A DNA stretch of 64,000 bases. It comes from Spirochaeta africana DSM 8902. Its GTDB lineage: Bacteria > Spirochaetota > Spirochaetia > DSM-27196 > DSM-8902. Numbering within the stretch: the first letter of the stretch is position 1; each line of letters begins with the position of its first letter. Location of the stretch: positions 2,232,001 to 2,296,000 of the forward strand of contig NC_017098.1 in NCBI RefSeq assembly GCF_000242595.2, given 5' to 3'. The notes under the pieces were generated by a model. That model saw nothing but the letters and a program-made list of their open reading frames with translations. It was not told the origin of the DNA and searched no databases. Positions 1 through 64,000 of this stretch are shown in pieces. Position numbers and translations under genes: made by a program.

Positions 1-231
1 GTCGAACTGCCGTCCAGCCTGCCGGATAACGGCGCCCTTTTCCATGCGGCAACCACTACCGGCCACGACGGACGGATACTGACCAGCGGAGGGCGCTGCT
101 TCACCGCCACCGGCTGGAGCAGTGATCTTGCGGCAGCCCGGAAAGCCGCCTACAGCGTTCTGGACAGCCTCTCGTTTGCGGGGATGCAGCATCGCCATGA
201 CATCGGCGAACGGGTGCAGCAGAACACCTGA
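1..231 (+). CDS. purD: Phosphoribosylamine-glycine ligase, C-terminal fragment (partial at window edge)
   Basis: The first 76 codons form an open frame from base 1 to a TGA, with no start in view. The residues match the C-terminal lobe of PurD (GAR synthetase). They carry a 'LTSGGR' segment, an alanine-rich helix and a final 'SFAGMQHRHDIG' that resembles the family's closing SFEGMQYRxDIG. PurD joins phosphoribosylamine to glycine with ATP in step two of de novo purine synthesis. Only the tail is present, so the catalytic ATP-grasp residues cannot be checked. The gene is convergent with rlmB, and only 11 bases separate the two stops. Confidence 0.85.
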   Translation, partial: VELPSSLPDNGALFHAATTTGHDGRILTSGGRCFTATGWSSDLAAARKAAYSVLDSLSFAGMQHRHDIGERVQQNT

Positions 232-242
232 GGAGTTGATGA

Positions 243-986
243 TCAGCGCCAGCCGTGCTGGCGCCTGATTTCATAGAGAAGTATGCCGGCTGCAACCGAG
301 ACGTTCAGTGAATCGACGTTGCCGCGCATGGGAATAGATACAATCTTGTCACACAGCCGGGCGGTCTGCTGATGCAACCCGGCACCCTCGCGACCCATTA
401 CCAGGCCGACACGCCCCTTCAGATCGGTATCGGCAGCTGAATCACCATCCATATCCGCACCATACACCCAAAAACCGGCTTGCTGGGCAGCCTCTATGGC
501 CCGATTCAGGTTGGTAACCTGGTAGAGCGGGACGTAATGAGCTGCTCCGCTGCTGGTCTGTACAACGGTTGCGGTTACCCCGGCGCTGCGACGTGCCGGC
601 AGCACAACCGCATCGACCTGAAACACATCGGCACTCCGCAGTACTGCGCCCAGATTGTGGGGATCGGTAATCCCATCCAGAAACACCACCACTGCCTCTG
701 TGTCCTGATTCTGTTCCAGCCACTGCTCGAACGACAGCCGCTCGGCGGAGGCGCCACTCTGACCGGCCAATCCGGCGGCTGACTGGAATGCAAAGCCACG
801 ATGATCATCGCCGGCCAGTGTCCGCAGCTGCTCGGAGGATACCCGGTGTACCGCCAGACCCCGGGCTGCAGCGGCCCGTACCACTTGTTGCATACGCTGG
901 TTGTCGCGATCCGCCTGTACGTACAGCTCGCCGTTGTTACCTGACCGCAGGGCCTCGAGTACCGCCTGCAGGTTTTTCAGTACCAT
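243..986 (-). CDS. rlmB: 23S rRNA 2'-O-ribose methyltransferase, SpoU/TrmH family (RlmB-like)
   Basis: The 247-residue protein has the SPOUT layout of RlmB: a small N-terminal RNA-binding domain (about 1-75) and a C-terminal knotted SpoU domain. All three SpoU motifs are visible. Motif 1 is around 103-118 (LDGITDPHNLGAVLRSAD), motif 2 around 193-204 (VGLVMGREGAGL) and motif 3 around 218-234 (IPMRGNVDSLNVSVA). RlmB methylates the ribose of G2251 in the 23S rRNA P loop with AdoMet. TrmH-type tRNA methylases share the fold, so the exact target nucleotide is inferred. The start is ATG with an AAGGA-type site 8-10 bases upstream. It follows the small secreted protein on the same strand. Confidence 0.85.
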   Translation of the reverse strand: MVLKNLQAVLEALRSGNNGELYVQADRDNQRMQQVVRAAAARGLAVHRVSSEQLRTLAGDDHRGFAFQSAAGLAGQSGASAERLSFEQWLEQNQDTEAVVVFLDGITDPHNLGAVLRSADVFQVDAVVLPARRSAGVTATVVQTSSGAAHYVPLYQVTNLNRAIEAAQQAGFWVYGADMDGDSAADTDLKGRVGLVMGREGAGLHQQTARLCDKIVSIPMRGNVDSLNVSVAAGILLYEIRRQHGWR

Positions 987-997
987 GGTATCAGTCC

Positions 998-1429
998 TTA
1001 ATCATACGAACGTACATAATCCGGTTGCCCGTCCCCGGTAGTGTCGCGTCGAATCTCGGAAACCAGATGACCGTTAACCAACTGAACCCAGACATCGATC
1101 TGACCATCACCCACAGTATCAAGCTCACGCATCACCAGTTCCCCGTCGTTGTAGAAGTAGAAGTCATCCAGCTGCCCGTCGCCGCTGTAATCATAGACCT
1201 CCTGAATCCGTAACCCCTGCCGGTTGTGCAGCACCACATAGTCAGCAGTACCGTTGCCGTTGCGATCGTGATGGGTCCAGCGGTCGGACGGATAGTCTGC
1301 AGGATCGAATGAGCGAATATAATGCTCGGCTGCATCGCTGGATCGCTGGGCATATACCGAAGCAGGTACCGCAAGCAGCAGGGCTACACTCAGCAGCACC
1401 CACAGACCGCTTATACATGTAGATTTCAT
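998..1429 (-). CDS. Small secreted protein with four DxxGDGxxD-type acidic loops
   Basis: The protein has 143 residues from the ATG at 1429, which has a strong GGAGG site five bases upstream; a longer reading from 1447 is less likely. Residues 1-27 form a signal peptide ending in an AQ-type cleavage site. The mature part repeats an acidic loop four times: DRNGNGTAD, DYSGDGQLD, DTVGDGQID and DTTGDGQPD. Short beta-like stretches separate the loops. The spacing resembles EF-hand or dockerin-type calcium loops, so binding of calcium in the periplasm or outside the cell is a fair inference. I do not recognise a named family. It lies between dnaJ and rlmB on the same strand. Confidence 0.7.
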   Translation of the reverse strand: MKSTCISGLWVLLSVALLLAVPASVYAQRSSDAAEHYIRSFDPADYPSDRWTHHDRNGNGTADYVVLHNRQGLRIQEVYDYSGDGQLDDFYFYNDGELVMRELDTVGDGQIDVWVQLVNGHLVSEIRRDTTGDGQPDYVRSYD

Positions 1430-1437
1430 AAAAACCT

Positions 1438-1469
1438 CCCGGTACATAATCGGCAGGATCTGTACCGGG
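1438..1469 (-). promoter_or_regulatory. Hairpin overlapping the ribosome binding site of the small secreted protein
   Basis: A perfect 9-bp inverted repeat (cccggtaca / tgtaccggg) with a 14-base loop lies just upstream of the start at 1429. Its promoter-distal arm includes the first bases of the GGAGG site at 1435-1439. There is no T-run, so it is not an obvious terminator for dnaJ. It could limit ribosome access or protect the mRNA end; both readings are inference. Confidence 0.4.
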
Positions 1470-1503
1470 TATTAACGGGAGTCGGCACTTCCGGTGAGAC
1501 TCG

Positions 1504-2637
1504 TCAGAGATCCTTCAGTGCCAGCGGGCTGGGGTTTTTATCCACCCCCTCCTCGTTGGCGATCTGTTGATACAACTCCCTGGCCTTGCCGGAAAGGCGG
1601 GTAGGAACCTGAACCCTGACCTGGATATACATATCACCCTTACGGGCATTGTTGTGCAGATGCGGTATCCCCTCACCGCGCAAACGCAGGATCTTGCCAT
1701 TCTGGGTTCCAGCGGGAATCTTCACCTTGATCTGCTTGCCGTCGAGGGTTTTTACCGAGATCTCGTCGCCAAGGGCTGCCTGTGCAGCAGAGATCGGGAT
1801 AGCACAATAGATATCGTTGCCGCGGCGCTCGAAGTACTCATGCGGCCGGACAACGATATATACGTACAGATCACCGGGAGGACCGCCATTCTTTCCTGCA
1901 TCACCCTGCTTCGGGATGTGAATACGCTTACCGTGTTCGATACCGGCAGGAATGGTAACCTTGATTTTCTGCTTTTTCTGTACAACCCCGCTACCGCTGC
2001 AGGATTTGCAAGGATTGTCGATAACCGAACCGCTGCCGCCACAGGCAGGACAAGGCGAGGCAATAGAGAAAAACCCGGAACTGCGGCGCACCTGACCGGC
2101 GCCATTACAGGTCGTACAGGTGGTAAAGCCGCCGCCCTTCTCGGCACCGCTGCCGCTGCAGCTGCCGCAGGCAGCATGTTTGGTGAACTCGATTTCCACC
2201 TTGTCGCCAAAGGCGGCGGTGGTAAACGGCACCTCAAGGTCGTATCTCAGATCGGCACCGGCTGCACGACCGGGCTCGCCGCCAGAGCGGCGTGATCGGC
2301 CGCGTGCGCCGCCGCCAAAAAAAGAGCCGAAGATATCCCCGAAGTCGCCGAAGATGTCCTCGAAATCGTGAAAGGCATGAGAAAATCCGCCGGCGCCCCC
2401 GTCGCCCATACCCTCGAGCCCGGCAAAACCGAACTGGTCGTATGTCTGACGCTTTTGCTGGTCGGCCAGCACCTCATATGCCTCGGTAGCCTCTTTAAAG
2501 CGAGTCTCCGCCTCGGTATCACCCGGATTTTTATCCGGGTGATACTTCACGGCAAGTTTTCGGTATGCCTTTTTTATCTCGTCCGGGGAGGCTGTCTTGG
2601 AGACCCCCAGAACCTCGTAATAATCTCGCTTTGCCAC
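1504..2637 (-). CDS. dnaJ: Chaperone protein DnaJ (Hsp40)
   Basis: The 377-residue type I DnaJ has all its domains. The J domain spans residues 1-70, with the HPD tripeptide at about 33-35. A Gly/Phe-rich linker lies at about 75-115. The zinc-binding region has four CxxCxGxG repeats ([32 protein letters not shown]). Two beta-sandwich substrate domains and a dimerisation tail follow. DnaJ delivers unfolded clients to DnaK and stimulates its ATPase in the cytoplasm. The start is GTG, with an AGGGAG site upstream. It is the last gene of the grpE-dnaK-dnaJ run, 36 bases after dnaK. Confidence 0.97.
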
Positions 2638-2673
2638 GTACAGTGCTCCCTTCAGCAGTTGGTGCGGTGTGCC

Positions 2674-4605
2674 TTACTGGGTGTCATCCTCATCGTCGAC
2701 AACCTCATAATCGGCATCCTCGACACCCTCGCTGCTGTCGCCGCCTGCCTGCTGGGCCTGCTCGGCTCCGGCAGCATCACCGCCACCAGCCTGCTGTTCG
2801 GCCTGCGAGCTTTTGTAGATCTCCTCGGCAAGCCTGTGGGAGGCCTTCTGCAGCTCCTCGGACTTGCCCTTGATCTCGTCGGCAGAGCCGTTCTCCAGTG
2901 CATTCTTCAGTTCCTGCACAGCGGCCTCGATGGCAGCTTTGTCCTCTGCCGAGATCTTGTCGCCGTAGTCCTGCAATGACTTCTCGGTGGTATAGACCAG
3001 GCTGTCCGCCTCGTTGCGGGCCTCGGCCGTTTCACGGGCCTTGCGGTCCTCCTCGGCGTTCGCCTCGGCATCCTTTACCATCTTTTCGATCTCGTCCTCG
3101 TTCAAGCCGCTGCTCGACTCGATACGGATCTTCTGTTCCTTGCCGGTACCCAGATCTTTGGCAGAAACATGCAGAATACCGTTGGCATCGATATCAAAGG
3201 TAACCTCGATTCGCGGCACACCGCGCGGGGCGGCCGGAATGCCAACCAGATCGAATCGACCAAGGCTGCGGTTCTGCGAGGCCATCTCGCGTTCACCCTG
3301 CAGAACATGAATCGACACAGCGGTCTGATTGTCGGCCGCGGTCGAGAACTCCTTGTTCTTGCGGGTGGGGATGGTGGTATTGCGCTCGATAAGCTTGTGG
3401 AAAACCCCACCCAGGGTTTCAATCCCGAGGCTCAGCGGTGTTACATCCAGCAGCAGAACATCCTTTACGTCGCCGCCCAGGATTCCACCCTGTACAGCAG
3501 CACCCATCGCTACAACCTCGTCCGGGTTCACCCCTTTATGGGGTTCCTTGTTGAACAGCTCCTTGACGGCACGCTGCACAGCCGGCATACGGGTAGAACC
3601 ACCAACCAGGATAACCTCGTCAATCTCACCAGCAGTCAGTCCGGCATCCTGCAGCGCCTGACGACACGGTCCCTTGGTCTTCTCGACCAGATCCGCCACC
3701 ATCTGCTCGAACTTGGAGCGTGTCAGGCTGTACTGCAGATGCTTGGGACCGGAATTGTCGGCGGTAATAAACGGCAGATTTATCTCGGTCTGCTGGGCAG
3801 TCGACAGCTCTTTCTTGGCCTTTTCCGCGGCTTCCTTCAGACGCTGCAGTGCCATCCGGTCCTTGCTCAGATCGATGGAGTAGTCATTCTTGAACTCGGC
3901 AATCAGCCAATCAATTACCTTCTGGTCAAAGTTGTCACCACCAAGATGGGTATCACCATTGGTACTTTTAACCTCGAAGACCCCGTCGCCAAGCTCCAGG
4001 ATCGAGATATCAAAGGTACCGCCACCAAGGTCGAATACCGCAATCGTTTCCTCGTTCTTGTCCTTGCCCAGACCGTAGGCCAGTGCCGCTGCAGTAGGCT
4101 CGTTCACAATGCGCTTTACATCAAGCCCGGCAATCTTGCCGGCATCCTTGGTGGCCTGTCGCTGACTGTCGTTGAAATATGCCGGGACGGTAATAACCGC
4201 CTCGGTCACCTTTTCCCCGAGGTAGTCCTCTGCGGTTTCCTTCATTTTCTGCAGGGTTGCCGCCGAAATCTCGGGAGGAGAGTACTGCTTGCCGGTCACA
4301 TCGACCCGGGCACCGCCGCTGCCGTCTTTGACGACGTGGTACGGAACCATGGTGATCTCCTCGGCAACCTCATCGAATCGGCGTCCCATAAATCGCTTGA
4401 TAGAAAAAATGGTGTTTTCCGGGTTGGTTACCATCTGGTTTTTGGCGGGCTGCCCCACCAGGCGCTCACCCTTCTGGGTGTAGGCAACAATCGAGGGGGT
4501 AGTTCGCTGCCCCTCGCTGTTCGGAATAACCACCGACTGATCGCCTTCCATTACCGCGACACATGAGTTGGTGGTTCCCAGGTCAATCCCGATTATTTTT
4601 CCCAT
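2674..4605 (-). CDS. dnaK: Chaperone protein DnaK (Hsp70)
   Basis: The 643-residue protein has normal Hsp70 length. It begins with the phosphate-1 motif GIDLGTTNS and carries phosphate-2 DLGGGTFD and the adenosine motif ([13 protein letters not shown]). A substrate-binding domain, a helical lid and a Gln/Ala-rich acidic tail follow, ending in a form of the usual EVVDD motif. It is the central ATP-driven folding chaperone of the cytoplasm and works with the flanking grpE and dnaJ products. The ATG follows a clear AAGGAGA site. A long open frame on the opposite strand (about 3170-4566) is only a shadow of this gene's codon bias. Confidence 0.98.
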
Positions 4606-4647
4606 ACTGTTCTCCTTAGAATTGTGTTCTGATCACTGCCCCGTTGC

Positions 4648-5292
4648 TCAGCTGCCCGGGGTCGATACCTTTACCTTTGCGGATCGCAGTACGCGATCAT
4701 GCAGCATATAGCCTTTCTGAAATACCTCGGCAACCTTTGGCACATCCTGCCCTTCCTCGGCCGGGGCAGAGGCCACCGCTTCATGCCGCTGGGGATCAAA
4801 CTCGTCCCCGACCGACTCGAACCGTTTCAGGCCGTACTTGTTCTCGAGCATCCCGACGAGCTGCTTCTCGATCATAACAACCCCGTCATGAAAGGCCTGA
4901 AAATCCTGGGACTCCCTGGTGGAGCTGATCGCACGTTCGAAATCATCGATCACGTTAACCAGGTCGGCGAGTATCTGCTGGTTGGCATACTTGGCGAAAT
5001 CCTCTTTCTCCCGCAGCATCCGCTTGCGAAAGTTCTCGAAATCCGCATGCTTGCGCAGATACTTGTCCTTGAGTTCACTGTTCTCTTCTTCGAGCGCGGC
5101 AACGCGCTGTTGCAGGAAATCGGTACCGGCGTCCTCATCACGGGACTCCGCGCCTGCTGCTGTCGCTTCGCCCTGCGCTGCTTGGGCCTCCTGCGCTGTC
5201 TCGGCATCCGGAGCTGCCTGACTGTCTGTTGCAACGGAATCCTGATCCAGGTTCTCTTCCGTTTCTTTGGAGTAATCCTCGTTTGTACTCAT
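4648..5292 (-). CDS. grpE: Nucleotide exchange factor GrpE
   Basis: The 214-residue protein has an acidic, Ala/Glu-rich N-terminus (about 1-60) and then the long dimerising helix. Conserved GrpE features follow: DKYLRKHADFENFRKR, then a beta domain with the FDPxxHEAV motif. The C-terminus has the family's usual GY.L.dRVLR pattern (GYMLHDRVLR). GrpE releases ADP from DnaK. The ATG follows a GAGGA site. It is the first gene of grpE-dnaK-dnaJ, and a candidate promoter lies about 35-65 bases upstream. No hrcA is found next to it, unlike the common hrcA-grpE-dnaK-dnaJ order. Confidence 0.95.
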   Translation of the reverse strand: MSTNEDYSKETEENLDQDSVATDSQAAPDAETAQEAQAAQGEATAAGAESRDEDAGTDFLQQRVAALEEENSELKDKYLRKHADFENFRKRMLREKEDFAKYANQQILADLVNVIDDFERAISSTRESQDFQAFHDGVVMIEKQLVGMLENKYGLKRFESVGDEFDPQRHEAVASAPAEEGQDVPKVAEVFQKGYMLHDRVLRSAKVKVSTPGS

Positions 5293-5326
5293 TGAATTTC
5301 CTCAAGCTGTCTTGAATTGTGACCTA

Positions 5327-5356
5327 AAGATACCGATATCACCCGGCTATCGTCAA
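5327..5356 (-). promoter_or_regulatory. Candidate sigma-70 promoter for grpE-dnaK-dnaJ
   Basis: On the minus strand, TTGACG (5356-5351) is followed after exactly 18 bases by TATCTT (5332-5327), about 35 bases before the grpE start. The -35 box sits in the loop of the hairpin at 5341-5369. No CIRCE element (TTAGCACTC-N9-GAGTGCTAA) is present. Heat control by HrcA therefore has no visible operator here. Confidence 0.45.
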
Positions 5357-5369
5357 GAGATAGCCGGGT
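5341..5369 (-). terminator. Hairpin between the coiled-coil gene and grpE
   Basis: A perfect 10-bp stem (acccggctat / atagccgggt) with a 9-base loop sits 29 bases after the stop of the coiled-coil gene. A T-run follows on the plus strand, not in the direction of these genes, so termination on the minus strand would be weak. It may also act on transcripts starting from the overlapping grpE promoter. Confidence 0.45.
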
Positions 5370-5397
5370 TTTGGCGGCCGAAACTATGTCGGGGTAA

Positions 5398-8300
5398 CTA
5401 TTTGTGGGCAATTTCCAGGATCAGTTCAACCTCACCCGGGCTGAGCTTGGTCGCCTTGGCGATCTCCTCAATCTGCCAGCCGTTGCGGGAGAGCTTGATG
5501 ACCGTATCACGAACCTGTACCGAAGGGGCCTCCTTGGAGCCATTCGATCCCCCCGGCTGGTCCTTCAGCAGGCTTCCCAGCATGCGCAGCTGTTCATCTG
5601 CCGAGCGATTGATCTCCTCGAAACGAGTCTCGGTACGGGCCAGCCATTCACGAGCCTGCTGCAGCTTGTCCATACGCCCCTCGATATCACTCAGAACCGT
5701 GTTCAGATTCTTGAGCTGGGATACTGCCGTCTCGACCGAGGCCTTGTCCTGCTGTACCTCGCCTACCATGTTCAGCATCTCGTTAATCTTGGCCGGCACG
5801 CTGTCCAGCTCCTGACCAATCCCCTGCAGCTGATGTTCGATGTCCTGAACCCGCTGGAAGTTTTCATCGATTGCTTTGGTGGTACCGGTAATTACCTCCT
5901 GCTTGGCCTGCATTCGCTGATATCGCTCATCTACCGATCCCTGGAGTTCTTCCAGACTGCGCAGCTTGAGCTGCATCGCCTGCATGGTGTCATGCGAGTC
6001 GTTCAGGCTCTGGACCTGCGAATCGACTGCCTGGGACAGTCGCATCAGCTCCTGATACTCCTGTTCCAGCTGATCGATACGGCGCTTCTCCTGCGTGAAC
6101 TTGCCCATCTTGTCCAGCGCCTCGTCGCCCAGCTTGCGCAGACGCTGGAACTGGGCCTCCATCTCGCGCAGTTCCTTGCGTTGATTCTCTACCCGCTGCA
6201 GATCGGTCCTGAGTTCCTCGATCGATTCCTGCAGGCTGATCTTGAGGGCGTCGGCACGCTCGAAAATTCTGGTCTGATCAATAAAGGCCTTCTGCCGCTT
6301 CTCGATCTCCTCTACATTCAGGCTCAACATATTCGCTCGGTCCTCGAGCTTGCCAAACAGCTTGTCCTCCATGGACTCGAACTGCTCCCGGGTTTCCTGA
6401 GCCAGTCCGCGGAACTCCCGGATCCGGGCATCAATACCCTGCTCCCGATCCTTCATGGACGATCTGAACTCGGCCTGGTACTGCTCGTACCGCAGCGCAA
6501 AGGTATCCAGTGCACCCTGGATCTCTGCTGCCAGCCGCTGCTCCAGATCAGTTGACTGGGCAAACAGCCGTTCCATTTGCTGCTGCAGCTCGCCGCGCTC
6601 CTGTTCGGTGCGGGTGATCAGCTCCTCTCGCTGTCGGGTAAAGTCATCCTGAACCTCAGCGATGGTATTGCTGACCTCCATCTTGAAACCGGCAAGATCG
6701 GAATCAATCTCCTTCTCGGCACTGTTCAGGCGCTGCAGCACCTCTGTCTGCCAGCGGGTAACATCGCTGCGCGTGGTCTCCATAACGGACTTCAGCTCAT
6801 CCTGACCGCTCTGGGTCTGCTCAAGAACATTGCGCATATCAGCATGCATCGAGCGCTCGAAATCGCGGATCTGGGCCGAAAGCTCATCGTCATGCTTGCG
6901 CAGCTCCAGGTCAAACTGCTCGCGGGTACGCTCATGCAGTGCCTCAAGCTCGGCACGGATCTGGGTCTCGACCTGTTGCACCCCCTGCTCGGTATCATCG
7001 TAGCGCTGCTGCAGTCCCCGCTCGAACTCGACTATCTGCTCCTGTACCCGCTCATACTGCTGGGTACTGCGATTCTGCAGCTCATTCAGGTTATCGCGCA
7101 TGCGTGCAGTAAAATCGGCCTCCAGACGTTCCCGCTCTGCCTGCTGCTCGGTCTGGTAGGACTGCAGCGACTCGGCCACCGATTGCTGCCAGCTTTGCAG
7201 CTGCTGCTCCATGGCGTCGGATCGGCCACGCAGATCGGCAAAAAAATCGTCTTCAAAGACCTTCAGCTTGGCATTTACATTGTCATAAGCCCGCTGCTTG
7301 AGCGCATCCAGCCCTTCTTCAAGTGCCTGCATCTCTGCCCGGACCGTATGCATATCCTGCTCGGCATCGGCCAGATCGCTGCGGCGCTGCGCCAGGATCT
7401 CTGCCCCGATCTGCTCTATCTCGCCGTGTATGCGGTCAGCAATCTGCTGCATGGACTGACGCATAATCTGCTCAAGCTGCTCGATATCATCGGCGACGGC
7501 ATGGATTTGCTGCACGCGCGCGCGCACCGCGTCTTCGGTCTCGGATATCCGCCCTTCCAGACCCTGCAGCAGGGACTGCTCCAGGTCGCGGGTCCTGGTA
7601 TCGATGTGTGTTTCAAGCGCCTGCAGCTGGGGAGCCAGTGATTCCTCCAGCTGCTCCAGGAGCTGATTGTTGGACTTTTCGACATCGCCGGCACGCTGTC
7701 GCAGCCGGGCGTCGAGCTCCCGCAACTGTGTATCAATCTGCTCGGTCTCGTTCTGCACCTGTTCATGCACCTGGGCTATGCGCAACCCGGCCTGGGAGTC
7801 GACCTCCAGAATCTGCTGCTGCAGCTGCTGCCCCAGTTCCCGGATTCGCCCGGAAACATCACTGCGCTCCTGCTCCAGGTTCTGCATCATCTCGGCCATC
7901 TGCTCGCGTGCATCACCGGCAGTGGCGGTAATGCGGGTTTCCAGATCCTGGATCCGCGCCTTGAGCTGGGTCTCCTGGGAATCAAGCTCGGCGATGTACT
8001 CGCGGGTTCCGTCTACCCATTGCTCCAGCTCGCCCTTGAGTTCGCTGAACATACGATCGATGCGCTCGTGCTGATCATCGGTGGTCTGCTGCAGCTGGTT
8101 TATGCGCTGCTCCATACCGCTGCGGAGGCTTTCAGTCTGGGCATCCACATCCTGGGTCAGCCGTGTAAGGACACTTTCCACCGCACTGCGGCCTCGCTCC
8201 TCACTGTTCTGAAGCTCCTGCTTGAAGGCAGCCTCGCTGGCGTAGAGCTCATCCTGCAGCCCGGCGAAGGATTGCTGCAGCTCGGTGCGGGCCTGCTCCT

Positions 8301-9576
8301 GCCACTCCGTCAGCTGCTGCTGGAGTTGATCACGATATCCCTGGGACTGCTGTTCGGACTGCTGCAGGCTGTCTTTGAGTTCGGCAATGCGCGCATCGAC
8401 ACCCTGCGAATCCCGCTGATACCGGGCTTCCAGCCCCATAAGGAACTCGTCGCAGCTTCTGGTAACCCCGTCCTGACGATCGGTAAACTCGCGCGTCATG
8501 GTTTCGATACCGGCGGCCATCTCCTGGCGCTGCACCTCGATCTGCTCTGCAGCCTGTCGGGCAGTCTGCTTGAGCTCTTCCTGGACCGACGCGAAGTCCT
8601 CTTTCATGCGAGCCTTGAGTTTTTCGAGGGCGACGGTTTCCATCCGCTCGCCGCGCGCGGCTACCTCGGCCAGTCGCTGATCGTACTCTGCCTCGACCCC
8701 CTGCAGCCGCTCGGTAACGGTGCGCACGGCAGCCTCGGCCTGGTTTTTCAGCGAGGTTACCTTGTCAGCCGCGGTGCGTACCACCGACTCGGCATGAGAC
8801 CCCATGGTCTCGACCGCATCGCTGGACTGCTGCAGCTTGTAGTCTATCTGCTGGACAAACTCCTGCAGGCGCTGTTCCGAGAGCTTGTCGGCCTGATGGG
8901 TCAGATCCTCATAGATCTCCCGGATCGAGTCCTGAACCTCGCCGCTCAGCTGTTCACCGCGTTGCTCGATTTCCTGGAGATAGTTCGCAAATTCATCAAT
9001 TCGCTGGCGGACCTCATCCGCACTGCCGGTAATGCCGCTCAGCTGCTGCTCGGTCTGCTGCAGCAGCTCCTGACGTCCCTGATCAAGTTGCTGGCGATTG
9101 GCGGCATCGAATTCCAGTACCAGCTTGGGTATCCGCTTCTCGAGATGGTCAAGCTGGCCTGCGGCATTCTTGATGCGTTTGCCAACCTTGTCGATGTATT
9201 CGCTTTCGTCACGAACCCGCCCGATGTTCTCCTCGGCTCGCTTGGTCATCTCCAGCAGCTCATGCAGAGCGGTGTCGTATTCCTGAATGCGGCGCGCAAA
9301 TCCCTCGAACTGGTCTGATCGGCTGGTCAGATCATCCTCGGATGCCTGCAGCCGCTTCAGTACCTCTACCGCAGATTTCTGATGGACATCTACCTCGACC
9401 GCCATATCGCGCAGCTCGAGCGCTTTCTGCGCCACAATCTTGTCAAGCTCCTGCTGGGCCTTGTCGGAATAGCGACGAACCTTCTCAAGACTGCGGTTAT
9501 TCACATCCAGCTGGCGATAAATCACCAGTATAATGATGACTACCCCCAGTACGATTGCGTTCCCAATGGTAAACAT
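5398..9576 (-). CDS. Giant membrane-anchored coiled-coil protein (spirochaete SpiroCoCo-like)
   Basis: The protein has 1392 residues. Residues 5-21 form one hydrophobic segment (VLGVVIIILVIY), so the N-terminus is probably anchored in the inner membrane. From about residue 25 to 1330 it is almost unbroken heptad-rich helix, heavy in Gln, Glu, Arg and Leu. About 50 C-terminal residues form a small globular end (WQIEEIAKATKLSPGEVEL), which looks like a helix-turn-helix type fold. The layout matches what I recall of a spirochaete-restricted family named SpiroCoCo; I could not check this. A cytoplasmic scaffold role linked to cell shape or flagella is speculation. GGGAGGGG precedes the ATG. The HAD gene ends 31 bases upstream. 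Confidence 0.8.
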   Translation of the reverse strand: MFTIGNAIVLGVVIIILVIYRQLDVNNRSLEKVRRYSDKAQQELDKIVAQKALELRDMAVEVDVHQKSAVEVLKRLQASEDDLTSRSDQFEGFARRIQEYDTALHELLEMTKRAEENIGRVRDESEYIDKVGKRIKNAAGQLDHLEKRIPKLVLEFDAANRQQLDQGRQELLQQTEQQLSGITGSADEVRQRIDEFANYLQEIEQRGEQLSGEVQDSIREIYEDLTHQADKLSEQRLQEFVQQIDYKLQQSSDAVETMGSHAESVVRTAADKVTSLKNQAEAAVRTVTERLQGVEAEYDQRLAEVAARGERMETVALEKLKARMKEDFASVQEELKQTARQAAEQIEVQRQEMAAGIETMTREFTDRQDGVTRSCDEFLMGLEARYQRDSQGVDARIAELKDSLQQSEQQSQGYRDQLQQQLTEWQEQARTELQQSFAGLQDELYASEAAFKQELQNSEERGRSAVESVLTRLTQDVDAQTESLRSGMEQRINQLQQTTDDQHERIDRMFSELKGELEQWVDGTREYIAELDSQETQLKARIQDLETRITATAGDAREQMAEMMQNLEQERSDVSGRIRELGQQLQQQILEVDSQAGLRIAQVHEQVQNETEQIDTQLRELDARLRQRAGDVEKSNNQLLEQLEESLAPQLQALETHIDTRTRDLEQSLLQGLEGRISETEDAVRARVQQIHAVADDIEQLEQIMRQSMQQIADRIHGEIEQIGAEILAQRRSDLADAEQDMHTVRAEMQALEEGLDALKQRAYDNVNAKLKVFEDDFFADLRGRSDAMEQQLQSWQQSVAESLQSYQTEQQAERERLEADFTARMRDNLNELQNRSTQQYERVQEQIVEFERGLQQRYDDTEQGVQQVETQIRAELEALHERTREQFDLELRKHDDELSAQIRDFERSMHADMRNVLEQTQSGQDELKSVMETTRSDVTRWQTEVLQRLNSAEKEIDSDLAGFKMEVSNTIAEVQDDFTRQREELITRTEQERGELQQQMERLFAQSTDLEQRLAAEIQGALDTFALRYEQYQAEFRSSMKDREQGIDARIREFRGLAQETREQFESMEDKLFGKLEDRANMLSLNVEEIEKRQKAFIDQTRIFERADALKISLQESIEELRTDLQRVENQRKELREMEAQFQRLRKLGDEALDKMGKFTQEKRRIDQLEQEYQELMRLSQAVDSQVQSLNDSHDTMQAMQLKLRSLEELQGSVDERYQRMQAKQEVITGTTKAIDENFQRVQDIEHQLQGIGQELDSVPAKINEMLNMVGEVQQDKASVETAVSQLKNLNTVLSDIEGRMDKLQQAREWLARTETRFEEINRSADEQLRMLGSLLKDQPGGSNGSKEAPSVQVRDTVIKLSRNGWQIEEIAKATKLSPGEVELILEIAHK

Positions 9577-9607
9577 GTACTCCCCTCCCTAAGGTATACA
9601 TCCCGGA

Positions 9608-10276
9608 TCAGCGGCCGGAGCCGTCGATCCGGCTGAACAACCATTCCCCCAGTTCAGTATAGTCGGAAAACGTCACATCAGCGATGGAATCTTTTCGCGG
9701 CTTGCGGCACAGGTGGGCTGCCCACATCCCCGCATTCTTGGATCCGATCACATCATACGAATAGGAATTGCCGACATACAGCACATGTTCCGGCTGCACC
9801 CCCAGTTCGGTACAGACGGCCCGGAACGGTGCCGGATGGGGTTTCAGATAGCCAACGTCTTCGGAGGACAGCTTGCAGGCCCAGCCGTCAGGCAGGCCGA
9901 CGATATCCATCTTGCGCTTGACCGGAAAATCCGACAGCAGTCCGCGCGGGATACCGGCATCGTCAAGCTGCTGCAGAAATCGGCGCAAGCCCTTGACCAG
10001 GGTAATCCCGTGCAGCAGGTCTTCCCAGGTATGTACCTTGTCCGAGATCATCTGACGGGCGGAATCCCTGGGCACCCCGAGGGCCTCCCCCAGCAGGGCT
10101 GCCTGCATGTCATGATAATCCTCTACAATCGTAATGCTGCGGATCTGCTTGCGAATTCTGGAGAAACGACGGACAAAGCCCGCATTTTTCAGGCCGTACC
10201 ACAGGCTGCGACGATACATTGCCGAATTCGGGTACAAGGTACCGTCGACATCAAAAACTACTGCATGAATCTCCAT
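9608..10276 (-). CDS. HAD-superfamily hydrolase (phosphatase)
   Basis: The 222-residue protein starts at the ATG at 10276, after an AGGGG site. The longer frame back to 10387 would run into the TonB gene and lacks family similarity. The four HAD motifs are visible: motif I FDVDGTLY at about 8-15, motif II LLSDF, motif III Lys in LKPHP, and motif IV VGNSYSYDVIG. These proteins hydrolyse small phosphate esters through an aspartyl-phosphate, but the substrate cannot be read from sequence. The stop of the upstream TonB-like gene is 7 bases away, so it is probably the last gene of that operon. Confidence 0.8.
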   Translation of the reverse strand: MEIHAVVFDVDGTLYPNSAMYRRSLWYGLKNAGFVRRFSRIRKQIRSITIVEDYHDMQAALLGEALGVPRDSARQMISDKVHTWEDLLHGITLVKGLRRFLQQLDDAGIPRGLLSDFPVKRKMDIVGLPDGWACKLSSEDVGYLKPHPAPFRAVCTELGVQPEHVLYVGNSYSYDVIGSKNAGMWAAHLCRKPRKDSIADVTFSDYTELGEWLFSRIDGSGR

Positions 10277-10283
10277 GAATCCC

Positions 10284-11282
10284 CTACTGTACTCTGCGAA
10301 TGGTGTATGTAATCTCGCCGCGCGCATTGCGTGAGCCGGGGGCCGGTGTAAACTGCCATCCCTGCACCGCCGAGCGGATGCGAGCATCTATCTCATTATT
10401 ACCTGAAGATTTCTCGAATTGCAAGTCGACCACCCTTCCCTGGGGATCGACCACAAAGGAAACCATCGCGGTGAGTACCGGTGGATCGGCTGATCGCAGC
10501 AGGGTGTTGCTGAGCATCGGATCGCTGCCGCCAATCCGCACCCGGTTCCCGGCCAGTCGCGGCAGATCGCCGCTGGCCTGCCCGTCGGTCTGTGGATCGG
10601 CGGTCTGGGAGATATCGATAGCCCGCACCTGCTGATCAGGACCGGTCAGCCGGGACAGGATCCGGTCGATCTCCTGCAGCCGCTGGTCCGACAAGCCCTC
10701 CTGAACCGTCGGCTCGGCATCCGCTTGCGGGGCCGGTCGCGGGGCGAGATCAGGCTGACTGTCGAGCCACTCCTGCAGCTCCAGCAGATTCTCCCGACGC
10801 AGGGCAATCTCGGCATCGGTCGGCCCTTCCGGCGGCCCGACCGCTGACGGTTGAACCGGCTCTGGCGGGGCAGTTGTATCCGGTGCAGTACGCAGGGCGG
10901 CATCCGGGATCTCCTGCTGAAACCGGAACTCCAGCTGCTCCTCGGGCGGAGACGGCCGGGCTTCGCGCGCCGGGGGTGGCGGCTGCGACGGGGCAGGCGG
11001 CGCGGGTTCTGCTGGCTGGGCCGGTTCATCCGGTGGCTGCGGTGCCGGTTCGGCGGGCGCCGGTTCGGCTGGCTGCTCCGGAGCCGTCTCGGCAACCGTT
11101 TCCGCTGGCTCTACCGGATCAAAATCGGCCAGCTCGATAAACACAATCCCGGCATACTCCGGTGTGATCGGGCGCTGAATCGCCAGAAGCTGCAAAACCA
11201 CCGCCAGCACAATGTGCAGCAGCAGCGCAAGCCCGACACCCTGCAGAATTCTTTGGCGTGTAGTCTGATACACCGTCTGCAC
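10284..11282 (-). CDS. TonB-like energy transducer
   Basis: The protein has 332 residues from a GTG start two bases after the exbD stop. An N-terminal membrane helix lies at about 14-34. A long Pro/Ala/Glu-rich spacer at about 60-130 suits a periplasm-spanning arm. A C-terminal TonB-type domain at about 250-332 has the family pattern of VSFVVDPQGRVVDLQFEKSS, then IRSAVQGWQFTP and YTIRRVQ. TonB couples the proton-driven ExbB/ExbD motor to outer-membrane proteins. Its place directly after exbB and exbD supports the call. TolA is an alternative, but the C-terminal domain reads as TonB. Confidence 0.85.
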   Translation of the reverse strand: MQTVYQTTRQRILQGVGLALLLHIVLAVVLQLLAIQRPITPEYAGIVFIELADFDPVEPAETVAETAPEQPAEPAPAEPAPQPPDEPAQPAEPAPPAPSQPPPPAREARPSPPEEQLEFRFQQEIPDAALRTAPDTTAPPEPVQPSAVGPPEGPTDAEIALRRENLLELQEWLDSQPDLAPRPAPQADAEPTVQEGLSDQRLQEIDRILSRLTGPDQQVRAIDISQTADPQTDGQASGDLPRLAGNRVRIGGSDPMLSNTLLRSADPPVLTAMVSFVVDPQGRVVDLQFEKSSGNNEIDARIRSAVQGWQFTPAPGSRNARGEITYTIRRVQ

Positions 11283-11284
11283 GT

Positions 11285-11695
11285 TTATTGTGCCTCCCGG
11301 GTACGCAGGCTCACCCCGCGAAAATTATTGCGACGAAGGACATCAAGCACCTGTACGATACTCTCGTAACTGGTTTCACGATCCCCTTCTACCACAATCC
11401 CGCGCGGCTCACCTTCCGGCCATGCCTGATCCAGGCGTGCGAAATGCTCCTGCAGCCCCTCAAGGCTGTACTGGTCGCGGTTGACATAGTATTCCCCCGG
11501 TCCGACAACCGTAACCACGGTAGGGGTGGTTACGATGCTTTCGGCACTGCCGGACTCCGGCAGATTCAGGGCAATCCCGGGGGTCATGACAAAGGTGCTC
11601 GAAACCATAAAAAACACCACCAGCTGAAATACCACATCGATCATGGGCACCAGGTCAACATTGGCATTCGGCTGGAGTCGACGACGAAACTGCAT
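11285..11695 (-). CDS. exbD: ExbD/TolR-type biopolymer transport protein
   Basis: The 136-residue protein has a single transmembrane helix at about 15-37. That helix carries the conserved Asp of the proton path (VPMIDVVFQL) and is followed by the usual LNLPES segment and a periplasmic domain. ExbD sits inside the ExbB pentamer and works as part of the proton-driven motor. Its ATG overlaps the exbB stop (TGATG), and the TonB-like gene starts two bases after its stop. ExbD and TolR cannot be separated by sequence alone; the TonB neighbour favours ExbD. Confidence 0.9.
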   Translation of the reverse strand: MQFRRRLQPNANVDLVPMIDVVFQLVVFFMVSSTFVMTPGIALNLPESGSAESIVTTPTVVTVVGPGEYYVNRDQYSLEGLQEHFARLDQAWPEGEPRGIVVEGDRETSYESIVQVLDVLRRNNFRGVSLRTREAQ

Positions 11696-12303
11696 CAGCC
11701 TCTCCCCTTCAGTACCATCACCAGCTCACTGACCCGATTCTCCAACCGGATGATCGAGTGGTTTACCTTGCTTACCAGATAATTGTAGAAGATAATTGCC
11801 GGAATCGATACGATGATACCAGCAGCGGTTGTTACCAGTGCCTCGGCAATACCGCGGGCCAGCAGCGCCGGGTCACCACCCATCCCGAATTCCCCCAGAA
11901 CACCAAAAGCTGCAATGTTGCCGGTAACCGTACCCAGCAACCCGAGTAGCGGGGTTATATGCGCAATAGTGCCCAGAAAGGACAGCGGCCCCTCCATCCG
12001 CGGGATCTCCATGTTGGCGGCATCGGTGATAGCACCCTTGATCACCTCGGAATTATACCCGCGGTACTCTATACCTACCTTCATCAGGTTGGTAATCGGG
12101 GTGGGATTCTGCTCGCAGATGCTCATCGCCTCTTCGTAATGCCCCTTCTCCAGGCTGTTCTTGAGGCGCGTCAGCAGCTTTTCCTCATCTGCACGAATCC
12201 GGGAAAAGTACAGCAGGCGTTCGATAATGATTGCTGCCGCAACCAGCGACAGCATTGCAATCAGGATCAGTATGATCCCTCCCTGTTCGACTAAAACCAT
12301 CAT
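11695..12303 (-). CDS. exbB: ExbB/TolQ/MotA-type proton channel protein
   Basis: The 202-residue protein has three membrane helices, at about 8-28, 105-130 and 150-175. The signature of the family is clear: a Gly-rich second helix (TPLLGLLGTVTG) and a third helix region with GIAEALVTTAAGI. It forms the channel ring that uses proton flow to drive the TonB-like protein. Start choice is between two adjacent ATGs (12303 and 12300), preceded by GAGGAC. It lies 25 bases after the beta-barrel gene. Confidence 0.9.
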   Translation of the reverse strand: MMVLVEQGGIILILIAMLSLVAAAIIIERLLYFSRIRADEEKLLTRLKNSLEKGHYEEAMSICEQNPTPITNLMKVGIEYRGYNSEVIKGAITDAANMEIPRMEGPLSFLGTIAHITPLLGLLGTVTGNIAAFGVLGEFGMGGDPALLARGIAEALVTTAAGIIVSIPAIIFYNYLVSKVNHSIIRLENRVSELVMVLKGRG

Positions 12304-12328
12304 AGCAAGTCCTCACTTATGCCCAGAA

Positions 12329-14032
12329 TTATAGGGTAATCTCGGCGCTCAGCGTAAACCGGATTCCCGGTTCGATGAACGGGCTGAACCCCGGGGTTCC
12401 ATTGTCGGAACTGACATCAAACTGATAGCGGTCACCATCGATAAGCGGCGCCAGCAGATCACGGATCGCTGCACGCAGCACAATCCCGTCGGTAACCTGC
12501 ACGTAGGAGTGCAGATCCAGATACGGCAGGGAAGCGACCGAATATACCGGAGCCTCCAGGTCGGCCCCACCGCCATACATCCCGTTTTCGCTGCCAAGGG
12601 TGATCCCCAGCTGTCCGAGATGTTGCGGTACTACCGGATTGCCCCTGGTGGAGAACAACGGCAGCGCCCCGCGGTAGCCGGCCTGCAGCCGGGCAAACCC
12701 GCTGAGCTGATATTGCAGCTGCAGGTGCGTCTGCAGCTCCACCCCGTCATAGGTGTCCCAGGAGAAACCGATCTGCGGGAAGGCGTCCGGATCATCACCA
12801 TCGGGAACAACATCGAAAAGGTACGCCCCGGGCAGAACCCGATCCTGAAACTCGATGATGTAGTCCACCCCGCCCTGCAGGCGCAGATTCTGCTCCACAA
12901 AGTCGGCCTGCATGCGCCCGCCGGCGAACCATTCCATAGCCGGATCGGGGCTGCGCCCCGCAGGCAGGCGCAGCAGCGGGATGTCACGCCACAGATCATG
13001 CAGCAGGGTGCGCTGTGCACGCCGGCCAAACGATCCCTGAAACTCTACCCAGTCACTGCTGCGGTAGTTGACACCGAGTGTAAAGGGATACTCAAAACGG
13101 TCACCTACCAGCCACAAGGCACCGGCGTTCCCGTAGAGATCGACCCGGCTCGAGGGCTGTGCATCGAAGCTGACGGTTATGGCACCGTCGTGCAGGATAT
13201 CAATCGAGTCCATCCCGCCGGCACCGAGAGCCTGCAACCCGTACTCCGCACCAAGACTCAGGGTAAAAGCCGGCAGCTCGACTGCTACTCGTGCCCCTGC
13301 CTGGAGATAGTCTTCGTCGTCAGATTCCGGAACCTCCTCGGTCTCGGACACCGACAAGCGTCGTGAGGCGCTGCCGGCATGCAGCGAGCCGTACACCCCG
13401 ATCAGTTCGTCCGGCCTCAGCTCGACCTCGCCATGCCCCGACAGGAAACGCAGGATCGTGGAGTAATAGGAATCCGATGTCTGCTGCAGCCCTTCCTGCC
13501 ACTCGGTAAAGCCCGCACCGGTCTCGAACTGGACCGGACCGGCAGTGGAGCCGAGCCAGCCGTCAAGTCGCTGTTCGGAGCGAAAAAAACCGGTGCCGGG
13601 AGATTTACCACCGTACCCGTCCACCCCCTGATGGGAAAAGGTCAGGCGAAAACGCGGGTCCTGTCCCAGCTTGAACACCCCGAGCTGCCCCTCGATCAGA
13701 TTGCGAGAACCGGCGGTGATGCTGCCGGTACTGAACACGGATGTCTCGACCGGATCCAGATCATCGGTAATATCCGGCAGCAGCAGTCGCGGCTGCACCT
13801 CCATCTCCTGCACCGACGGGAGGGGTATTACAAGCTCCGGCAGCACCAGCTGAGCCGCCCCTGGCAGCACTGCCTCCACACGCTCGAAGGGTATACCATC
13901 AACCCGCAACAGGGCGGTTGGCAAGACTATTTCAGGCTCTTCGGGGGCATCGCTCTGTCCGGCTGCGTACAATGGCAACAGGAGAAGCGCTATAATCATG
14001 AATCGCGACGGGGTAAACCTGGTCATCTCCAT
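12329..14032 (-). CDS. Putative outer-membrane beta-barrel protein
   Basis: The protein has 567 residues. The ATG at 14032 overlaps the TPR gene stop (TGATG) and has GGAGG just upstream; an ATG at 14026 is also possible. A signal peptide covers about 1-25 (LLLLPLYAAGQ). After an acidic and Pro-rich stretch come many short alternating polar/hydrophobic segments ending in aromatic residues, with Gly-rich turns (such as FTLSLGAEYGL). The C-terminus reads FTLSAEITL. This is the texture of a transmembrane beta-barrel. I see no plug domain or TonB box, so it is not an ordinary TonB-dependent receptor. Its position between a TPR protein and exbB suggests it is the outer-membrane partner of this motor. 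Confidence 0.6.
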   Translation of the reverse strand: MEMTRFTPSRFMIIALLLLPLYAAGQSDAPEEPEIVLPTALLRVDGIPFERVEAVLPGAAQLVLPELVIPLPSVQEMEVQPRLLLPDITDDLDPVETSVFSTGSITAGSRNLIEGQLGVFKLGQDPRFRLTFSHQGVDGYGGKSPGTGFFRSEQRLDGWLGSTAGPVQFETGAGFTEWQEGLQQTSDSYYSTILRFLSGHGEVELRPDELIGVYGSLHAGSASRRLSVSETEEVPESDDEDYLQAGARVAVELPAFTLSLGAEYGLQALGAGGMDSIDILHDGAITVSFDAQPSSRVDLYGNAGALWLVGDRFEYPFTLGVNYRSSDWVEFQGSFGRRAQRTLLHDLWRDIPLLRLPAGRSPDPAMEWFAGGRMQADFVEQNLRLQGGVDYIIEFQDRVLPGAYLFDVVPDGDDPDAFPQIGFSWDTYDGVELQTHLQLQYQLSGFARLQAGYRGALPLFSTRGNPVVPQHLGQLGITLGSENGMYGGGADLEAPVYSVASLPYLDLHSYVQVTDGIVLRAAIRDLLAPLIDGDRYQFDVSSDNGTPGFSPFIEPGIRFTLSAEITL

Positions 14033-16944
14033 CAATCCTCCAGGAGGCGTTCAGCTGCCTCGCTCCATTGCGTCTGCGGAAAACTGTCCTGAATGCGCTG
14101 CACCAGCTGCTCGGCCTCGCGAGGCCGGGAGTCACGAATCAGAGCCTCGGCTCCCCGGTACAGGCTGCGCGCCAGCAGATCACGATCCGCTGCTACAGTC
14201 GCTGCCGCATCAAGAAAGGCGTCGGCAGCCCGTGCGGGGCGGTCGGTACGCATAAAGTACTCACCCAGCAGAAAATGGGCCTCCGCAGCCTGATCGGGGG
14301 CATCATCATCGCGGGTTGCAACCTGCTGCAGCTGAGGAACTACCCGCTCAGCCTCACTGTCCAGCGTGAACGCCTCCAGCAGTACGGTGCGCCCCAGCTC
14401 AAGAATTGCCTCCCGGCCTGCCCGGGTAGCTGCACCCTCATTCTGCTCGATCTGAACCCGCAGTTCTGCCTCACGTTCGGACACACCGCTAACCTGCAGC
14501 ACCAGTTCGTCGGCAATCCGGTCGGCACCCGCAGCAGCTGCCTGCTGCGGATAGCGGGCTCGCGCCTCGGACACCAGGTTCAGTGCAGTACGATGCTCAC
14601 CGCGCTGTCGATAGATACGAGCGGCGTTCATCATTGCATCAAACCGGTGGGGACTGTCACGATGCTCTTCCACCAGCCGATTCCACAGCAGCAGTGCCCC
14701 GGAGGGCTCGCCAAGCTGCTCGGCGATCTCGCCGCCAATAAACAGCGCGTCATCGATACGATCACCAGCAGGGTACGAGGTGCGATACTCGAACAGCAGC
14801 TCCTGGACAACACGCAGATTATCACGTTCCAGCTGTACCTGGGCCCGGCGATACAGTGCCTCCTGCCCCAGATAACTGTCGGGATAGCGATTGGTAACTT
14901 CGGCAAACGCCTCAAGTGCGGACTCGACCCGATCGGCACGCAGCAGCGCCTCGGCAAAGCCGAACCGGGCCTCCCGGGCCCGGGACGAGTCCGGAAAGTC
15001 CAGAAAGACACCGCGATAGCTGCTGATCGCCTGCTGATACTCACCCAGCTCGATCTGGGTCTGAGCCAGCAGATATCCTGCATCGGCGGCCAGCGCGGGC
15101 TCGGGGTCGAATGCCGATATCCGCTGCAGCAGTGACTGGGCGGTCGCATACTCCCCGTCTGCAAAAGCACTCCAGCCGGCCAGATAAACCGCCCGGGGGG
15201 TAATGCCCGCCGCAGGATACTCATCCGGGATCCGGCTGAACAGCCGAAGCGAATCACGATAGTTACCCTGCTGATAGTACGACCAGGCATGGTAGAAAAG
15301 ATTATATGGATGCAGCGCTGCCACATCCTCGCCTAAACCAAGCGCTTCTGAGGTGGCAAGCTGTGACACCGGCGCGAAGAACTCTACGGCGGTGCGAAAG
15401 TCAGCCGCGGTTACCGCGGAAAGCCCGCGCAGGTAGAACAACTTTGCCCGTTCCTGAGGATATGCCTCGCCCAGTCCGGGAAGCTGCTCCAGCAAGGTCT
15501 CTACCTCCCGATCCACCGCTGCATAGCGTTCCTGTTCAAACAGCACTGTCACATACTCTACTACTGCCGGTATATCGTCGGGACGCAACGCCAGATAATC
15601 CCGGAAGCTCTCGATAGCAGCCGAGCCGTTCCCGGTCTGCCGATGAATCTGTGCCTCAAGGCGCAGCAGGTCTTCCTGGATCCCGCTGGTCAGTCCACGG
15701 GCATGCAGATCACGTACTATTCGCAGGGCATCATCGTAGTCTTCGAGTTGAACCAGTACAAAGGCATGAAGGTAGGAGGCCTGAGGAAACAGCTCGGACC
15801 GCGAGTGCAGGCGCCGGAACGTCGCCGTGTTTTCCCGTGCCTCCTGCCACAGCCCCTGTTTTGCCTGCAAGGTGGACAACCGGAACAGCCCGACCGCCCC
15901 GGACTCACGCTCGACGAACTCGGAAAGCACCCGTATACCCTGCTCGTAATCACCACGAATCTCGGCTATCTCGGCAAGGTACAGCGGCACGATCTCGGAG
16001 ACCTCGTGCACACCGCGAAGATCCCACACCCGCCGCAGATACAGCTCGGCCAGCCGGTACTCCTGATTCTGAAAACTGCTCAGCCCGACGCGGGTCCAGA
16101 AGTCCTTCAGGACCTCACTGCGCCCGGCAAGCACCTGCTCGGCACGACGTATAACTGCAGCGACATCCTCCTGACTGCCAATTTCCTGCATGATCAGGAA
16201 CAATCGTTGAAACGCAACCGTTGCAATCTCCAGCCGGCTTTCGGTCAAGGTTTCAAACAGCTCTCGAGCCAGCTCGAACTCATCCAGGAAAAACAGTGCC
16301 TCGGCCTGAAACAGCCTGACCTGGTCGGCCCACTGAGCCGGCAGGGAATCAATTGAAAGCTGTTCGGCAATCTCCAGGATCTGCTGATACTCCTGCTGAC
16401 CATGCAGCAGCGAGACATATAACGCACCGGCAAATCCCCGTACCGATTCGCCCGGGGCGTTCAACAGGTCACGCAGAATCTCACGGGCCTCCTCGGCATC
16501 GCCCAGCGCAATCCGGCTGCGTGCAAGGTAGAGCCGGGCTTCATTCTGTACAGCCTGGTCGCGTACCTGTACAGCAGAAAGGTTATCCGCCGCACGTGAG
16601 TACTGCCCAAGCTGAAACTGGGAGACACCGAGATAGAACGGTACATACGGCAAAAAACGGGTTGATCGATAGCGAGTCTGCACCCTGGCAAACAGATCAG
16701 CGGATTCCTGATAGCGACCAAGCTGGTACAGGGTAACAGCCCGCCGGAACTGGACATCGGGTACGAGTTCACTGGTCGGGTGTTCCCGAAGGAACTGCTC
16801 GTAACGCTCAAGAGCTACGGCGTAGTCCCCGGTGCGAAACCGCTGCTCGGCAGATTGATACAGGAATCTGTCACCGGTCTGGCCGAATACCGGTATTTCC
16901 GCGATGAGCAGCAGCAATCCGCACATCGCCAATGTTCGTTTCAT
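14032..16944 (-). CDS. Large exported TPR-repeat protein
   Basis: The protein has 970 residues from the ATG at 16944, which begins a clean signal peptide (MKRTLAMCGLLLLIAEIPVFG). The frame can be extended upstream to a TTG at 16980 without support. Almost the whole mature protein is a run of TPR-like helical pairs rich in Tyr, Ala, Leu and Arg (for example YRTGDYAVALERYEQFL and YPDSYLGQEALYRRA), giving perhaps 20 or more repeats. It resembles the periplasmic YbgF/CpoB and BamD-type TPR proteins but is much longer. No ribosome site is obvious. It is the first gene of the run TPR, beta-barrel, exbB, exbD, tonB, HAD, and is probably a periplasmic scaffold of that complex. Confidence 0.75.
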   Translation of the reverse strand: MKRTLAMCGLLLLIAEIPVFGQTGDRFLYQSAEQRFRTGDYAVALERYEQFLREHPTSELVPDVQFRRAVTLYQLGRYQESADLFARVQTRYRSTRFLPYVPFYLGVSQFQLGQYSRAADNLSAVQVRDQAVQNEARLYLARSRIALGDAEEAREILRDLLNAPGESVRGFAGALYVSLLHGQQEYQQILEIAEQLSIDSLPAQWADQVRLFQAEALFFLDEFELARELFETLTESRLEIATVAFQRLFLIMQEIGSQEDVAAVIRRAEQVLAGRSEVLKDFWTRVGLSSFQNQEYRLAELYLRRVWDLRGVHEVSEIVPLYLAEIAEIRGDYEQGIRVLSEFVERESGAVGLFRLSTLQAKQGLWQEARENTATFRRLHSRSELFPQASYLHAFVLVQLEDYDDALRIVRDLHARGLTSGIQEDLLRLEAQIHRQTGNGSAAIESFRDYLALRPDDIPAVVEYVTVLFEQERYAAVDREVETLLEQLPGLGEAYPQERAKLFYLRGLSAVTAADFRTAVEFFAPVSQLATSEALGLGEDVAALHPYNLFYHAWSYYQQGNYRDSLRLFSRIPDEYPAAGITPRAVYLAGWSAFADGEYATAQSLLQRISAFDPEPALAADAGYLLAQTQIELGEYQQAISSYRGVFLDFPDSSRAREARFGFAEALLRADRVESALEAFAEVTNRYPDSYLGQEALYRRAQVQLERDNLRVVQELLFEYRTSYPAGDRIDDALFIGGEIAEQLGEPSGALLLWNRLVEEHRDSPHRFDAMMNAARIYRQRGEHRTALNLVSEARARYPQQAAAAGADRIADELVLQVSGVSEREAELRVQIEQNEGAATRAGREAILELGRTVLLEAFTLDSEAERVVPQLQQVATRDDDAPDQAAEAHFLLGEYFMRTDRPARAADAFLDAAATVAADRDLLARSLYRGAEALIRDSRPREAEQLVQRIQDSFPQTQWSEAAERLLED

Positions 16945-16992
16945 GCAGTATAAGGTACACCAAGGCGGGAAATAATTCAAAGGGTTATTTAC

Positions 16993-17069
16993 TGACGCCA
17001 GTTTTGTTGTTCGGGGCCGCAGCGGCCTCCTGTCGCCGTCTCAGTGGGCAAACAACAAAACTGGCGTCA
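16993..17069. repeat. Perfect 19-bp inverted repeat with 39-base spacer
   Basis: The arms at 16993-17011 (tgacgccagttttgttgtt) and 17051-17069 are exact reverse complements. The spacer holds a smaller GC hairpin (ggccg / cggcc). No T-run follows on either strand, so it is not a standard intrinsic terminator. It lies between the stop of the secreted protein gene (17099) and the start of the TPR gene (16944). It may be a leader structure or operator of the TPR-TonB operon, or a remnant of a small mobile repeat. Confidence 0.8.
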
Positions 17070-17098
17070 CCAGTATGTACCCGAGGGACTCTCGGCTC

Positions 17099-18073
17099 TC
17101 AATCGTCATCGCGCAGGTTCCCGATCGAAAGACTATCCGGACGCCGTACAGATAAAGCAAAATACGCCTCGGGAAACTGCGCTACCAGGCTGTGAACCGA
17201 AATCTGCTGCTGCCCGGCAAATGCAGTCATGCGGAATCGGCCGGATTCGGTAATATAGGGAAAGATCACTATCTCATCGGTTTCCGGGTTATCGGTGTGA
17301 AACCTCGATGGATACACGACACCGGACACCACCCTTCCCGGCTCCTGCTGATACTCATGGAACAGGCGACTCCTTAATCGGTCAAGCGGAATCATTTCTG
17401 TCGGCTCGGGTGCGAGAAAAACATCCGCCAGTTTGCCGGTAGCCTGGAACCTGCGGGCTGTTTCCTGCAGCTGCTCACTCCAGCTCAATGCGTCCTGCGC
17501 CCGAAACCTGTCCCAGTCGACAACATTCCTGGTCAAGGCGGCTACCAGATCAAACGGCTCAACAAGAACCCGGTTGAACTGTAGCGGGACACGCACCGAT
17601 CGATGCACGGTATCACCGGCTATTACCACATCCATACGGCTGCCGCGAACTGGATCAGGGAATATCCGCACAAAGAACTCGGAATCCGATAGCAGAAAGA
17701 TCTTGACCTGCTCGAACACCCCGCTGTCGCGATTGCGTTTGATGACATAACTGCCGGCACCATCGATGGGAAACTCACCCCGGTGTTCAACGAGAAACAG
17801 CTGATATACACCGTCGCCCTCGGTGAGCACCCGATACTTTATCCGGTGTCCATGGTACCGGGACAGATGGATTTCATCCGGGCGCCCGATAACCTCGCGA
17901 AGCGGTGCCTGGAGAGCCCGCGCATAGCCGGCCCGGACAACAGCGCTGTCCGGAAAATGAAAATCCGATGGCCGTGGCTGAAAAACTGTCTGAGCTCCGG
18001 CAACAGCAGTGGCCGCTGAGAAAACCAGCAGCACCAGTGCGGCTCGGCTATGTTTCAATATAGACTGATACAT
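17099..18073 (-). CDS. Secreted protein of unknown function
   Basis: The protein has 324 residues from the ATG at 18073; the longer frame upstream only shadows the MerR gene. A signal peptide spans about 1-28 (ALVLLVFSAATAVAGAQT). The mature part is a mixed alpha/beta sequence with Arg-rich strands (YHGHRIKYRVL, VIKRNRDSGVFEQ). I recognise no family. The start lies 26 bases inside the 3' end of the MerR-type gene and no clear ribosome site is seen, so translation is probably coupled. The shared transcription suggests the regulator and this envelope protein belong together. Confidence 0.65.
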   Translation of the reverse strand: MYQSILKHSRAALVLLVFSAATAVAGAQTVFQPRPSDFHFPDSAVVRAGYARALQAPLREVIGRPDEIHLSRYHGHRIKYRVLTEGDGVYQLFLVEHRGEFPIDGAGSYVIKRNRDSGVFEQVKIFLLSDSEFFVRIFPDPVRGSRMDVVIAGDTVHRSVRVPLQFNRVLVEPFDLVAALTRNVVDWDRFRAQDALSWSEQLQETARRFQATGKLADVFLAPEPTEMIPLDRLRSRLFHEYQQEPGRVVSGVVYPSRFHTDNPETDEIVIFPYITESGRFRMTAFAGQQQISVHSLVAQFPEAYFALSVRRPDSLSIGNLRDDD

Positions 18074-19355
18074 GGGGCGATCGCTGCGCAATATCGGTAA
18101 CCGATGACCGGATTCGGCGCACCTCCTGTAGCTCAGTATCGTCATCCTTGTCCAATCTGTTAATAACAGAAATTGATTCCTGCACGACCCCGCAGCCAGC
18201 CAGGCCGGGCTGCAGCACATGTGAATCAGCATACAGCGCCAGGCTGGGCAGCAAGCGGGCAGCGCCGCCCAGGCGGCGAGCAGGAGCAGCGGCAGCATGA
18301 CCGTTACGCGCCAGCCACGAAAACAGCCCGGGCGGCGGCAACGCAAAAGGACAGCCCGGCAGGCCAAGCGGCCGGTACCACACCCTGCGGCCAGGCCCCT
18401 GCGGCAGACGGGTATGCAGATCCGGATCCCCCAGCACCGACTGCAGCGCTATGCCGGGTCCGGGAAAGTAGCGGGAGATACGTCGCCCGGGAGAGAGCAA
18501 CAGCCGGTTGTCCGGGGTGATATCAGGAAACACCGGCATAGCCTGTATCAGCACCCGAGACGCGATCGCCTGCGGAGGCTGCAGCAGTTCCCATTGTGAC
18601 TCATCGCCAGGCACGGTCAGCAGCACAGCCTGGGCGCCCTGCACCACTGCCTCAAACAGCCGCCGCACATCCCCGGCGGTAGCTGGACTGCTGTAGACAG
18701 CGGCAATAATCAGCAGACCGGACAGCCCGGGTTCCACCCCTGACGCCTCGTTGTCAGCACTGCTGCCGATCCCGGCCGAAAGATTGTGCAATGGACGCTG
18801 CAGGGTATAGCTGGCAGCTGGGGGTTCCCCCTGTTCAGGATACAGGAACCTGAGCAGCGGCAGTCTGAAATCCGGCAGGAAGGCGGTGTAGTCCTGCAGC
18901 AGCTGCAGCTGGGCCGGCAGCGGGATCCGGCTTATACCCGGGAGATAGCTTTCCACTGGATGCAGCACCGCAGCCCCGGCGGCAGCAGCTGAGCCGGCAG
19001 CAATCCCCTGCCCGCCCGGTACTGGTCGGGGTTCCGGAGTCAGGCGCGAGTTCTCGATTCGTTGCCGGAGTTCCAGCAGCTGATGTCGCAAGGGATGCAG
19101 CCGGCTCTTGAGATTGACCGCCTCACCGGTATTCTCCCGCACCAGCTGCTCTGCAGCCCCCTGCAGGGTAAACCCGCGCTGTTCGATCAGATACTTTAGC
19201 CGGAACAGCAGGTGTACATGGGATTCCGTGTACATGCGATGCCCGCTCATGCTGCGTTCCGGACTGAGCCACGGTATCTGCTCTTCCCAGTAGCGAAGCA
19301 CATGCGGTTTCAGGTCAAGCTGCTCGCAGATTTCGGCAACCGTCCTGCCCTGCAT
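18048..19355 (-). CDS. MerR-type transcription regulator with long C-terminal region
   Basis: The protein has 435 residues. The first 75 form a MerR winged helix-turn-helix: TVAEICEQLDL, then VLRYWEEQIPWL, the wing SGHRMYTESHV and the helix LKYLIEQRGFTLQGAAEQL. A short coiled coil (about 85-105) follows, as in MerR dimers. Residues from about 130 to 435 are Leu/Pro/Gly-rich and match no effector domain known to me. Typical MerR proteins have 110-280 residues, so the sensor part is unusual. The ATG overlaps the der stop (TGATG). The next gene starts within its 3' end. Confidence 0.75.
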   Translation of the reverse strand: MQGRTVAEICEQLDLKPHVLRYWEEQIPWLSPERSMSGHRMYTESHVHLLFRLKYLIEQRGFTLQGAAEQLVRENTGEAVNLKSRLHPLRHQLLELRQRIENSRLTPEPRPVPGGQGIAAGSAAAAGAAVLHPVESYLPGISRIPLPAQLQLLQDYTAFLPDFRLPLLRFLYPEQGEPPAASYTLQRPLHNLSAGIGSSADNEASGVEPGLSGLLIIAAVYSSPATAGDVRRLFEAVVQGAQAVLLTVPGDESQWELLQPPQAIASRVLIQAMPVFPDITPDNRLLLSPGRRISRYFPGPGIALQSVLGDPDLHTRLPQGPGRRVWYRPLGLPGCPFALPPPGLFSWLARNGHAAAAPARRLGGAARLLPSLALYADSHVLQPGLAGCGVVQESISVINRLDKDDDTELQEVRRIRSSVTDIAQRSPHVSVYIET

Positions 19356-20728
19356 CAGCTCCTCCGCGAATCCCGCAGCTCGATGGTAACCGGGACATCC
19401 GTCAATCCGAACTGCTTGCGGATTCTGTTCAGAATATAGCGCTGGTAGCTTTCGGGAAAATCACTGCGGCGGTTCACGAACAGCACAAACTGGATCGGCG
19501 CAACCGAAACCTGGGTAATATAACGGACCTTCCAGCGCCTGCCTTTCTTGGTTGGCGGCGGGGTCTGTTCCAGCCATGCCTGCAGGTGCTTGTTCAGTAT
19601 ACCGGTCTCGATCCTGGTATGGAGCTGACTGCGCACTCGCACTGCCAGACGAAGCAGTTTGTCGATCCCGTCGCCCTGAATGGCTGATAGCGGCACAATC
19701 GGGGCAAATGCCAGAATCGGAAATACGAAAGAAATCCGATCCTTGATTGCCTCCAGCTGGTTGCTGATCCGTGGCATCAGATCCCACTTGTTCAGCACCA
19801 GTACAATCCCGCGACCATGCTTGACGACCTGACCGGCAATCTTCTTGTCCTGATCGCTCAGGCCTTTCTGGGCATCAATCATCAGGAATACCACATCGGC
19901 GTCCTGGATAACCCCGATAGCGCGGGTAACACTGTAGTACTCGATATCCTCGGTAATGCGTCGCTTGCGCCTGATGCCGGCGGTATCCAGGATAGTCCAG
20001 TCAATACCGTCAAAGCGAAACCTTCCCTCAACGACATCGCGCGTAGTACCGGCAACATCCGAAACGATCGAACGCTCCTCCTGGAGTATCTGATTGACGA
20101 GGGTGGACTTCCCGGTATTGGGCTGCCCCAGAATCCCTATCCGCATGGGGGCTTTGGGATCAAAGGAGGTCTCTTCGACCGTCGCCTCCCTGGGAACAAG
20201 TTCACCGCGGGATGACAGCAGTTCCCAGACAGCGATCTCCAGATCATCGATGCCCAGGCCATGGGCAGCCGAGATCGGCACCAGATCCGCAAAGCCGAGC
20301 TCAAGCAGATTCCAGGCTTCCTGTTCACGCGCACTGTTGTCGACCTTGTTCACGGCCAGAATCAGCTTGTCAAAAAAGGGGCGCAGACGCCGGATGATCT
20401 CGTGATCCTCCGGTGAAACCTCTTCTACATCAAGCAGCAGCACAACGGCATCGGCGCGCTCAATCTCGGCATAGGCCTTGTCGGAGATGAGCCTGGCCAG
20501 CGATTCGGTCAGGGTGGTCACCCCGCCGGTATCGACCAGCAGCAGCGGCACATCCCGGAGCTCCCAGAGTGACTCGACCGGATCCCGGGTTACCCCGGGG
20601 GTCGGATCGGTTATCGAGCGGCGGGTTCGGGTTAACCGGTTGCACAGCGTCGATTTTCCGACATTCGGCCTCCCGACAATTGCCACGCGAGGATAATGCT
20701 GTGTATCAGGCGTTGGTTCGATAATCAA
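19355..20728 (-). CDS. der: Ribosome assembly GTPase Der (EngA)
   Basis: This double GTPase has 457 residues if the TTG at 20728 is used. That TTG has GGAG seven bases upstream; the ATG at 20770 has no site and lies further inside ptsI. The G1 motifs are GRPNVGKST (first domain) and GQPNTGKST (second). G3 motifs DTGGV and DTAGIRRKRR and G4 motifs NKVD and NKWD are visible, followed by the C-terminal KH-like domain. Der is needed for 50S subunit maturation. The gene overlaps the 3' end of ptsI by 23 bases. Confidence 0.95.
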   Translation of the reverse strand: MIIEPTPDTQHYPRVAIVGRPNVGKSTLCNRLTRTRRSITDPTPGVTRDPVESLWELRDVPLLLVDTGGVTTLTESLARLISDKAYAEIERADAVVLLLDVEEVSPEDHEIIRRLRPFFDKLILAVNKVDNSAREQEAWNLLELGFADLVPISAAHGLGIDDLEIAVWELLSSRGELVPREATVEETSFDPKAPMRIGILGQPNTGKSTLVNQILQEERSIVSDVAGTTRDVVEGRFRFDGIDWTILDTAGIRRKRRITEDIEYYSVTRAIGVIQDADVVFLMIDAQKGLSDQDKKIAGQVVKHGRGIVLVLNKWDLMPRISNQLEAIKDRISFVFPILAFAPIVPLSAIQGDGIDKLLRLAVRVRSQLHTRIETGILNKHLQAWLEQTPPPTKKGRRWKVRYITQVSVAPIQFVLFVNRRSDFPESYQRYILNRIRKQFGLTDVPVTIELRDSRRS

Positions 20729-22478
20729 ATCTTTTCTCCATGAGCTGGGCAACATAGGACTGGATTTCATCGTGGCTCTTCATGTCCATGATCGTACCCA
20801 CCAGCTCCTCTGCTTCCAGCAGCGTCACATTGCGCAGTATTTGCTTGACCTCGGGAATTGCGGCGGCTCCCATACTGAATTCATCCAGTCCCAGCCCCAA
20901 CAGTATCAGGGTCGCCAATGGATCACCGGCCATCTCGCCGCACATCGCTACCGGTATGCCGTTGGCATGTGCATTACGGATAATGGTAGTCAATAACCGC
21001 AGAACAGCCGGATGAAATGGTTCGTAGAGATAGGCAACCCGCTCATTCCCCCGGTCTACGGCCAGAGTATACTGTATTAAGTCGTTTGTTCCAATCGAAA
21101 AGAAGTCTACCCGCTTGGCCAGCACATCCGACACCACCGCTGCCGAAGGAATCTCGATCATGATCCCGACCGGGATATACGCCGCCATCGGCACTGCTTC
21201 GCGATGCAGCTCCTCGACCACACTGTCGTACAGGGCCAGCACCTGATTCAACTCCTCGATCCCCGAGACCATCGGGAACATGATGCGCAGTTTCCCGTGA
21301 GCACTGGCGCGCAGCAGGGCTCGCAGCTGTGTGCGAAACAGATCGGTCTCGGACAGGCACAGCCGGATCGCCCGCCAGCCGAGTATCGGGTTTTTGTCCT
21401 GGTGATCAAACCGACCCGGGAAAAGCTTGTCGCCCCCGATATCCAGGGTACGGATGGTTACGGTTTTACCGGGAAGTGCCTCCAGCACCTGGGAATATAC
21501 CCGATACTGGGTCTCCTCATCCGGTATTGATCCGGATTGGAGAAAAAGAAACTCGGAGCGATACAATCCCACCCCGTCTGCCCCGTGAGACAGGACCGAA
21601 TCAACCTCTTCCGGTATCTCGATGTTGGCCTTGAGGAAGATCAGCTTGCCGTCGCGTGTTTCGGCCGGCAGATTGGTGTAGCGCATCAATCTGACCTCGC
21701 GACGATGCCAGTCGCGCTGCCGCTGCTGGTAATCCCGCAGCTGCCGTGCATCCGGGCGCAGAATCACCGTACCGGTACTGCCATCGAGTATCAGGGTGTC
21801 GCCGTGATTGGCCTGATCACTGACCGTGCTCAACCCCAGAACAGCCGGAATCTCGAATGCGCGCGTCAGGATAGCGGTGTGACTGGTCTTGCCCCCCTGG
21901 TCCATAGCAACCCCGAGTACATTCCTGGTATCCATACGGATCGCATCCGAGGGCATCAGATCATCACAAACAAGGATCTGCTCCTCCCCCAGTTGATGCA
22001 GATTGGGGAGGTCACGTCCCATAAGGTGATTCAATATCCGGCGCTCAACATCCTGCAAGTCAGAGGTTCGCTCGCGCAGATAGGTATGCTGTGAGCGTCC
22101 GAGTTTGTTGATCAGTTCCTGTATCACCCCATGCACAATCCACTCGGCATTCTGCAGCTTGATGGACAGAAGCTTATCCACCTGATCCTGCAGCTCCGGA
22201 TCCTGCAGCATCAGGGTGTGCGATTCAAGCATAGCGGCCTGGTCGGCACTGTCCCCCAGCTTCTCCAGACGCCTGGTTTCGGCTTGAAGCTCCGAAGCCG
22301 CCGCAGCCAGTGCTGCGTGAAACCGCTGACGCTCAGCCTCGACATCTGACTGCTCGATATCCCTTTGCGGGATATGACTGTTCAGCGAGGAAAAAACGAG
22401 TGCTTTGCCGATCGCAATGCCGGGTGAAACCGCTATGCCCTGTAGCAGAACAGTTTCAGGTTCTTGTTCATATTTCAT
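20706..22478 (-). CDS. ptsI: Phosphoenolpyruvate-protein phosphotransferase (PTS enzyme I)
   Basis: The 590-residue protein has full enzyme I length. The N-terminal HPr-binding part opens with GIAVSPGIAIGKA. The phosphorylated His lies in GGKTSHTAIL at about 185-195. The PEP-binding barrel has the conserved EFLFLQ, the RTLDIGGDK motif and the active-site segment around MCGEMAGDPL. It moves phosphate from PEP to HPr. No HPr, IIA or permease gene is in the window, so a regulatory or incomplete PTS is possible. GGAAGAG precedes the ATG. It is divergent from the GerMN gene, with 25 bases between starts. Confidence 0.95.
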   Translation of the reverse strand: MKYEQEPETVLLQGIAVSPGIAIGKALVFSSLNSHIPQRDIEQSDVEAERQRFHAALAAAASELQAETRRLEKLGDSADQAAMLESHTLMLQDPELQDQVDKLLSIKLQNAEWIVHGVIQELINKLGRSQHTYLRERTSDLQDVERRILNHLMGRDLPNLHQLGEEQILVCDDLMPSDAIRMDTRNVLGVAMDQGGKTSHTAILTRAFEIPAVLGLSTVSDQANHGDTLILDGSTGTVILRPDARQLRDYQQRQRDWHRREVRLMRYTNLPAETRDGKLIFLKANIEIPEEVDSVLSHGADGVGLYRSEFLFLQSGSIPDEETQYRVYSQVLEALPGKTVTIRTLDIGGDKLFPGRFDHQDKNPILGWRAIRLCLSETDLFRTQLRALLRASAHGKLRIMFPMVSGIEELNQVLALYDSVVEELHREAVPMAAYIPVGIMIEIPSAAVVSDVLAKRVDFFSIGTNDLIQYTLAVDRGNERVAYLYEPFHPAVLRLLTTIIRNAHANGIPVAMCGEMAGDPLATLILLGLGLDEFSMGAAAIPEVKQILRNVTLLEAEELVGTIMDMKSHDEIQSYVAQLMEKRFDYRTNA

Positions 22479-22503
22479 ATAACTCTTCCGATATTAGTAT
22501 ATC

Positions 22504-23325
22504 ATGGGACGGTCACGCACGCGCAAGCGCGTTTCACTTGGAATACTCTTCTGGATAGCCTTTATCCTGTTTATCCTGGTTGTTTTTCTGTTCAGCCGGC
22601 AGAATATTCAGCATGTTATGGAGACTACCGGACTGCTGGAAATTCTGCAAACCCGTCTCGGGACTGGTGAAGCGGAAGAATCCCCGGACCTGGACAGGAT
22701 CACCAGCCCGCTGCAGCCCCGTCAGGAAGCCCCGGATGAACCCCTGGTGCAACCGGAAGAGCCTGCACCGCCGCCTCCTGAGCCTGCACCCGAACCCGAA
22801 CGCGAACCCGAGGAACCCCGCGAACCCGCCGCCCCTCCGGAGCAGCGGGAACCCGAACCCCGGCAACCGGAGCAGCCGCCAGCACCAGAGACAACCGAGG
22901 AAACGCGCACCGCGCGCCTCTACTATATCCGTGTCAGCGACGACGGGCGCATAAACGCCGAGGCGGCCCGTCGCAATCTGCCGGTCACCAATGCACCGCT
23001 GACGGCAAATCTGCGGGCACTGATTCAGGGCCCTACCACCGATGAGCTGAACAATGGCCTGCTGAATCTTATTCCGTCGGATACGCGTCTGCTTTCTGCC
23101 AGTGTAAACAACCGGGTGGCTTACCTGAACTTCTCGGAGGAGTTCAGGTTCAATTCCCTGGGTACAGAAGGCCTGATCGCACAGCTGCAGCAGATCGTAT
23201 TTACCGCCACCGAATTCTCCAGTGTAGATCGCGTACAGTTTCTTATCAACGGAGAGCAGAAGGAGTACCTGGGGGGAGACGGGGTCTATATCGGCCAGCC
23301 GCTCGGCAGGTCAGCCTTCCACTGA
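22504..23325 (+). CDS. GerMN-domain membrane protein
   Basis: The 273-residue protein has an N-terminal membrane helix at about 14-34 (ILFWIAFILFILVVFLF). A Pro/Glu/Arg-rich linker lies at about 60-135 and a C-terminal GerMN domain at about 140-270. The domain shows the usual pattern: LTANLRALIQGPT, then IPSDTRLLSASV, YLNFSEEF and QQIVFTATE. GerMN domains occur in sporulation GerM and in other envelope proteins, and may bind peptidoglycan or partners. This is not a spore-former signal by itself. No ribosome site is seen before the ATG. Confidence 0.8.
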   Translation: MGRSRTRKRVSLGILFWIAFILFILVVFLFSRQNIQHVMETTGLLEILQTRLGTGEAEESPDLDRITSPLQPRQEAPDEPLVQPEEPAPPPPEPAPEPEREPEEPREPAAPPEQREPEPRQPEQPPAPETTEETRTARLYYIRVSDDGRINAEAARRNLPVTNAPLTANLRALIQGPTTDELNNGLLNLIPSDTRLLSASVNNRVAYLNFSEEFRFNSLGTEGLIAQLQQIVFTATEFSSVDRVQFLINGEQKEYLGGDGVYIGQPLGRSAFH

Positions 23326-23346
23326 ACCGGCACCGGTGGCAAACCG

Positions 23347-24108
23347 TCAGGAATCAGCCAGGGCTGCCGGCCCGGCAGAGACCAGCACCAGAAACTCCTG
23401 ATTGCCGTGCCTGCCGGTAACCGGTGAGGGCATGATACGATCCACCTGAATTCCGGCTTCCTCCCAGTCTCGTACGGCGGCTGCCACGATCTCATCAAGG
23501 CAGTCAGCCGGCACCACCCCGTCGAACCAGTCAGGCGGATCCTGCCACTCGAACTGAGGCTTGAGCAGAACTATCCCGCGGTGCTGCCGACACAACGGGA
23601 GCACCGTCAGTACCGGACGCAATGCAGACCGAAAGCTCAGATCCATACAGAAGGCATCAGGGCGGGGGTCGTAGCGACGCGGCTCCATGATGTTACAGCG
23701 CTCCCAGACATGCACCCGCGCATCCGTACGAAGGCGGTAATCCAGCTGGTTGTACCCGACATCTACGGCATGTACGGCGGTCGCGCCAAGATCAAGCAGG
23801 CAGGCGGTAAACCCGCCGGTACTGGCCCCGGCATCCAGCCAGACCATCCCGGCCGGGGAGATCTCCCAGGCGGCCAGCGCCGCTTCAAGCTTGAACCGCC
23901 CGCGACCACCGGCGGCGGTATCAGCCTCTGCGATACTGATATCAGCGGTCACCGGGATCGGTACCGATCCGGAACGCTGCAGCTCGCCGTCAACCCGCAC
24001 CCTGCCGGATGCCAGCAAAGCAAAAATCTGATCCTTGTCCAGATCCGGATACCTGAGACGAAGCAGCTCACGAAGCGGCTTCCTGCCACTCCGCTTCCCG
24101 GAACTCAT
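23347..24108 (-). CDS. tlyA: TlyA-family rRNA 2'-O-methyltransferase / haemolysin A homologue
   Basis: The 253-residue protein has an N-terminal S4 RNA-binding domain (about 8-65, LRLRYPDLDKDQIFALLASG). An FtsJ-like AdoMet methylase domain follows, with motif I as LDAGASTGGFTACLLDLG (about 96-113) and the aspartate and lysine of the catalytic tetrad in CMDLSF and LLKPQFE. In mycobacteria TlyA methylates 16S and 23S rRNA and sets capreomycin sensitivity; the Brachyspira protein was named a haemolysin. The ATG overlaps the ymdB stop (ATGA), so it is translationally coupled to the rny-ymdB pair. Confidence 0.92.
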   Translation of the reverse strand: MSSGKRSGRKPLRELLRLRYPDLDKDQIFALLASGRVRVDGELQRSGSVPIPVTADISIAEADTAAGGRGRFKLEAALAAWEISPAGMVWLDAGASTGGFTACLLDLGATAVHAVDVGYNQLDYRLRTDARVHVWERCNIMEPRRYDPRPDAFCMDLSFRSALRPVLTVLPLCRQHRGIVLLKPQFEWQDPPDWFDGVVPADCLDEIVAAAVRDWEEAGIQVDRIMPSPVTGRHGNQEFLVLVSAGPAALADS

Positions 24109-24899
24109 ACCAGAGACACCTCCCGGATCCGTTCGATCGCTACGGCGGTACCGCTGTCGGGGTTCACCCGCAGGACCAGCCCCTGGATCATGGCAGGGGC
24201 ATCCACGACGCTGTTTTTATGCGGCACCATGGTGGTACTCCGCATAATGCTGGTACGCGGATCAAAGCCGATAACACTGTCTTCCGGCCCGGTCGCCCCG
24301 ATATCGGTAATATAGGCGGTTCCCTTCGGGAAAATCCGTTCATCTGCTGTCTGGATATGGGTGTGCGTTCCGTACACCAGCGCAGCCTTGCCGTCGATCA
24401 TCAACGCCAGGGCCTCTTTTTCCTCGGCAGCCTCGGCATGAAAATCCACGATTATCACCCCGGCCTTGGCAAGTTCTTTTTTCTGCAGGTCACGGAACTT
24501 GCGAAACGGGCAGTCTATCTGCGGCATTCGGCGACGCCCCTGCAGGTTGACTACCGCCACCGAGGTGCCGCGACAGTCGAGTACCTCGACACCTCGACCG
24601 GGACATCCGCGCGGATAGTTGGCCGGGCGCAGTACCGGACGTTCCCCGTCCAGCACCTGTGCAGTATCGTCATGCTGCCAGATATGGTTGCCACTGGTCA
24701 CCACATCCGCGCCGGCCTTGAACAGCTGCTCGGCTATCACCGGAGAAATGCCAAAGCCGTCATCGGCATTCTCGCCGTTCACGATCACCAGATCGGCACG
24801 ATGCGTGCGACGCAGTGCGTGTAAACCGGAAACGACCGCCCTCATACCGGGGCGGCCGATTACATCTCCGAGTATCAGTATTCTCAGTTCGGAACTCAA
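24105..24899 (-). CDS. ymdB: YmdB-type metallophosphoesterase (TIGR00282)
   Basis: The 264-residue protein has metal-binding motifs of the family: GDVIGRPG (about 10-17), VNGENAD (about 39-45), SGNHIWQ (about 69-75), VDFHAEA and the GTHTHIQTAD motif. In Bacillus, YmdB is a cyclic nucleotide phosphodiesterase that affects biofilm genes and is encoded right after rny, as here. The start is TTG at 24899, overlapping the rny stop (TTGA). It overlaps tlyA by four bases at the other end. Confidence 0.92.
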   Translation of the reverse strand: MSSELRILILGDVIGRPGMRAVVSGLHALRRTHRADLVIVNGENADDGFGISPVIAEQLFKAGADVVTSGNHIWQHDDTAQVLDGERPVLRPANYPRGCPGRGVEVLDCRGTSVAVVNLQGRRRMPQIDCPFRKFRDLQKKELAKAGVIIVDFHAEAAEEKEALALMIDGKAALVYGTHTHIQTADERIFPKGTAYITDIGATGPEDSVIGFDPRTSIMRSTTMVPHKNSVVDAPAMIQGLVLRVNPDSGTAVAIERIREVSLV

Positions 24900-26425
24900 C
24901 GGGCATACTCCACAATCCGGGTTTCTCGAATCATGGTAACCTTGATCCGGCCCGGATACCGCAGCTGCTCCTCGATCTTGCGAGCGATCTGCTTGGCAAC
25001 CTCTCGCGCCTGCATGTCGGTTACCTTTTCGTGATCAACCATTATGCGCAGTTCACGTCCGGCCTGAATAGCATAAGCCTTATCAACGCCGTCAAAATCC
25101 TCGGCGATCTTCTCCAGGTTCTCCAGGCGCTTGATGTAGTTGTCCAGGGTTTCCCGGCGCGCTCCGGGGCGCGAGGCCGACAAGGCATCCGCTACCTGCA
25201 CGATCACCGACTCGATACAACTGTGCGGTACATCTCCATGATGGGCTGCAATAGCGTTAATTACCCGTTCATCCTCGCCTATCCGCTTGGCCAGCTCTAC
25301 CCCGAGCTCTACGTGATTACTGTCCTCGTCGCACTCGATCCCTTTGCCGATATCATGCAGCAGGCCGGCTCGCACCGCAATCTCACGGTCAGCACCTACC
25401 TCGGCCGCCAGCATGCCGGACAGGATGGCAACCTCTTTGCTGTGAGCCAACACATTCTGGCCGTAGCTGGTACGGAACTTGAGCCGCCCCAGACCGCGAA
25501 TTCCCTCCGGCTTCATATGGTGAACACCCAGATCGAACAGGGCCTTCTCACCTTCCTCGAAGATACTTTGCGAGATCTCGTGCGTCACCTTGTGCACCAC
25601 TTCTTCGATGCGCGTGGGGTGAATTCTGCCATCCGACACCAGTCGTTCGAGTGCCTGGCGGGCAATCTCCTTGCGAACCGGATCGAAGCACGACACCACG
25701 ACTGCCTCCGGGGTATCGTCGATAATAATGTCAACACCGGTCAGGGTCTCGAGGGTGCGGATATTCCGACCCTCACGGCCAATAATCCGTCCCTTCATCT
25801 CGTCGTTAGGGAGACTTACCGAGGTCACCGTCACCTCAGCGTTCACCTCGCTGGCGAGTCGCTGGATGGTGGTAACCAGGATATCACGCGACTGCTTGTC
25901 GGCAGTCATGCGAGCCTCGGCCTCGATCTTGTTTATCATCCCCTGGGCTTCATGCCGAGCATCATCCTCCAGCGACTTGATGATCAGCGACTTGGCCTCA
26001 TCAATCGTAAGCCCGGATACCCGTTCCAGCTCGTTGCGGAGATTTTCTTCTACCTGGTGTAAACTCTGTTCCTTATCCTGTAACGCCTTCTCACGGTCGG
26101 TGAATGATTGCTGCCGGCGTTCTACCTGCTCAATCTTTGCTTCTAGGTTTTCTTCCTTCTGAAGGAGCCTGCGCTCGAACCGCTGGAGTTCCCCCCGGCG
26201 TTCGCGAAACTCTTTTTCCTGTTGGTTCCGTTCTTCAATAAGCTCATCTTTTGTTTCCAACAGAAGCTGATTTTTTATTGATTCCGCTTCTTTTACTGCT
26301 TCCTGTTTAAGTCTCTCCGCTCGCTGCTCGAGCGATGAGAGCTGAAACTTGGCATACAGCCAACGAACCAGCCAACCTAGAAGTACACCGCCGAAAGGAA
26401 GGAGAATCATGCCAATGATTTCCAT
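24896..26425 (-). CDS. rny: Ribonuclease Y
   Basis: The protein has 509 residues from the ATG at 26425, which has GGAGGG just upstream; an in-frame ATG at 26437 is the alternative. An N-terminal membrane helix (about 3-22) is followed by a charged coiled coil to about 190. A KH domain (about 205-265, GRIIGREGRNIRTLE) comes next, then an HD domain with LLHDIGKG (about 355-362). RNase Y starts mRNA decay at the membrane and takes the place of RNase E in many bacteria. It leads the overlapping rny-ymdB-tlyA operon behind a strong promoter. Confidence 0.96.
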   Translation of the reverse strand: MEIIGMILLPFGGVLLGWLVRWLYAKFQLSSLEQRAERLKQEAVKEAESIKNQLLLETKDELIEERNQQEKEFRERRGELQRFERRLLQKEENLEAKIEQVERRQQSFTDREKALQDKEQSLHQVEENLRNELERVSGLTIDEAKSLIIKSLEDDARHEAQGMINKIEAEARMTADKQSRDILVTTIQRLASEVNAEVTVTSVSLPNDEMKGRIIGREGRNIRTLETLTGVDIIIDDTPEAVVVSCFDPVRKEIARQALERLVSDGRIHPTRIEEVVHKVTHEISQSIFEEGEKALFDLGVHHMKPEGIRGLGRLKFRTSYGQNVLAHSKEVAILSGMLAAEVGADREIAVRAGLLHDIGKGIECDEDSNHVELGVELAKRIGEDERVINAIAAHHGDVPHSCIESVIVQVADALSASRPGARRETLDNYIKRLENLEKIAEDFDGVDKAYAIQAGRELRIMVDHEKVTDMQAREVAKQIARKIEEQLRYPGRIKVTMIRETRIVEYAR

Positions 26426-26453
26426 AGGTCCCTCCATTCAACTGTATCGGTAA

Positions 26454-26482
26454 AACGTAGTTCATTGGCGGGGCCGTGTCAA
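26454..26482 (-). promoter_or_regulatory. Sigma-70 promoter for rny-ymdB-tlyA
   Basis: On the minus strand a perfect -35 box TTGACA (26482-26477) is followed after 17 bases by TACGTT (26459-26454), about 30 bases before the rny start. It lies in the 64-base gap after the stop of the upstream gene at 26490, so rny has its own transcription start. Confidence 0.7.
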
Positions 26483-26489
26483 GATCTGT

Positions 26490-27242
26490 TTACCCGGGAT
26501 TCCTGTCCGGAGCAGACTCCTCCAGTTCGCGACGCAGCCAGTCAACCATTGCATCGGCCCTCACCTCGAGGTGTCCGCGTATGGTTGACCTGAGCAGCCC
26601 CAGACGGACGGTACTCAAGGCCCCAACTCCATAGATGTAGATTGCGTCCTCGCGCGGATCTATATCCAGAAAGAACATCATCTGCCGGGGAGACACCACC
26701 GGTATCGGACCAACCCGCAGGCGACTGGCATTCTGCACCCGGATTGACAGCACATCCTGCTGACTGATCTCTACCTGCATTACGGCCTCGCCAAAATCGT
26801 TATCGTCCTGCAGAACATACAGCTCCATGTGATCACGGACATCCTGCGGATCCGGCCGGCGTCGCCGATCCTGTGGCGAGTCAACGACATGCACACGATG
26901 GTACAGGGTCTTTCCGGCAGAACCCGCGGACTCGGGGTACGGCAAACCCGTCATGCCGCTGACCCTCAGCATTGCACGCTGCAGACAGTCAACACGATCC
27001 TCCAGCGTACCGCACATGTGCTCGGGCCATGGCACCCGATAGATTGCCTCCATGGACTCGGTCGGGTCCAGCCGGGCAACTGCTGCCTGAATATCATCGA
27101 CAGGCCACCGGGCCTCCCGATACTCGGGAACACCGGTATAAAACAGCATGGTACGATCCAGTGGCACTGCTGCCACAGCCCCAGACCAGACCAGCAGGCT
27201 GCCGGCAAACCATATCCCCAGTAGCTTCCGCAATGCCCCCAT
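26490..27242 (-). CDS. Exported protein of unknown function
   Basis: The 250-residue protein has a signal peptide at about 1-25 (LLVWSGAVAAV). The mature part includes a possible disulphide pair of Cys residues (MCGTLEDRVDCLQ, about 92-102) and a C-terminal beta-rich half (FGEAVMQVEIS, MMFFLDIDP, IYIYGVGAL). I do not recognise a family with certainty. It follows the next gene (27255-27947) by 12 bases on the same strand, so the two are probably one transcript of envelope proteins. Confidence 0.65.
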   Translation of the reverse strand: MGALRKLLGIWFAGSLLVWSGAVAAVPLDRTMLFYTGVPEYREARWPVDDIQAAVARLDPTESMEAIYRVPWPEHMCGTLEDRVDCLQRAMLRVSGMTGLPYPESAGSAGKTLYHRVHVVDSPQDRRRRPDPQDVRDHMELYVLQDDNDFGEAVMQVEISQQDVLSIRVQNASRLRVGPIPVVSPRQMMFFLDIDPREDAIYIYGVGALSTVRLGLLRSTIRGHLEVRADAMVDWLRRELEESAPDRNPG

Positions 27243-27254
27243 ATCCTTCCCCCG

Positions 27255-27947
27255 TTAGCGAATGTCCTGAATGCGTATCTCTACCTCGGACTGCAGCTGA
27301 ATATTCACATCCCATCGTACATACCGATTCCCGATTCCGTCCTCTGCAAGAATATCATAGCGGGTGGTACCGTACTCGTCGGTATCAATATACACCTGTT
27401 GTCGCTCATTCGGCAAAAGCGGACGCGTTGGCGGCAGCAGCTGCTCACCATCAAGCCATCGGTCAGCGCCAACCGGGCTCACATGCAGGTACAGCAGCGG
27501 TACGTGTGCCGCATTATATACCGAAAACCAGCCCAACTCGCGTCGACCCGGGGCGCCGCTGACCACCTGCTGCTCTGTCAGGCGCACCTGCTGCCAGCTG
27601 TCATAGCTGATCCCTGAACGCAGAAACTCGCGCCCCTGGGCATCAATAGCCTTGACAGCCAGCCGGCCTGCCTCCGCCGGCCAGTGCGGCAGCGGAGCAA
27701 CCTCTCCCGGCAGCAACACCTCTGCTCCCAGCACATCATGTTGCCAGCTGTCACCGCCGTCGTCAGAAATATGCAGATAGTAGATCGGCTGCACAGACTC
27801 GTTCATTACCACCGGCGACGGCGCCGATAAAAACTGCGCCGCCAGCCACCCGAGTATCAGCAGTATCAGAAGTACGCACAGCGCAGTGGCGGCTCGAATC
27901 AGGAAGACTTGCCTTTTACTGCGCTCAGCCATAGATTTCACACTCAT
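27255..27947 (-). CDS. Membrane-anchored protein of unknown function
   Basis: The protein has 230 residues from the ATG at 27947; 27932 is an alternative, and the frame extends further without support. One membrane helix lies at about 14-36 (ALCVLLILLILGWLAAQFL). The rest is a periplasmic beta-rich region with two similar halves, each holding a strand like YYLHISDDGGDSW and LYLHVSPVGADRW followed by LLP. It may be two copies of a small beta-sandwich. I do not recognise the family. Its start is 20 bases from the divergent DUF2007-like gene. Confidence 0.65.
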   Translation of the reverse strand: MSVKSMAERSKRQVFLIRAATALCVLLILLILGWLAAQFLSAPSPVVMNESVQPIYYLHISDDGGDSWQHDVLGAEVLLPGEVAPLPHWPAEAGRLAVKAIDAQGREFLRSGISYDSWQQVRLTEQQVVSGAPGRRELGWFSVYNAAHVPLLYLHVSPVGADRWLDGEQLLPPTRPLLPNERQQVYIDTDEYGTTRYDILAEDGIGNRYVRWDVNIQLQSEVEIRIQDIR

Positions 27948-27966
27948 GAAGGAATCACCATCGAAA

Positions 27967-28182
27967 ATGATACATATAGCCGACCTGGACAACCCGGTCG
28001 AGGCTCAGATTCTTGACGCCATGCTGGAAGAGCACGCCATTCCACACCTGATCGCATCACGTGAAGATACCGCATACGGCAGCATTTTTCAGCTCCAGCA
28101 TGGATGGGGCTATGTAACCGCACCGGAGTCCCAGCGCGACCAGGTGTTACAGCTCCTCCAGGAGCTGCGGCAGGCAAGATAG
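27967..28182 (+). CDS. Small DUF2007-like protein
   Basis: The protein has 71 residues from the ATG at 27967, or 78 from 27946. It shows the pattern of DUF2007 (putative signal-transducing proteins): IADLDNPVEAQILDAMLEE near the N-terminus, HAIPHLIAS, a short loop, then VTAPESQRDQVLQLLQEL. The function of that family is not settled. An AAGGAA stretch lies upstream of 27967. It is divergent from the membrane protein and convergent with the RDD gene. Confidence 0.65.
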   Translation: MIHIADLDNPVEAQILDAMLEEHAIPHLIASREDTAYGSIFQLQHGWGYVTAPESQRDQVLQLLQELRQAR

Positions 28183-28204
28183 CATCGGAACAGCCCCACC
28201 ACAG

Positions 28205-29011
28205 CTACAGGCTTCGCCGATAGTAGATTGCAGTTCCACTGAGCACATCATGCAGCGCCCGTCGCTGCGATCCCAGCACACGCAGGAAGCCGATAGCTGT
28301 GAGCAGCAGCAAAGCCAGCGAAGGGACAAGCAGCCACAGGCGGCCGGTAAGCAGAGCGGCAATCAACACCAGCAGCGAGCTGTGCTTGAACAGCACCCGG
28401 GACAGATACAGCCCGATATTGCCTGGACTGCCGTCCATTGACGCCACCGTGATGCCGGTAAGCAGTTTCCCTGCCGACCAGCCAAACAGGAGTTCAGCAG
28501 CCCAGTACAGCGCCACAATCAGCACCGGAAGCAGCAAAAGACGGGAAACGGCAGCGAACACCTCTGCAGCAAACCTGCGAAGGGAAACCTGGCGCAGCTC
28601 CTCGGCTGTCACCGCCCCCAGCTGCTCAAGTCGGGGGCGCACTGATTCCGGGGAATGGTCATACACGGTATCAAACAGCTGAACGAACAGCGCCTGGGGA
28701 TTCAGCAGGTGGCGGGGCTGCAAACTGCCGGATTCCAGCTGCTGCTCGAGCTCGCGACTGATAGCAACACGCGCTGACGGATCCAGTTCCTCGCGCATGA
28801 ACCGCTCCCATGCAACAGCCTGATCTCCGATTCTCCCGACGACTGCATCAGAGGAGTGCTGCAGCTGTTCGGCAACGCTGTACCCGGCATCCTCATACCA
28901 CCCCGTCAATGACAGGATCCGCAGCACCAGCGCCAGCAGAAACACCACAAACACCGCATCCAGCGCGAATGCACCCAACCTTCGAGTAAAACCAACCTTG
29001 CGAGAATGCAT
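28205..29011 (-). CDS. RDD-family membrane protein
   Basis: The 268-residue protein has the RDD signature near the N-terminus (RRLGAFALDAVFVV). Four or so membrane helices are visible at about 12-30, 160-185, 205-230 and 232-248. The end reads QRRALHDVLSGTAIYY, the second RDD pattern. RDD proteins are poorly defined; some carry ions or act as small transporters. A long soluble insert at about 40-150 is unusual. GGAGGGAGC directly precedes the ATG. Confidence 0.8.
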   Translation of the reverse strand: MHSRKVGFTRRLGAFALDAVFVVFLLALVLRILSLTGWYEDAGYSVAEQLQHSSDAVVGRIGDQAVAWERFMREELDPSARVAISRELEQQLESGSLQPRHLLNPQALFVQLFDTVYDHSPESVRPRLEQLGAVTAEELRQVSLRRFAAEVFAAVSRLLLLPVLIVALYWAAELLFGWSAGKLLTGITVASMDGSPGNIGLYLSRVLFKHSSLLVLIAALLTGRLWLLVPSLALLLLTAIGFLRVLGSQRRALHDVLSGTAIYYRRSL

Positions 29012-29029
29012 GCTCCCTCCTGGTATGCC

Positions 29030-29251
29030 CTATATATCGGAATCGGTGTCGGTAACAACCTCACCGGTTCCATCAGTAAGTATCCGGTCTGCATACCCGA
29101 GCAGCAGAGCTATCTCGCCGTACCCTAACCGGGGATTACGGCGCTTGAAATCCATTACCGCTTCAGCCTGATCAAAGGAGAGATCCTCCAGCCGAACCAG
29201 ATAGCCGTTGACCGTTTCATGTTTAGGAACACTCAGTTTCTTCCGCCCCAT
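29030..29251 (-). CDS. Small hypothetical protein
   Basis: The 73-residue protein is soluble and charged, with a helix-rich middle (SFDQAEAVMDFKRRNP, then GYGEIALLLGYAD) and an acidic Thr/Asp tail. I do not recognise it. It sits between the RDD gene and a membrane protein gene on the same strand with gaps of 18 and 11 bases, which supports a real gene. The ribosome site is weak (GGGTTGAT). Confidence 0.55.
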   Translation of the reverse strand: MGRKKLSVPKHETVNGYLVRLEDLSFDQAEAVMDFKRRNPRLGYGEIALLLGYADRILTDGTGEVVTDTDSDI

Positions 29252-29262
29252 ATCAACCCATA

Positions 29263-29919
29263 CTACCCCAGAAACCGTCCCATGGGAATAAACCCCAGAT
29301 TCAGGAACATCAAGCCGACACAGAACAGATACCCGACCAGGGTTGTTGGCGGCAGTCCGTTGCGGTGAGCCGACACCCCGCCTACCGGCTCAGCCTTGTG
29401 CAGCTCCTGCACCGGGAACATCTCCTCCAGAACACGATCGATGGAGTCCAGCAGCCCATGGAGCCGAAGCCCGCCGCGATACTCGAGTATGCGCTCGAAA
29501 TACAGCAGTGTCCCCGAAAGCAGCCCTCCGACATGACCGGGCAGCCGCAGATTTGGCCGAATACTGAACAGTGAAATAAACACCAGCCCGATTATGGTGA
29601 GCCCCTTGAACAATCCGGTATGCAGGGCTCCTGCAGTTACCGGAAATCGCCCCAGGCGGTACAGCACCTCCCCGGCTGGCTGAAAAAGATGGAAAAAGGT
29701 AATTGATCCCACCATAACCAGGAAATACCCCCACATAATCCGTTTGCCGTTCATGGTTGCCAGCATACCGAACAATGCCACCTGTATAAGGCGGATCAGC
29801 AGATTGCTCTGCAGCAGAAACAACACCACCATAGCGGCACCGGTCAGAAATAACAGCTGAGGATGGATTTTCCGGGTCAGCAGCGGTGAGTAGCGCCGGG
29901 GGCGTCGTGACCGGGTCAT
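29263..29919 (-). CDS. Integral membrane protein paired with a Gx transporter
   Basis: The 218-residue protein has about five hydrophobic segments, at about 22-42, 44-60, 62-82, 105-125 and 195-214. A conserved-looking stretch reads FISLFSIRPNLRLPGHVGG and is followed by LLSGTLLYFERIL. The helices and the cytoplasmic loop recall EcfT/CbiQ-type coupling proteins, but I cannot confirm it. Its ATG overlaps the stop of the Gx transporter gene (ATGA). The product probably works with that transporter. Confidence 0.65.
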   Translation of the reverse strand: MTRSRRPRRYSPLLTRKIHPQLLFLTGAAMVVLFLLQSNLLIRLIQVALFGMLATMNGKRIMWGYFLVMVGSITFFHLFQPAGEVLYRLGRFPVTAGALHTGLFKGLTIIGLVFISLFSIRPNLRLPGHVGGLLSGTLLYFERILEYRGGLRLHGLLDSIDRVLEEMFPVQELHKAEPVGGVSAHRNGLPPTTLVGYLFCVGLMFLNLGFIPMGRFLG

Positions 29920-30473
29920 GCATCACCCTCCCTGGCAGCACGTACCTCGCTGCGTATCCTTGCCAGCCAGCGCGACCGCTGGCGGAACCTTTCCGCGATT
30001 ACCCCGACAACAAGCCCGGAGATACTGCCGAGCGAGAGGAACAGCGGCGCTATCACCCAGGACCCGGCACCGAAAATAAACCCGATCGAGAGCAGCACCT
30101 GCACAATGTTACTTGCCAGGGCACCAAACAGGCTGATGCCCACCAACCCGATCCTGTCACGAAACAGCCGGTGCGACACCACCATCACCACGCCAGCTGC
30201 CAGGGAACCAGCCAGGGAAAACAGAAACACATATGAGGCCAGTGTGCCATTTATCAATCCCTGACCCAGCACCTTAAGCAGAACAACCACCCCCAACAGC
30301 GGCAGCGGCAGAAAATCCAGTGCCAGCAGAATCGGCAGATTGGCCAGCCCGAGACGAAAGAATGGTACCGGCTTGGGAAAGAGATATTCTACGGTAGCAA
30401 AAAACAGACATACCGCCCCGAGGAACGGCACGAGTCGGTGCAGCATGTTGTAACGTACTGTGGTGGAACTCAT
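29916..30473 (-). CDS. Gx transporter family / 'heptaprenyl diphosphate synthase component I' protein
   Basis: The protein has 185 residues from the ATG at 30473, which has GAGG four bases upstream. Five or six membrane helices are visible, and the family pattern FRLGLANLPILLALDFLPLP lies at about 38-57. Proteins of this family resemble ECF-type substrate-binding components; the older heptaprenyl synthase name is doubtful. In spirochaetes and Firmicutes they often lie near electron-transport or isoprenoid genes. Here the partner is the overlapping membrane protein at 29263-29919. Confidence 0.8.
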   Translation of the reverse strand: MSSTTVRYNMLHRLVPFLGAVCLFFATVEYLFPKPVPFFRLGLANLPILLALDFLPLPLLGVVVLLKVLGQGLINGTLASYVFLFSLAGSLAAGVVMVVSHRLFRDRIGLVGISLFGALASNIVQVLLSIGFIFGAGSWVIAPLFLSLGSISGLVVGVIAERFRQRSRWLARIRSEVRAAREGDA

Positions 30474-30527
30474 GCATCCTCGTTTGCGGCGGGAGCGCCG
30501 GTTGGCGCCCCGTATGATTGGGTACAT

Positions 30528-30601
<74 letters not shown>

Positions 30602-30616
30602 TTATTCCTACCAATA

Positions 30617-30644
30617 GATTCACCTATTTCATGCTGACTGTCAA
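30617..30644 (-). promoter_or_regulatory. Candidate promoter for tRNA-Arg
   Basis: On the minus strand TTGACA (30644-30639) is followed after 16-18 bases by a weak -10 (GAATCT at 30622-30617). That places transcription start close to the tRNA 5' end at 30601. Confidence 0.45.
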
Positions 30645-30668
30645 TCCCGTCTTCGATAGAATAGCAGT

Positions 30669-31280
30669 ATGAATGAGCCTCCCGAGATAATCCTGGCCTC
30701 TCAAAGTCCGCAACGCTCCAGGCTGTTACAACAGCTTGGACTGCGCTTTCACGTTGACCCGGTACCAACCGATGAACAGATCGCCCCCGGCAGCAGCCCG
30801 GAGCAGGCAGTCTGTGAGCTGGCCCTCCAGAAGGCCGCTGCCTACCGGGCGGCCAGAGACCTGCCCCGAAACGACCGTCGGATACTGCTGACCGCGGACA
30901 CCGTGGTGACAATCGATGGCGACATCCTTGGCAAACCGGCTGATCGTCGCCAGGCTGCGGCCTTTCTGGCACGCCTGAGCGGCCGACGGCACACCGTCTA
31001 CACCGGGGTACACCTTTCCATAAGCGGTGCCGCCGCTGGCAGCGGAATAACATTTGCCGACGCCGCCGACGTCTGCATACGAACCCTGGACACCACCGAA
31101 ATCGAGCACTACCTGGAGCTGGCGGAATGGGATGGCGCCGCCGGTGGGTACCGCATCCAGGGGGTTGGCGGTGCCCTGGTCGAACGGATCGAGGGGGCCT
31201 ACCCGACCGTCGTGGGCTTGCCCATACACCGCATATATGGCATGGTATGGCAAATTGTTGCAGGCGGGCTTGTGCTTTGA
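30669..31280 (+). CDS. maf: Maf-like nucleotide pyrophosphatase
   Basis: The 203-residue protein begins with the Maf motif (ILASQSPQRSRLLQQLGLRF) and has the second motif around LLTADTVVTIDGDILGKP. The RMMxxLSGRxHxVYTG-like segment (ARLSGRRHTVYTGV) and a GGYRIQGVGGAL stretch follow. Maf proteins hydrolyse non-canonical or modified nucleoside triphosphates to monophosphates in the cytoplasm. It starts 67 bases from the divergent tRNA and ends 90 bases before rpsB. Confidence 0.93.
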   Translation: MNEPPEIILASQSPQRSRLLQQLGLRFHVDPVPTDEQIAPGSSPEQAVCELALQKAAAYRAARDLPRNDRRILLTADTVVTIDGDILGKPADRRQAAAFLARLSGRRHTVYTGVHLSISGAAAGSGITFADAADVCIRTLDTTEIEHYLELAEWDGAAGGYRIQGVGGALVERIEGAYPTVVGLPIHRIYGMVWQIVAGGLVL

Positions 31281-31298
31281 AACTGCAGCAAAATCTTC

Positions 31299-31354
31299 CG
31301 ATTTCGTGAACAGAAATCGAGAAACAGAGAAGGCCCGACAGCAATGACTGTCGG
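31299..31354 (+). promoter_or_regulatory. Structured leader of rpsB with two hairpins
   Basis: Two perfect 7-bp stems lie between maf and rpsB. The first is cgatttc / gaaatcg (31299-31305 and 31313-31319) and the second ccgacag / ctgtcgg (31335-31341 and 31348-31354). The second ends seven bases before the AGGAGG site. Ribosomal protein S2 represses its own operon through the leader in enteric bacteria, so a similar feedback site is possible. There is no T-run. Confidence 0.5.
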
Positions 31355-31370
31355 AATCCGAGGAGGAACC

Positions 31371-32333
31371 ATGGCAGTTGTGACCATGAAGAATTTGCTT
31401 GAGTCCGGTGTGCATTTCGGACACCAGACCAAGCGTTGGGATCCGCGAATGAAGCGGTTCATATTTGCAGAACGCAATGGAATTCACATTATTGATCTCC
31501 AGAAAACCATTGCATCCATCCGGGCCGCGTACGATGCGGTTCGTGGTACGGTCCTGAACAAACAGGGCGTACTCTTTGTCGGCACCAAAAAGCAGGCCCA
31601 GCAGGCGATTGAGCGCGAAGCCACCAACTGCGGCATGTACTATGTCAACCAGCGATGGTTGGGTGGGATGCTGACCAACTTTTCCACCATCAAACAGTCG
31701 CTGCTGCGCCTGAAGAAGCTGGAAAAGATGGAAGTCGATGGCACATTCGAGAGCCTTTCCAAGAAGGAAGTAGCCAAACTCAACAAGGAAAAGGCGCGTC
31801 TCGAGAAAAACCTGGGCGGCATCAAGGAAATGAAGGAACTGCCAGGTATCGTTTTTATTGTCGATACCAAAAAGGAAGCCATTGCGGTAGCCGAGGCAAA
31901 GCGGATGGGCATTCCGATCGTTGCAGTGGTCGACACCAACTGTAACCCGGAAGGCATTGACTATCCGATCCCGGGCAACGACGACGCAATTCGCGCCATC
32001 AGTCTGTTCACCGAGATCATCGGACAGGCCGTTACCGAGGCGGAAAACGAAATCGGCCTGGAAATCATCGACAGCCTGCAGGACGACGACGAGACCACCG
32101 AAACCGCCGATGATGCCGAAACCACTCCCGAGCCCGAGGTGGAAACCGTACAGGTTGCCGCCGCCGTTGGTGCCGATGAGGCCAAAACCGACGAGAAGGA
32201 AAGCTTCGTAACCGAGGACTACTCCAACTACAAGCCGGAAGACAAACCGGAGGTAAAGATGGAGAAGACCCGCGAGGAGGCGGTAGCCGAGGAAGCCGGC
32301 ATTACCACCGACGAACTGTATAGCGAAGAATAA
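31371..32333 (+). CDS. rpsB: 30S ribosomal protein S2
   Basis: The 320-residue protein starts at the ATG with AGGAGG upstream. The S2 core (about 1-235) shows the usual [38 protein letters not shown] and the [25 protein letters not shown] signatures. About 80 extra residues follow, rich in Glu, Asp, Thr and Ala. Bacterial S2 is usually near 240-260 residues, so the tail is an extension. S2 binds late to the 30S subunit together with S1. It heads the rpsB-tsf pair. Confidence 0.97.
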
Positions 32334-32361
32334 GAACAGACCGATATCAAGGAGAACTATC

Positions 32362-33201
32362 GTGGCAATATCTGCTGCTGACGTAAAGAAACTCCGGGAC
32401 ACCACCGGAGCTGGAATGATGGATTGTAAAAAGGCCCTGAACGAAGCCGGCGGCGACTTCGCCAAAGCGGAAAAGGTGCTCAAGGAGATGGGACTGGCTG
32501 CGGCTGCAAAGCGCGAAGGCCGGGCAACCAATGAAGGCCGGATCTTCAGCTATGTAACTGACAAGGCCGCTGGTATCCTGGAGCTGGCTACCGAAACCGA
32601 CTTTGTAGCCCGCAACGCCGGGTTTATCGAAATGGGCGAGAAGCTGGTCAAAACCATGGTAACCGACAACCTCGATGTCGATGCCGCGGCAGTCACCGAG
32701 GTGACCACACAGGCCGTATCCACCATCAAGGAAAACATCACCGCCAAGCGCTTCAGCCGCATTGAGCTGTCTGCCAGCGACATGGCGGTAGACTACATCC
32801 ATGGTGACGGGAATATCGGGGTACTGATCAAGCTGTCCACCGACAAACCCGAAGCCCTGCAGGCTGATGCGGTCAAGGAGCTCGGTTTCAACCTGGCGCT
32901 GCATGCCGCCGCATTCAAACCGCTGTACCTCAATGCCGACCAGGTTGAACAGAGCTATCTGGATGAGCAGAAAGCCATTTTCCTGAAACAGGCCGAAAAC
33001 ATGGGCAAGCCGGAAAAGGTTATGCAGGGTATTGTACAGGGCAAGATGAAGAAGCACCTGTCAGAAATCTGCTTTGTGGATCAGGGATTTGTCAAGGAAG
33101 ACAAAAAGAGCGTTTCCCAGATCATCGAGGAAACCGGCAAGCAGGCCGGAGCAACCCTGCAGCTGACTGACTATATCGTGTACACGGTAGGCCAGGAATA
33201 A
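32362..33201 (+). CDS. tsf: Elongation factor Ts
   Basis: The 279-residue protein has the N-terminal UBA-like motif ([22 protein letters not shown] in pattern), then the [12 protein letters not shown] segment and the TDFVARN motif at the EF-Tu contact, with the duplicated core domain. EF-Ts recycles EF-Tu from GDP to GTP. The start is GTG at 32362, with AAGGAGA upstream. It is 28 bases after rpsB. Confidence 0.97.
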
Positions 33202-33209
33202 CCCTCTCG

Positions 33210-33235
33210 CAGCAGGCCGCTCAGGCGGCCTGCTG
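33210..33235 (+). terminator. Strong hairpin between tsf and frr
   Basis: A perfect 11-bp GC stem (cagcaggccgc / gcggcctgctg) with a tcag loop begins nine bases after the tsf stop. No T-run follows, so it may be a partial terminator or an RNA-stabilising structure rather than a full stop. It sits where pyrH stands in many other bacteria. Confidence 0.5.
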
Positions 33236-33259
33236 TCGTGCAGGCTGATGGAGGATCAC

Positions 33260-33808
33260 ATGAGTACAAAAGATGCTGAATCACGCATGAAGAAATCGAT
33301 CAAAGCGCTGGAGGAGGAGTTTGCTGCCATCCGTACCGGTCGCGCATCTACCGCGCTGTTCGACAAGATCATGGTCGAGTATTATGGAACCCCTACCCCG
33401 CTGAATCAGGTTGCCACGGTCAGCACACCCGAGGCCCGCCTGGTGGTAATCCAGCCCTGGGACAAGTCCGCGCTGGGAGACATAGAAAAGGCCATCCAGA
33501 AGTCCGAGCTTTCGCTGAACCCCAACAACGATGGCAAGGTCATCCGGATCAATATTCCGCCGCTCACCGAAGACCGACGCAAGGAGATCGTGAAAAGCGC
33601 CAAGCAGATTGCCGAACAGGCCAAGGTAGCAATCCGCAATATCCGTCGCGATGCAAACGATCAACTGAAGCAACAGCAGAAGGACGGCGAGATCAGCGAA
33701 GACGAGGAAAAGCGACTGCAGGACGATGTGCAGAAACTCACCGACACCTACACCAAGCAGATCAGCCAGATGCTGGATGCCAAGGAAAAGGAAATCCTCG
33801 AGATATAA
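33260..33808 (+). CDS. frr: Ribosome recycling factor
   Basis: The protein has 182 residues from the ATG at 33260, which has GGAGG five bases upstream; the upstream ATG at 33248 lacks this. Family features include [12 protein letters not shown] near residue 25, the [12 protein letters not shown] motif, and the C-terminal helix LPP-less segment [19 protein letters not shown] followed by RRDAND. RRF splits post-termination ribosomes with EF-G. uppS starts two bases after the stop. Confidence 0.97.
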
Positions 33809-33810
33809 GC

Positions 33811-34524
33811 ATGAAACAAAGCGCCCTTCCCCAGCACATTGGAATCATCATGGACGGCAATGGGCGCTGGGCTAAAAAGCGCTTCAAGCCCCGCACCGCG
33901 GGGCACCAGCAAGGCCTGAAAACCGCCAAGCGGATCGTGAAAGCAGCACGAGAGATCGGTATCCCCTATCTGACCCTGTATGCATTTTCCACCGAGAACT
34001 GGAAGCGCGCACAGGATGAGGTATCCTTCCTGATCAATCTGATTCACACCTACCTGCGCAAGGAACTGGATTTTTACCGGGAAAACCGGGTCCGGATTGT
34101 GTACAGCGGCGACGCCGCTGCGCTCCCGGCAGAAATCCGAGATGACATACGCAGCGTAATGAACGACACCGCCGGCTACGATGGCTTGACCGTCAACCTG
34201 GCCTTGAACTATGGCGGTCGCAACGAGATCGCACGTGCGGCCCAGGCAGTGGTTATCGAACACCCCGAGCGGGACTTTACCCGGCAGCCGATCAGCGAAA
34301 CAGATATCAGGCAACACCTGGACACCGCCGCCCTTCCGGACCCGGATTTGATTATCCGCACAGGGGGTGACCTGCGCCTGAGTAACTTTTTGCTCTGGGG
34401 CAGCGCCTACAGCGAGTTGTATTTCACCAAAATCCTGTGGCCCGATTTTTCCGAGCGCGACTTGAGGGCTGCCGTACAGGAATTTCAAAGGAGAACCCGT
34501 CGTTTCGGGGGAGTACATGAATAA
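33811..34524 (+). CDS. uppS: Undecaprenyl diphosphate synthase (cis-prenyltransferase)
   Basis: The 237-residue protein has the catalytic motif IIMDGNGRWAKKR with the essential Asp at about 15. The TLYAFSTENWKR motif (about 64-75) and the C-terminal DLIIRTGGDLRLSNFLLWG and YSELYF motifs are also present. It makes the C55 lipid carrier for cell-wall synthesis. It overlaps cdsA by eight bases, so both lipid-precursor genes are translated together. Confidence 0.96.
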   Translation: MKQSALPQHIGIIMDGNGRWAKKRFKPRTAGHQQGLKTAKRIVKAAREIGIPYLTLYAFSTENWKRAQDEVSFLINLIHTYLRKELDFYRENRVRIVYSGDAAALPAEIRDDIRSVMNDTAGYDGLTVNLALNYGGRNEIARAAQAVVIEHPERDFTRQPISETDIRQHLDTAALPDPDLIIRTGGDLRLSNFLLWGSAYSELYFTKILWPDFSERDLRAAVQEFQRRTRRFGGVHE

Positions 34525-35383
34525 AAAGCAACGCAATATTCGTAACCGTCTACTCGTCTTTTTTATCGGTATTCCGGCAATCTTTGCATTGCTGGTACTG
34601 TTGCCGCAGGCCAATCACGCCGCCGCTGCCCTGGCTATAATCCTGGTCAGCAGCATCGCGACCGGAGAACTGGCCGGGCTGTTCGAAAACCACCTGACCG
34701 ATTACCCCGGCAGCAGGATTGTTATCCCGCTGCTTGGCATGATTTTCCCGGTACTGTGGTACCTGGAGGGGGTCAACCGGATTCCGGTTAACACCGCGGT
34801 TGCTATCGGGGTGCTGGCAATCGCATTGATACTCGGGCTCCAGGCATTCCGACGGGACCCCAGGGCATTTGCGCACATCAAGGGTATAGCATCGCTGCAT
34901 ATCCTGCTGCTGCTTTACCCAGGTATCTTTCTGGCTTACATCCTGCGAATCGCTACTCTGCCTATGTCCAGCCACCTGCTGGTGATATTTGTAATCACGG
35001 TTTACCTGAATGATTCCGCCGCGTATGCCGGCGGGATGCTGTTCGGCAAGGGCAACAGCGGCTTGCTGCCGATCAGCCCCAACAAGAGCATTGCCGGCTT
35101 TGCATCCGGCCTGTTTGCCAGCGGACTGGTCACAACCTCGGCATCGCTGCTGTATCCCGGGCTGTTTCCCGGTGGCTGGATAACGGCACTCCCGTTCGGG
35201 CTGATAATCGGCTGCGTGGCCATCATTGGAGACCTTGCCGAATCCGCAATCAAACGATCTGCGGCACAGAAAGACAGCGGCTCCATTATACCCGGACGCG
35301 GCGGTCTGCTCGACAGTATAGATTCTCTGGCCTATGCCGCACCATTTTTCTATTACGGGTATTTATTTCTACAGGGGGCGTAA
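34517..35383 (+). CDS. cdsA: Phosphatidate cytidylyltransferase
   Basis: The 288-residue protein has about eight membrane helices and the CdsA signature near the C-terminus (KRSAAQKDSGSIIPGRGG, then LLDSIDSL). An SPNKSIAGFASG segment also fits. It makes CDP-diacylglycerol for phospholipid synthesis in the inner membrane. The stop overlaps the rseP start (TAATG), which leaves no room for dxr, often found at this point in other bacteria. Confidence 0.95.
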   Translation: MNKKQRNIRNRLLVFFIGIPAIFALLVLLPQANHAAAALAIILVSSIATGELAGLFENHLTDYPGSRIVIPLLGMIFPVLWYLEGVNRIPVNTAVAIGVLAIALILGLQAFRRDPRAFAHIKGIASLHILLLLYPGIFLAYILRIATLPMSSHLLVIFVITVYLNDSAAYAGGMLFGKGNSGLLPISPNKSIAGFASGLFASGLVTTSASLLYPGLFPGGWITALPFGLIIGCVAIIGDLAESAIKRSAAQKDSGSIIPGRGGLLDSIDSLAYAAPFFYYGYLFLQGA

Positions 35384-36726
35384 TGCTGCTGAACATCCTG
35401 CTGGGCCTGATAGGCCTCGGCTTTCTGGTGGTGATCCATGAGTGGGGTCACTTTATTGCTGCCCGTCTGTGCGGGGTGCAGGTCGAAGCCTTTTCGGTAG
35501 GCTGGGGACCAGTCCTGTACCAACGGGAATACCGTGGCACGGCCTATCGAATCTCGGCAATTCCACTCGGCGGTTACTGCAAGATGAAGGGCGCAGAATC
35601 CCTGCAGCAGGCAATCGATCAGAAGGCTGCGAGTGTGCCACAGGAAACCGGCAGTTTTTATGCGGCATCCTGGTGGCAACGTATCCTGATCCTGGCTGCA
35701 GGCCCGGCCGTAAATGTACTGGCCGCTATCCTCTTCTTTTTTGTAGTCTATGCGGTTGGCTACAGCTATGAAACCTTTCCCAACCGGGTCGTTGTCGCCG
35801 ACACCGACACCCCTGCAGCTGCTGCCGGACTGGAAACCGGGGACTACATCCTGAAGATCCAGGACAAGGCGGCCGCTACCTTCGATGATATCCGTCGGGA
35901 GATTGGCGGCAATGCCGGCCGACAGCTGAGGATCGAGTACCAGCGCAATGGCAGCCGCGCCACCACCACCGTGGCACCCGAGATGGTTCCCGAATCGGGA
36001 ATGGGACGGATCGGCATCTTTCCGTTTATTGAACCGGTAATCAGTGATTCCGGACTCAGTGACTACTGGCATTCGACTGGCCTTCAGCCTGGCGACCGTC
36101 TGCAGGCCCTGAACAGCATTGAGATTGAACATGCGGTAGCTTTTGAACAGGGGCTGCGCCAGCTCACCGCCGATGATCTACCGATCTCTCTGCAGGTAGA
36201 GCGCAGGACTGGCAATCTCGAGGTTATCATTTCCACCCTGCCGGACGACCCGCAGCAGCTTGTCCTGCCATGGCAAACCATTACCGCTGAAAGCCCCAGG
36301 GCAGGACCAATCGGCCTGGCTGGCCTGGCCATCGGCGAGACCTGGGACACCCTTGTTCTGGCCGGCCGCAGCCTGCGCATACTCTTCAGCGGGGTCGAGG
36401 TTACCCAGGCCGTGTCCGGGCCAGTACAGATCACCCACATGGTTGGCGAGGTAGCCACTGCCAGCTTTGCCTCCGGGATGCAAACCGGGATTGTGGCAGT
36501 ACTGCAATTTCTTGGCCTTATTTCCATAATCCTGGCGTTCATGAATCTGTTACCCATTCCGGCACTCGATGGCGGGCAGATAGTACTTGCCATCGCTGGC
36601 CGTATATCGCCAAAACCGCTGTCGCCACGGTTTATCGCTCGCTACCAGAACATCGGTGCCCTGATGGTACTGCTGCTGATTGCGTTTGCGGTAACCAGCG
36701 ACATTTTATTCTTGTTTCAGGGATGA
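35383..36726 (+). CDS. rseP: Site-2 membrane zinc metalloprotease RseP
   Basis: The 447-residue protein has the HExxH zinc site as HEWGH at about 19-23, inside the first membrane helix. Two PDZ-like regions lie at about 130-200 and 215-285. The third ligand motif NLLPIPALDGGQ is near residue 387-398, and helices flank both ends. Site-2 proteases cut membrane-bound regulators or leftover signal peptides. It ends the rpsB-to-rseP cluster and is coupled to the following beta-propeller gene. Confidence 0.95.
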   Translation: MLLNILLGLIGLGFLVVIHEWGHFIAARLCGVQVEAFSVGWGPVLYQREYRGTAYRISAIPLGGYCKMKGAESLQQAIDQKAASVPQETGSFYAASWWQRILILAAGPAVNVLAAILFFFVVYAVGYSYETFPNRVVVADTDTPAAAAGLETGDYILKIQDKAAATFDDIRREIGGNAGRQLRIEYQRNGSRATTTVAPEMVPESGMGRIGIFPFIEPVISDSGLSDYWHSTGLQPGDRLQALNSIEIEHAVAFEQGLRQLTADDLPISLQVERRTGNLEVIISTLPDDPQQLVLPWQTITAESPRAGPIGLAGLAIGETWDTLVLAGRSLRILFSGVEVTQAVSGPVQITHMVGEVATASFASGMQTGIVAVLQFLGLISIILAFMNLLPIPALDGGQIVLAIAGRISPKPLSPRFIARYQNIGALMVLLLIAFAVTSDILFLFQG

Positions 36727-36731
36727 TGACT

Positions 36732-38804
36732 ATGAATATTTTCCGCCGCTGGTTTACTCGCCTGTGCTTTTTTCTGGGTCTGCTTACCGTACCAATGTTC
36801 AGCTGGGGTGCAGATATCGTACTGAACGCGCATCACACCGAGGCAATCACCTCGGTATTCCATCACGAACAGGCATCGGTGTATGTTTCGACATCGCGGG
36901 ACGGCACCATTCGCACCTGGGTTCCCGGCTCTTTCAAGACCCGTCACGCCTATCAGTTGACCAACGGTTCAATCGAGCAGGCAATCCCCCACCCGACCAG
37001 GCCTGATATTGCGGTACTCATCCGCCGCCAGGACGGAAGCTATGAACTGAACAGTATCAACGTCAACGATGGAAGCCGCAATTTTGCGATTCAGCTTGAT
37101 GATACCCCGATACATATAGCCTACTCGCCACAGGGCAGTTTTCTTGCCTATTCAATGCCCCGCTGGGACAGCCTGTCCCTGCACAACGCTGCTACCGGCC
37201 GGCGGTTGAATCTGCTGCAGTCCGTCGGCGGAATTATGAGCTTCTTTACCTTTTCGCGTTCAGAAGCGAATATTATGACCTATCAGGCATCCACCGGTGA
37301 GATTACCTATTTTGATGTCAACAGTGGTCGTCAGCTCAGCCGTTCCGGCAGCACCGCTAACCTCAGCCATGTCGGTATGATGGGCACACGCTTTATGGTT
37401 GGCGCCCGGGCCGGCCAGCTCCTGGTCATCGATGTCGTGAATGGCCGTACAGTCAGCAGTACGCCGGTCACTGCCCCGATTCAGCTGTTGCTGACAGATG
37501 CTGACTCTGCAACCATCGGTGCCGTAACCATGCGAGGCAGCAGTACGATACTGCAGGAATGGGCCTTTAGCGGATCAAGCCTTATTCCGACTCGCTACAC
37601 ACCTGCCGGACTCCCGTCCGTCATCCGGCGTGCACAGTACCATGGCCAGGCACTGATTACCGCCTCCGCAGATCACACCCTCCACTGGCATCATCGCCAG
37701 GAGGCGGTACACCGGGATTTCAGCGCATCAACCCTGCAACCGGTCACCGGGATTGCCCGCAGCGACGGGAGACTGCATCTGTCTACAAGCCAGGGAATCG
37801 TAACCATTGAATCCGACATTTTCGAGCGCAGCCTGGCGCGCAGCGTCGGAATATCCCGGCTTGACAGCACCACCAGTGCCCCGCCTCGCACTGGTGACAA
37901 CGGCCTGGTTCAGCTGGGCAGTGACCGGATCCTGGTCTATCCAGCCACAACGTCCCGGAACCTGTCGTTTTTCACGTGGTCTCCGGAAGATGATATCTAC
38001 CACGAGACGGCGATCAGGATTACTGATCCGGTAACCGCTACCTTTACCGATCAGGAAACCCTGCTGCTGGTTACCAATCAGGGCAGCGTACTGGGTATTG
38101 ACCCTGCAGAGCTCACGCAACGGTTTGAATTCCAGAACATTGACGTCCAGACGGCCCTGATGCTGAACGACAAGCTGATTACCGGCAAAAGTCGAACCTC
38201 CGGATTCGAGACCCCCCTGCTCTCGATTGACCCGGCAACCATGGAGACCGTTCCGGTCGACAACCCCGCTGTCATGGTGTTTGCAATGGCGCAGGATCCG
38301 CAGCGCAACCTGCTGTACACTTTGAGCCTGCAGCAATCACAAGGTGAATCCGAAACAGTGTTGCGGGTGCATCCCGGCAACAATATCGAACAGTCCAGAA
38401 TTATTGCACGCCACGAGGGCGAAGACATGGCTGCCGGACTCTTTTTTGACCCGGGGCGTCGTCGGGTATACACTACCCTTGGCAGCGAGCGACTGATGTA
38501 CTGGAACGGCACGCGCATGATTCAGATGCAGCCGAACCGACAGATGCCGAGGACGGTACAGGCACATGAGGATCTTGTCTGGGCGGTAAACCGCAATGGG
38601 AGCGTGAGTTTCTGGCAGGCAGTGAACGGGGTGTATCTTGGCAGTCTGGCGGTACTGGATAACAACAACTGGGTGTTCATTTCTTCCGAGGGCGGATTTC
38701 TGTCTTCCGTGGATTTCAATGTAGATCGCGGCTTGAGCCTGCCGGCATCACCGCGTGCACCGGGAGAGATGATCGAGCGCTACCGGGTCCCGGTTCCATT
38801 CTGA
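36732..38804 (+). CDS. Secreted WD40-like beta-propeller protein
   Basis: The protein has 690 residues from the ATG at 36732, which has AGGG nine bases upstream. ATGs at 36723 and 36726 are possible, and the first overlaps the rseP stop. A signal peptide (about 1-27) is followed by repeated four-strand blades with the WD40 rhythm: HTEAITSVFHHEQ then STSRDGTIRTWVP near the start, and ITASADHTLHWHH around 310. Other blades are weaker (FDPGRRRVYTTLGS and YWNG). It probably forms one or two propellers in the periplasm that bind a protein partner. The coupling with rseP suggests a link with envelope proteolysis, which is inference. Confidence 0.75.
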   Translation: MNIFRRWFTRLCFFLGLLTVPMFSWGADIVLNAHHTEAITSVFHHEQASVYVSTSRDGTIRTWVPGSFKTRHAYQLTNGSIEQAIPHPTRPDIAVLIRRQDGSYELNSINVNDGSRNFAIQLDDTPIHIAYSPQGSFLAYSMPRWDSLSLHNAATGRRLNLLQSVGGIMSFFTFSRSEANIMTYQASTGEITYFDVNSGRQLSRSGSTANLSHVGMMGTRFMVGARAGQLLVIDVVNGRTVSSTPVTAPIQLLLTDADSATIGAVTMRGSSTILQEWAFSGSSLIPTRYTPAGLPSVIRRAQYHGQALITASADHTLHWHHRQEAVHRDFSASTLQPVTGIARSDGRLHLSTSQGIVTIESDIFERSLARSVGISRLDSTTSAPPRTGDNGLVQLGSDRILVYPATTSRNLSFFTWSPEDDIYHETAIRITDPVTATFTDQETLLLVTNQGSVLGIDPAELTQRFEFQNIDVQTALMLNDKLITGKSRTSGFETPLLSIDPATMETVPVDNPAVMVFAMAQDPQRNLLYTLSLQQSQGESETVLRVHPGNNIEQSRIIARHEGEDMAAGLFFDPGRRRVYTTLGSERLMYWNGTRMIQMQPNRQMPRTVQAHEDLVWAVNRNGSVSFWQAVNGVYLGSLAVLDNNNWVFISSEGGFLSSVDFNVDRGLSLPASPRAPGEMIERYRVPVPF

Positions 38805-38853
38805 ACCAGCCGGCCCGGCGGCGATCGCAGGCCCGGCAGCTATCGGGAGGCAA

Positions 38854-39141
38854 TCATGACCGGGGCGGGTTCTTGCTGACAATGCGAATTGCTTCGCTGA
38901 CGGCTTGCTGAACCGCAGTCTGATAGTCGGCATCGGGTACCGAACTGAACAGCCTGCCAAGCAGATTGACGCGGTAGCGCGGCGGCACCTTGTTCAAGGC
39001 ATACGCTGCCATATCAAGCACACACTCAGTAGTACGGCAGGCATCCGCCGCAGTCTCAAGCTGTTGCTCAAGCTCTTCCAGCACAAAACGTTCTGACTCG
39101 TTTACCAGATCCTCAAGCTGCAATAATTCCTTCAATCCCAT
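38854..39141 (-). CDS. ComFB-like protein
   Basis: The 95-residue protein matches the late-competence ComFB pattern: a helical N-terminus (NESERFVLEELEQQL), a Cys pair (ACRTTECVLDMAAYAL) and then the family's NKVPPRYRVNLLGRLF. ComFB proteins are small and helical; recent work in cyanobacteria links them to cyclic dinucleotide binding, though I cannot say this one does so. It is 15 bases after dnaB on the same strand, so it may be the last gene of the rpsF-to-dnaB operon. Confidence 0.75.
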   Translation of the reverse strand: MGLKELLQLEDLVNESERFVLEELEQQLETAADACRTTECVLDMAAYALNKVPPRYRVNLLGRLFSSVPDADYQTAVQQAVSEAIRIVSKNPPRS

Positions 39142-39156
39142 GATATCTCCCGAAGA

Positions 39157-40512
39157 TTAATAGTCAGCACTCGACCACTCTTCAAATTTAGCATATTTCG
39201 GAACAAATGCAATGGGTACCGTACCGACCGGGCCATTTCGCTGCTTGGCGACAATAAGTTCGGTCTGAATAACCGGCTGAGCGGTTTCATCTGCCGTAGC
39301 ATCACGCTCACGATGCAGGAAAATTACCACATCAGCATCCTGTTCGATAGAACCGGACTCGCGGATATTGGCAAGAGAGGGGCGCTTTCCCTCGCTGTCA
39401 CGACTGACCTGACTGAGCACAATCACGGGGATCTCCAGCTCCCGGGCCAGGGCCTTGAGGGAACGCGATATCTCGGCAATCTGTTCATGTCGCGGAATAT
39501 CCTTTTTCTCCGGGCTGATCAGGGTCAGATAGTCAATAAAGATCACCTCGACATCATGCAACTTCTTCATGCGTCGAGCCTGTGCACGAACATCAAGCAG
39601 CGGCATATTCGGCACATCGGTAATCCACATCTGCGCATTAAAGATGCGATCGGCTGCATCGAAGAGACCATGGAAATCTGCAGGACGCAGCGCACCCTTA
39701 CGGATTCGGGAGGCATCGATCCGCGCCTCCATAGCGATAATCCGCTGCATGATCGAACCCTTGGACATCTCAAGGGTAAAGAAGCCGACACGTCGTTTTT
39801 CCTGCATTGCCATGCGGTTAGCCAGACTCAGTGCCAGCGAGGTTTTCCCGATCGAAGGGCGCGCGCCGATAATGATGAACTCCGACGGCTGGAAGCCGCT
39901 CAGCATGTTGTCCAGATCCGTAAAGCCGGACGGGATACCGGTAAACGGATTCTCTGAACGATAACGCCGCTCAATCTCGTCGATAGCCACCTTGACAATA
40001 TCGCCGGCCAGTTCAAACTCCTGGGTCTGACGATTTTCGGCGATTTCAAAAAGCTGCTTCTCGAATTCTTCGATTATCTCCCTGGTTTTACGACCGTGAT
40101 CGCGTGCCACTTCGGAAATGGCACTGCCCATGGTGATGAGCTTGCGCCGCATACTTTCCTGATAGATAATCTCGGCATAATAATCAACGTTGGCACTGCT
40201 CGGCACCGAATCGGTCAACATGGCCAGATAACCCGGGCCGCCAACCATCTCGAGTTCGCCGCGACCGCGCAACTCTTCGGTCAGGGTAATAAGGTCAACA
40301 ACCTCGTTACGATTGAACAACGAAAGTGCGGCTTCGCAAATCTTGGTATGGGCAGGACGATAAAAGTCGGCCGGGCGAACCTTCTGGACCACCCGGTCGA
40401 CTGCTTCACGAGGATTTAACAGTATAGCGCCAAGGCAGGCTATTTCCGCCTCAAGGTTATGAGGAGGGACCCGCCCGTTGGCGCTGCGGCTATCGCCGTC
40501 ATTACTCGACAT
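39157..40512 (-). CDS. dnaB: Replicative DNA helicase DnaB
   Basis: The protein has 451 residues from the ATG at 40512; the longer frame upstream is a shadow of the rplI tail. The N-terminal helical domain opens with VPPHNLEAE and is followed by a linker. The RecA-type domain has Walker A GARPSIGKTSLAL (about 213-225), Walker B VIFIDYLTL and LSQVSR. The pattern RESGSIEQDADVV is the usual DnaB segment. It unwinds DNA at the replication fork. The start overlaps the rplI stop by 11 bases. Confidence 0.97.
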   Translation of the reverse strand: MSSNDGDSRSANGRVPPHNLEAEIACLGAILLNPREAVDRVVQKVRPADFYRPAHTKICEAALSLFNRNEVVDLITLTEELRGRGELEMVGGPGYLAMLTDSVPSSANVDYYAEIIYQESMRRKLITMGSAISEVARDHGRKTREIIEEFEKQLFEIAENRQTQEFELAGDIVKVAIDEIERRYRSENPFTGIPSGFTDLDNMLSGFQPSEFIIIGARPSIGKTSLALSLANRMAMQEKRRVGFFTLEMSKGSIMQRIIAMEARIDASRIRKGALRPADFHGLFDAADRIFNAQMWITDVPNMPLLDVRAQARRMKKLHDVEVIFIDYLTLISPEKKDIPRHEQIAEISRSLKALARELEIPVIVLSQVSRDSEGKRPSLANIRESGSIEQDADVVIFLHRERDATADETAQPVIQTELIVAKQRNGPVGTVPIAFVPKYAKFEEWSSADY

Positions 40513-41116
40513 GGTCGGAATCCTGCTCGGATTCGTCGGTGTCCTCTGCAACTGCAGCCTCGGCTGCGTCAGCGGTTTCATCAGCCTCGGCAGAAACCTC
40601 TGCCTCATCGGCTGCTGGTGCCTCTTCGGCTGCTGGTGCAGCCGGCTTTTCTTCGGTTTCAGCAACAATTTTCGAGCTGCTTACGGCCACAGTAAGCTGC
40701 GCCATCTCACCACCGTACAGTTTGACCCCAACCTTGAAGTTACCGACGGTCTTGAGACTGCTGCCCGGAATTTCTACAGCCTTGCGCTCGATCTCTATGC
40801 CCTGTTTGGCAAGCTCGGTCACAATTGTAGCCGAGTTCACCGAACCAAAAAGCTTGCCGTTGCGGCCGGTGGTCATCGAGATTTTCAGCGGCGCTGACTC
40901 AAGACGCTCCTTCAGCCCCTGCGCAGCCTTGCGCTTCTCTTCCTTGCGCTTCTCGATAGCTTCGCGGCGACTCTCTATCACCGCAAGGCTGGCGCTGTTA
41001 AACGGCAGACCGAGCTTGCGCGGAATGAGAAAGTTCCGTGCGTACCCGCTCTTTACATCCTTTACATCTCCCTCTTCTCCGAGGTGAGGTACGTCGGTAT
41101 TCAATATGACTTTCAT
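40502..41116 (-). CDS. rplI: 50S ribosomal protein L9 with long acidic tail
   Basis: The 204-residue protein has the L9 core in the first 148: MKVILNTDVPHLGEEGDVKDVKSGYARNFLIP in pattern, a long connecting helix, and the C-terminal rRNA-binding domain (GKLFGSVNSATIV). About 55 more residues follow, nearly all Ala, Glu, Asp, Ser and Thr. L9 is normally about 150 residues, so this is an extension like that of S2 in this genome. It stabilises the L1 stalk region and limits frameshifting. Confidence 0.95.
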   Translation of the reverse strand: MKVILNTDVPHLGEEGDVKDVKSGYARNFLIPRKLGLPFNSASLAVIESRREAIEKRKEEKRKAAQGLKERLESAPLKISMTTGRNGKLFGSVNSATIVTELAKQGIEIERKAVEIPGSSLKTVGNFKVGVKLYGGEMAQLTVAVSSSKIVAETEEKPAAPAAEEAPAADEAEVSAEADETADAAEAAVAEDTDESEQDSDHVE

Positions 41117-41119
41117 CCA

Positions 41120-42046
41120 TCACTCCTTAATCCAATAACGTTCACGTATCCTGACTACGGTTTCAACTATACCTGCCACCGGCAGGCTCACCAAAACCAC
41201 CACATTCACGAATGGCACAAACAGTACCAGCAGCAGCACCCCGATCACCAGGTAGCGGCCCTGCCCCCCGGGAAACCTGCGTGACAGCGCCCCGCTGACC
41301 AGAGCCATGCCTGACAGTGAGTACTGAACACCCAGAATAGCCGCAATGTTCCACAGCAGCAGATCCAGCGGCGTCCAGGCGCCGATCATGATCAGCACTA
41401 CCGCTGCTGCAGCAATCCCGATGGTATAACGGGGAATTACCAGCCGCTGCAGCAATTGTCGACTGCCAGCCAGCGATGAACCGAAATAGTAGCTGATCGC
41501 CAACAGCGCTGCTACTACCCCGCCAATTCCCCGAAACAGAATGGTAACCAGCTGATCCAGCAGTTCCTGACGGGTTACCCCGTTCATCATTCCCTGTTCA
41601 GAGAAGACCTCGTGCTGCATCTCTACTATTGCCACCAGCACCGGGCTCTGCCGGGCATACAACAGCAAAGGAACAATCCCGATTACCGCAATCAGGGTAC
41701 CGAACGACAGTCGCTGCCATTCGCTGTGCCGACCGAAAGAGCAAAAATTCAGGCACCCTAGCCCGACAAACAGCGAGGCTGGCAGCAGCAGATCCAGCAT
41801 AATCAGCACTGAATCAGCGTATGGCGCACTGAGGCGCAGGATCTGAAATCCTTTCCACAGGGCGATTACCCCGAGGCTGAACATGGCAGCATTCACATAC
41901 TGCCTGATCCCCCGCTTTACTGCCAGCATCTGCACCGGAACCGCAAAGAAAACCAGGAAAATACCGGTTTGATGCAGGACCGCCGAAATGACACCCTGCA
42001 CGATCCCTTCGGATCCGATTTTGCTATTCACCTGCTGGTCGCCCAT
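41120..42046 (-). CDS. DUF2232-like integral membrane protein (YybS type)
   Basis: The 308-residue protein has about eight hydrophobic helices. The position between rpsR and rplI recalls the yybS gene near rplI in Bacillus and similar DUF2232 genes. Helix-rich texture and a C-terminal cluster (GQGRYLVIGVLLLVLFVPFVN in pattern) agree, but no catalytic residue can be pointed out. It is three bases upstream of rplI on the same strand. AGGCATAG precedes the ATG. Confidence 0.7.
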   Translation of the reverse strand: MGDQQVNSKIGSEGIVQGVISAVLHQTGIFLVFFAVPVQMLAVKRGIRQYVNAAMFSLGVIALWKGFQILRLSAPYADSVLIMLDLLLPASLFVGLGCLNFCSFGRHSEWQRLSFGTLIAVIGIVPLLLYARQSPVLVAIVEMQHEVFSEQGMMNGVTRQELLDQLVTILFRGIGGVVAALLAISYYFGSSLAGSRQLLQRLVIPRYTIGIAAAAVVLIMIGAWTPLDLLLWNIAAILGVQYSLSGMALVSGALSRRFPGGQGRYLVIGVLLLVLFVPFVNVVVLVSLPVAGIVETVVRIRERYWIKE

Positions 42047-42072
42047 CTATGCCTGCTTTCTGTTCGGGGGCA

Positions 42073-42372
42073 TCAGCCCATCGGCAGCAGCGCAAGCTGT
42101 CGTGCCCGCTTGATTTCCCGCACCAGCATTCGCTGGTTTTTTGCCGAGGTTCCGGTGATCCGACGCGGCAGAATCTTGCCCTTGTCGGTTACGAACCGCT
42201 TGAGAATCTCTGGATGCTTGTAATCAATCTTGAGATTCTGGGCCTTGATCTTGTCGACCTTGCGGCGGAAAAACTTGCCGCCTCGGCCTCCGCCGCCACG
42301 CGGGCCGCGATCGTCGCGGTAGCCACTGTCGCGGTCTTTCTGGTCATCATTCGAATTATATCTGTCGCTCAT
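42073..42372 (-). CDS. rpsR: 30S ribosomal protein S18
   Basis: The 99-residue protein has an Arg/Gly/Asp-rich N-terminal stretch (about 1-40), then the S18 core: [27 protein letters not shown] followed by [20 protein letters not shown] in pattern. S18 pairs with S6 on the 30S platform. The long N-terminal tail is about 20 residues longer than in E. coli. AAGGAGAT precedes the ATG. It lies 36 bases after ssb. Confidence 0.97.
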
Positions 42373-42408
42373 GATTATCTCCTTGGTATTCTACAATTGG
42401 GTCAGTGA

Positions 42409-42867
42409 TCAGAACGGGACATCGTCGTCAAACCCTGAGCTGCCGCCAGATGGCCCTGCATAGTCAGAGTAGCCGCCGGCACTGCCACCGGAATTGCCGT
42501 TGTCATAGCCTGACCCGCCGCGGGACCCACCACCACTGCCGCCGCCTCCCAGCAGCTGCACATTGGTGGCAAAAATTTCGACCTTGCTCCGGTTGTTGCC
42601 GGCATCATCCTGCCAGCGATTCTGCCGAAGTTCGCCCTGAATCCCTACCTGCTTGCCTTTGATAAGATATTGCTGGATTGCCTCTCCCTGTCGGCCCATA
42701 AGCACGACATCGAAGAAATTTGCCTCATCAACCCAGGAGTCGCCCTGTTTACGACGACGATTTATGGCCAGAGAAAACTTGCAGATAGCAAGCCCGCCGC
42801 CAGTAACCCTGAGTTCGGCATCACGAACCAGACGCCCTACCAGTACGACCGTGTTTATATCGGCCAT
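42409..42867 (-). CDS. ssb: Single-stranded DNA-binding protein
   Basis: The 152-residue protein has an OB fold (about 1-105) with TVVLVGRLVRDAELR and the KFSLAINR stretch. A Gly/Ser-rich linker follows, and the acidic tip ends in DDDVPF, which docks repair and replication proteins. SSB coats single-stranded DNA. It stands between rpsF and rpsR, a common arrangement in bacteria. Confidence 0.97.
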   Translation of the reverse strand: MADINTVVLVGRLVRDAELRVTGGGLAICKFSLAINRRRKQGDSWVDEANFFDVVLMGRQGEAIQQYLIKGKQVGIQGELRQNRWQDDAGNNRSKVEIFATNVQLLGGGGSGGGSRGGSGYDNGNSGGSAGGYSDYAGPSGGSSGFDDDVPF

Positions 42868-42870
42868 ACG

Positions 42871-43152
42871 CTACTCGCCCTTTCGCACCACCAGATGACG
42901 CAGAAGCTCATTCTGATAGCGCAGAACATCGTCTATGCTGTTGGCAGCTGCCGGGTCTGCGGTAAACTCGAAAAGATAGTAGTGACCCTGTGTCTGTCGA
43001 TCAATCTCGTAGGCCAGGGTTCGCTGACCCATGTCATCCTCTTTGGTGATCGTTACATTGAGCTTTGCAAGCTCAGCCTTGGTGTTCTCACGTCCCGCCT
43101 GGAACTGCTCGTCCTCGGGGCGATAGACGCACACCATTTCGTATTCCCTCAT
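42871..43152 (-). CDS. rpsF: 30S ribosomal protein S6
   Basis: The 93-residue protein has the S6 ferredoxin-like fold: an N-terminal YEMVCVYRP strand, the central GQRTLAYEIDRQTQGHYYLFEF in pattern, and the C-terminal DVLRYQNELLRHLVV. It pairs with S18. GAAGGAGG precedes the ATG. It is the first gene of rpsF-ssb-rpsR-DUF2232-rplI-dnaB, behind a structured leader. Confidence 0.97.
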   Translation of the reverse strand: MREYEMVCVYRPEDEQFQAGRENTKAELAKLNVTITKEDDMGQRTLAYEIDRQTQGHYYLFEFTADPAAANSIDDVLRYQNELLRHLVVRKGE

Positions 43153-43178
43153 ATGTATCCTCCTTCTGGACTTTTATG

Positions 43179-43210
43179 ACTGCCGGTGGTACAAATAGAT
43201 TACCGGCAGT
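43179..43210 (-). promoter_or_regulatory. Hairpin in the rpsF leader
   Basis: A perfect 9-bp stem (actgccggt / accggcagt) with a 14-base loop sits within the predicted transcript about 27 bases before the rpsF ATG. S6:S18 complexes bind a leader structure with a CCG-containing loop in other bacteria; here CCG and ACCG are present but mostly in the stem. A feedback role is possible but not shown. Confidence 0.5.
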
Positions 43211-43224
43211 AAAGAGGTCATGCG

Positions 43225-43253
43225 AAGCTATCACAGCCGACCCCCGCTGTCAA
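43225..43253 (-). promoter_or_regulatory. Sigma-70 promoter for the rpsF operon
   Basis: On the minus strand TTGACA (43253-43248) is followed after 17 bases by TAGCTT (43230-43225). Transcription would start near 43218, giving a leader of about 65 bases that holds the hairpin at 43179-43210. Confidence 0.65.
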
Positions 43254-43280
43254 GGCCGCCGCCACGGGCAAGGAAGCGCT

Positions 43281-43733
43281 ATGGGATACAAAATCAACTA
43301 CGAAGACAACATCTTTTTTCTGAACAGCCAGATCAAAACCCTGCAGCGGGGAATGAATCTCGAGATCGATCCCGAGTTCTTTCGCGACAAGATCGTCGAG
43401 GACCTGCTTTTCCTGGACCAGAGTCTGCGACAACTGTTCAGCTCTCTGCGCGGCAGCCGATTTCTCATAGCCCGGCCGCAGCATTTACGCGATCTGCAGC
43501 GCACTATTTCGCTGTTTATCGATCTGCTGGATCATATCCTGGATGACAAGCTGGCTTTCGCCCAGCAGCTGCGCAGCGCCGCAACACGCCTGAAGGCATG
43601 TCGCCTCGAGCAGCACAAGAATCGCGATGATATCCAGGCAATGATTTCCGACTCGCCACCAGAGGATGAACAGGAAGATACCGTAAGCCAGGATGAGTTC
43701 CGGTTCCTGCTTACCCCGGACAAGGAAGACTGA
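43281..43733 (+). CDS. Small helical protein of unknown function
   Basis: The protein has 150 residues from the ATG at 43281, with AAGGA upstream; the longer frame back to 43065 runs across rpsF. The sequence is helix-rich (YKINYEDNIFFLNSQIK, LEIDPEFFRDKIVEDLLFLD, LRQLFSSLRGS) with a Ser/Asp/Glu-rich tail. No family is recognised. It is divergent from the rpsF operon and 133 bases before pyk, so it probably has its own promoter. Confidence 0.65.
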   Translation: MGYKINYEDNIFFLNSQIKTLQRGMNLEIDPEFFRDKIVEDLLFLDQSLRQLFSSLRGSRFLIARPQHLRDLQRTISLFIDLLDHILDDKLAFAQQLRSAATRLKACRLEQHKNRDDIQAMISDSPPEDEQEDTVSQDEFRFLLTPDKED

Positions 43734-43799
43734 CAGCTGCGGCAACGGTCACCTCACCCTCCCACCTTAATGTCGCCTCAAGATTTTCCACCCCGGGGC

Positions 43800-43828
43800 T
43801 TTCATAAAAAAGGCATCACCTGTATCAT
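43800..43828 (+). promoter_or_regulatory. Candidate promoter for pyk
   Basis: TTTCAT (43800-43805) and TATCAT (43823-43828) are spaced by 17 bases, about 38 bases before the pyk start. Both boxes deviate from consensus, so the call is tentative. Confidence 0.4.
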
Positions 43829-43866
43829 ACCATACGGACACTTAAAAACCCGAAAAAGGATCTAAG

Positions 43867-45645
43867 ATGATGATGAACACATTACGCAAGACCCGCATCG
43901 TTTGTACCATCGGCCCCGCCGTTGATGATGTGGAGACTATCAAAGGCATGCTCAAGGCCGGCATGAATGTTGCCCGGTTCAATTTTTCGCATGACTACCA
44001 TGAAATCCACGCCCAGCGCATCGAAAAGGTGCGCCAGGCAAGCCGCGAAACCAAAATCCCGGTAGCTATCCTGCTGGACACCAAGGGACCGGAGATTCGC
44101 ACCGGCCAGATCAAGGATGGCGGTAAAATCAATCTGGAGAACGGAAAAAAGATCACCCTGACCACCGAACAGGTAGAGGGCACTGCCGAGCTCCTGAGCA
44201 TCAGCTATCAGAAACTCCCCGAAGAGGTTACCCCCGGCACTCATATCCTTGTTGCCGACGGCGTAGTCGACCTTGAGGTTGAATCGGTAGACGGCAACAA
44301 GATCCATTGTCTGATCCGCGCGGGCGGACAGCTGGGCAGCAAGAAAAACGTGAATGTTCCCGGCATCAAGACCAGCCTGCCGGCCATCACCGAGAAGGAT
44401 CGCGACGACATCGTATTCGGCGCCAAGAACAACGTTGACTTCATCGCTGCATCCTTTATCCGCAAGGCCGCCGATGTACAGGAGATACTCGATCTGCTGG
44501 CTGAACATGACTCTCAGACCCGTGTCATCTCCAAGATCGAGGATCAGGAAGGCCTGGACAACATCGATGACATCATCAATGTATCTCATGGCATCATGAT
44601 TGCGCGTGGCGACCTCGGGGTGCAGCTGCCGCCGGAAAAAATTCCCATGGCACAGAAACGCATCACCGAGAAGTGCAACCGCCAGAACAAGCCGGTTATT
44701 ACCGCTACCCAGATGCTCGACTCGATGATCAACAATCCCAGCCCTACCCGTGCAGAGCTTACCGACGTTGCCAATGCAATCTTTGATGGCACCGATGCTA
44801 TCATGCTGAGCGGTGAAACTGCCAGCGGCGATTATCCGATCAAGTCCGTGGAGACCATGCACAATGTTGCCATGGCAGTCGAAACCTCGCCCGAGTTTCT
44901 TGAACGTACAGAGAAATATTTCGCTTTCCATGAGACAACCGGCGAAATTGGCCATGCAGTAGCAAAATCCGCATATCTGCTGGCACAGGCTGTCGATGCA
45001 ACCGCGATTGTTACCCCTACCCTGCGCGGCAACACCCCGCGCCTGCTGAGCAAGTTCCGCCCGAAGCAGAACGTAATTGCGGTAACCACCAGTGAAACCG
45101 CATATCGGCAGCTGCTGGTTCAGTGGGGGGTATTCCCGATTCTGGCAGAGTTTGTAAACAACTCCGAGGTCATGATTCAGAACGCCCTGCGTGCTGCGCA
45201 GAAATCAGGCTTTATCCGCCGCAACGACAAAGTCGTAACCGCTGCCGGTCTGCCGCTGAATTCTCCGATCCCGATGAACACCATCAAGGTGCATTTTATG
45301 GGCAACATTCTGAACCGAGGACAGGACGGCGCCGGGGCCAAAACAGCCGGCCTGCTGATCAAGGGAGAAACCCTGAGCGACGCTGCAGCCAAGGCCCCCA
45401 AAGACACCTCGTACGTGCTGCTTGCCAAGACTATCAGCAGCAGCGACAAGCTTGAGCTGCTGAAAAATGCTGCCGGCCTGATCGTTGAGGAACCGCTGAC
45501 TGATCTGAAGGCACTCACTGCCATAAACAGCGACCTGGTTGTGGTAAGCGGTGTACCCAGTGCACACGCCCAGTTCGAGGAAGGTCTGATGGTCAGCCTC
45601 GACGGAGTCGAAAAGATCATCTACGAGGGTGCTCTGGAGGACTAA
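43867..45645 (+). CDS. pyk: Pyruvate kinase with extra C-terminal domain
   Basis: The 592-residue protein has all pyruvate kinase landmarks. RKTRIVCTIGPA opens the barrel, RFNFSHDYH follows, and the catalytic lysine region is VISKIEDQEGLDN. The signature ARGDLGVQLPPE and the TATQMLDSMI and SGETASGDYP segments are intact. About 110 residues beyond the usual 475 resemble the PEP-utiliser mobile domain of Bacillus-type enzymes (HFMGNILNRGQDGAG), but the TSH phospho-His motif is replaced by PLTDLKALT. It makes ATP and pyruvate from PEP and ADP. A terminator follows directly. Confidence 0.95.
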   Translation: MMMNTLRKTRIVCTIGPAVDDVETIKGMLKAGMNVARFNFSHDYHEIHAQRIEKVRQASRETKIPVAILLDTKGPEIRTGQIKDGGKINLENGKKITLTTEQVEGTAELLSISYQKLPEEVTPGTHILVADGVVDLEVESVDGNKIHCLIRAGGQLGSKKNVNVPGIKTSLPAITEKDRDDIVFGAKNNVDFIAASFIRKAADVQEILDLLAEHDSQTRVISKIEDQEGLDNIDDIINVSHGIMIARGDLGVQLPPEKIPMAQKRITEKCNRQNKPVITATQMLDSMINNPSPTRAELTDVANAIFDGTDAIMLSGETASGDYPIKSVETMHNVAMAVETSPEFLERTEKYFAFHETTGEIGHAVAKSAYLLAQAVDATAIVTPTLRGNTPRLLSKFRPKQNVIAVTTSETAYRQLLVQWGVFPILAEFVNNSEVMIQNALRAAQKSGFIRRNDKVVTAAGLPLNSPIPMNTIKVHFMGNILNRGQDGAGAKTAGLLIKGETLSDAAAKAPKDTSYVLLAKTISSSDKLELLKNAAGLIVEEPLTDLKALTAINSDLVVVSGVPSAHAQFEEGLMVSLDGVEKIIYEGALED

Positions 45646-45666
45646 TCCGGCATCAGTACGTATCAG

Positions 45667-45698
45667 TGCCGACCCCCGCTGCGGGGTCGGCATTTTTT
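45667..45698 (+). terminator. Intrinsic terminator of pyk
   Basis: A perfect 10-bp stem (tgccgacccc / ggggtcggca) with a 6-base loop is followed by six T. It starts 21 bases after the pyk stop. Confidence 0.92.
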
Positions 45699-45773
45699 AT
45701 CTCCCACCCGACTCGTGTCCGACCTACATCCAGGAAACCCATACCCTACCGCACGGTATTTTCGCAAAAGCAC

Positions 45774-45802
45774 TTGGCAATTTTCTTACCTAAATGTAGT
45801 AT
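45774..45802 (+). promoter_or_regulatory. Sigma-70 promoter for the sigma-54 activator gene
   Basis: TTGGCA (45774-45779) and TAGTAT (45797-45802) are separated by 17 bases, about 19 bases before the start at 45821. The activator is thus expressed by the housekeeping polymerase while its target amtB has a sigma-54 promoter. Confidence 0.65.
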
Positions 45803-45820
45803 GGCATGCAGGGGGAACAC

Positions 45821-47374
45821 ATGAGCGACGCAAGTGTATCGCAGAGCGTTCACAGAAATCCAGAGGATCTGTCACTGCTCTTCCAGATCAGCCAGATTCT
45901 CGACCAGAGCATAGATATCAAGCAGGTCATCAACCCGGTACTGCGGGCGGTTGCCGACAACATGAGTATTCTCAGGGGTACGATTACACTGCTGGATCGC
46001 AACTCGGGTGAGATCTTTACCGAAGCAGCCCTGGGTCTGTCTCAGTCACAGCAGGAGCGGGGACGCTACAAGCTTGGCGAAGGGATTACCGGCAAGGTTG
46101 TGCAGACCGGTCAGCCGTTGGTGATCCCCCGAATTTCCGAGGATCCGCGATTCCTGAACAGGACCGGCGCACGCAAGCATGATCCGGAGCAGATCAGCTT
46201 TATCTGTGTGCCGATAAAAATCGGCAATGAGACCATCGGTGCCTTCAGTGTCGACCTGCAGTACACATCGGAAACCGCCCTGGAGAAGCAGGTGCGTATG
46301 CTCTCCATTGTTTCGTCACTGATTGCACAGGCGGTAAAAATCCGCCACGCCATCCTTGAGGAACGCAACCAGTTGCTGGAGGAAAACTCCCGTCTGCAGC
46401 AGGAACTCAAAGAAAAATACCAACCCTCGAACCTGATCGGCAAAAGCAAAGTAATGCAGGATGTCTACGAGATGATTGCCCAGGTATCAAAAAGTGATGC
46501 AACCGTGCTGATCCGTGGTGAAAGCGGTACCGGCAAGGAGCTGATTGCCCAGGCGATCCACTACAACAGCCTGCGTAACGGCAAGCCACTGATCAAAGTA
46601 AACTGCGCAGCCCTTCCCGACAACATCATTGAGAGTGAACTTTTTGGTCATGAGAAGGGAGCCTTTACCGGGGCTATCTCGACACGGAAAGGACGGTTCG
46701 AGTCGGCGCAAGGCGGCACCATTTTCCTGGACGAGATCGGTGATCTGGCCCCGCCGATCCAGGTAAAGCTGCTGCGCGTCCTGCAGGAGCGTGAGTTTGA
46801 ACGGGTCGGCGGCAACGAAACTATCAGGGCCAATGTACGGGTTATCGCTGCCACCAACCGCAACCTGGAGCAGCTGCTGGAGGAAGGAACCTTTCGCGAG
46901 GATCTCTACTACCGGCTGAATGTATTCCCGATCCATATCCCGCCACTGCGGGAGCGACGCAGCGACATCCTGCTGCTGGCAGATCATTTCATAGAAAAAT
47001 ACGCCAGCAGCAACATGAAGATTGTACGGCGCATCTCTACCCCGGCTATCGAGCTGTTGGCAAACTATCACTGGCCAGGAAACGTCCGCGAGCTGGAGAA
47101 TGTTATAGAGCGCGCGGTGCTACTGAGTGTGGACGAGGTCCTGCACCCGCATCACCTGCCACCCAGCCTGCAGTCGGCGGAATCAAGCAACACCAATCTG
47201 CACTCAACCCTTGAAGAAGCCCTGGAAAACCTTGAAAAGGATCTGATTCTGGACTCGCTCAAAACAACCAAGGGCAATATGGCACGGGCAGCCCGGATAC
47301 TGGGAATCACCGAGCGGATCATGGGGCTGCGAGTGAAGAAATACGGCATAGATTCCCGACAATTTCGTGGGTAA
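45821..47374 (+). CDS. Sigma-54-dependent activator, NifA-like (GAF-AAA+-Fis)
   Basis: The protein has 517 residues from the ATG at 45821, preceded by GGGGGA; an in-frame ATG at 45806 is less likely. A GAF sensor domain (about 15-170) carries no receiver-type phospho-Asp. The AAA+ domain at about 205-440 has Walker A GESGTGKE, the sigma-54 contact loop GAFTGA and Walker [11 protein letters not shown] Fis-type helix-turn-helix ends the protein ([19 protein letters not shown]). It remodels sigma-54 polymerase at -24/-12 promoters. The order GAF-AAA+-Fis is that of NifA, but no nif genes are in view. Its likely target is the sigma-54 promoter of amtB just downstream. Confidence 0.9.
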
Positions 47375-47427
47375 TTTTCCTATAATTACATTTTCGTAGC
47401 TAAAATATTTACTGTTACATTTATGTG

Positions 47428-47462
47428 GCACGTGGGCAGCAATGCTGCTCACGTGCTTTTTT
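47428..47462 (+). terminator. Intrinsic terminator of the activator gene
   Basis: A 13-bp stem (gcacgtgggcagc pairing with gctgctcacgtgc, one G-U) with a 3-base loop is followed by six T. It isolates the activator transcript from amtB. The TGGCAC at its left edge mimics half of a sigma-54 promoter but lacks the -12 TTGC. Confidence 0.92.
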
Positions 47463-47475
47463 GTTGTAATACAAC
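47463..47475 (+). promoter_or_regulatory. Palindrome upstream of amtB (candidate activator site)
   Basis: GTTGT-AAT-ACAAC is a perfect 13-base palindrome located about 45 bases before the -24 element. It may be an operator or enhancer for the sigma-54 activator or a nitrogen regulator. A second, shorter palindrome (ACATTTATGT) lies near 47416. No classical NifA site (TGT-N10-ACA) is present. Confidence 0.4.
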
Positions 47476-47518
47476 GACTTGTAAATTAATTGCATTTTTT
47501 TTATTCATATTCACTGCC

Positions 47519-47533
47519 TGGCACGCAATCTGC
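47519..47533 (+). promoter_or_regulatory. Sigma-54 (-24/-12) promoter of amtB-glnK
   Basis: TGGCAC-N5-CTGC matches the consensus TGGCAC-N5-TTGC at all but one base, with the GG and GC pairs at the right spacing of 10 bases. It lies 41 bases before the amtB start and follows the terminator of the activator gene. Confidence 0.85.
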
Positions 47534-47573
47534 AATTACATGTACAGATCAATCCTGAGGAGGTTTGTACACC

Positions 47574-48920
47574 ATGAACAAACGCACGCTTGTTCTTACG
47601 ATGGTCATTCTGCTGGTACTGCTCACTGCAGGCAATGCTTTCGCATTGGAAAGCCTTGCAGAGGCCGAACTGGCATTTGACATGCTATGGCTTATCCTGG
47701 CGGCAGCCCTGGTCTTCTTTATGCAGGCAGGGTTCGCTATGGTCGAAACAGGTTTGACCCGTGCAAAAAACGCGGGCAACATCATCATGAAGAACCTTAT
47801 GGACTTCTCGGCTGGTGCGATGATGTACTTCGCAATCGGCTGGGCAATCATGTACGGCACCGACTCCATCGCCGGCCTGATCGGCCTGAACGGCTGGTTC
47901 CTGAGCTACACCGAGGGCACCCTGGCTGCCTATGGCATCTCCTCGATGTCTGAGCTGTACCGGGACTGGATGTTCCAGGTGGTATTCGCTGCTACCGCCG
48001 CCACGATTGTGTCCGGTGCAATGGCCGAACGCACCAAGTATTCCGGGTATCTGATCTACAGTGTATTTATCACTGGTCTGATTTATCCGGTATTCGGTCA
48101 CTGGACCTGGGGAGGGGGCTGGCTTGACGGCCTTGGCTTCCATGACTTTGCCGGCTCGACCATCGTTCACTCGGTCGGTGGCTGGGCAGCCCTGGTCGGG
48201 GCCTTCATCATTGGAGCCCGCAAAGGGAAGTATGTGAAGTCCAATGGAGAGACGACGGTCAAGGCTATTCCCGGTCACAACCTGCCGCTGGCAGCCCTGG
48301 GTGTATTTATCCTGTGGTTCGGCTGGTACGGATTCAACGGCGGCTCAACCCTTTCGGGTGTAGATCCGGATATTTCCCTGGTGTTCACCACCACCACCCT
48401 GAGTGCGTCCGGCGGGGCAATTGCGGCGATGTTCATGACATGGCTGTGGTTTGGCAAGCCCGATCCCTCAATGTCCTTGAATGGTGCGCTGGCCGGGCTG
48501 GTGGGAATCACTGCGGGTGCCGATGTAGTTACCCCGCTGGCAGCTATCCTGATCGGTCTTACCTCTGGTATCGTGGTTGTTGCTGCAGTCGAGTTTATCG
48601 ACAAGGTACTGCACATCGATGACCCGGTTGGTGCCGCATCGGTTCACGGGGTTGCAGGTGCATGGGGCACCCTGATGGTCGGATTTTTCCACACCGAGGC
48701 CGGACTGTTCTACGGCGGCGGGTTCTCCCAGATTGGCATCCAGTTGGTCGGGATTCTTGCAGCCTTTGTCTGGGTAGTCATAACTGCAGGCATTCTGTTC
48801 GGCGCCCTGAAGGCAATGGGCAAGCTGCGCGTGGAAGAAAAGGATGAAATGCAGGGGCTGGATATCAGCGAACACGGTATGGAATCCTACAGCGGCTTCC
48901 AGATCTTCAGCACAATGTAA
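47574..48920 (+). CDS. amtB: Ammonium transporter Amt
   Basis: The protein has 448 residues from the ATG at 47574; AGGAGG lies ten bases upstream. A signal peptide covers about 1-26 (LVLLTAGNAFA). Eleven membrane helices and Amt signatures follow: DMLWLILAAALVFFMQAGFAMVETG near the start in pattern, the twin-His pore region with GHWTWGGGW, and the motif WFGWYGFNGGSTL. The C-terminal tail at about 420-448 is the usual P-II docking site. It conducts ammonium across the inner membrane. It is followed by the P-II gene after 12 bases. Confidence 0.96.
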   Translation: MNKRTLVLTMVILLVLLTAGNAFALESLAEAELAFDMLWLILAAALVFFMQAGFAMVETGLTRAKNAGNIIMKNLMDFSAGAMMYFAIGWAIMYGTDSIAGLIGLNGWFLSYTEGTLAAYGISSMSELYRDWMFQVVFAATAATIVSGAMAERTKYSGYLIYSVFITGLIYPVFGHWTWGGGWLDGLGFHDFAGSTIVHSVGGWAALVGAFIIGARKGKYVKSNGETTVKAIPGHNLPLAALGVFILWFGWYGFNGGSTLSGVDPDISLVFTTTTLSASGGAIAAMFMTWLWFGKPDPSMSLNGALAGLVGITAGADVVTPLAAILIGLTSGIVVVAAVEFIDKVLHIDDPVGAASVHGVAGAWGTLMVGFFHTEAGLFYGGGFSQIGIQLVGILAAFVWVVITAGILFGALKAMGKLRVEEKDEMQGLDISEHGMESYSGFQIFSTM

Positions 48921-48932
48921 GGAGGTTGCAAT

Positions 48933-49274
48933 ATGAAACTTATTACTGCATTCATTCAGCCGCATAAACTGAATGAGGTAAAAGAAGAGTTGTTCAAGGC
49001 AAAGATTTTCAAGATGTCGGTAACCAACGTGCTTGGCTGCGGTCAGCAGCGAGGCTATCACGAATCCTACCGTGGGGTCGACATCGAGGTGAATCTTCTG
49101 AAGAAAACGCGAATAGAGATAGCAGTAAACGATGAGTATGTACAGCCTACCATCGATGCTATCGTACGCGGTGCCCGAACCGGTGAGATCGGTGACGGCA
49201 AGATACTGGTGTCCGAGCTGGCCGAGTGTGTGCGTATACGCAGCGGCGAAAAAGGCAAGGAAGCCATCGGTTAG
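48933..49274 (+). CDS. glnK: P-II nitrogen regulator (GlnK type) without Tyr51
   Basis: The 113-residue P-II has the usual start ([20 protein letters not shown]), the T-loop ([17 protein letters not shown], about 38-54) and the ATP-binding C-loop ([12 protein letters not shown]). The position of the uridylylated Tyr51 of E. coli holds Ile, while Tyr46 is kept. GlnK proteins bind ATP, ADP and 2-oxoglutarate and block Amt when nitrogen is plentiful. With no Tyr51, control by GlnD-type uridylylation is unlikely. AGGAGG precedes the ATG. A terminator follows. Confidence 0.93.
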
Positions 49275-49316
49275 TGCTCCCCTGCTGCTGCCTGGCAGTA
49301 AGCAGTTAGTTTCTCC

Positions 49317-49348
49317 CCCCGGGTTGATACCTCAGCCCGGGGTTTTTT
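49317..49348 (+). terminator. Intrinsic terminator of amtB-glnK
   Basis: CCCCGGG (49317-49323) pairs with CCCGGGG (49336-49342) around a 12-base loop, followed by six T. It lies 42 bases after the glnK stop and ends just before the convergent kinase gene. Confidence 0.88.
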
Positions 49349-49357
49349 GCGTCCACG

Positions 49358-50755
49358 CTATAAAAAGCGGTCCGGACTGGCGATGCGGGTTGCCGCGACC
49401 TCTCGCAGGGCTGCATAGGCTGCAGTATAAGCCTGGTACTGTTCATGAAAACGCTCTTGTGCCGCCGGTTCAGGTTCATAGCATCTGATGATGCGCACCA
49501 TTGCCCGCGATGCCGTCGCGATATCAGGATATACCCCAAGGGCGGTAAAGCAGCATGCGGCGCCGCCCACCAGTTCGGCCTCCGGCACCTCGGGGATCTC
49601 GATTACAACCCCGGCAATATCCGCCTTCATCTGATTCCATATGTGATTACGGGCCTGCCCGCCACAGGAGCGCATAGCCGGAATGTCGCCGACAACCGAA
49701 CGCAGGATGTCGATGGTCTCCCGCACGGCAAATCCTATCGACTCAACCACTGCCCGGCCCATTTCGGCTGCGCCATGCCCGGCACCCAGACCGTAGAACA
49801 TACCATGATGAAACTCCCAGGAAGCCCCGGCGTGCAGGGTCGGAAAAAACCAGGGTGCCGGCGATTGTGCCCCGGCAATCATCTCGAGCATATGGTGATA
49901 CGACATGTCCTGGGTACCGGTAAAACGGCGGTACCATTCAAACAGCAGCCCGGTGGAGGACAGAATCCCGGCAACATTGCTCAGCCCCGGGATGACATGC
50001 GGCAGACTTCGCAGTCGCGTATCCTGAACCGCCCGGGCAGAACAGTAGTTGATGCCCTCGGAGCTGCCGGCTCGATCACACACCATGCCAACATCAACAG
50101 CAGCTGTTCCCAGCAGACTCATCAGAAAATCACTGCCGGCTGCCGCAAGCGGAATCCCGGACGGGATCCCGAGTTCAGCAGCAATCGCGGGCTGCAGAGC
50201 TCCCACCACCTGTGCAGGACGCAGAAACGGGGGGAACAGCTCAGGGGAGAGGCCGTATGCAGCCAAGGAGGATGGATCCCAGAACAACGGATCAAACTCG
50301 GTCGACGGACTGGCAGTGTGCAGCTGGCCGGTAAGTCGATACCCGACATACTCGGCACAGGACAGCAGCGTATTGGTCTGCCGGAAGGTTTCCGCATCGT
50401 GCTGCTGCAGCCAGGAGGCCTTTGGCAGGAAAAAAGAACTTCCTTTGCCCGGAACATCGCGCCTGTCCAGCCACATCAGGACGGTGTTCAAATGCTTCCC
50501 CGAGGCGTCTATCGGCACCAGGGTCGGGCCATTGCCACTTATTGCCATCACGGCCACCTGCTGGCACAGCGACAGGCCGGACACCGCAGTTTTGAACGCA
50601 CGCATCAGTTCATCCGGGTTGAGACGGTCGAAACGATTCTCCGGGTAGTGAATCGCCGCACGAGTACTGTCAACCAGATGCCCACGGTAATCCAGCAGCC
50701 CGGCCTTGATGCTGGAGGTGCCGATATCCACGGATAAACAAAGCTGATTCTGCAT
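49358..50755 (-). CDS. FGGY-family carbohydrate kinase (xylulokinase-like)
   Basis: The protein has 465 residues from the ATG at 50755; the frame extends to 51298 across the divergent gene without support. The N-terminal ATPase motif is LSVDIGTSSIKAGLLD (about 6-21), and an internal MAISGNGPTLVPID holds the sugar-binding loop. The C-terminal half has GAGHGAAEMGRAVVESIGFAVRE in pattern and the adenosine motif SCGGQARNHIWNQMKAD. FGGY kinases phosphorylate sugars such as xylulose, glycerol or ribulose. The substrate is not readable. The ABC uptake operon next to it may supply the sugar. Confidence 0.85.
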   Translation of the reverse strand: MQNQLCLSVDIGTSSIKAGLLDYRGHLVDSTRAAIHYPENRFDRLNPDELMRAFKTAVSGLSLCQQVAVMAISGNGPTLVPIDASGKHLNTVLMWLDRRDVPGKGSSFFLPKASWLQQHDAETFRQTNTLLSCAEYVGYRLTGQLHTASPSTEFDPLFWDPSSLAAYGLSPELFPPFLRPAQVVGALQPAIAAELGIPSGIPLAAAGSDFLMSLLGTAAVDVGMVCDRAGSSEGINYCSARAVQDTRLRSLPHVIPGLSNVAGILSSTGLLFEWYRRFTGTQDMSYHHMLEMIAGAQSPAPWFFPTLHAGASWEFHHGMFYGLGAGHGAAEMGRAVVESIGFAVRETIDILRSVVGDIPAMRSCGGQARNHIWNQMKADIAGVVIEIPEVPEAELVGGAACCFTALGVYPDIATASRAMVRIIRCYEPEPAAQERFHEQYQAYTAAYAALREVAATRIASPDRFL

Positions 50756-50818
50756 GCAGTATAATTGCACCGAGCCAGAACGGTGGTCAACCCCGCCTAA
50801 AAAAGCTATAGTGCCGGC

Positions 50819-51847
50819 ATGAAATACAGATGTAATTTTTACTTGTGTGTGGTTACCATACTCAGTTTTTTTCTGCTTACTGCGGTGAGCTGCACGCAGG
50901 GCGATGATGCCGGGTTTCATATCGGGGTTTTTGTTCCCGGTTACACCGAAGGCAGCCCGACTTACGAACTGATGGCCGCCGGGGCTAATCGCGCTGCCGA
51001 GGAACACGCGGACATCAAGGTGTCGATAATCGAGGGGGGAACCAATCAGGCAACCTGGGAGGAGTCGGTAATGACCATGGCCGCCAGCTCTCGCTATGAC
51101 CTGATCATGAGCTCCAACCCCGCACTCCCGGATATTGCCGTCAGGGTTGCGGAAAGGGTTCCCCAGCAGCGCTTTATACTCCTTGATGCAGAACTCGAGG
51201 GCCACCGTTCTATTGCTACCGTCGGCTACAATCACCGGGAGCAGGCCTTCCTTAACGGATACTTTGCCGCAATGATCAGCGACTCGGACCTGCGACACGT
51301 CCGCGCCGGCGTACAGCTGGGACTGATTGCCGGTCAGGAGTTCCCGGTTATGAATAATGTAATCAAGGCCGGCTTCCGGGAGGGGGCAGCCGCATATACT
51401 CCGGATGCTGCCGTGGATTTCCGGGTGGTAGGCAGCTGGAATGATCCTACCAAGGCCGGCGAACTGGCCAGATCAATGTTCTCCGGCGGGGCCGATGTGA
51501 TTCTTACCATTGCCGGGGGCGGAAACCAGGGGGTAATAACGGCCGCACGCGAAGCAGGGGGCTATGTTACCTGGTTCGATGCCCCCGGTTATGATTTTGC
51601 CCCCGGTATTGTGCTTGGCAGCACTGTAGTACACCAGGATGTAGCCGCATATGAGGGGGCAGTTGCCGCCGCAGCCGGCGAGCTTGAGTTCGGGACGGCC
51701 CGCATCTACGGTGTTCGCGAAGGGTATGTCGGGTTTGCCGCCGATCACCCGGCATTTCTGGCCGAGGTACCCCAGCAGTTCCGCCAGCGGATAATCGATC
51801 TCGAGCAGGCCATCCTGCAGGGCGAAATAGTGCCAGGCCGCGAATGA
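50819..51847 (+). CDS. BMP-family ABC transporter substrate-binding lipoprotein
   Basis: The 342-residue protein starts with a lipoprotein signal: hydrophobic core and lipobox LTAVSC with Cys25. The mature part is of the Bmp/PnrA/TmpC kind, with IGVFVPGYTEGSPTYEL, then VRVAERVPQQRFILLD, VGYNHREQAFLNGYFA and ILTIAGGGNQGVITAARE. Family members bind purine nucleosides (PnrA/TmpC), riboflavin (RfuA in Treponema) or other small molecules. It is the first gene of a four-gene importer, seven bases before the ATPase. The spirochaete setting makes nucleoside or riboflavin uptake plausible. Confidence 0.9.
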   Translation: MKYRCNFYLCVVTILSFFLLTAVSCTQGDDAGFHIGVFVPGYTEGSPTYELMAAGANRAAEEHADIKVSIIEGGTNQATWEESVMTMAASSRYDLIMSSNPALPDIAVRVAERVPQQRFILLDAELEGHRSIATVGYNHREQAFLNGYFAAMISDSDLRHVRAGVQLGLIAGQEFPVMNNVIKAGFREGAAAYTPDAAVDFRVVGSWNDPTKAGELARSMFSGGADVILTIAGGGNQGVITAAREAGGYVTWFDAPGYDFAPGIVLGSTVVHQDVAAYEGAVAAAAGELEFGTARIYGVREGYVGFAADHPAFLAEVPQQFRQRIIDLEQAILQGEIVPGRE

Positions 51848-51854
51848 GACCTGC

Positions 51855-53279
51855 ATGATGGAGCCGATACTGCAGGTCCAGGCAATAGATAAAACATTCC
51901 CCGAAACCGGGGTGCATGCCAACCAGGACATCAGTTTCTCTGTGCAGGAGAACGAGATCATCGGGATTGTCGGCGACAATGGTGCCGGCAAGTCGACCCT
52001 GGTTACCATCCTGGCCGGAGAGACAGCTGCCGATGCCGGCAGTTGCATGCTTGATGGGGTTGAACTGGCCAACGGCTGCCCCCACCCCCGTGTCGGCCTG
52101 GTCCATCAGCACCCGCGGGTACTGCCGGACAGGCCGTTGTGGGAAAGCATGCTGGTCGGCCTGCCAACCCCGGCGTTTTTTCATCGTCGCCGTATGCGTA
52201 ACCGCATCGCCGCCCGGATAGCTGAACTCGACATCCAGCTGCCGCTTGATGCCTGCGGCAGCCAGCTATCCACCGGCCAGCTGCACCTGGCCGAGCTGGC
52301 GGCCGTTCTGCTGCGCTCACCGCGACTGCTGATCCTTGACGAGCCTACCGCTGCCTGCACCCCTGCAGAGCGACAGATCATCCTTGAAACGATTCAGCGT
52401 CAGCGAGGAATGGCAATCCTGTACATCAGCCATCGAACCAGTGAAATTCGCACTCTTTGCACACGGGTTTTCCGGTTGGATCGCGGAGTACTGGCACCGA
52501 TTGCCATCGATGAACTGACCGAACCGGCACCGGCATATCGCAGCCAGATCGGCTGCCTGAACAACCAGCTGGCGCCGATCTGCAGTGTTCAGGGATTGTC
52601 CGCAGAGCACCCGCGGCTGGGGCATATCACTGATATCAGTTTCCAGGTGCAGCCTGGGGAAATACTGGGTATCAGCGGCTATCGTGACCACGGGCTGCTG
52701 CTGCTCGAGGATATCCTTGCCGGCATTCGCCGTCCGACTGCTGGCAGCTTCCAGTTGCGCGGCAGCAGCATCGGCTCGATTGCCCAGGCCAGAGCTGCCG
52801 GCATGCGCTACATCCCGTCACAGCGCTTCGGGCGGGGGCTGGCCTACGAGCTGTCGGTGCTTGATTCGCTGTGCGAGCACATACTGCTGCGACATCCAGA
52901 AACCGCAGCAGGCGGGGTATGGCTCATGCATCGGGTACGGCAGCGGGCCAACGCTATCCTGCAGCGCCTGCATCTGCCGCTGGAACCAGACCGGCCGCTG
53001 CGCAGCTTCTCTGGCGGAATGCGGCAGCGTGTACTGATCGGCAGGGAAACCGACATCGATGATGCCGTAATGGCCTATGCTCTGGTCTGCGAACCGGCAC
53101 TGGGCCTGGACATCGACGGCCAACAGCTTTTGTGGGACGCGTTGCGCGAACTGGCCGCCCGCGGCGCCGGGGTTGTACTGCTCAGCAGCTCGGCCGAAGA
53201 AATCCGCCCCCTGTGTAACCGGCTGCTGCTGCTGGAAAACGGTCAGCTGCACGATCCATCCAAGGAGTCATCCTCATGA
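51855..53279 (+). CDS. Duplicated ABC transporter ATPase (RbsA/YufO type)
   Basis: The 474-residue protein has two ABC domains. The first has Walker A GDNGAGKST at about 40-48, the Q-loop in VHQHP, a signature LSTGQ (about 138-143) and Walker B LLILDEPTA. The second is degenerate: the P-loop position reads GISGYRDHGLLL, the signature is SGGMRQR and Walker B is weak (LVCEPALGLDI). Only the first site is expected to bind ATP normally. Length is a little under the usual 500. The start overlaps nothing; the stop overlaps the permease start (ATGA). Confidence 0.88.
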   Translation: MMEPILQVQAIDKTFPETGVHANQDISFSVQENEIIGIVGDNGAGKSTLVTILAGETAADAGSCMLDGVELANGCPHPRVGLVHQHPRVLPDRPLWESMLVGLPTPAFFHRRRMRNRIAARIAELDIQLPLDACGSQLSTGQLHLAELAAVLLRSPRLLILDEPTAACTPAERQIILETIQRQRGMAILYISHRTSEIRTLCTRVFRLDRGVLAPIAIDELTEPAPAYRSQIGCLNNQLAPICSVQGLSAEHPRLGHITDISFQVQPGEILGISGYRDHGLLLLEDILAGIRRPTAGSFQLRGSSIGSIAQARAAGMRYIPSQRFGRGLAYELSVLDSLCEHILLRHPETAAGGVWLMHRVRQRANAILQRLHLPLEPDRPLRSFSGGMRQRVLIGRETDIDDAVMAYALVCEPALGLDIDGQQLLWDALRELAARGAGVVLLSSSAEEIRPLCNRLLLLENGQLHDPSKESSS

Positions 53280-54349
53280 GCTCAGTATTACTGGACACAT
53301 CACCCTCGGCGGCCTCTCCGGCCTTCCGCAACCGGGATTCGCTGGCTTCGACGCTTCTGCCCGGCATACTCATCATGATTGCCGTGCTGGTACTGCTGAC
53401 AGCAGCCGCCGAACAACCACTGGCAAGCCTGCAGACCTTCTTTACCGGCCCGTTTCGATCCTCGTATGCACTGGGCAACATGCTGGCCCAGGCCTCACTG
53501 CTGCTGCTGTCAGGGCTGGGTACCGTGATCGCGTTTCGGGTTGGCAGCTTTAATCTTGGCGGCGAAGGGCAAGTCTATGGGTCTGCGGCCGCCGCGATTG
53601 CGCTGGGACTGACGCTGGCAAACCTCGGTCTGCCGCGTATCCTGGTGCTGCCGCTTATGCTCATCGCCGGCACGGCCGTTGGCGCCGGCATCGCCGCTGT
53701 TTCCGGGCTGGCACGCAGGTGGTGGCGAGCCGAGGAACTGATCACCAGTTTTTTGCTTGGCGCTGCGGTGATCCCTGTAGTGAACTATCTGTTCCAGGGG
53801 CCGTTGTTTGACACCGGTGCCAACCTGCTGCGCACTCCCTATCTACCCGCATACCTGCACATGCAGCCGCTTTTGCCGCCATCCCGGCTGTCAACAGCTG
53901 CCCTGTTGGCCCTGCTGCTGTGGTGCGGTACGACCCTGTACCTGAATCGCGGGGTGGTCGGAACCCGCCTGCGTCTTACCGGCAGCAGCCCCCTGTTTGC
54001 AAAAACAGAGGGCCTCCCGGTCGATGCCCTGCGTTGCTGGGGTTTTATCGGATCGGGAGCCCTGCACGGGATGGCCGGTGCCCTGCTGGTAGCAGGGATG
54101 TATCATGCCGGGATCGTCGGTTTCTCCAATGGCTATGGGTGGAACGGGATTGCAGTAGCCCTGATCGCAGCCAATCGTCCCCGGCGTTTGCTGCCGATGG
54201 CATTGCTGTTCAGCTTTATCATTGCCGGCTCGCGTCAGACCATGATGCTCACCCCTTTCCGGCTTGATGTTGCACCGTTGCTGCAGGCTATGGTCTTCCT
54301 GGGAATCACTGTACGCGGCAGCCGGCTGCTGTCCGGGAGGTCAACATGA
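53276..54349 (+). CDS. ABC transporter permease (YufP type)
   Basis: The 357-residue inner-membrane protein has about nine helices. A typical BMP-system permease pattern is seen: TVIAFRVGSFNLGGEGQVYGSAAA in pattern at about 80-105, RRWWRAEELITSFLLGAAVIPVVNYL in pattern, and the NGYGWNGIAVALIAANRP loop that contacts the ATPase. It forms the pore with the following permease. The start overlaps the ATPase stop and its stop overlaps the next start (ATGA). Confidence 0.9.
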   Translation: MSSVLLDTSPSAASPAFRNRDSLASTLLPGILIMIAVLVLLTAAAEQPLASLQTFFTGPFRSSYALGNMLAQASLLLLSGLGTVIAFRVGSFNLGGEGQVYGSAAAAIALGLTLANLGLPRILVLPLMLIAGTAVGAGIAAVSGLARRWWRAEELITSFLLGAAVIPVVNYLFQGPLFDTGANLLRTPYLPAYLHMQPLLPPSRLSTAALLALLLWCGTTLYLNRGVVGTRLRLTGSSPLFAKTEGLPVDALRCWGFIGSGALHGMAGALLVAGMYHAGIVGFSNGYGWNGIAVALIAANRPRRLLPMALLFSFIIAGSRQTMMLTPFRLDVAPLLQAMVFLGITVRGSRLLSGRST

Positions 54350-55176
54350 CTAGCTTTTTCACCAGCACTGTTCTGGCAGCGGTACCGGTAGCGATAGCCG
54401 GAATTGGCGGTCTCTTTTCCCAACGCGCGGGGGTTCTGAACATTGCACTGGAAGGGATAATCCTGGCGGGCGCCTTTGCAGCGATTCTGGTTGGCAGCCT
54501 CACCGGATCGGTTGCACTGGCGCTGTGCGCCGGGATGGGAGCCGGGCTGTTGCTTTCCACACTCCAGATCCTGCTGACACTGCAGCTGCAGGCCAATATC
54601 TTTATCACCGGTCTCGGGATCAACCTGCTGGCCGCCGGCAGTATCCCGCTGTTCTCCCAGCTGATGCTGAATACCGCCGGGGTGTACCGCCTTCCGGCAA
54701 CGATGCGGCTTGCAGCAGGCCTGCCGGTGCTGTTGCTGGGGGCCTGGACCATCGGCGCCTGGCTGCTGTTCGGCTGCACCAGGACTGGCATCGAGTTACA
54801 TGCTGCCGGCAGTGAGCCCGAACTGCTGCAGCGCCGCGGCCGCCCGGTGCACCGCTATCGTGCACTGGCCCTGATTCTGTCCGGTCTGGCTGCCGGGTTG
54901 GCCGGCAGCCTGCTCAGTCTGCGGGTACAGGCCTATGCCCCCGGGATGAGTGCCGGACGCGGCTGGATTGCCCTTGGTACAGTATTTCTGGGATTCCTGC
55001 ATCCGGTCGGGGTGGTGATCGGCGCGCTGGTATATGGCCTGGCTGATGCTGCAGCCGGTGGACTGCAGCGTACGGCAGCCCTGCCCAGCGGCATTCTTAT
55101 CGCACTGCCCTATCTGGTAACCACCGCGGCATTTATCTTTTCTGCAGCGGTCAAACTGCGCCAAAGCCGGGAATAA
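54346..55176 (+). CDS. ABC transporter permease (YufQ type)
   Basis: The 276-residue protein has about eight helices and the same family pattern as its partner: AGIGGLFSQRAGVLNIALEG near the start and SAGRGWIALGTVFLGFLHP in the ATPase-contact region. Partner to the preceding permease in the nucleoside or riboflavin-type importer. Its last 26 bases overlap the convergent argH 3' end. Confidence 0.9.
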   Translation: MTSFFTSTVLAAVPVAIAGIGGLFSQRAGVLNIALEGIILAGAFAAILVGSLTGSVALALCAGMGAGLLLSTLQILLTLQLQANIFITGLGINLLAAGSIPLFSQLMLNTAGVYRLPATMRLAAGLPVLLLGAWTIGAWLLFGCTRTGIELHAAGSEPELLQRRGRPVHRYRALALILSGLAAGLAGSLLSLRVQAYAPGMSAGRGWIALGTVFLGFLHPVGVVIGALVYGLADAAAGGLQRTAALPSGILIALPYLVTTAAFIFSAAVKLRQSRE

Positions 55177-56512
55177 GCTGCTCCATAACCTGCGCGATTC
55201 GCGCCTGCTCGCTGCCGGCGCGTTCCGACATCTCTTCGAGCCGCCGGCGGGCCGCCTCCTGGGCAATGTTGCCCGGACTTCCAGGGGCGGTGCGCGAGGC
55301 GATGACCGCATCGATAGACATGGCAGCAACCTTGTCCAGCTGCGTCCCGACCTGACGGTACGCATCCCGGAAACTCATACCTGCGGCGACCAGTTCCAAA
55401 GCGGCATCGGTGGCGAATATCTCCGGCGTGCAGCCGGCCCGTAATCGATCCTCATGAACCTGAAGCTCCTCTATGGTCAAACGCATTACCGCTACACTCT
55501 CAGCGGCAATCTCCAGACCGCGAAGCACCGGCTCCTTGGTATCCTGAAAATCACGGTTATAGCCCGAGGGCAGCGAACGGATGATGTTCTGCACCTGCTG
55601 GACATATCCCGAGACCACACCAGCCTTGGCCCGCATCAGTTCCAGACCGTCAGGGTTTTTCTTCTGCGGCATGATACTGCTGCCGGTACACAACTCTGCC
55701 GGCAGCGAGAAGTAGCCGAACTCTGGCAGACTGTAGAGCATAAGATCCTGGGCAATCTTGGAGAAACTCTGCTGCAGCTGCTCAATGGCCTGCAACACCA
55801 GGCTTTCGAACTTGCCACGACTGCTGTTGACGTAGATAGTGTTCTCAAGCACACCGGAAAAACCCAGTATGCTGGCAGTATAGTCACGATCCAGCGGCAA
55901 CGGGACGCCGTAGCCGGCCGCAGCACCCAGCGGGGACCGGTTGATGCGCTCGTAGCTGAACAGCAGCTGATCAAGGTCGTCCAGAACCTCTTCTGCGTAG
56001 GCCTGTGCCCACAGACCGACCGTAGAAGGCATGGCAACCTGCATATGGGTTCGGCCGGGCATCGGTACCGCTGCGTGCTGACGGGCAAAACCCATCCAGG
56101 CATCCACCATTGCCAGCCCGTCCACTGCAATCTGCAGGATCTGCTCACGTATGAACATGCGGGTGGAGGTCAGCACCTGATCGTTACGGGAACGTCCGGT
56201 GTGAATCTTTTTTCCGGTCTCACCCAGTCGGGTAACCAGTTCGGCCTCGATGGCTGCGTGTCCATCCTCAAGTTCACGGGGGATGCTGAAACCGCTGCGT
56301 CGGGCTTTCAGGGCGATCGCTTGCAAGGCGTGCTCGAGCTGATCAAGCTCATCCGTGTCCAGGATGCCAATTCGCTGCAGACCGCGGGCATGAGCAATAC
56401 TGCCAGCGCAATCATGCGCGATCAGCTGTTCATCCAGCAGATAATCCCGCCCGACCGTGAACCGCTCGATCAGTTCATTCACCTGCTCCTGTTTCTGCCA
56501 TATCTTTGCCAC
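55151..56512 (-). CDS. argH: Argininosuccinate lyase
   Basis: The 453-residue protein has fumarase/ArgH family motifs: HTGRSRNDQV (about 105-114) and the mobile loop signature GSSIMPQKKNPD (about 277-288). It splits argininosuccinate to arginine and fumarate, the last step of arginine synthesis. The start is GTG at 56512, with GGAGGAG upstream. No argG or other arg gene is in the window. The 3' end overlaps the permease gene on the opposite strand. Confidence 0.95.
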   Translation of the reverse strand: MAKIWQKQEQVNELIERFTVGRDYLLDEQLIAHDCAGSIAHARGLQRIGILDTDELDQLEHALQAIALKARRSGFSIPRELEDGHAAIEAELVTRLGETGKKIHTGRSRNDQVLTSTRMFIREQILQIAVDGLAMVDAWMGFARQHAAVPMPGRTHMQVAMPSTVGLWAQAYAEEVLDDLDQLLFSYERINRSPLGAAAGYGVPLPLDRDYTASILGFSGVLENTIYVNSSRGKFESLVLQAIEQLQQSFSKIAQDLMLYSLPEFGYFSLPAELCTGSSIMPQKKNPDGLELMRAKAGVVSGYVQQVQNIIRSLPSGYNRDFQDTKEPVLRGLEIAAESVAVMRLTIEELQVHEDRLRAGCTPEIFATDAALELVAAGMSFRDAYRQVGTQLDKVAAMSIDAVIASRTAPGSPGNIAQEAARRRLEEMSERAGSEQARIAQVMEQLIPGFGAV

Positions 56513-56554
56513 AAGCTCCTCCGACCGGAAGCATACCGACGGCTACCACAGCTG

Positions 56555-57427
56555 TCAACGTTCGCGGCGGCGGCCCTTGCCCAGACGAGCGACCAGGCGC
56601 TCCTTGGTGCCGGTGCCCAGCACCGCACTCAGTACCGCGCCAAGCAATGCAGCCACAGCCCCGGTAAGCCCGGTCATATCCAGCGGGATCGGTTCCCAGA
56701 GACTGACAATCGAGCCCAGCACCAGGCCGATAATGGCAAAATAGGTCGGGCTGTGAAACCTCTGCAGCAGATAGGTAATAAAGCGGGCTACCAGCACAAT
56801 CCCGAAGATATGCCCGAACACGAATACCGCTACCAGCGGCCAGTTCATGGTGCCGAAGGCAGTCTGCATGGTGGTATACATCCCCAGCAACAGCAGCACA
56901 AAACTCCCGCTGATACCGGGGACAACCAGCGCGAAGCTGGCGACAATCGATGCAGCGAACATTGCGCCAAATGCCAGCAAGCTCAGTTCGGTAATCGGCG
57001 GGCTGGCCGTCGGCCGTTCGGCCAGTCCCATCCACAGCACCAGCCCGATTCCCACGGCAAAGGCAGCAATACACCATGGGGAAAAGGCCTCGCTGCGGGC
57101 CTTGCCCGCCAGATACGGCATACTGCCAACAATCAGCCCGATAAAAAACAGATTGGTCTGCACCGGCACGGCGGCGAGCAGCCCACCGATCACCCGGGCA
57201 AAGGCAACGCTGCCGATTACCACGCCAAGGATAACCGGCAGCAGAAACAGCAGGTTGCGGCGCCACCCGCCCTCACTGGAAAAGAAGGCCCCGAACGCCT
57301 CCATCAGCTCATCATACAGTCCCGTGATCACGGCAATAGTGCCGCCGCTCACCCCGGGTATGATATTAGCCACACCAATGGCCATACCCTTTAACAGCAC
57401 GAGCACGGAGAGGGGTTGTTTGTGCAT
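56555..57427 (-). CDS. DUF368 membrane protein, PopT-type lipid-carrier translocase
   Basis: The 290-residue protein has about eight helices and the DUF368 signature GMAIGVANIIPGVSGGTIAVITG at the start in pattern, with a second inverted copy later (VVPGISGSFVLLLLGMY). Members of this family were recently linked to returning undecaprenyl phosphate across the membrane in several bacteria. GGGGAGGAG precedes the ATG. A 7-bp hairpin (ggattcc / ggaatcc, 57467-57492) lies in the 132-base gap to clpB. The link with uppS, far away in the window, is by pathway only. Confidence 0.85.
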   Translation of the reverse strand: MHKQPLSVLVLLKGMAIGVANIIPGVSGGTIAVITGLYDELMEAFGAFFSSEGGWRRNLLFLLPVILGVVIGSVAFARVIGGLLAAVPVQTNLFFIGLIVGSMPYLAGKARSEAFSPWCIAAFAVGIGLVLWMGLAERPTASPPITELSLLAFGAMFAASIVASFALVVPGISGSFVLLLLGMYTTMQTAFGTMNWPLVAVFVFGHIFGIVLVARFITYLLQRFHSPTYFAIIGLVLGSIVSLWEPIPLDMTGLTGAVAALLGAVLSAVLGTGTKERLVARLGKGRRRER

Positions 57428-57559
57428 ATATTCTCCTCCCCTCTACTATAGCCATAAACCAGCAGTGGATTCCACCAGATCCGCCGGAATCCCCGGGTGA
57501 AATTCGCCCGCCCATCGCTGCCCGGTGATGACGCGTGGCAGTCTCTGCCTTGCTGCAGG

Positions 57560-60163
57560 CTATTCCGGCCCGGCAGCACCGGGAGACTGCGGCCGCAGCA
57601 ACAGCTGCTCGCCATCGGCATCGATAATAACCCGGCCGTCATCCTGCACCTCGCCGGACAGCACCAGTTTCGCCAACTGATTCTGTACCAGATTGGTTAT
57701 GGTTCGCTTTAATGGACGCGCACCAAAGGCCGGGTCAAACCCCTTGTCGGCCAGCAGCTGCCGGCCGGCGTCGGTAAGCTCCAGATCAATCCGACGCTCG
57801 TCCAGGCGACGCTGCAGCCGGGCAAGTTCAATATCAACAATCCGGGTTATCTGCTGTTTATCCAGCCGATGGAAGGTGACAATCTCGTCGATCCGATTCA
57901 GAAACTCAGGCTTGAATGTGGCGTGCAGAATCTCACTGATCTGGGGTCGCACCTCTTCCAGGTCATCATGCCGCAGGATCAGGTCGCTGCCGACATTACT
58001 GGTCATGATCACCACTGTGTTGCGAAAATCAACCAGACGCCCCTGCCCGTCGGTAAGCCGCCCCTCATCCATCAGCTGCAGCAATACATTGAACACATCC
58101 GGGTGGGCCTTTTCGATCTCGTCGAACAGGATCACCGAGTAGGGTCGACGTCTCACCACCTCGGTTAACTGCCCCCCCTGATCATACCCGACATAGCCGG
58201 GAGGCGCGCCGATCAGACGACTGACTGAGTGCTTCTCCATATACTCACTCATGTCGATCCGGGTTAACGCCCGCTCATCATTAAACAGATAATCCGCCAG
58301 GGTCTTGGTCAACTCGGTTTTGCCAACCCCGGTAGGGCCAATAAACAGAAATACCCCGGTGGGGCGATTCAGATCCCCGATCCCGCTTTTGTTACGCCGG
58401 ATAGCATCCGCAACAGCCCGTATGCCGTGTTCCTGCCCCACCACCCTTCGCGACAGCACATCCTCCAGCTGCAGCAGTTTTTGCATCTCGCTGCTCATCA
58501 TTTTGCTGACCGGGATACCGGTCCAGGTGGAAACCACCGCGGCAATGTCCTCCTCGGACACCTCCTCTCGCAGGATAGCTCCCCCGTCACTCTGCTGTTC
58601 ATCGATCTGCTTGCCCAGCAGCTCCATTTTCTGCCGGATTTCGGGTATGAGTCCATGCTGGATCTCGGCGGCTCGTGTGTAGTTTCCATCGCGCTCTGCC
58701 TGGGTCTCTTCGATACTCAGGTTTTCCAGTTGCTGTTTCAGTCCACGCAGTTCATCGATCTTGCCCTTTTCGTTCTGCCATTTGGTATACATCACATCAC
58801 GTTCGTGGGTAAGCTCCGAGAGTTCGGCCTCCAGCTTGCGCAGTCGCTCCCGGCTGGCAGAATCACTCTCCTTGCTCAGGGCCTGCTTCTCGATGTTCAG
58901 CTGCATAATGCGACGCTCCAGTTGATCCAGCGCGGTCGGTTGGCTTTCAATCTCCATTTTCAGGCGACTGGCCGCCTCATCGACCAGGTCGATTGCCTTG
59001 TCAGGCAAAAAGCGGCTGGTGATATAGCGATCGGACAGCACCGCGGCCGCAACCAGGGCCTCGTCCTTGATACGCACCCCGTGATGCACCTCGTAGCGCT
59101 CCTGCAAACCACGGAGGATAGCGATTGCGTTCTCGACCGACGGCTCACTGGTAAAGACGGTCTGAAAACGTCGCTCCAGGGCGGCGTCCTTTTCGATGTG
59201 TTTACGGTACTCATCCAGGGTGGTTGCCCCGATACAGCGAAGTTCGCCTCGGGCCAGTGCCGGCTTGAGCAGATTTGAGGCATCCATCGCACCCTCGCTG
59301 GCCCCGGCACCAACCAGGGTATGCAGCTCATCGATAAACAGAATGATCCGCCCTTCGCTGGCTGCAATCTCGGTAATCACCCCTTTCAGCCGCTCCTCGA
59401 ACTCTCCGCGAAACTTGGTACCAGCCACCATGGCCCCCAGATCCAGGGCCAGAATCGATTTGTTCTTGATGCTGTCCGGCACATCCCCGGACACTATCCG
59501 GCGGGCCAGGCCCTCGGCGATGGCGGTCTTGCCAACCCCCGGCTCACCGATCAATACCGGGTTGTTTTTGGTGCGGCGGGAAAGCACCTGCATCACCCGA
59601 CGAATCTCCTCGTCACGCCCGATCACCGGATCCAGTTTCTCCTGACGTGCCAGGGCAGTCAGATCCCTGGTATATTTCTCCAGCATCTGCATGCTGTTCT
59701 CCGGGTCCTGACTGGTAACCTTCTGACCGCCCCGGACGTCCTGCAGGGCCTCCAGGATCTCGTCGCGGGTAACCCCGTTTTCTTTCAGAATTCCGGCTGC
59801 CTGGCTGTCTCCCTCCAGTACTGCCAACAGGATGTGCTCGGTACTGATAAACTCGTCCTTGAGCCGCGCCATCTCTTTTTCCGCTCTGGTCAGCACGCGC
59901 AGTGCAGCGGTCGACAGCTGCATCTGTGCCGAATCGCCATAGACCTTGGGATAGCCGGAAACCGCCCGCTCCAGTCCGGAACGAATCGTGGGTATTGAAA
60001 CCCCCAGACGACTGAGCAGCGGCGGCACAATCCCGTCCTGCTGCTCGATCAGGGCGAATGCCAGGTGTTCGGGCTCGATTGCAGAGTGGTCGTTTTTCAT
60101 GGCAAAAGCACCAGCGTCCTGCACCGCCTGGCGCGCCTTTGTGGTTAATCGTTCGTAATCCAT
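57560..60163 (-). CDS. clpB: Disaggregase ClpB
   Basis: The 867-residue protein has the ClpB layout. The N-terminal repeat domain (about 1-145) comes first. The first AAA+ domain has Walker [11 protein letters not shown] coiled-coil middle domain (about 405-525) is rich in Glu, Leu and Arg, and the second AAA+ domain has Walker [10 protein letters not shown]. The middle domain separates it from ClpA/ClpC. It rescues aggregated proteins with DnaK, whose operon is in the same window. No CIRCE element lies upstream. It follows the sulfurtransferase gene by 39 bases. Confidence 0.97.
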
Positions 60164-60202
60164 GCGGAGAATATACCAAGAAACCGCATGATTACCAAAT
60201 CC

Positions 60203-61021
60203 TCAGACCGGCTCCTGCCGGACCGGGGCAGCAGGGTCATTACCCCACTCCAGCCATGATCCCGCATAGTTGCGCACATCCTGATAGCCAAGCAGCCTCA
60301 GGGTAAAATAGGAATGGGTAGAACGGGATCCGGATCGGCAGTACACAATTACCGGGGAGTCTGGCGTGATCCCGTGTCTGGCATAGAGTTCGCTCAGCTC
60401 ATCCAGGGGCTTGAACATCGGGTTGAACAAGTCAACAATATGATCCTCCCAGTTGATATGCACCGCGCCGGGAATGTGGCCGTTGCGCGCCGCAGTTTCC
60501 AGCTTACCGGTGTACTCAGCCTCGCTGCGGGCATCTACCAGTCGGGTCGCGGGGTCTTCGATCGCCGCATATACATCCGCCTGCAGCGCCAGCTGCGGCG
60601 GCACTCCTGCGGGCACCGGCAGCTTTCCGGATGGTTCAGCCTGTATTACCTCGCTCTCCTGTGGCAGCCCGGCCTGATTCCAGGCAATACTGCCGCCGTT
60701 TAACAGCCTTACATCGCGGCGCCCAAGCATCTCCAGCACCCAGAACAGACGTGCCGAGGGCACCAGACCGCTGTCGTCATACAGTACCAGGTCGCCCCGG
60801 GGCGGAATACCCGCGCCCGCAATCAGCTCTGCGAGGCGAGACAACGGCCGCAGACTGCCCCGTTCGGATTCTGGATCCTGCAGCTCATTGGCCGGCAGGT
60901 TTACGGCTCCCGGAATGTGTCCCTGGCGGTAATCACTGGCCCCGCGGCAGTCGACTATCATCACCTGCCGCCCAGCGGCGGCCAGCTGTTGTACGGAAAC
61001 AAGCAAGTCTGTCTGATGCAT
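60203..61021 (-). CDS. Two-domain rhodanese sulfurtransferase
   Basis: The 272-residue protein has two rhodanese domains. The first (about 1-125) has Asp in place of the catalytic Cys (VLYDDSGLV) and is structural. The second (about 145-262) has the active loop YCRSGSRS with Cys at about 229. This is the pattern of thiosulfate or 3-mercaptopyruvate sulfurtransferases. The CRSGSR loop leaves the donor open. A near-consensus promoter and an AAGGGG site lie upstream of the ATG. Confidence 0.9.
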   Translation of the reverse strand: MHQTDLLVSVQQLAAAGRQVMIVDCRGASDYRQGHIPGAVNLPANELQDPESERGSLRPLSRLAELIAGAGIPPRGDLVLYDDSGLVPSARLFWVLEMLGRRDVRLLNGGSIAWNQAGLPQESEVIQAEPSGKLPVPAGVPPQLALQADVYAAIEDPATRLVDARSEAEYTGKLETAARNGHIPGAVHINWEDHIVDLFNPMFKPLDELSELYARHGITPDSPVIVYCRSGSRSTHSYFTLRLLGYQDVRNYAGSWLEWGNDPAAPVRQEPV

Positions 61022-61047
61022 AAATAACCCCTTTCTTTTGTTGATTA

Positions 61048-61076
61048 ATTATATCCACTTTATAGAGTTTGGGCAA
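61048..61076 (-). promoter_or_regulatory. Sigma-70 promoter for the sulfurtransferase (and possibly clpB)
   Basis: On the minus strand TTGCCC (61076-61071) is followed after 17 bases by a perfect -10 TATAAT (61053-61048), 26 bases before the ATG. clpB lies downstream on the same strand with no separate promoter that I can see. Confidence 0.75.
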
Positions 61077-61207
61077 GGAACCGCCACGGACCGCCCCCCA
61101 TCCCGGCAAGACCTGAGCCACCCAGTGCCTGTGGCGACACGGGAATCTTGTGGCACTACAGTAAATTTCGCCTGTGTTCCGTCCGATAGAGTACTACGGG
61201 GTTTATC

Positions 61208-64000
61208 ATGTTCTATGCATTGTTTGATATACGCAGCTACCGGCAGCTGGAAAAGGTGGCGCCAGAGCTGCTGCAGGAGCTGATTGCCGGGATCCAGGCA
61301 GAGATGACCGGTGTCGGCACGCTGGCCGCCACACCGGCTCCCGGCAATTTTCTGTACTCATTCTCCAGCAGGCGCAGTGCCGATATCGAACGAATGGCGG
61401 CCGCGGTCTTTGCTGCACACCAACGGCTGAGCGCTGCCGAGGCAGAACTGATGGGGTTTGCAGTCCTGCTGGACATTGATCAGACCCCCGATGTTACAAC
61501 CGTATATCGGGCCTTCCGCAACCGGCTCCTCGAAACCATGAAATCCGAATGCCTGCTGGTTGGAGCTGCAGGCCAGCATAGCCTGGAACATATTTTTGTG
61601 CTTGAGCCGGTTTCCAGTCAGGTCGCGGCGGTGATACAGACGACCGGGAAAAGCGAGTGCGCTGCCGGATACCCCGAGTTCAGCACCGATCCGGTCCTGC
61701 TCGATAGCCTGGCGAGCAGTCTGGCCAGCTTTTTCTCGCCCGCCTATCAACCCCGGGTTATATGGATACCAACCCCCCGGCCGATTGAACAGCTGAACAC
61801 CATCCGCCAGGCGGCAGCTGATCTGTTGCGGTCAAGCTATCCGGATTGTTGCTGTATAGTGCGCCTGTCGGACGCTTCCCCTTTTGCCGAACTGTTGGAG
61901 CTCAGCCCCCAAAACCCCGCGCCGACTGCACTGCTGGACAACAGGGAACCCGGGATCACCCCGCTGCATGTCGGCCATGCACAGCGTTTTCCCAACTGCT
62001 TTGCCGAGATACCGCGGAACAGTGCCCTGCTTGCCACCCTCAGACGCCTGGAGCTGTACCTGCAGAACGCAGAGTACTGTGGGCAGCCCCTGATCACGGC
62101 TCTGATCGCTGACCCGCAGGGGCGATCCTGCGGCCTGCTGGAGGCAATCGTTCGATTACTGCTGCACCATGGCAGCGGGATCCCTGTTATTGTCGGTGGC
62201 AATCATGAGGATATGGAGATTCTCAAGCACGACTGGATGGTATCGGCCTTTCCTCCGGAAACCATCCCGCGCACCCCGCTGCCGCTGCGATACTGGAACG
62301 CAACCTTTCCCGGGGGACTGGCAGAACTGGTTTCCGGTTTTGATACCAAGACACACATCGCACTGCATGCAATCCAGCTGGTGAACGGCAGCATCTCTTA
62401 CAGCATGATGCAGGATCTGCTGAACAAGCTTGAGATCCCGCCAGTTGTGTTCCCGGAGATCTGCAGAACCCTGGCCGGAAGCGGCCTGATCCTCTCGGAG
62501 ACGATACTGGAACCGACCATTCCCGATCTCAGTGATATACATCCCCATCCGCTGTCACCTGATCAGCGTCGCGATATCAGCACCGCGACGGCCTGGTTTC
62601 TGCAGGCAGCGGTTGCCGATGGACAACTCGCAATCACCCCGCAGCTACTGGCGGCTGCCAGGAACATGGGCGACCCGGCTATGGTACTGGACTGGTTTAT
62701 CCGGCTGTCCCGTCAGCTGCTCTGGAGCAGACGGCTGCAGACAGCACGAGAGCTGTTGTGCGGTACCAACCCACTGATGGGCGTTGCCTTTAGTCGGGAA
62801 GCCTCGCGTCGCATTCGATCAATCCTGTGGGTGTACCGGGTGCAGCTGGCGCTACTGCGAGAGGACATGCCGGAGGTACAGCGTTTACTGGATACCGGTG
62901 CCGGCAATCTTGACGAAAAAGAGATGCCGGCAGCCGACCGCGGTCGGATACTGCTGGAGCGGGCCCGGGTACTACAGGCGCATAGTTCATGGGACGCGAC
63001 ACTCAAGTATGCCAAGGGGGCTATTCTGGCGTTTCAGGATGCCCATGACCGCTGGGGGATGGCGGAGGCCAACACCCTGATCGCCGAGGCTCGCCTGGTA
63101 CAGGGGTCACTTCCCGAAGCGATCGATTATCTGCAGATTGCATTGGAACTGGGGTCGGGACTGCCGCCCAGCCTGCTGCAGCTGCACACCGTATGTCTCC
63201 AGGCTGCAGCGCTCTTTCTGCACGGCAACTACAGTCGATCCGAGCTGCTGGCAACCCGGGTTGCCGGGGATGCCGTCCGCAGCAACTGGCACAATCACGA
63301 GCTGTGGATGCTGTTCCTGCTGGCACGGATTCGTTTCGAACTCGGGGACTACCCAGCGGCACGCAGCCGCTTCGAACAAGGCCGGGCTGCTGCCCGGGCA
63401 ATGGAGCACGGATCCGCCCTGCAGATGTTCACCCTGTGGTCAGCACGCTGCCTGAGCTACCTTACACATCCCCAGCACGCCGCGGCTCTTTTTCAGCACT
63501 ACGAGCAAACCCCTGAATGCCTGCTGTTCTACGGGGAGGCCCTGCTGCTTGATGGTCGCTGCCGCCAGGCTCGCGAGATCCTGCAGCAGGCTGATTATGA
63601 ATGGGAGGCCAGCCGCCGCACGCTCGATCTGCAGCTGCCGGATTTCTCCAACGGATTCTCGCTGGCAGAGGACATCGGCATTGGCCGCGACAACCAGAAA
63701 CCGACAGCAGCGGTGCTCCTGACCAGGGTGTACAGTGCCGCTGCCCTGCTTGGCTGCGGCAAAGCCGAGGATGCCGTCGACACACTGCGCGGTCTGGTTC
63801 GCAGCCATACCATTACCCCGTACGATCCCCATGCAGCAATCTATGCCCTGCTGTATGCACAGGCCTTGCAGCGTGAGACAGACCCGATCGAGGATCCGAA
63901 CGCAGTGATCGGACGGGCAGCAAAACAGTTGCAGGAGCGCAGCACCCGTATGGACAACCCCAAGCACAAGATCGGCTTCCTGCGGCACAACCGCTGGTCA
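61208..64000 (+). CDS. Large TPR-rich protein, partial at window end
   Basis: An open frame of 931 codons runs from the ATG at 61208 (ACGGGG six bases upstream) to the window edge without a stop. There is no signal peptide, so it is probably cytoplasmic. Residues 1-290 form an unrecognised domain starting MFYALFDIRSYRQLEKV. A second region around 300-420 may be ATPase-like (PVIVGGNHEDME) but no Walker motif is seen. From about 530 onward there are TPR-like helical pairs (for example YAKGAILAFQDAHDRWGMAEA and LFLLARIRFELGDYPAARSRF in pattern). The order recalls large TPR-bearing STAND or LuxR-type regulators, but the decisive end is outside the window. Confidence 0.75.
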   Translation, partial: MFYALFDIRSYRQLEKVAPELLQELIAGIQAEMTGVGTLAATPAPGNFLYSFSSRRSADIERMAAAVFAAHQRLSAAEAELMGFAVLLDIDQTPDVTTVYRAFRNRLLETMKSECLLVGAAGQHSLEHIFVLEPVSSQVAAVIQTTGKSECAAGYPEFSTDPVLLDSLASSLASFFSPAYQPRVIWIPTPRPIEQLNTIRQAAADLLRSSYPDCCCIVRLSDASPFAELLELSPQNPAPTALLDNREPGITPLHVGHAQRFPNCFAEIPRNSALLATLRRLELYLQNAEYCGQPLITALIADPQGRSCGLLEAIVRLLLHHGSGIPVIVGGNHEDMEILKHDWMVSAFPPETIPRTPLPLRYWNATFPGGLAELVSGFDTKTHIALHAIQLVNGSISYSMMQDLLNKLEIPPVVFPEICRTLAGSGLILSETILEPTIPDLSDIHPHPLSPDQRRDISTATAWFLQAAVADGQLAITPQLLAAARNMGDPAMVLDWFIRLSRQLLWSRRLQTARELLCGTNPLMGVAFSREASRRIRSILWVYRVQLALLREDMPEVQRLLDTGAGNLDEKEMPAADRGRILLERARVLQAHSSWDATLKYAKGAILAFQDAHDRWGMAEANTLIAEARLVQGSLPEAIDYLQIALELGSGLPPSLLQLHTVCLQAAALFLHGNYSRSELLATRVAGDAVRSNWHNHELWMLFLLARIRFELGDYPAARSRFEQGRAAARAMEHGSALQMFTLWSARCLSYLTHPQHAAALFQHYEQTPECLLFYGEALLLDGRCRQAREILQQADYEWEASRRTLDLQLPDFSNGFSLAEDIGIGRDNQKPTAAVLLTRVYSAAALLGCGKAEDAVDTLRGLVRSHTITPYDPHAAIYALLYAQALQRETDPIEDPNAVIGRAAKQLQERSTRMDNPKHKIGFLRHNRWS

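Follow-up and report, generated by a model that had tools for sequence, protein, structure and literature searches.

TonB systems are understood as pulling a plug out of an outer-membrane receptor. Use of a TBDT for export is described in the abstract of a report on Oar and PopC in Myxococcus (PMC6434023). In Fibrobacter succinogenes, genes for TPR, TPR, ExbB, ExbD, ExbD and TonB proteins lie close together (FSU_2397-2403) and are raised on cellulose (PMC6851124), and a 2025 survey of periplasmic force transducers noted TPR genes beside TolQR-vWA motors, with spirochaetes unmentioned in its main text (PMC12204202). We found no description in the open-access literature of plugless barrels of the TonB-dependent receptor (TBDR) type, of TPR-ExbB clusters, of the TPR-barrel pair analyzed here, or of SpiroCoCo.

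We analyzed a locus in a 64,000-nucleotide stretch of the genome of Spirochaeta africana DSM 8902 (the window); the genome is a single contig of 3,285,855 bases. We consider it roughly an even call that the locus encodes an outer-membrane machine that is energised by TonB, has a plugless TBDR-type barrel at its core and is controlled by a TPR protein. The six genes lie one behind the other on the minus strand, from 16944 to 9608, in the order TPR, barrel, ExbB, ExbD, TonB and HAD (Table 1). The first-pass annotation had placed all six between these coordinates, and had described them as chained by overlaps or gaps of a few bases. Both descriptions hold: in the order TPR to HAD the intergenic gaps are -1, 25, -1, 2 and 7 nt, the widest lying between barrel and ExbB. 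SpiroCoCo starts 31 nt after the HAD gene, and GrpE is a further 105 nt on. The operon probably extends into SpiroCoCo, and in relatives it probably begins one gene earlier, at p422. Pfam scores were significant for the motor, TonB, HAD and TPR genes; no Pfam or NCBIfam family matched the barrel. A scan for promoters and terminators gave sites that were no more common than in shuffled sequence.

Table 1. Features of the locus, in window coordinates.
Feature	Coordinates	Strand	Basis
p422 family, shortened copy, 324 aa from signal-peptide ATG	17099..18073; ORF from 18367	(-)	
TPR protein, 970 aa	14032..16944	(-)	Pfam TPR_6 2e-41, TPR_16 1e-33; NCBIfam tol_pal_ybgF repeat matches
Barrel, predicted plugless TBDR-type, outer membrane, 567 aa	12329..14032	(-)	AlphaFold2 model, PDB comparison
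Barrel N-terminal tail (EIVLP, TonB-box-like, and two more LP motifs)	~13825..13954, approximate	(-)	
ExbB/TolQ-type motor subunit, 202 aa	11695..12303	(-)	PF01618 1.2e-30
ExbD/TolR-type motor subunit, 136 aa, membrane Asp D20	11285..11695	(-)	PF02472 2.8e-27
TonB arm, 332 aa	10284..11282	(-)	TIGR01352 6.3e-11 (above cut-off), PF13103 2e-8
HAD-superfamily hydrolase, 222 aa, cytoplasmic	9608..10276	(-)	PF00702 3.8e-19
SpiroCoCo coiled-coil protein, 1392 aa	5398..9576	(-)	NF047515 1.1e-103, NF047514 7e-79

The AlphaFold2 model of the barrel protein was built from 13 sequences and covers 556 residues (mean pLDDT 75.6, pTM 0.71). It has approximately 22 strands, so that the prediction for the 567-residue protein is a barrel and not a soluble protein. 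Residues 85-556 mostly have pLDDT >90; 121 residues have pLDDT <50, and the stretch before residue 85 is predicted to be disordered. The top PDB matches of the model (Foldseek, VIA-align) are TBDRs throughout, including BtuB (E 4e-15; Z 21.7), PirA (Z 22.2), Cir, OprC and FhuA. Among 27 spirochaete barrels there was no match to Plug (PF07715) at E 1 and none to the TonB_dep_Rec barrel (PF00593), and Plug was also unmatched in the single homologues scanned outside that set. Only ~70 mature residues precede strand 1 in the model. There is weak sequence support, independent of the model, for kinship with TBDRs: a Bacteroidota homologue matches TIGR01783 below threshold (7.7e-6) and in its C-terminal barrel only, and profiles of the barrel family also pick up plug-bearing TBDRs. 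Taken together, the structural matches, the lack of a Plug match and the weak sequence kinship lead us to predict that the barrel is of the TBDR type and plugless, the plug having been lost or never present. The absence of a plug domain had been proposed from the sequence and is supported, as is the earlier view that this is not a normal TBDR operon. The accompanying statement that no receptor is present does not fit, because the barrel is itself TBDR-type by model and PDB comparison.

Directly after the signal peptide, where a plug would be, is a tail of ~70 residues that is predicted to be disordered. The tail peptide is EPEIVLPTALLRV. In spirochaetes the motif has the form [DE]-I-x-L-P-[DE]-[VI]..., followed by two more LP motifs, and the prolines at ORF positions 39, 58 and 73 are conserved in 93, 87 and 98% of 62 sequences. 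Few 14-residue stretches of the spirochaete barrel, which is otherwise ~20-30% identical, are conserved as strongly as the tail. P27 is nearly invariant and is one of only two such columns across the Spirochaetota and Bacteroidota barrels. The pattern was present in the N-terminal region of 20 of 21 Bacteroidota barrels, where it takes the form IELPDFVITG, and of 42 of 63 spirochaete barrels (shuffled means, 0.6 and 2.6, respectively). The corresponding segment of a BtuB-like receptor in the same genome reads ERIIITG. By its position and its Bacteroidota form the tail resembles a TonB box, a likeness judged by eye.

The giant, periplasmic TPR protein has a signal peptide without a lipobox, and its repeats run to the C-terminus. 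By script, the TPR gene was directly upstream of the barrel gene in 56 of 61 spirochaete loci. In four of the five exceptions the script was misled by starts called too far out or by a gap of 489 nt, and locus L156 is the one without such an explanation; adjacency therefore holds in essentially all 61 testable loci. The TPR gene directly precedes the barrel gene in all 21 Bacteroidota loci mapped, 16 of them with a 4-nt overlap. The TPR solenoid is thus genetically inseparable from the barrel. Motor-only loci (family f57 and G188) have the order p422-ExbB-ExbD-TonB, with TPR and barrel both gone and the motor kept (in f57, HAD and SpiroCoCo follow), and three families (f17, f30, f43) have the TPR-barrel pair without a neighboring motor. 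Given both kinds of loci, the pair behaves as a unit that joins the motor operon.

The motor genes encode what looks like an intact, proton-driven motor of the ExbBD/TolQR type with a TonB arm. The parts of an energy-transducing complex were all found: a channel protein, the membrane Asp of ExbD, and a TonB with a transmembrane helix and C-terminal domain. In ExbB, which aligns with solved TolQ and ExbB structures, the channel residues T125, T158 and T159 are invariant among relatives and E154 is nearly so. ExbD aligns with solved TolR/ExbD, and D20 is present in 20 of 20 relatives. Profile scores of both subunits are nearer to TolQ and TolR, all under the NCBIfam equivalog cut-offs. TonB has a transmembrane helix with a His, a Pro-rich linker and a C-terminal part that aligns with the solved TonB C-terminal domain; the membrane His is kept in the window copy and gone from many Treponema copies.

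A survey of gene order, suggested as a check when the locus was first annotated, found the TPR-barrel-motor order widely kept in Spirochaetia. In the first 27 genomes, TPR-barrel-ExbB-ExbD was conserved in all relatives whose flanking sequence is long enough to show it, and TonB was next in all relatives whose contig reaches that far. This conservation indicates that the operon is more than a chance arrangement. Barrel homologues were found in 71 of 393 sampled Spirochaetota genomes (35 of 168 genera), and the ExbB clade in 154 of 297 genomes of the class (74 of 112 genera). Behind the barrel were ExbB, ExbD and TonB in 52 of 57 loci, HAD in 41 of 57 and SpiroCoCo in 38 of 55. Genomes of the size of S. 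thermophila have the motor without the TPR-barrel cassette, and the system is absent from spirochaete genomes whose size matches T. pallidum or Borrelia.

The flanking genes are also conserved to some extent. HAD follows TonB in most members of the class and is absent from the Bacteroidota loci; the placement of SpiroCoCo behind HAD is kept in relatives. In relatives within class Spirochaetia, p422 is kept immediately upstream of TPR. The window copy of p422 lacks the central domain, and its 154-nt spacer to TPR contains an inverted repeat. An assignment of p422 as an NlpC/P60-type enzyme would be tentative at best: its structural matches to papain-like proteins are middling (2im9, Z 7.8), the catalytic Cys is lost in Treponema, and the window copy is without the domain.

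The locus had been thought possibly unique to spirochaetes. It is not: the same TPR-barrel pair, usually with ExbB-ExbD-TonB, is present in Bacteroidota. One Bacteroidota genome (G716) matched the spirochaete barrel profile, and its locus has the order TPR (1018 aa), barrel (532 aa), HU/SPOR protein, ExbB, ExbD and TonB. A search with this barrel found matches in 48 of 296 Bacteroidota genomes. Among the 21 loci mapped, ExbB and ExbD were behind the barrel in 17, TonB in 19, and all three in 17. The spirochaete and Bacteroidota barrel profiles aligned over 511 columns (hhalign E 6.9e-21; barrel part alone, 4.2e-12), and reversed or block-shuffled controls gave E values of 0.01-0.18. In a Bacteroidales genome a related plugless barrel, with the tail NKEITVDRDF, is preceded by a TPR gene, and that stretch of contig has no motor. 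Omnitrophota have TPR-ExbB-ExbD-TonB, with the barrel absent. The spirochaete barrel profile had zero matches in 24 genomes of other phyla, a result that shows little, since a more general profile (A6) later matched a homologue in one of the same 24 (G546). A Poribacteria locus with a similar layout (TPR, a barrel-like protein of 579 aa, ExbB, TonB) was not supported as a homologue by either hhalign or profile search. Judging from the Bacteroidota operons, the envelope machine would be old and widespread, and it is apparently undescribed.

In the machine that we propose, TonB would hold the barrel by its N-terminal tail in the way it holds a TonB box, and ExbBD would power TonB. With 22 strands and no plug, the barrel would form a pore that is wide and open, and from what is established about TBDR structure one would expect it to be closed somehow. 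Its genetic inseparability from the barrel makes the TPR protein the obvious candidate for this: located at the periplasmic mouth, it would close or guide the wide pore in place of the plug. Force from TonB would then open the pore or move cargo through it, and either import of large substrates or TonB-driven export would be possible.

How closely the motor is tied to the barrel bears directly on this proposal. The first-pass annotation called the operon a dedicated machine. That view is partly supported, since the motor also occurs without the TPR-barrel pair and the pair without an adjacent motor. S. africana itself encodes two plug-bearing TBDRs besides the window barrel, and one further ExbBD set, located beside a CarboxypepD-type TBDR; the BtuB-like TBDR has TonB nearby and no ExbBD. 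Given these other receptors, the motor in the window may have several clients. It is conceivable, though in our judgment unlikely, that the locus joins two independent neighbors: a motor that energises TBDRs encoded elsewhere, as TonB systems ordinarily do, and a porin that is not powered, with the TPR protein as its periplasmic partner. Motors without a cassette (f57, G188 and the S. thermophila-sized genomes) and cassettes without an adjacent motor (f17, f30, f43 and the Bacteroidales genome) would fit two such units, as would the BtuB-like TBDR without nearby ExbBD and the presence of at least one plug-bearing TBDR in most genomes tested. Such independence is harder to reconcile with a five-gene order that recurs in two phyla in different surroundings, and with the strong constraint on a tail that is predicted to be disordered. 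It also fits poorly with the 16 of 63 cassette-bearing genomes that have no detectable TBDR plug. The lack of plugs does not settle whether the cassette is the client of the motor, since 7 of 16 motor-only genomes likewise have no plug match.

Rather improbable, in our estimate, is a tether or constriction of the Tol-Pal kind, in which nothing is transported and TonB, by pulling on barrel and TPR protein, holds the outer membrane in place or draws it inward. The best ExbB and ExbD scores are to TolQ and TolR, the TPR protein has repeats of the CpoB/YbgF type, and the gene neighboring the barrel in the Bacteroidota locus encodes SPOR, a peptidoglycan-binding domain, together with HU; all of these would suit a tether. 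Also in its favor, no TolB-Pal operon was found, TolB_N being unmatched in 36 of 39 genomes, and the S. africana match adjoins neither a motor nor a Pal gene. However, the operon has no Pal-like partner, proteins with OmpA domains being encoded elsewhere; a pore fold such as a 22-strand TBDR-type barrel would be superfluous for a pure tether; and the whole system is absent from many spirochaetes. Machinery for gliding or secretion such as Agl-Glt, Nfs or T9SS also combines a motor, TPR proteins and barrels, and there are weak, repeat-driven matches to GltC, GltE, GltJ and PorW/SprE. All of these matches fall far under the curated cut-offs (PorW/SprE, 66.4 versus 250 bits; GltC, 30 versus 450), the comparison with Agl-Glt covering the GltC, GltE and GltJ equivalogs, and those to TPR families are typical of any TPR protein. 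Since the barrel is also predicted to fold as a TBDR, we regard this relationship as very improbable.

The proposed TPR-controlled machine would have several implications. The system is apparently TonB-dependent yet has no plug such as a TBDR has, and a widespread, conserved TBDR barrel with a TonB-box-like tail and no plug would lend itself to asking what the force from TonB achieves where there is no plug to pull. For spirochaetes in which no TBDR is detected, it would be a candidate for the outer-membrane partner of their TonB motors, and it adds a new barrel family that is without a name in Pfam and NCBIfam. The pair in a Bacteroidales genome means that it may be studied in genetically tractable relatives. 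More tentatively, and with less confidence than we place in the machine itself, the system could represent a third TonB-powered class beside TBDRs and Tol-Pal: a TPR-gated plugless barrel, pulled by its tail, ancient in Spirochaetota and in Bacteroidota including Bacteroidales, and moving large cargo.

The locus shares features with several known systems. Oar and PopC of Myxococcus have in common with the proposed machine a TonB-dependent barrel needed for outward movement of protein, a likeness taken from the description; the abstract of that report does not mention a TPR-barrel pair (PMC6434023). FSU_2397-2403 of F. succinogenes clusters TPR, ExbB, ExbD and TonB as here, again likened by description, and FSU_2399 is the candidate for the barrel slot (PMC6851124). 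Tol-Pal has in common with this locus a TolQR-like motor, a TonB/TolA-type arm and a TPR (CpoB-like) protein. The window operon differs from it in having a barrel in place of TolB and Pal; TolB and Pal together with TolQRA were not found in the operon, TolB_N was matched in 3 of 39 genomes, and the original conclusion that this is not a Tol-Pal operon stands. TBDRs such as BtuB, Cir, OprC and PirA are similar to the predicted barrel in fold and size (Z 20-22, 3-4 A over 380-445 residues), and in the barrel a TonB-box-like segment likewise follows the signal peptide at the N-terminus. In contrast to them, the window barrel has no plug, a tail of ~70 residues, an adjoining giant TPR gene and identity of only ~10-15%. 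Finally, all three parts of the ExbB-ExbD-TonB energiser are present with conserved motor residues, whereas here ExbB and ExbD are nearer to TolQ and TolR and share one operon with their presumed outer-membrane client.

The gene family p422 is conserved directly upstream of the TPR gene in Spirochaetia. In relatives, its central domain contains the motif NCSGF, followed further on by a histidine, and is predicted to be papain-like. The copy in the window has lost this domain, and in Treponema the cysteine of NCSGF has been lost again. The stretch that separates this truncated p422 from the start of TPR holds an imperfect inverted repeat, a possible attenuator or scar of a small mobile element.

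Features of the p422-TPR region and of the loci compared
Feature	Location
Imperfect inverted repeat, ACTGGTGACGCCAGTTTTGTTGTT / AACAACAAAACTGGCGTCAGT	window 16991-17074
p422	window 17099-18367
TPR as two ORFs (303 and 336 aa)	L160 (G366), from 9668 onward
Second motor: ExbB, two ExbD, TonB	L059 7212-12656 (own genome)
BtuB-like TonB-dependent receptor, one gene, third TonB	L190 5424-9382 (own genome)
TPR (1100 aa), barrel-like protein (579 aa), ExbB, TonB-like, TPR lipoprotein	L128 3914-12114 (Poribacteria)

The operon in L160 is complete apart from its split TPR gene, which suggests a frameshift or decay. Elsewhere in the S. africana genome, a lipoprotein gene and the gene for a TonB-dependent receptor of the CarboxypepD type lie upstream of the second motor, and the BtuB-like receptor and third TonB occur without ExbB/ExbD.

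Omnitrophota-type contigs have a conserved set without the barrel: a UvrA-sized gene, TPR (~830 aa), ExbB, ExbD and a TonB-like gene (L075, L080, L082, L085, L089, L090 and L092, one labelled Planctomycetales; UvrA was called from sequence for L075 and L080 and from size for the remaining contigs). Homology between the barrel-like protein of the Poribacteria locus and the operon barrel was not detectable; the layout of that locus is like that of the operon in the window.
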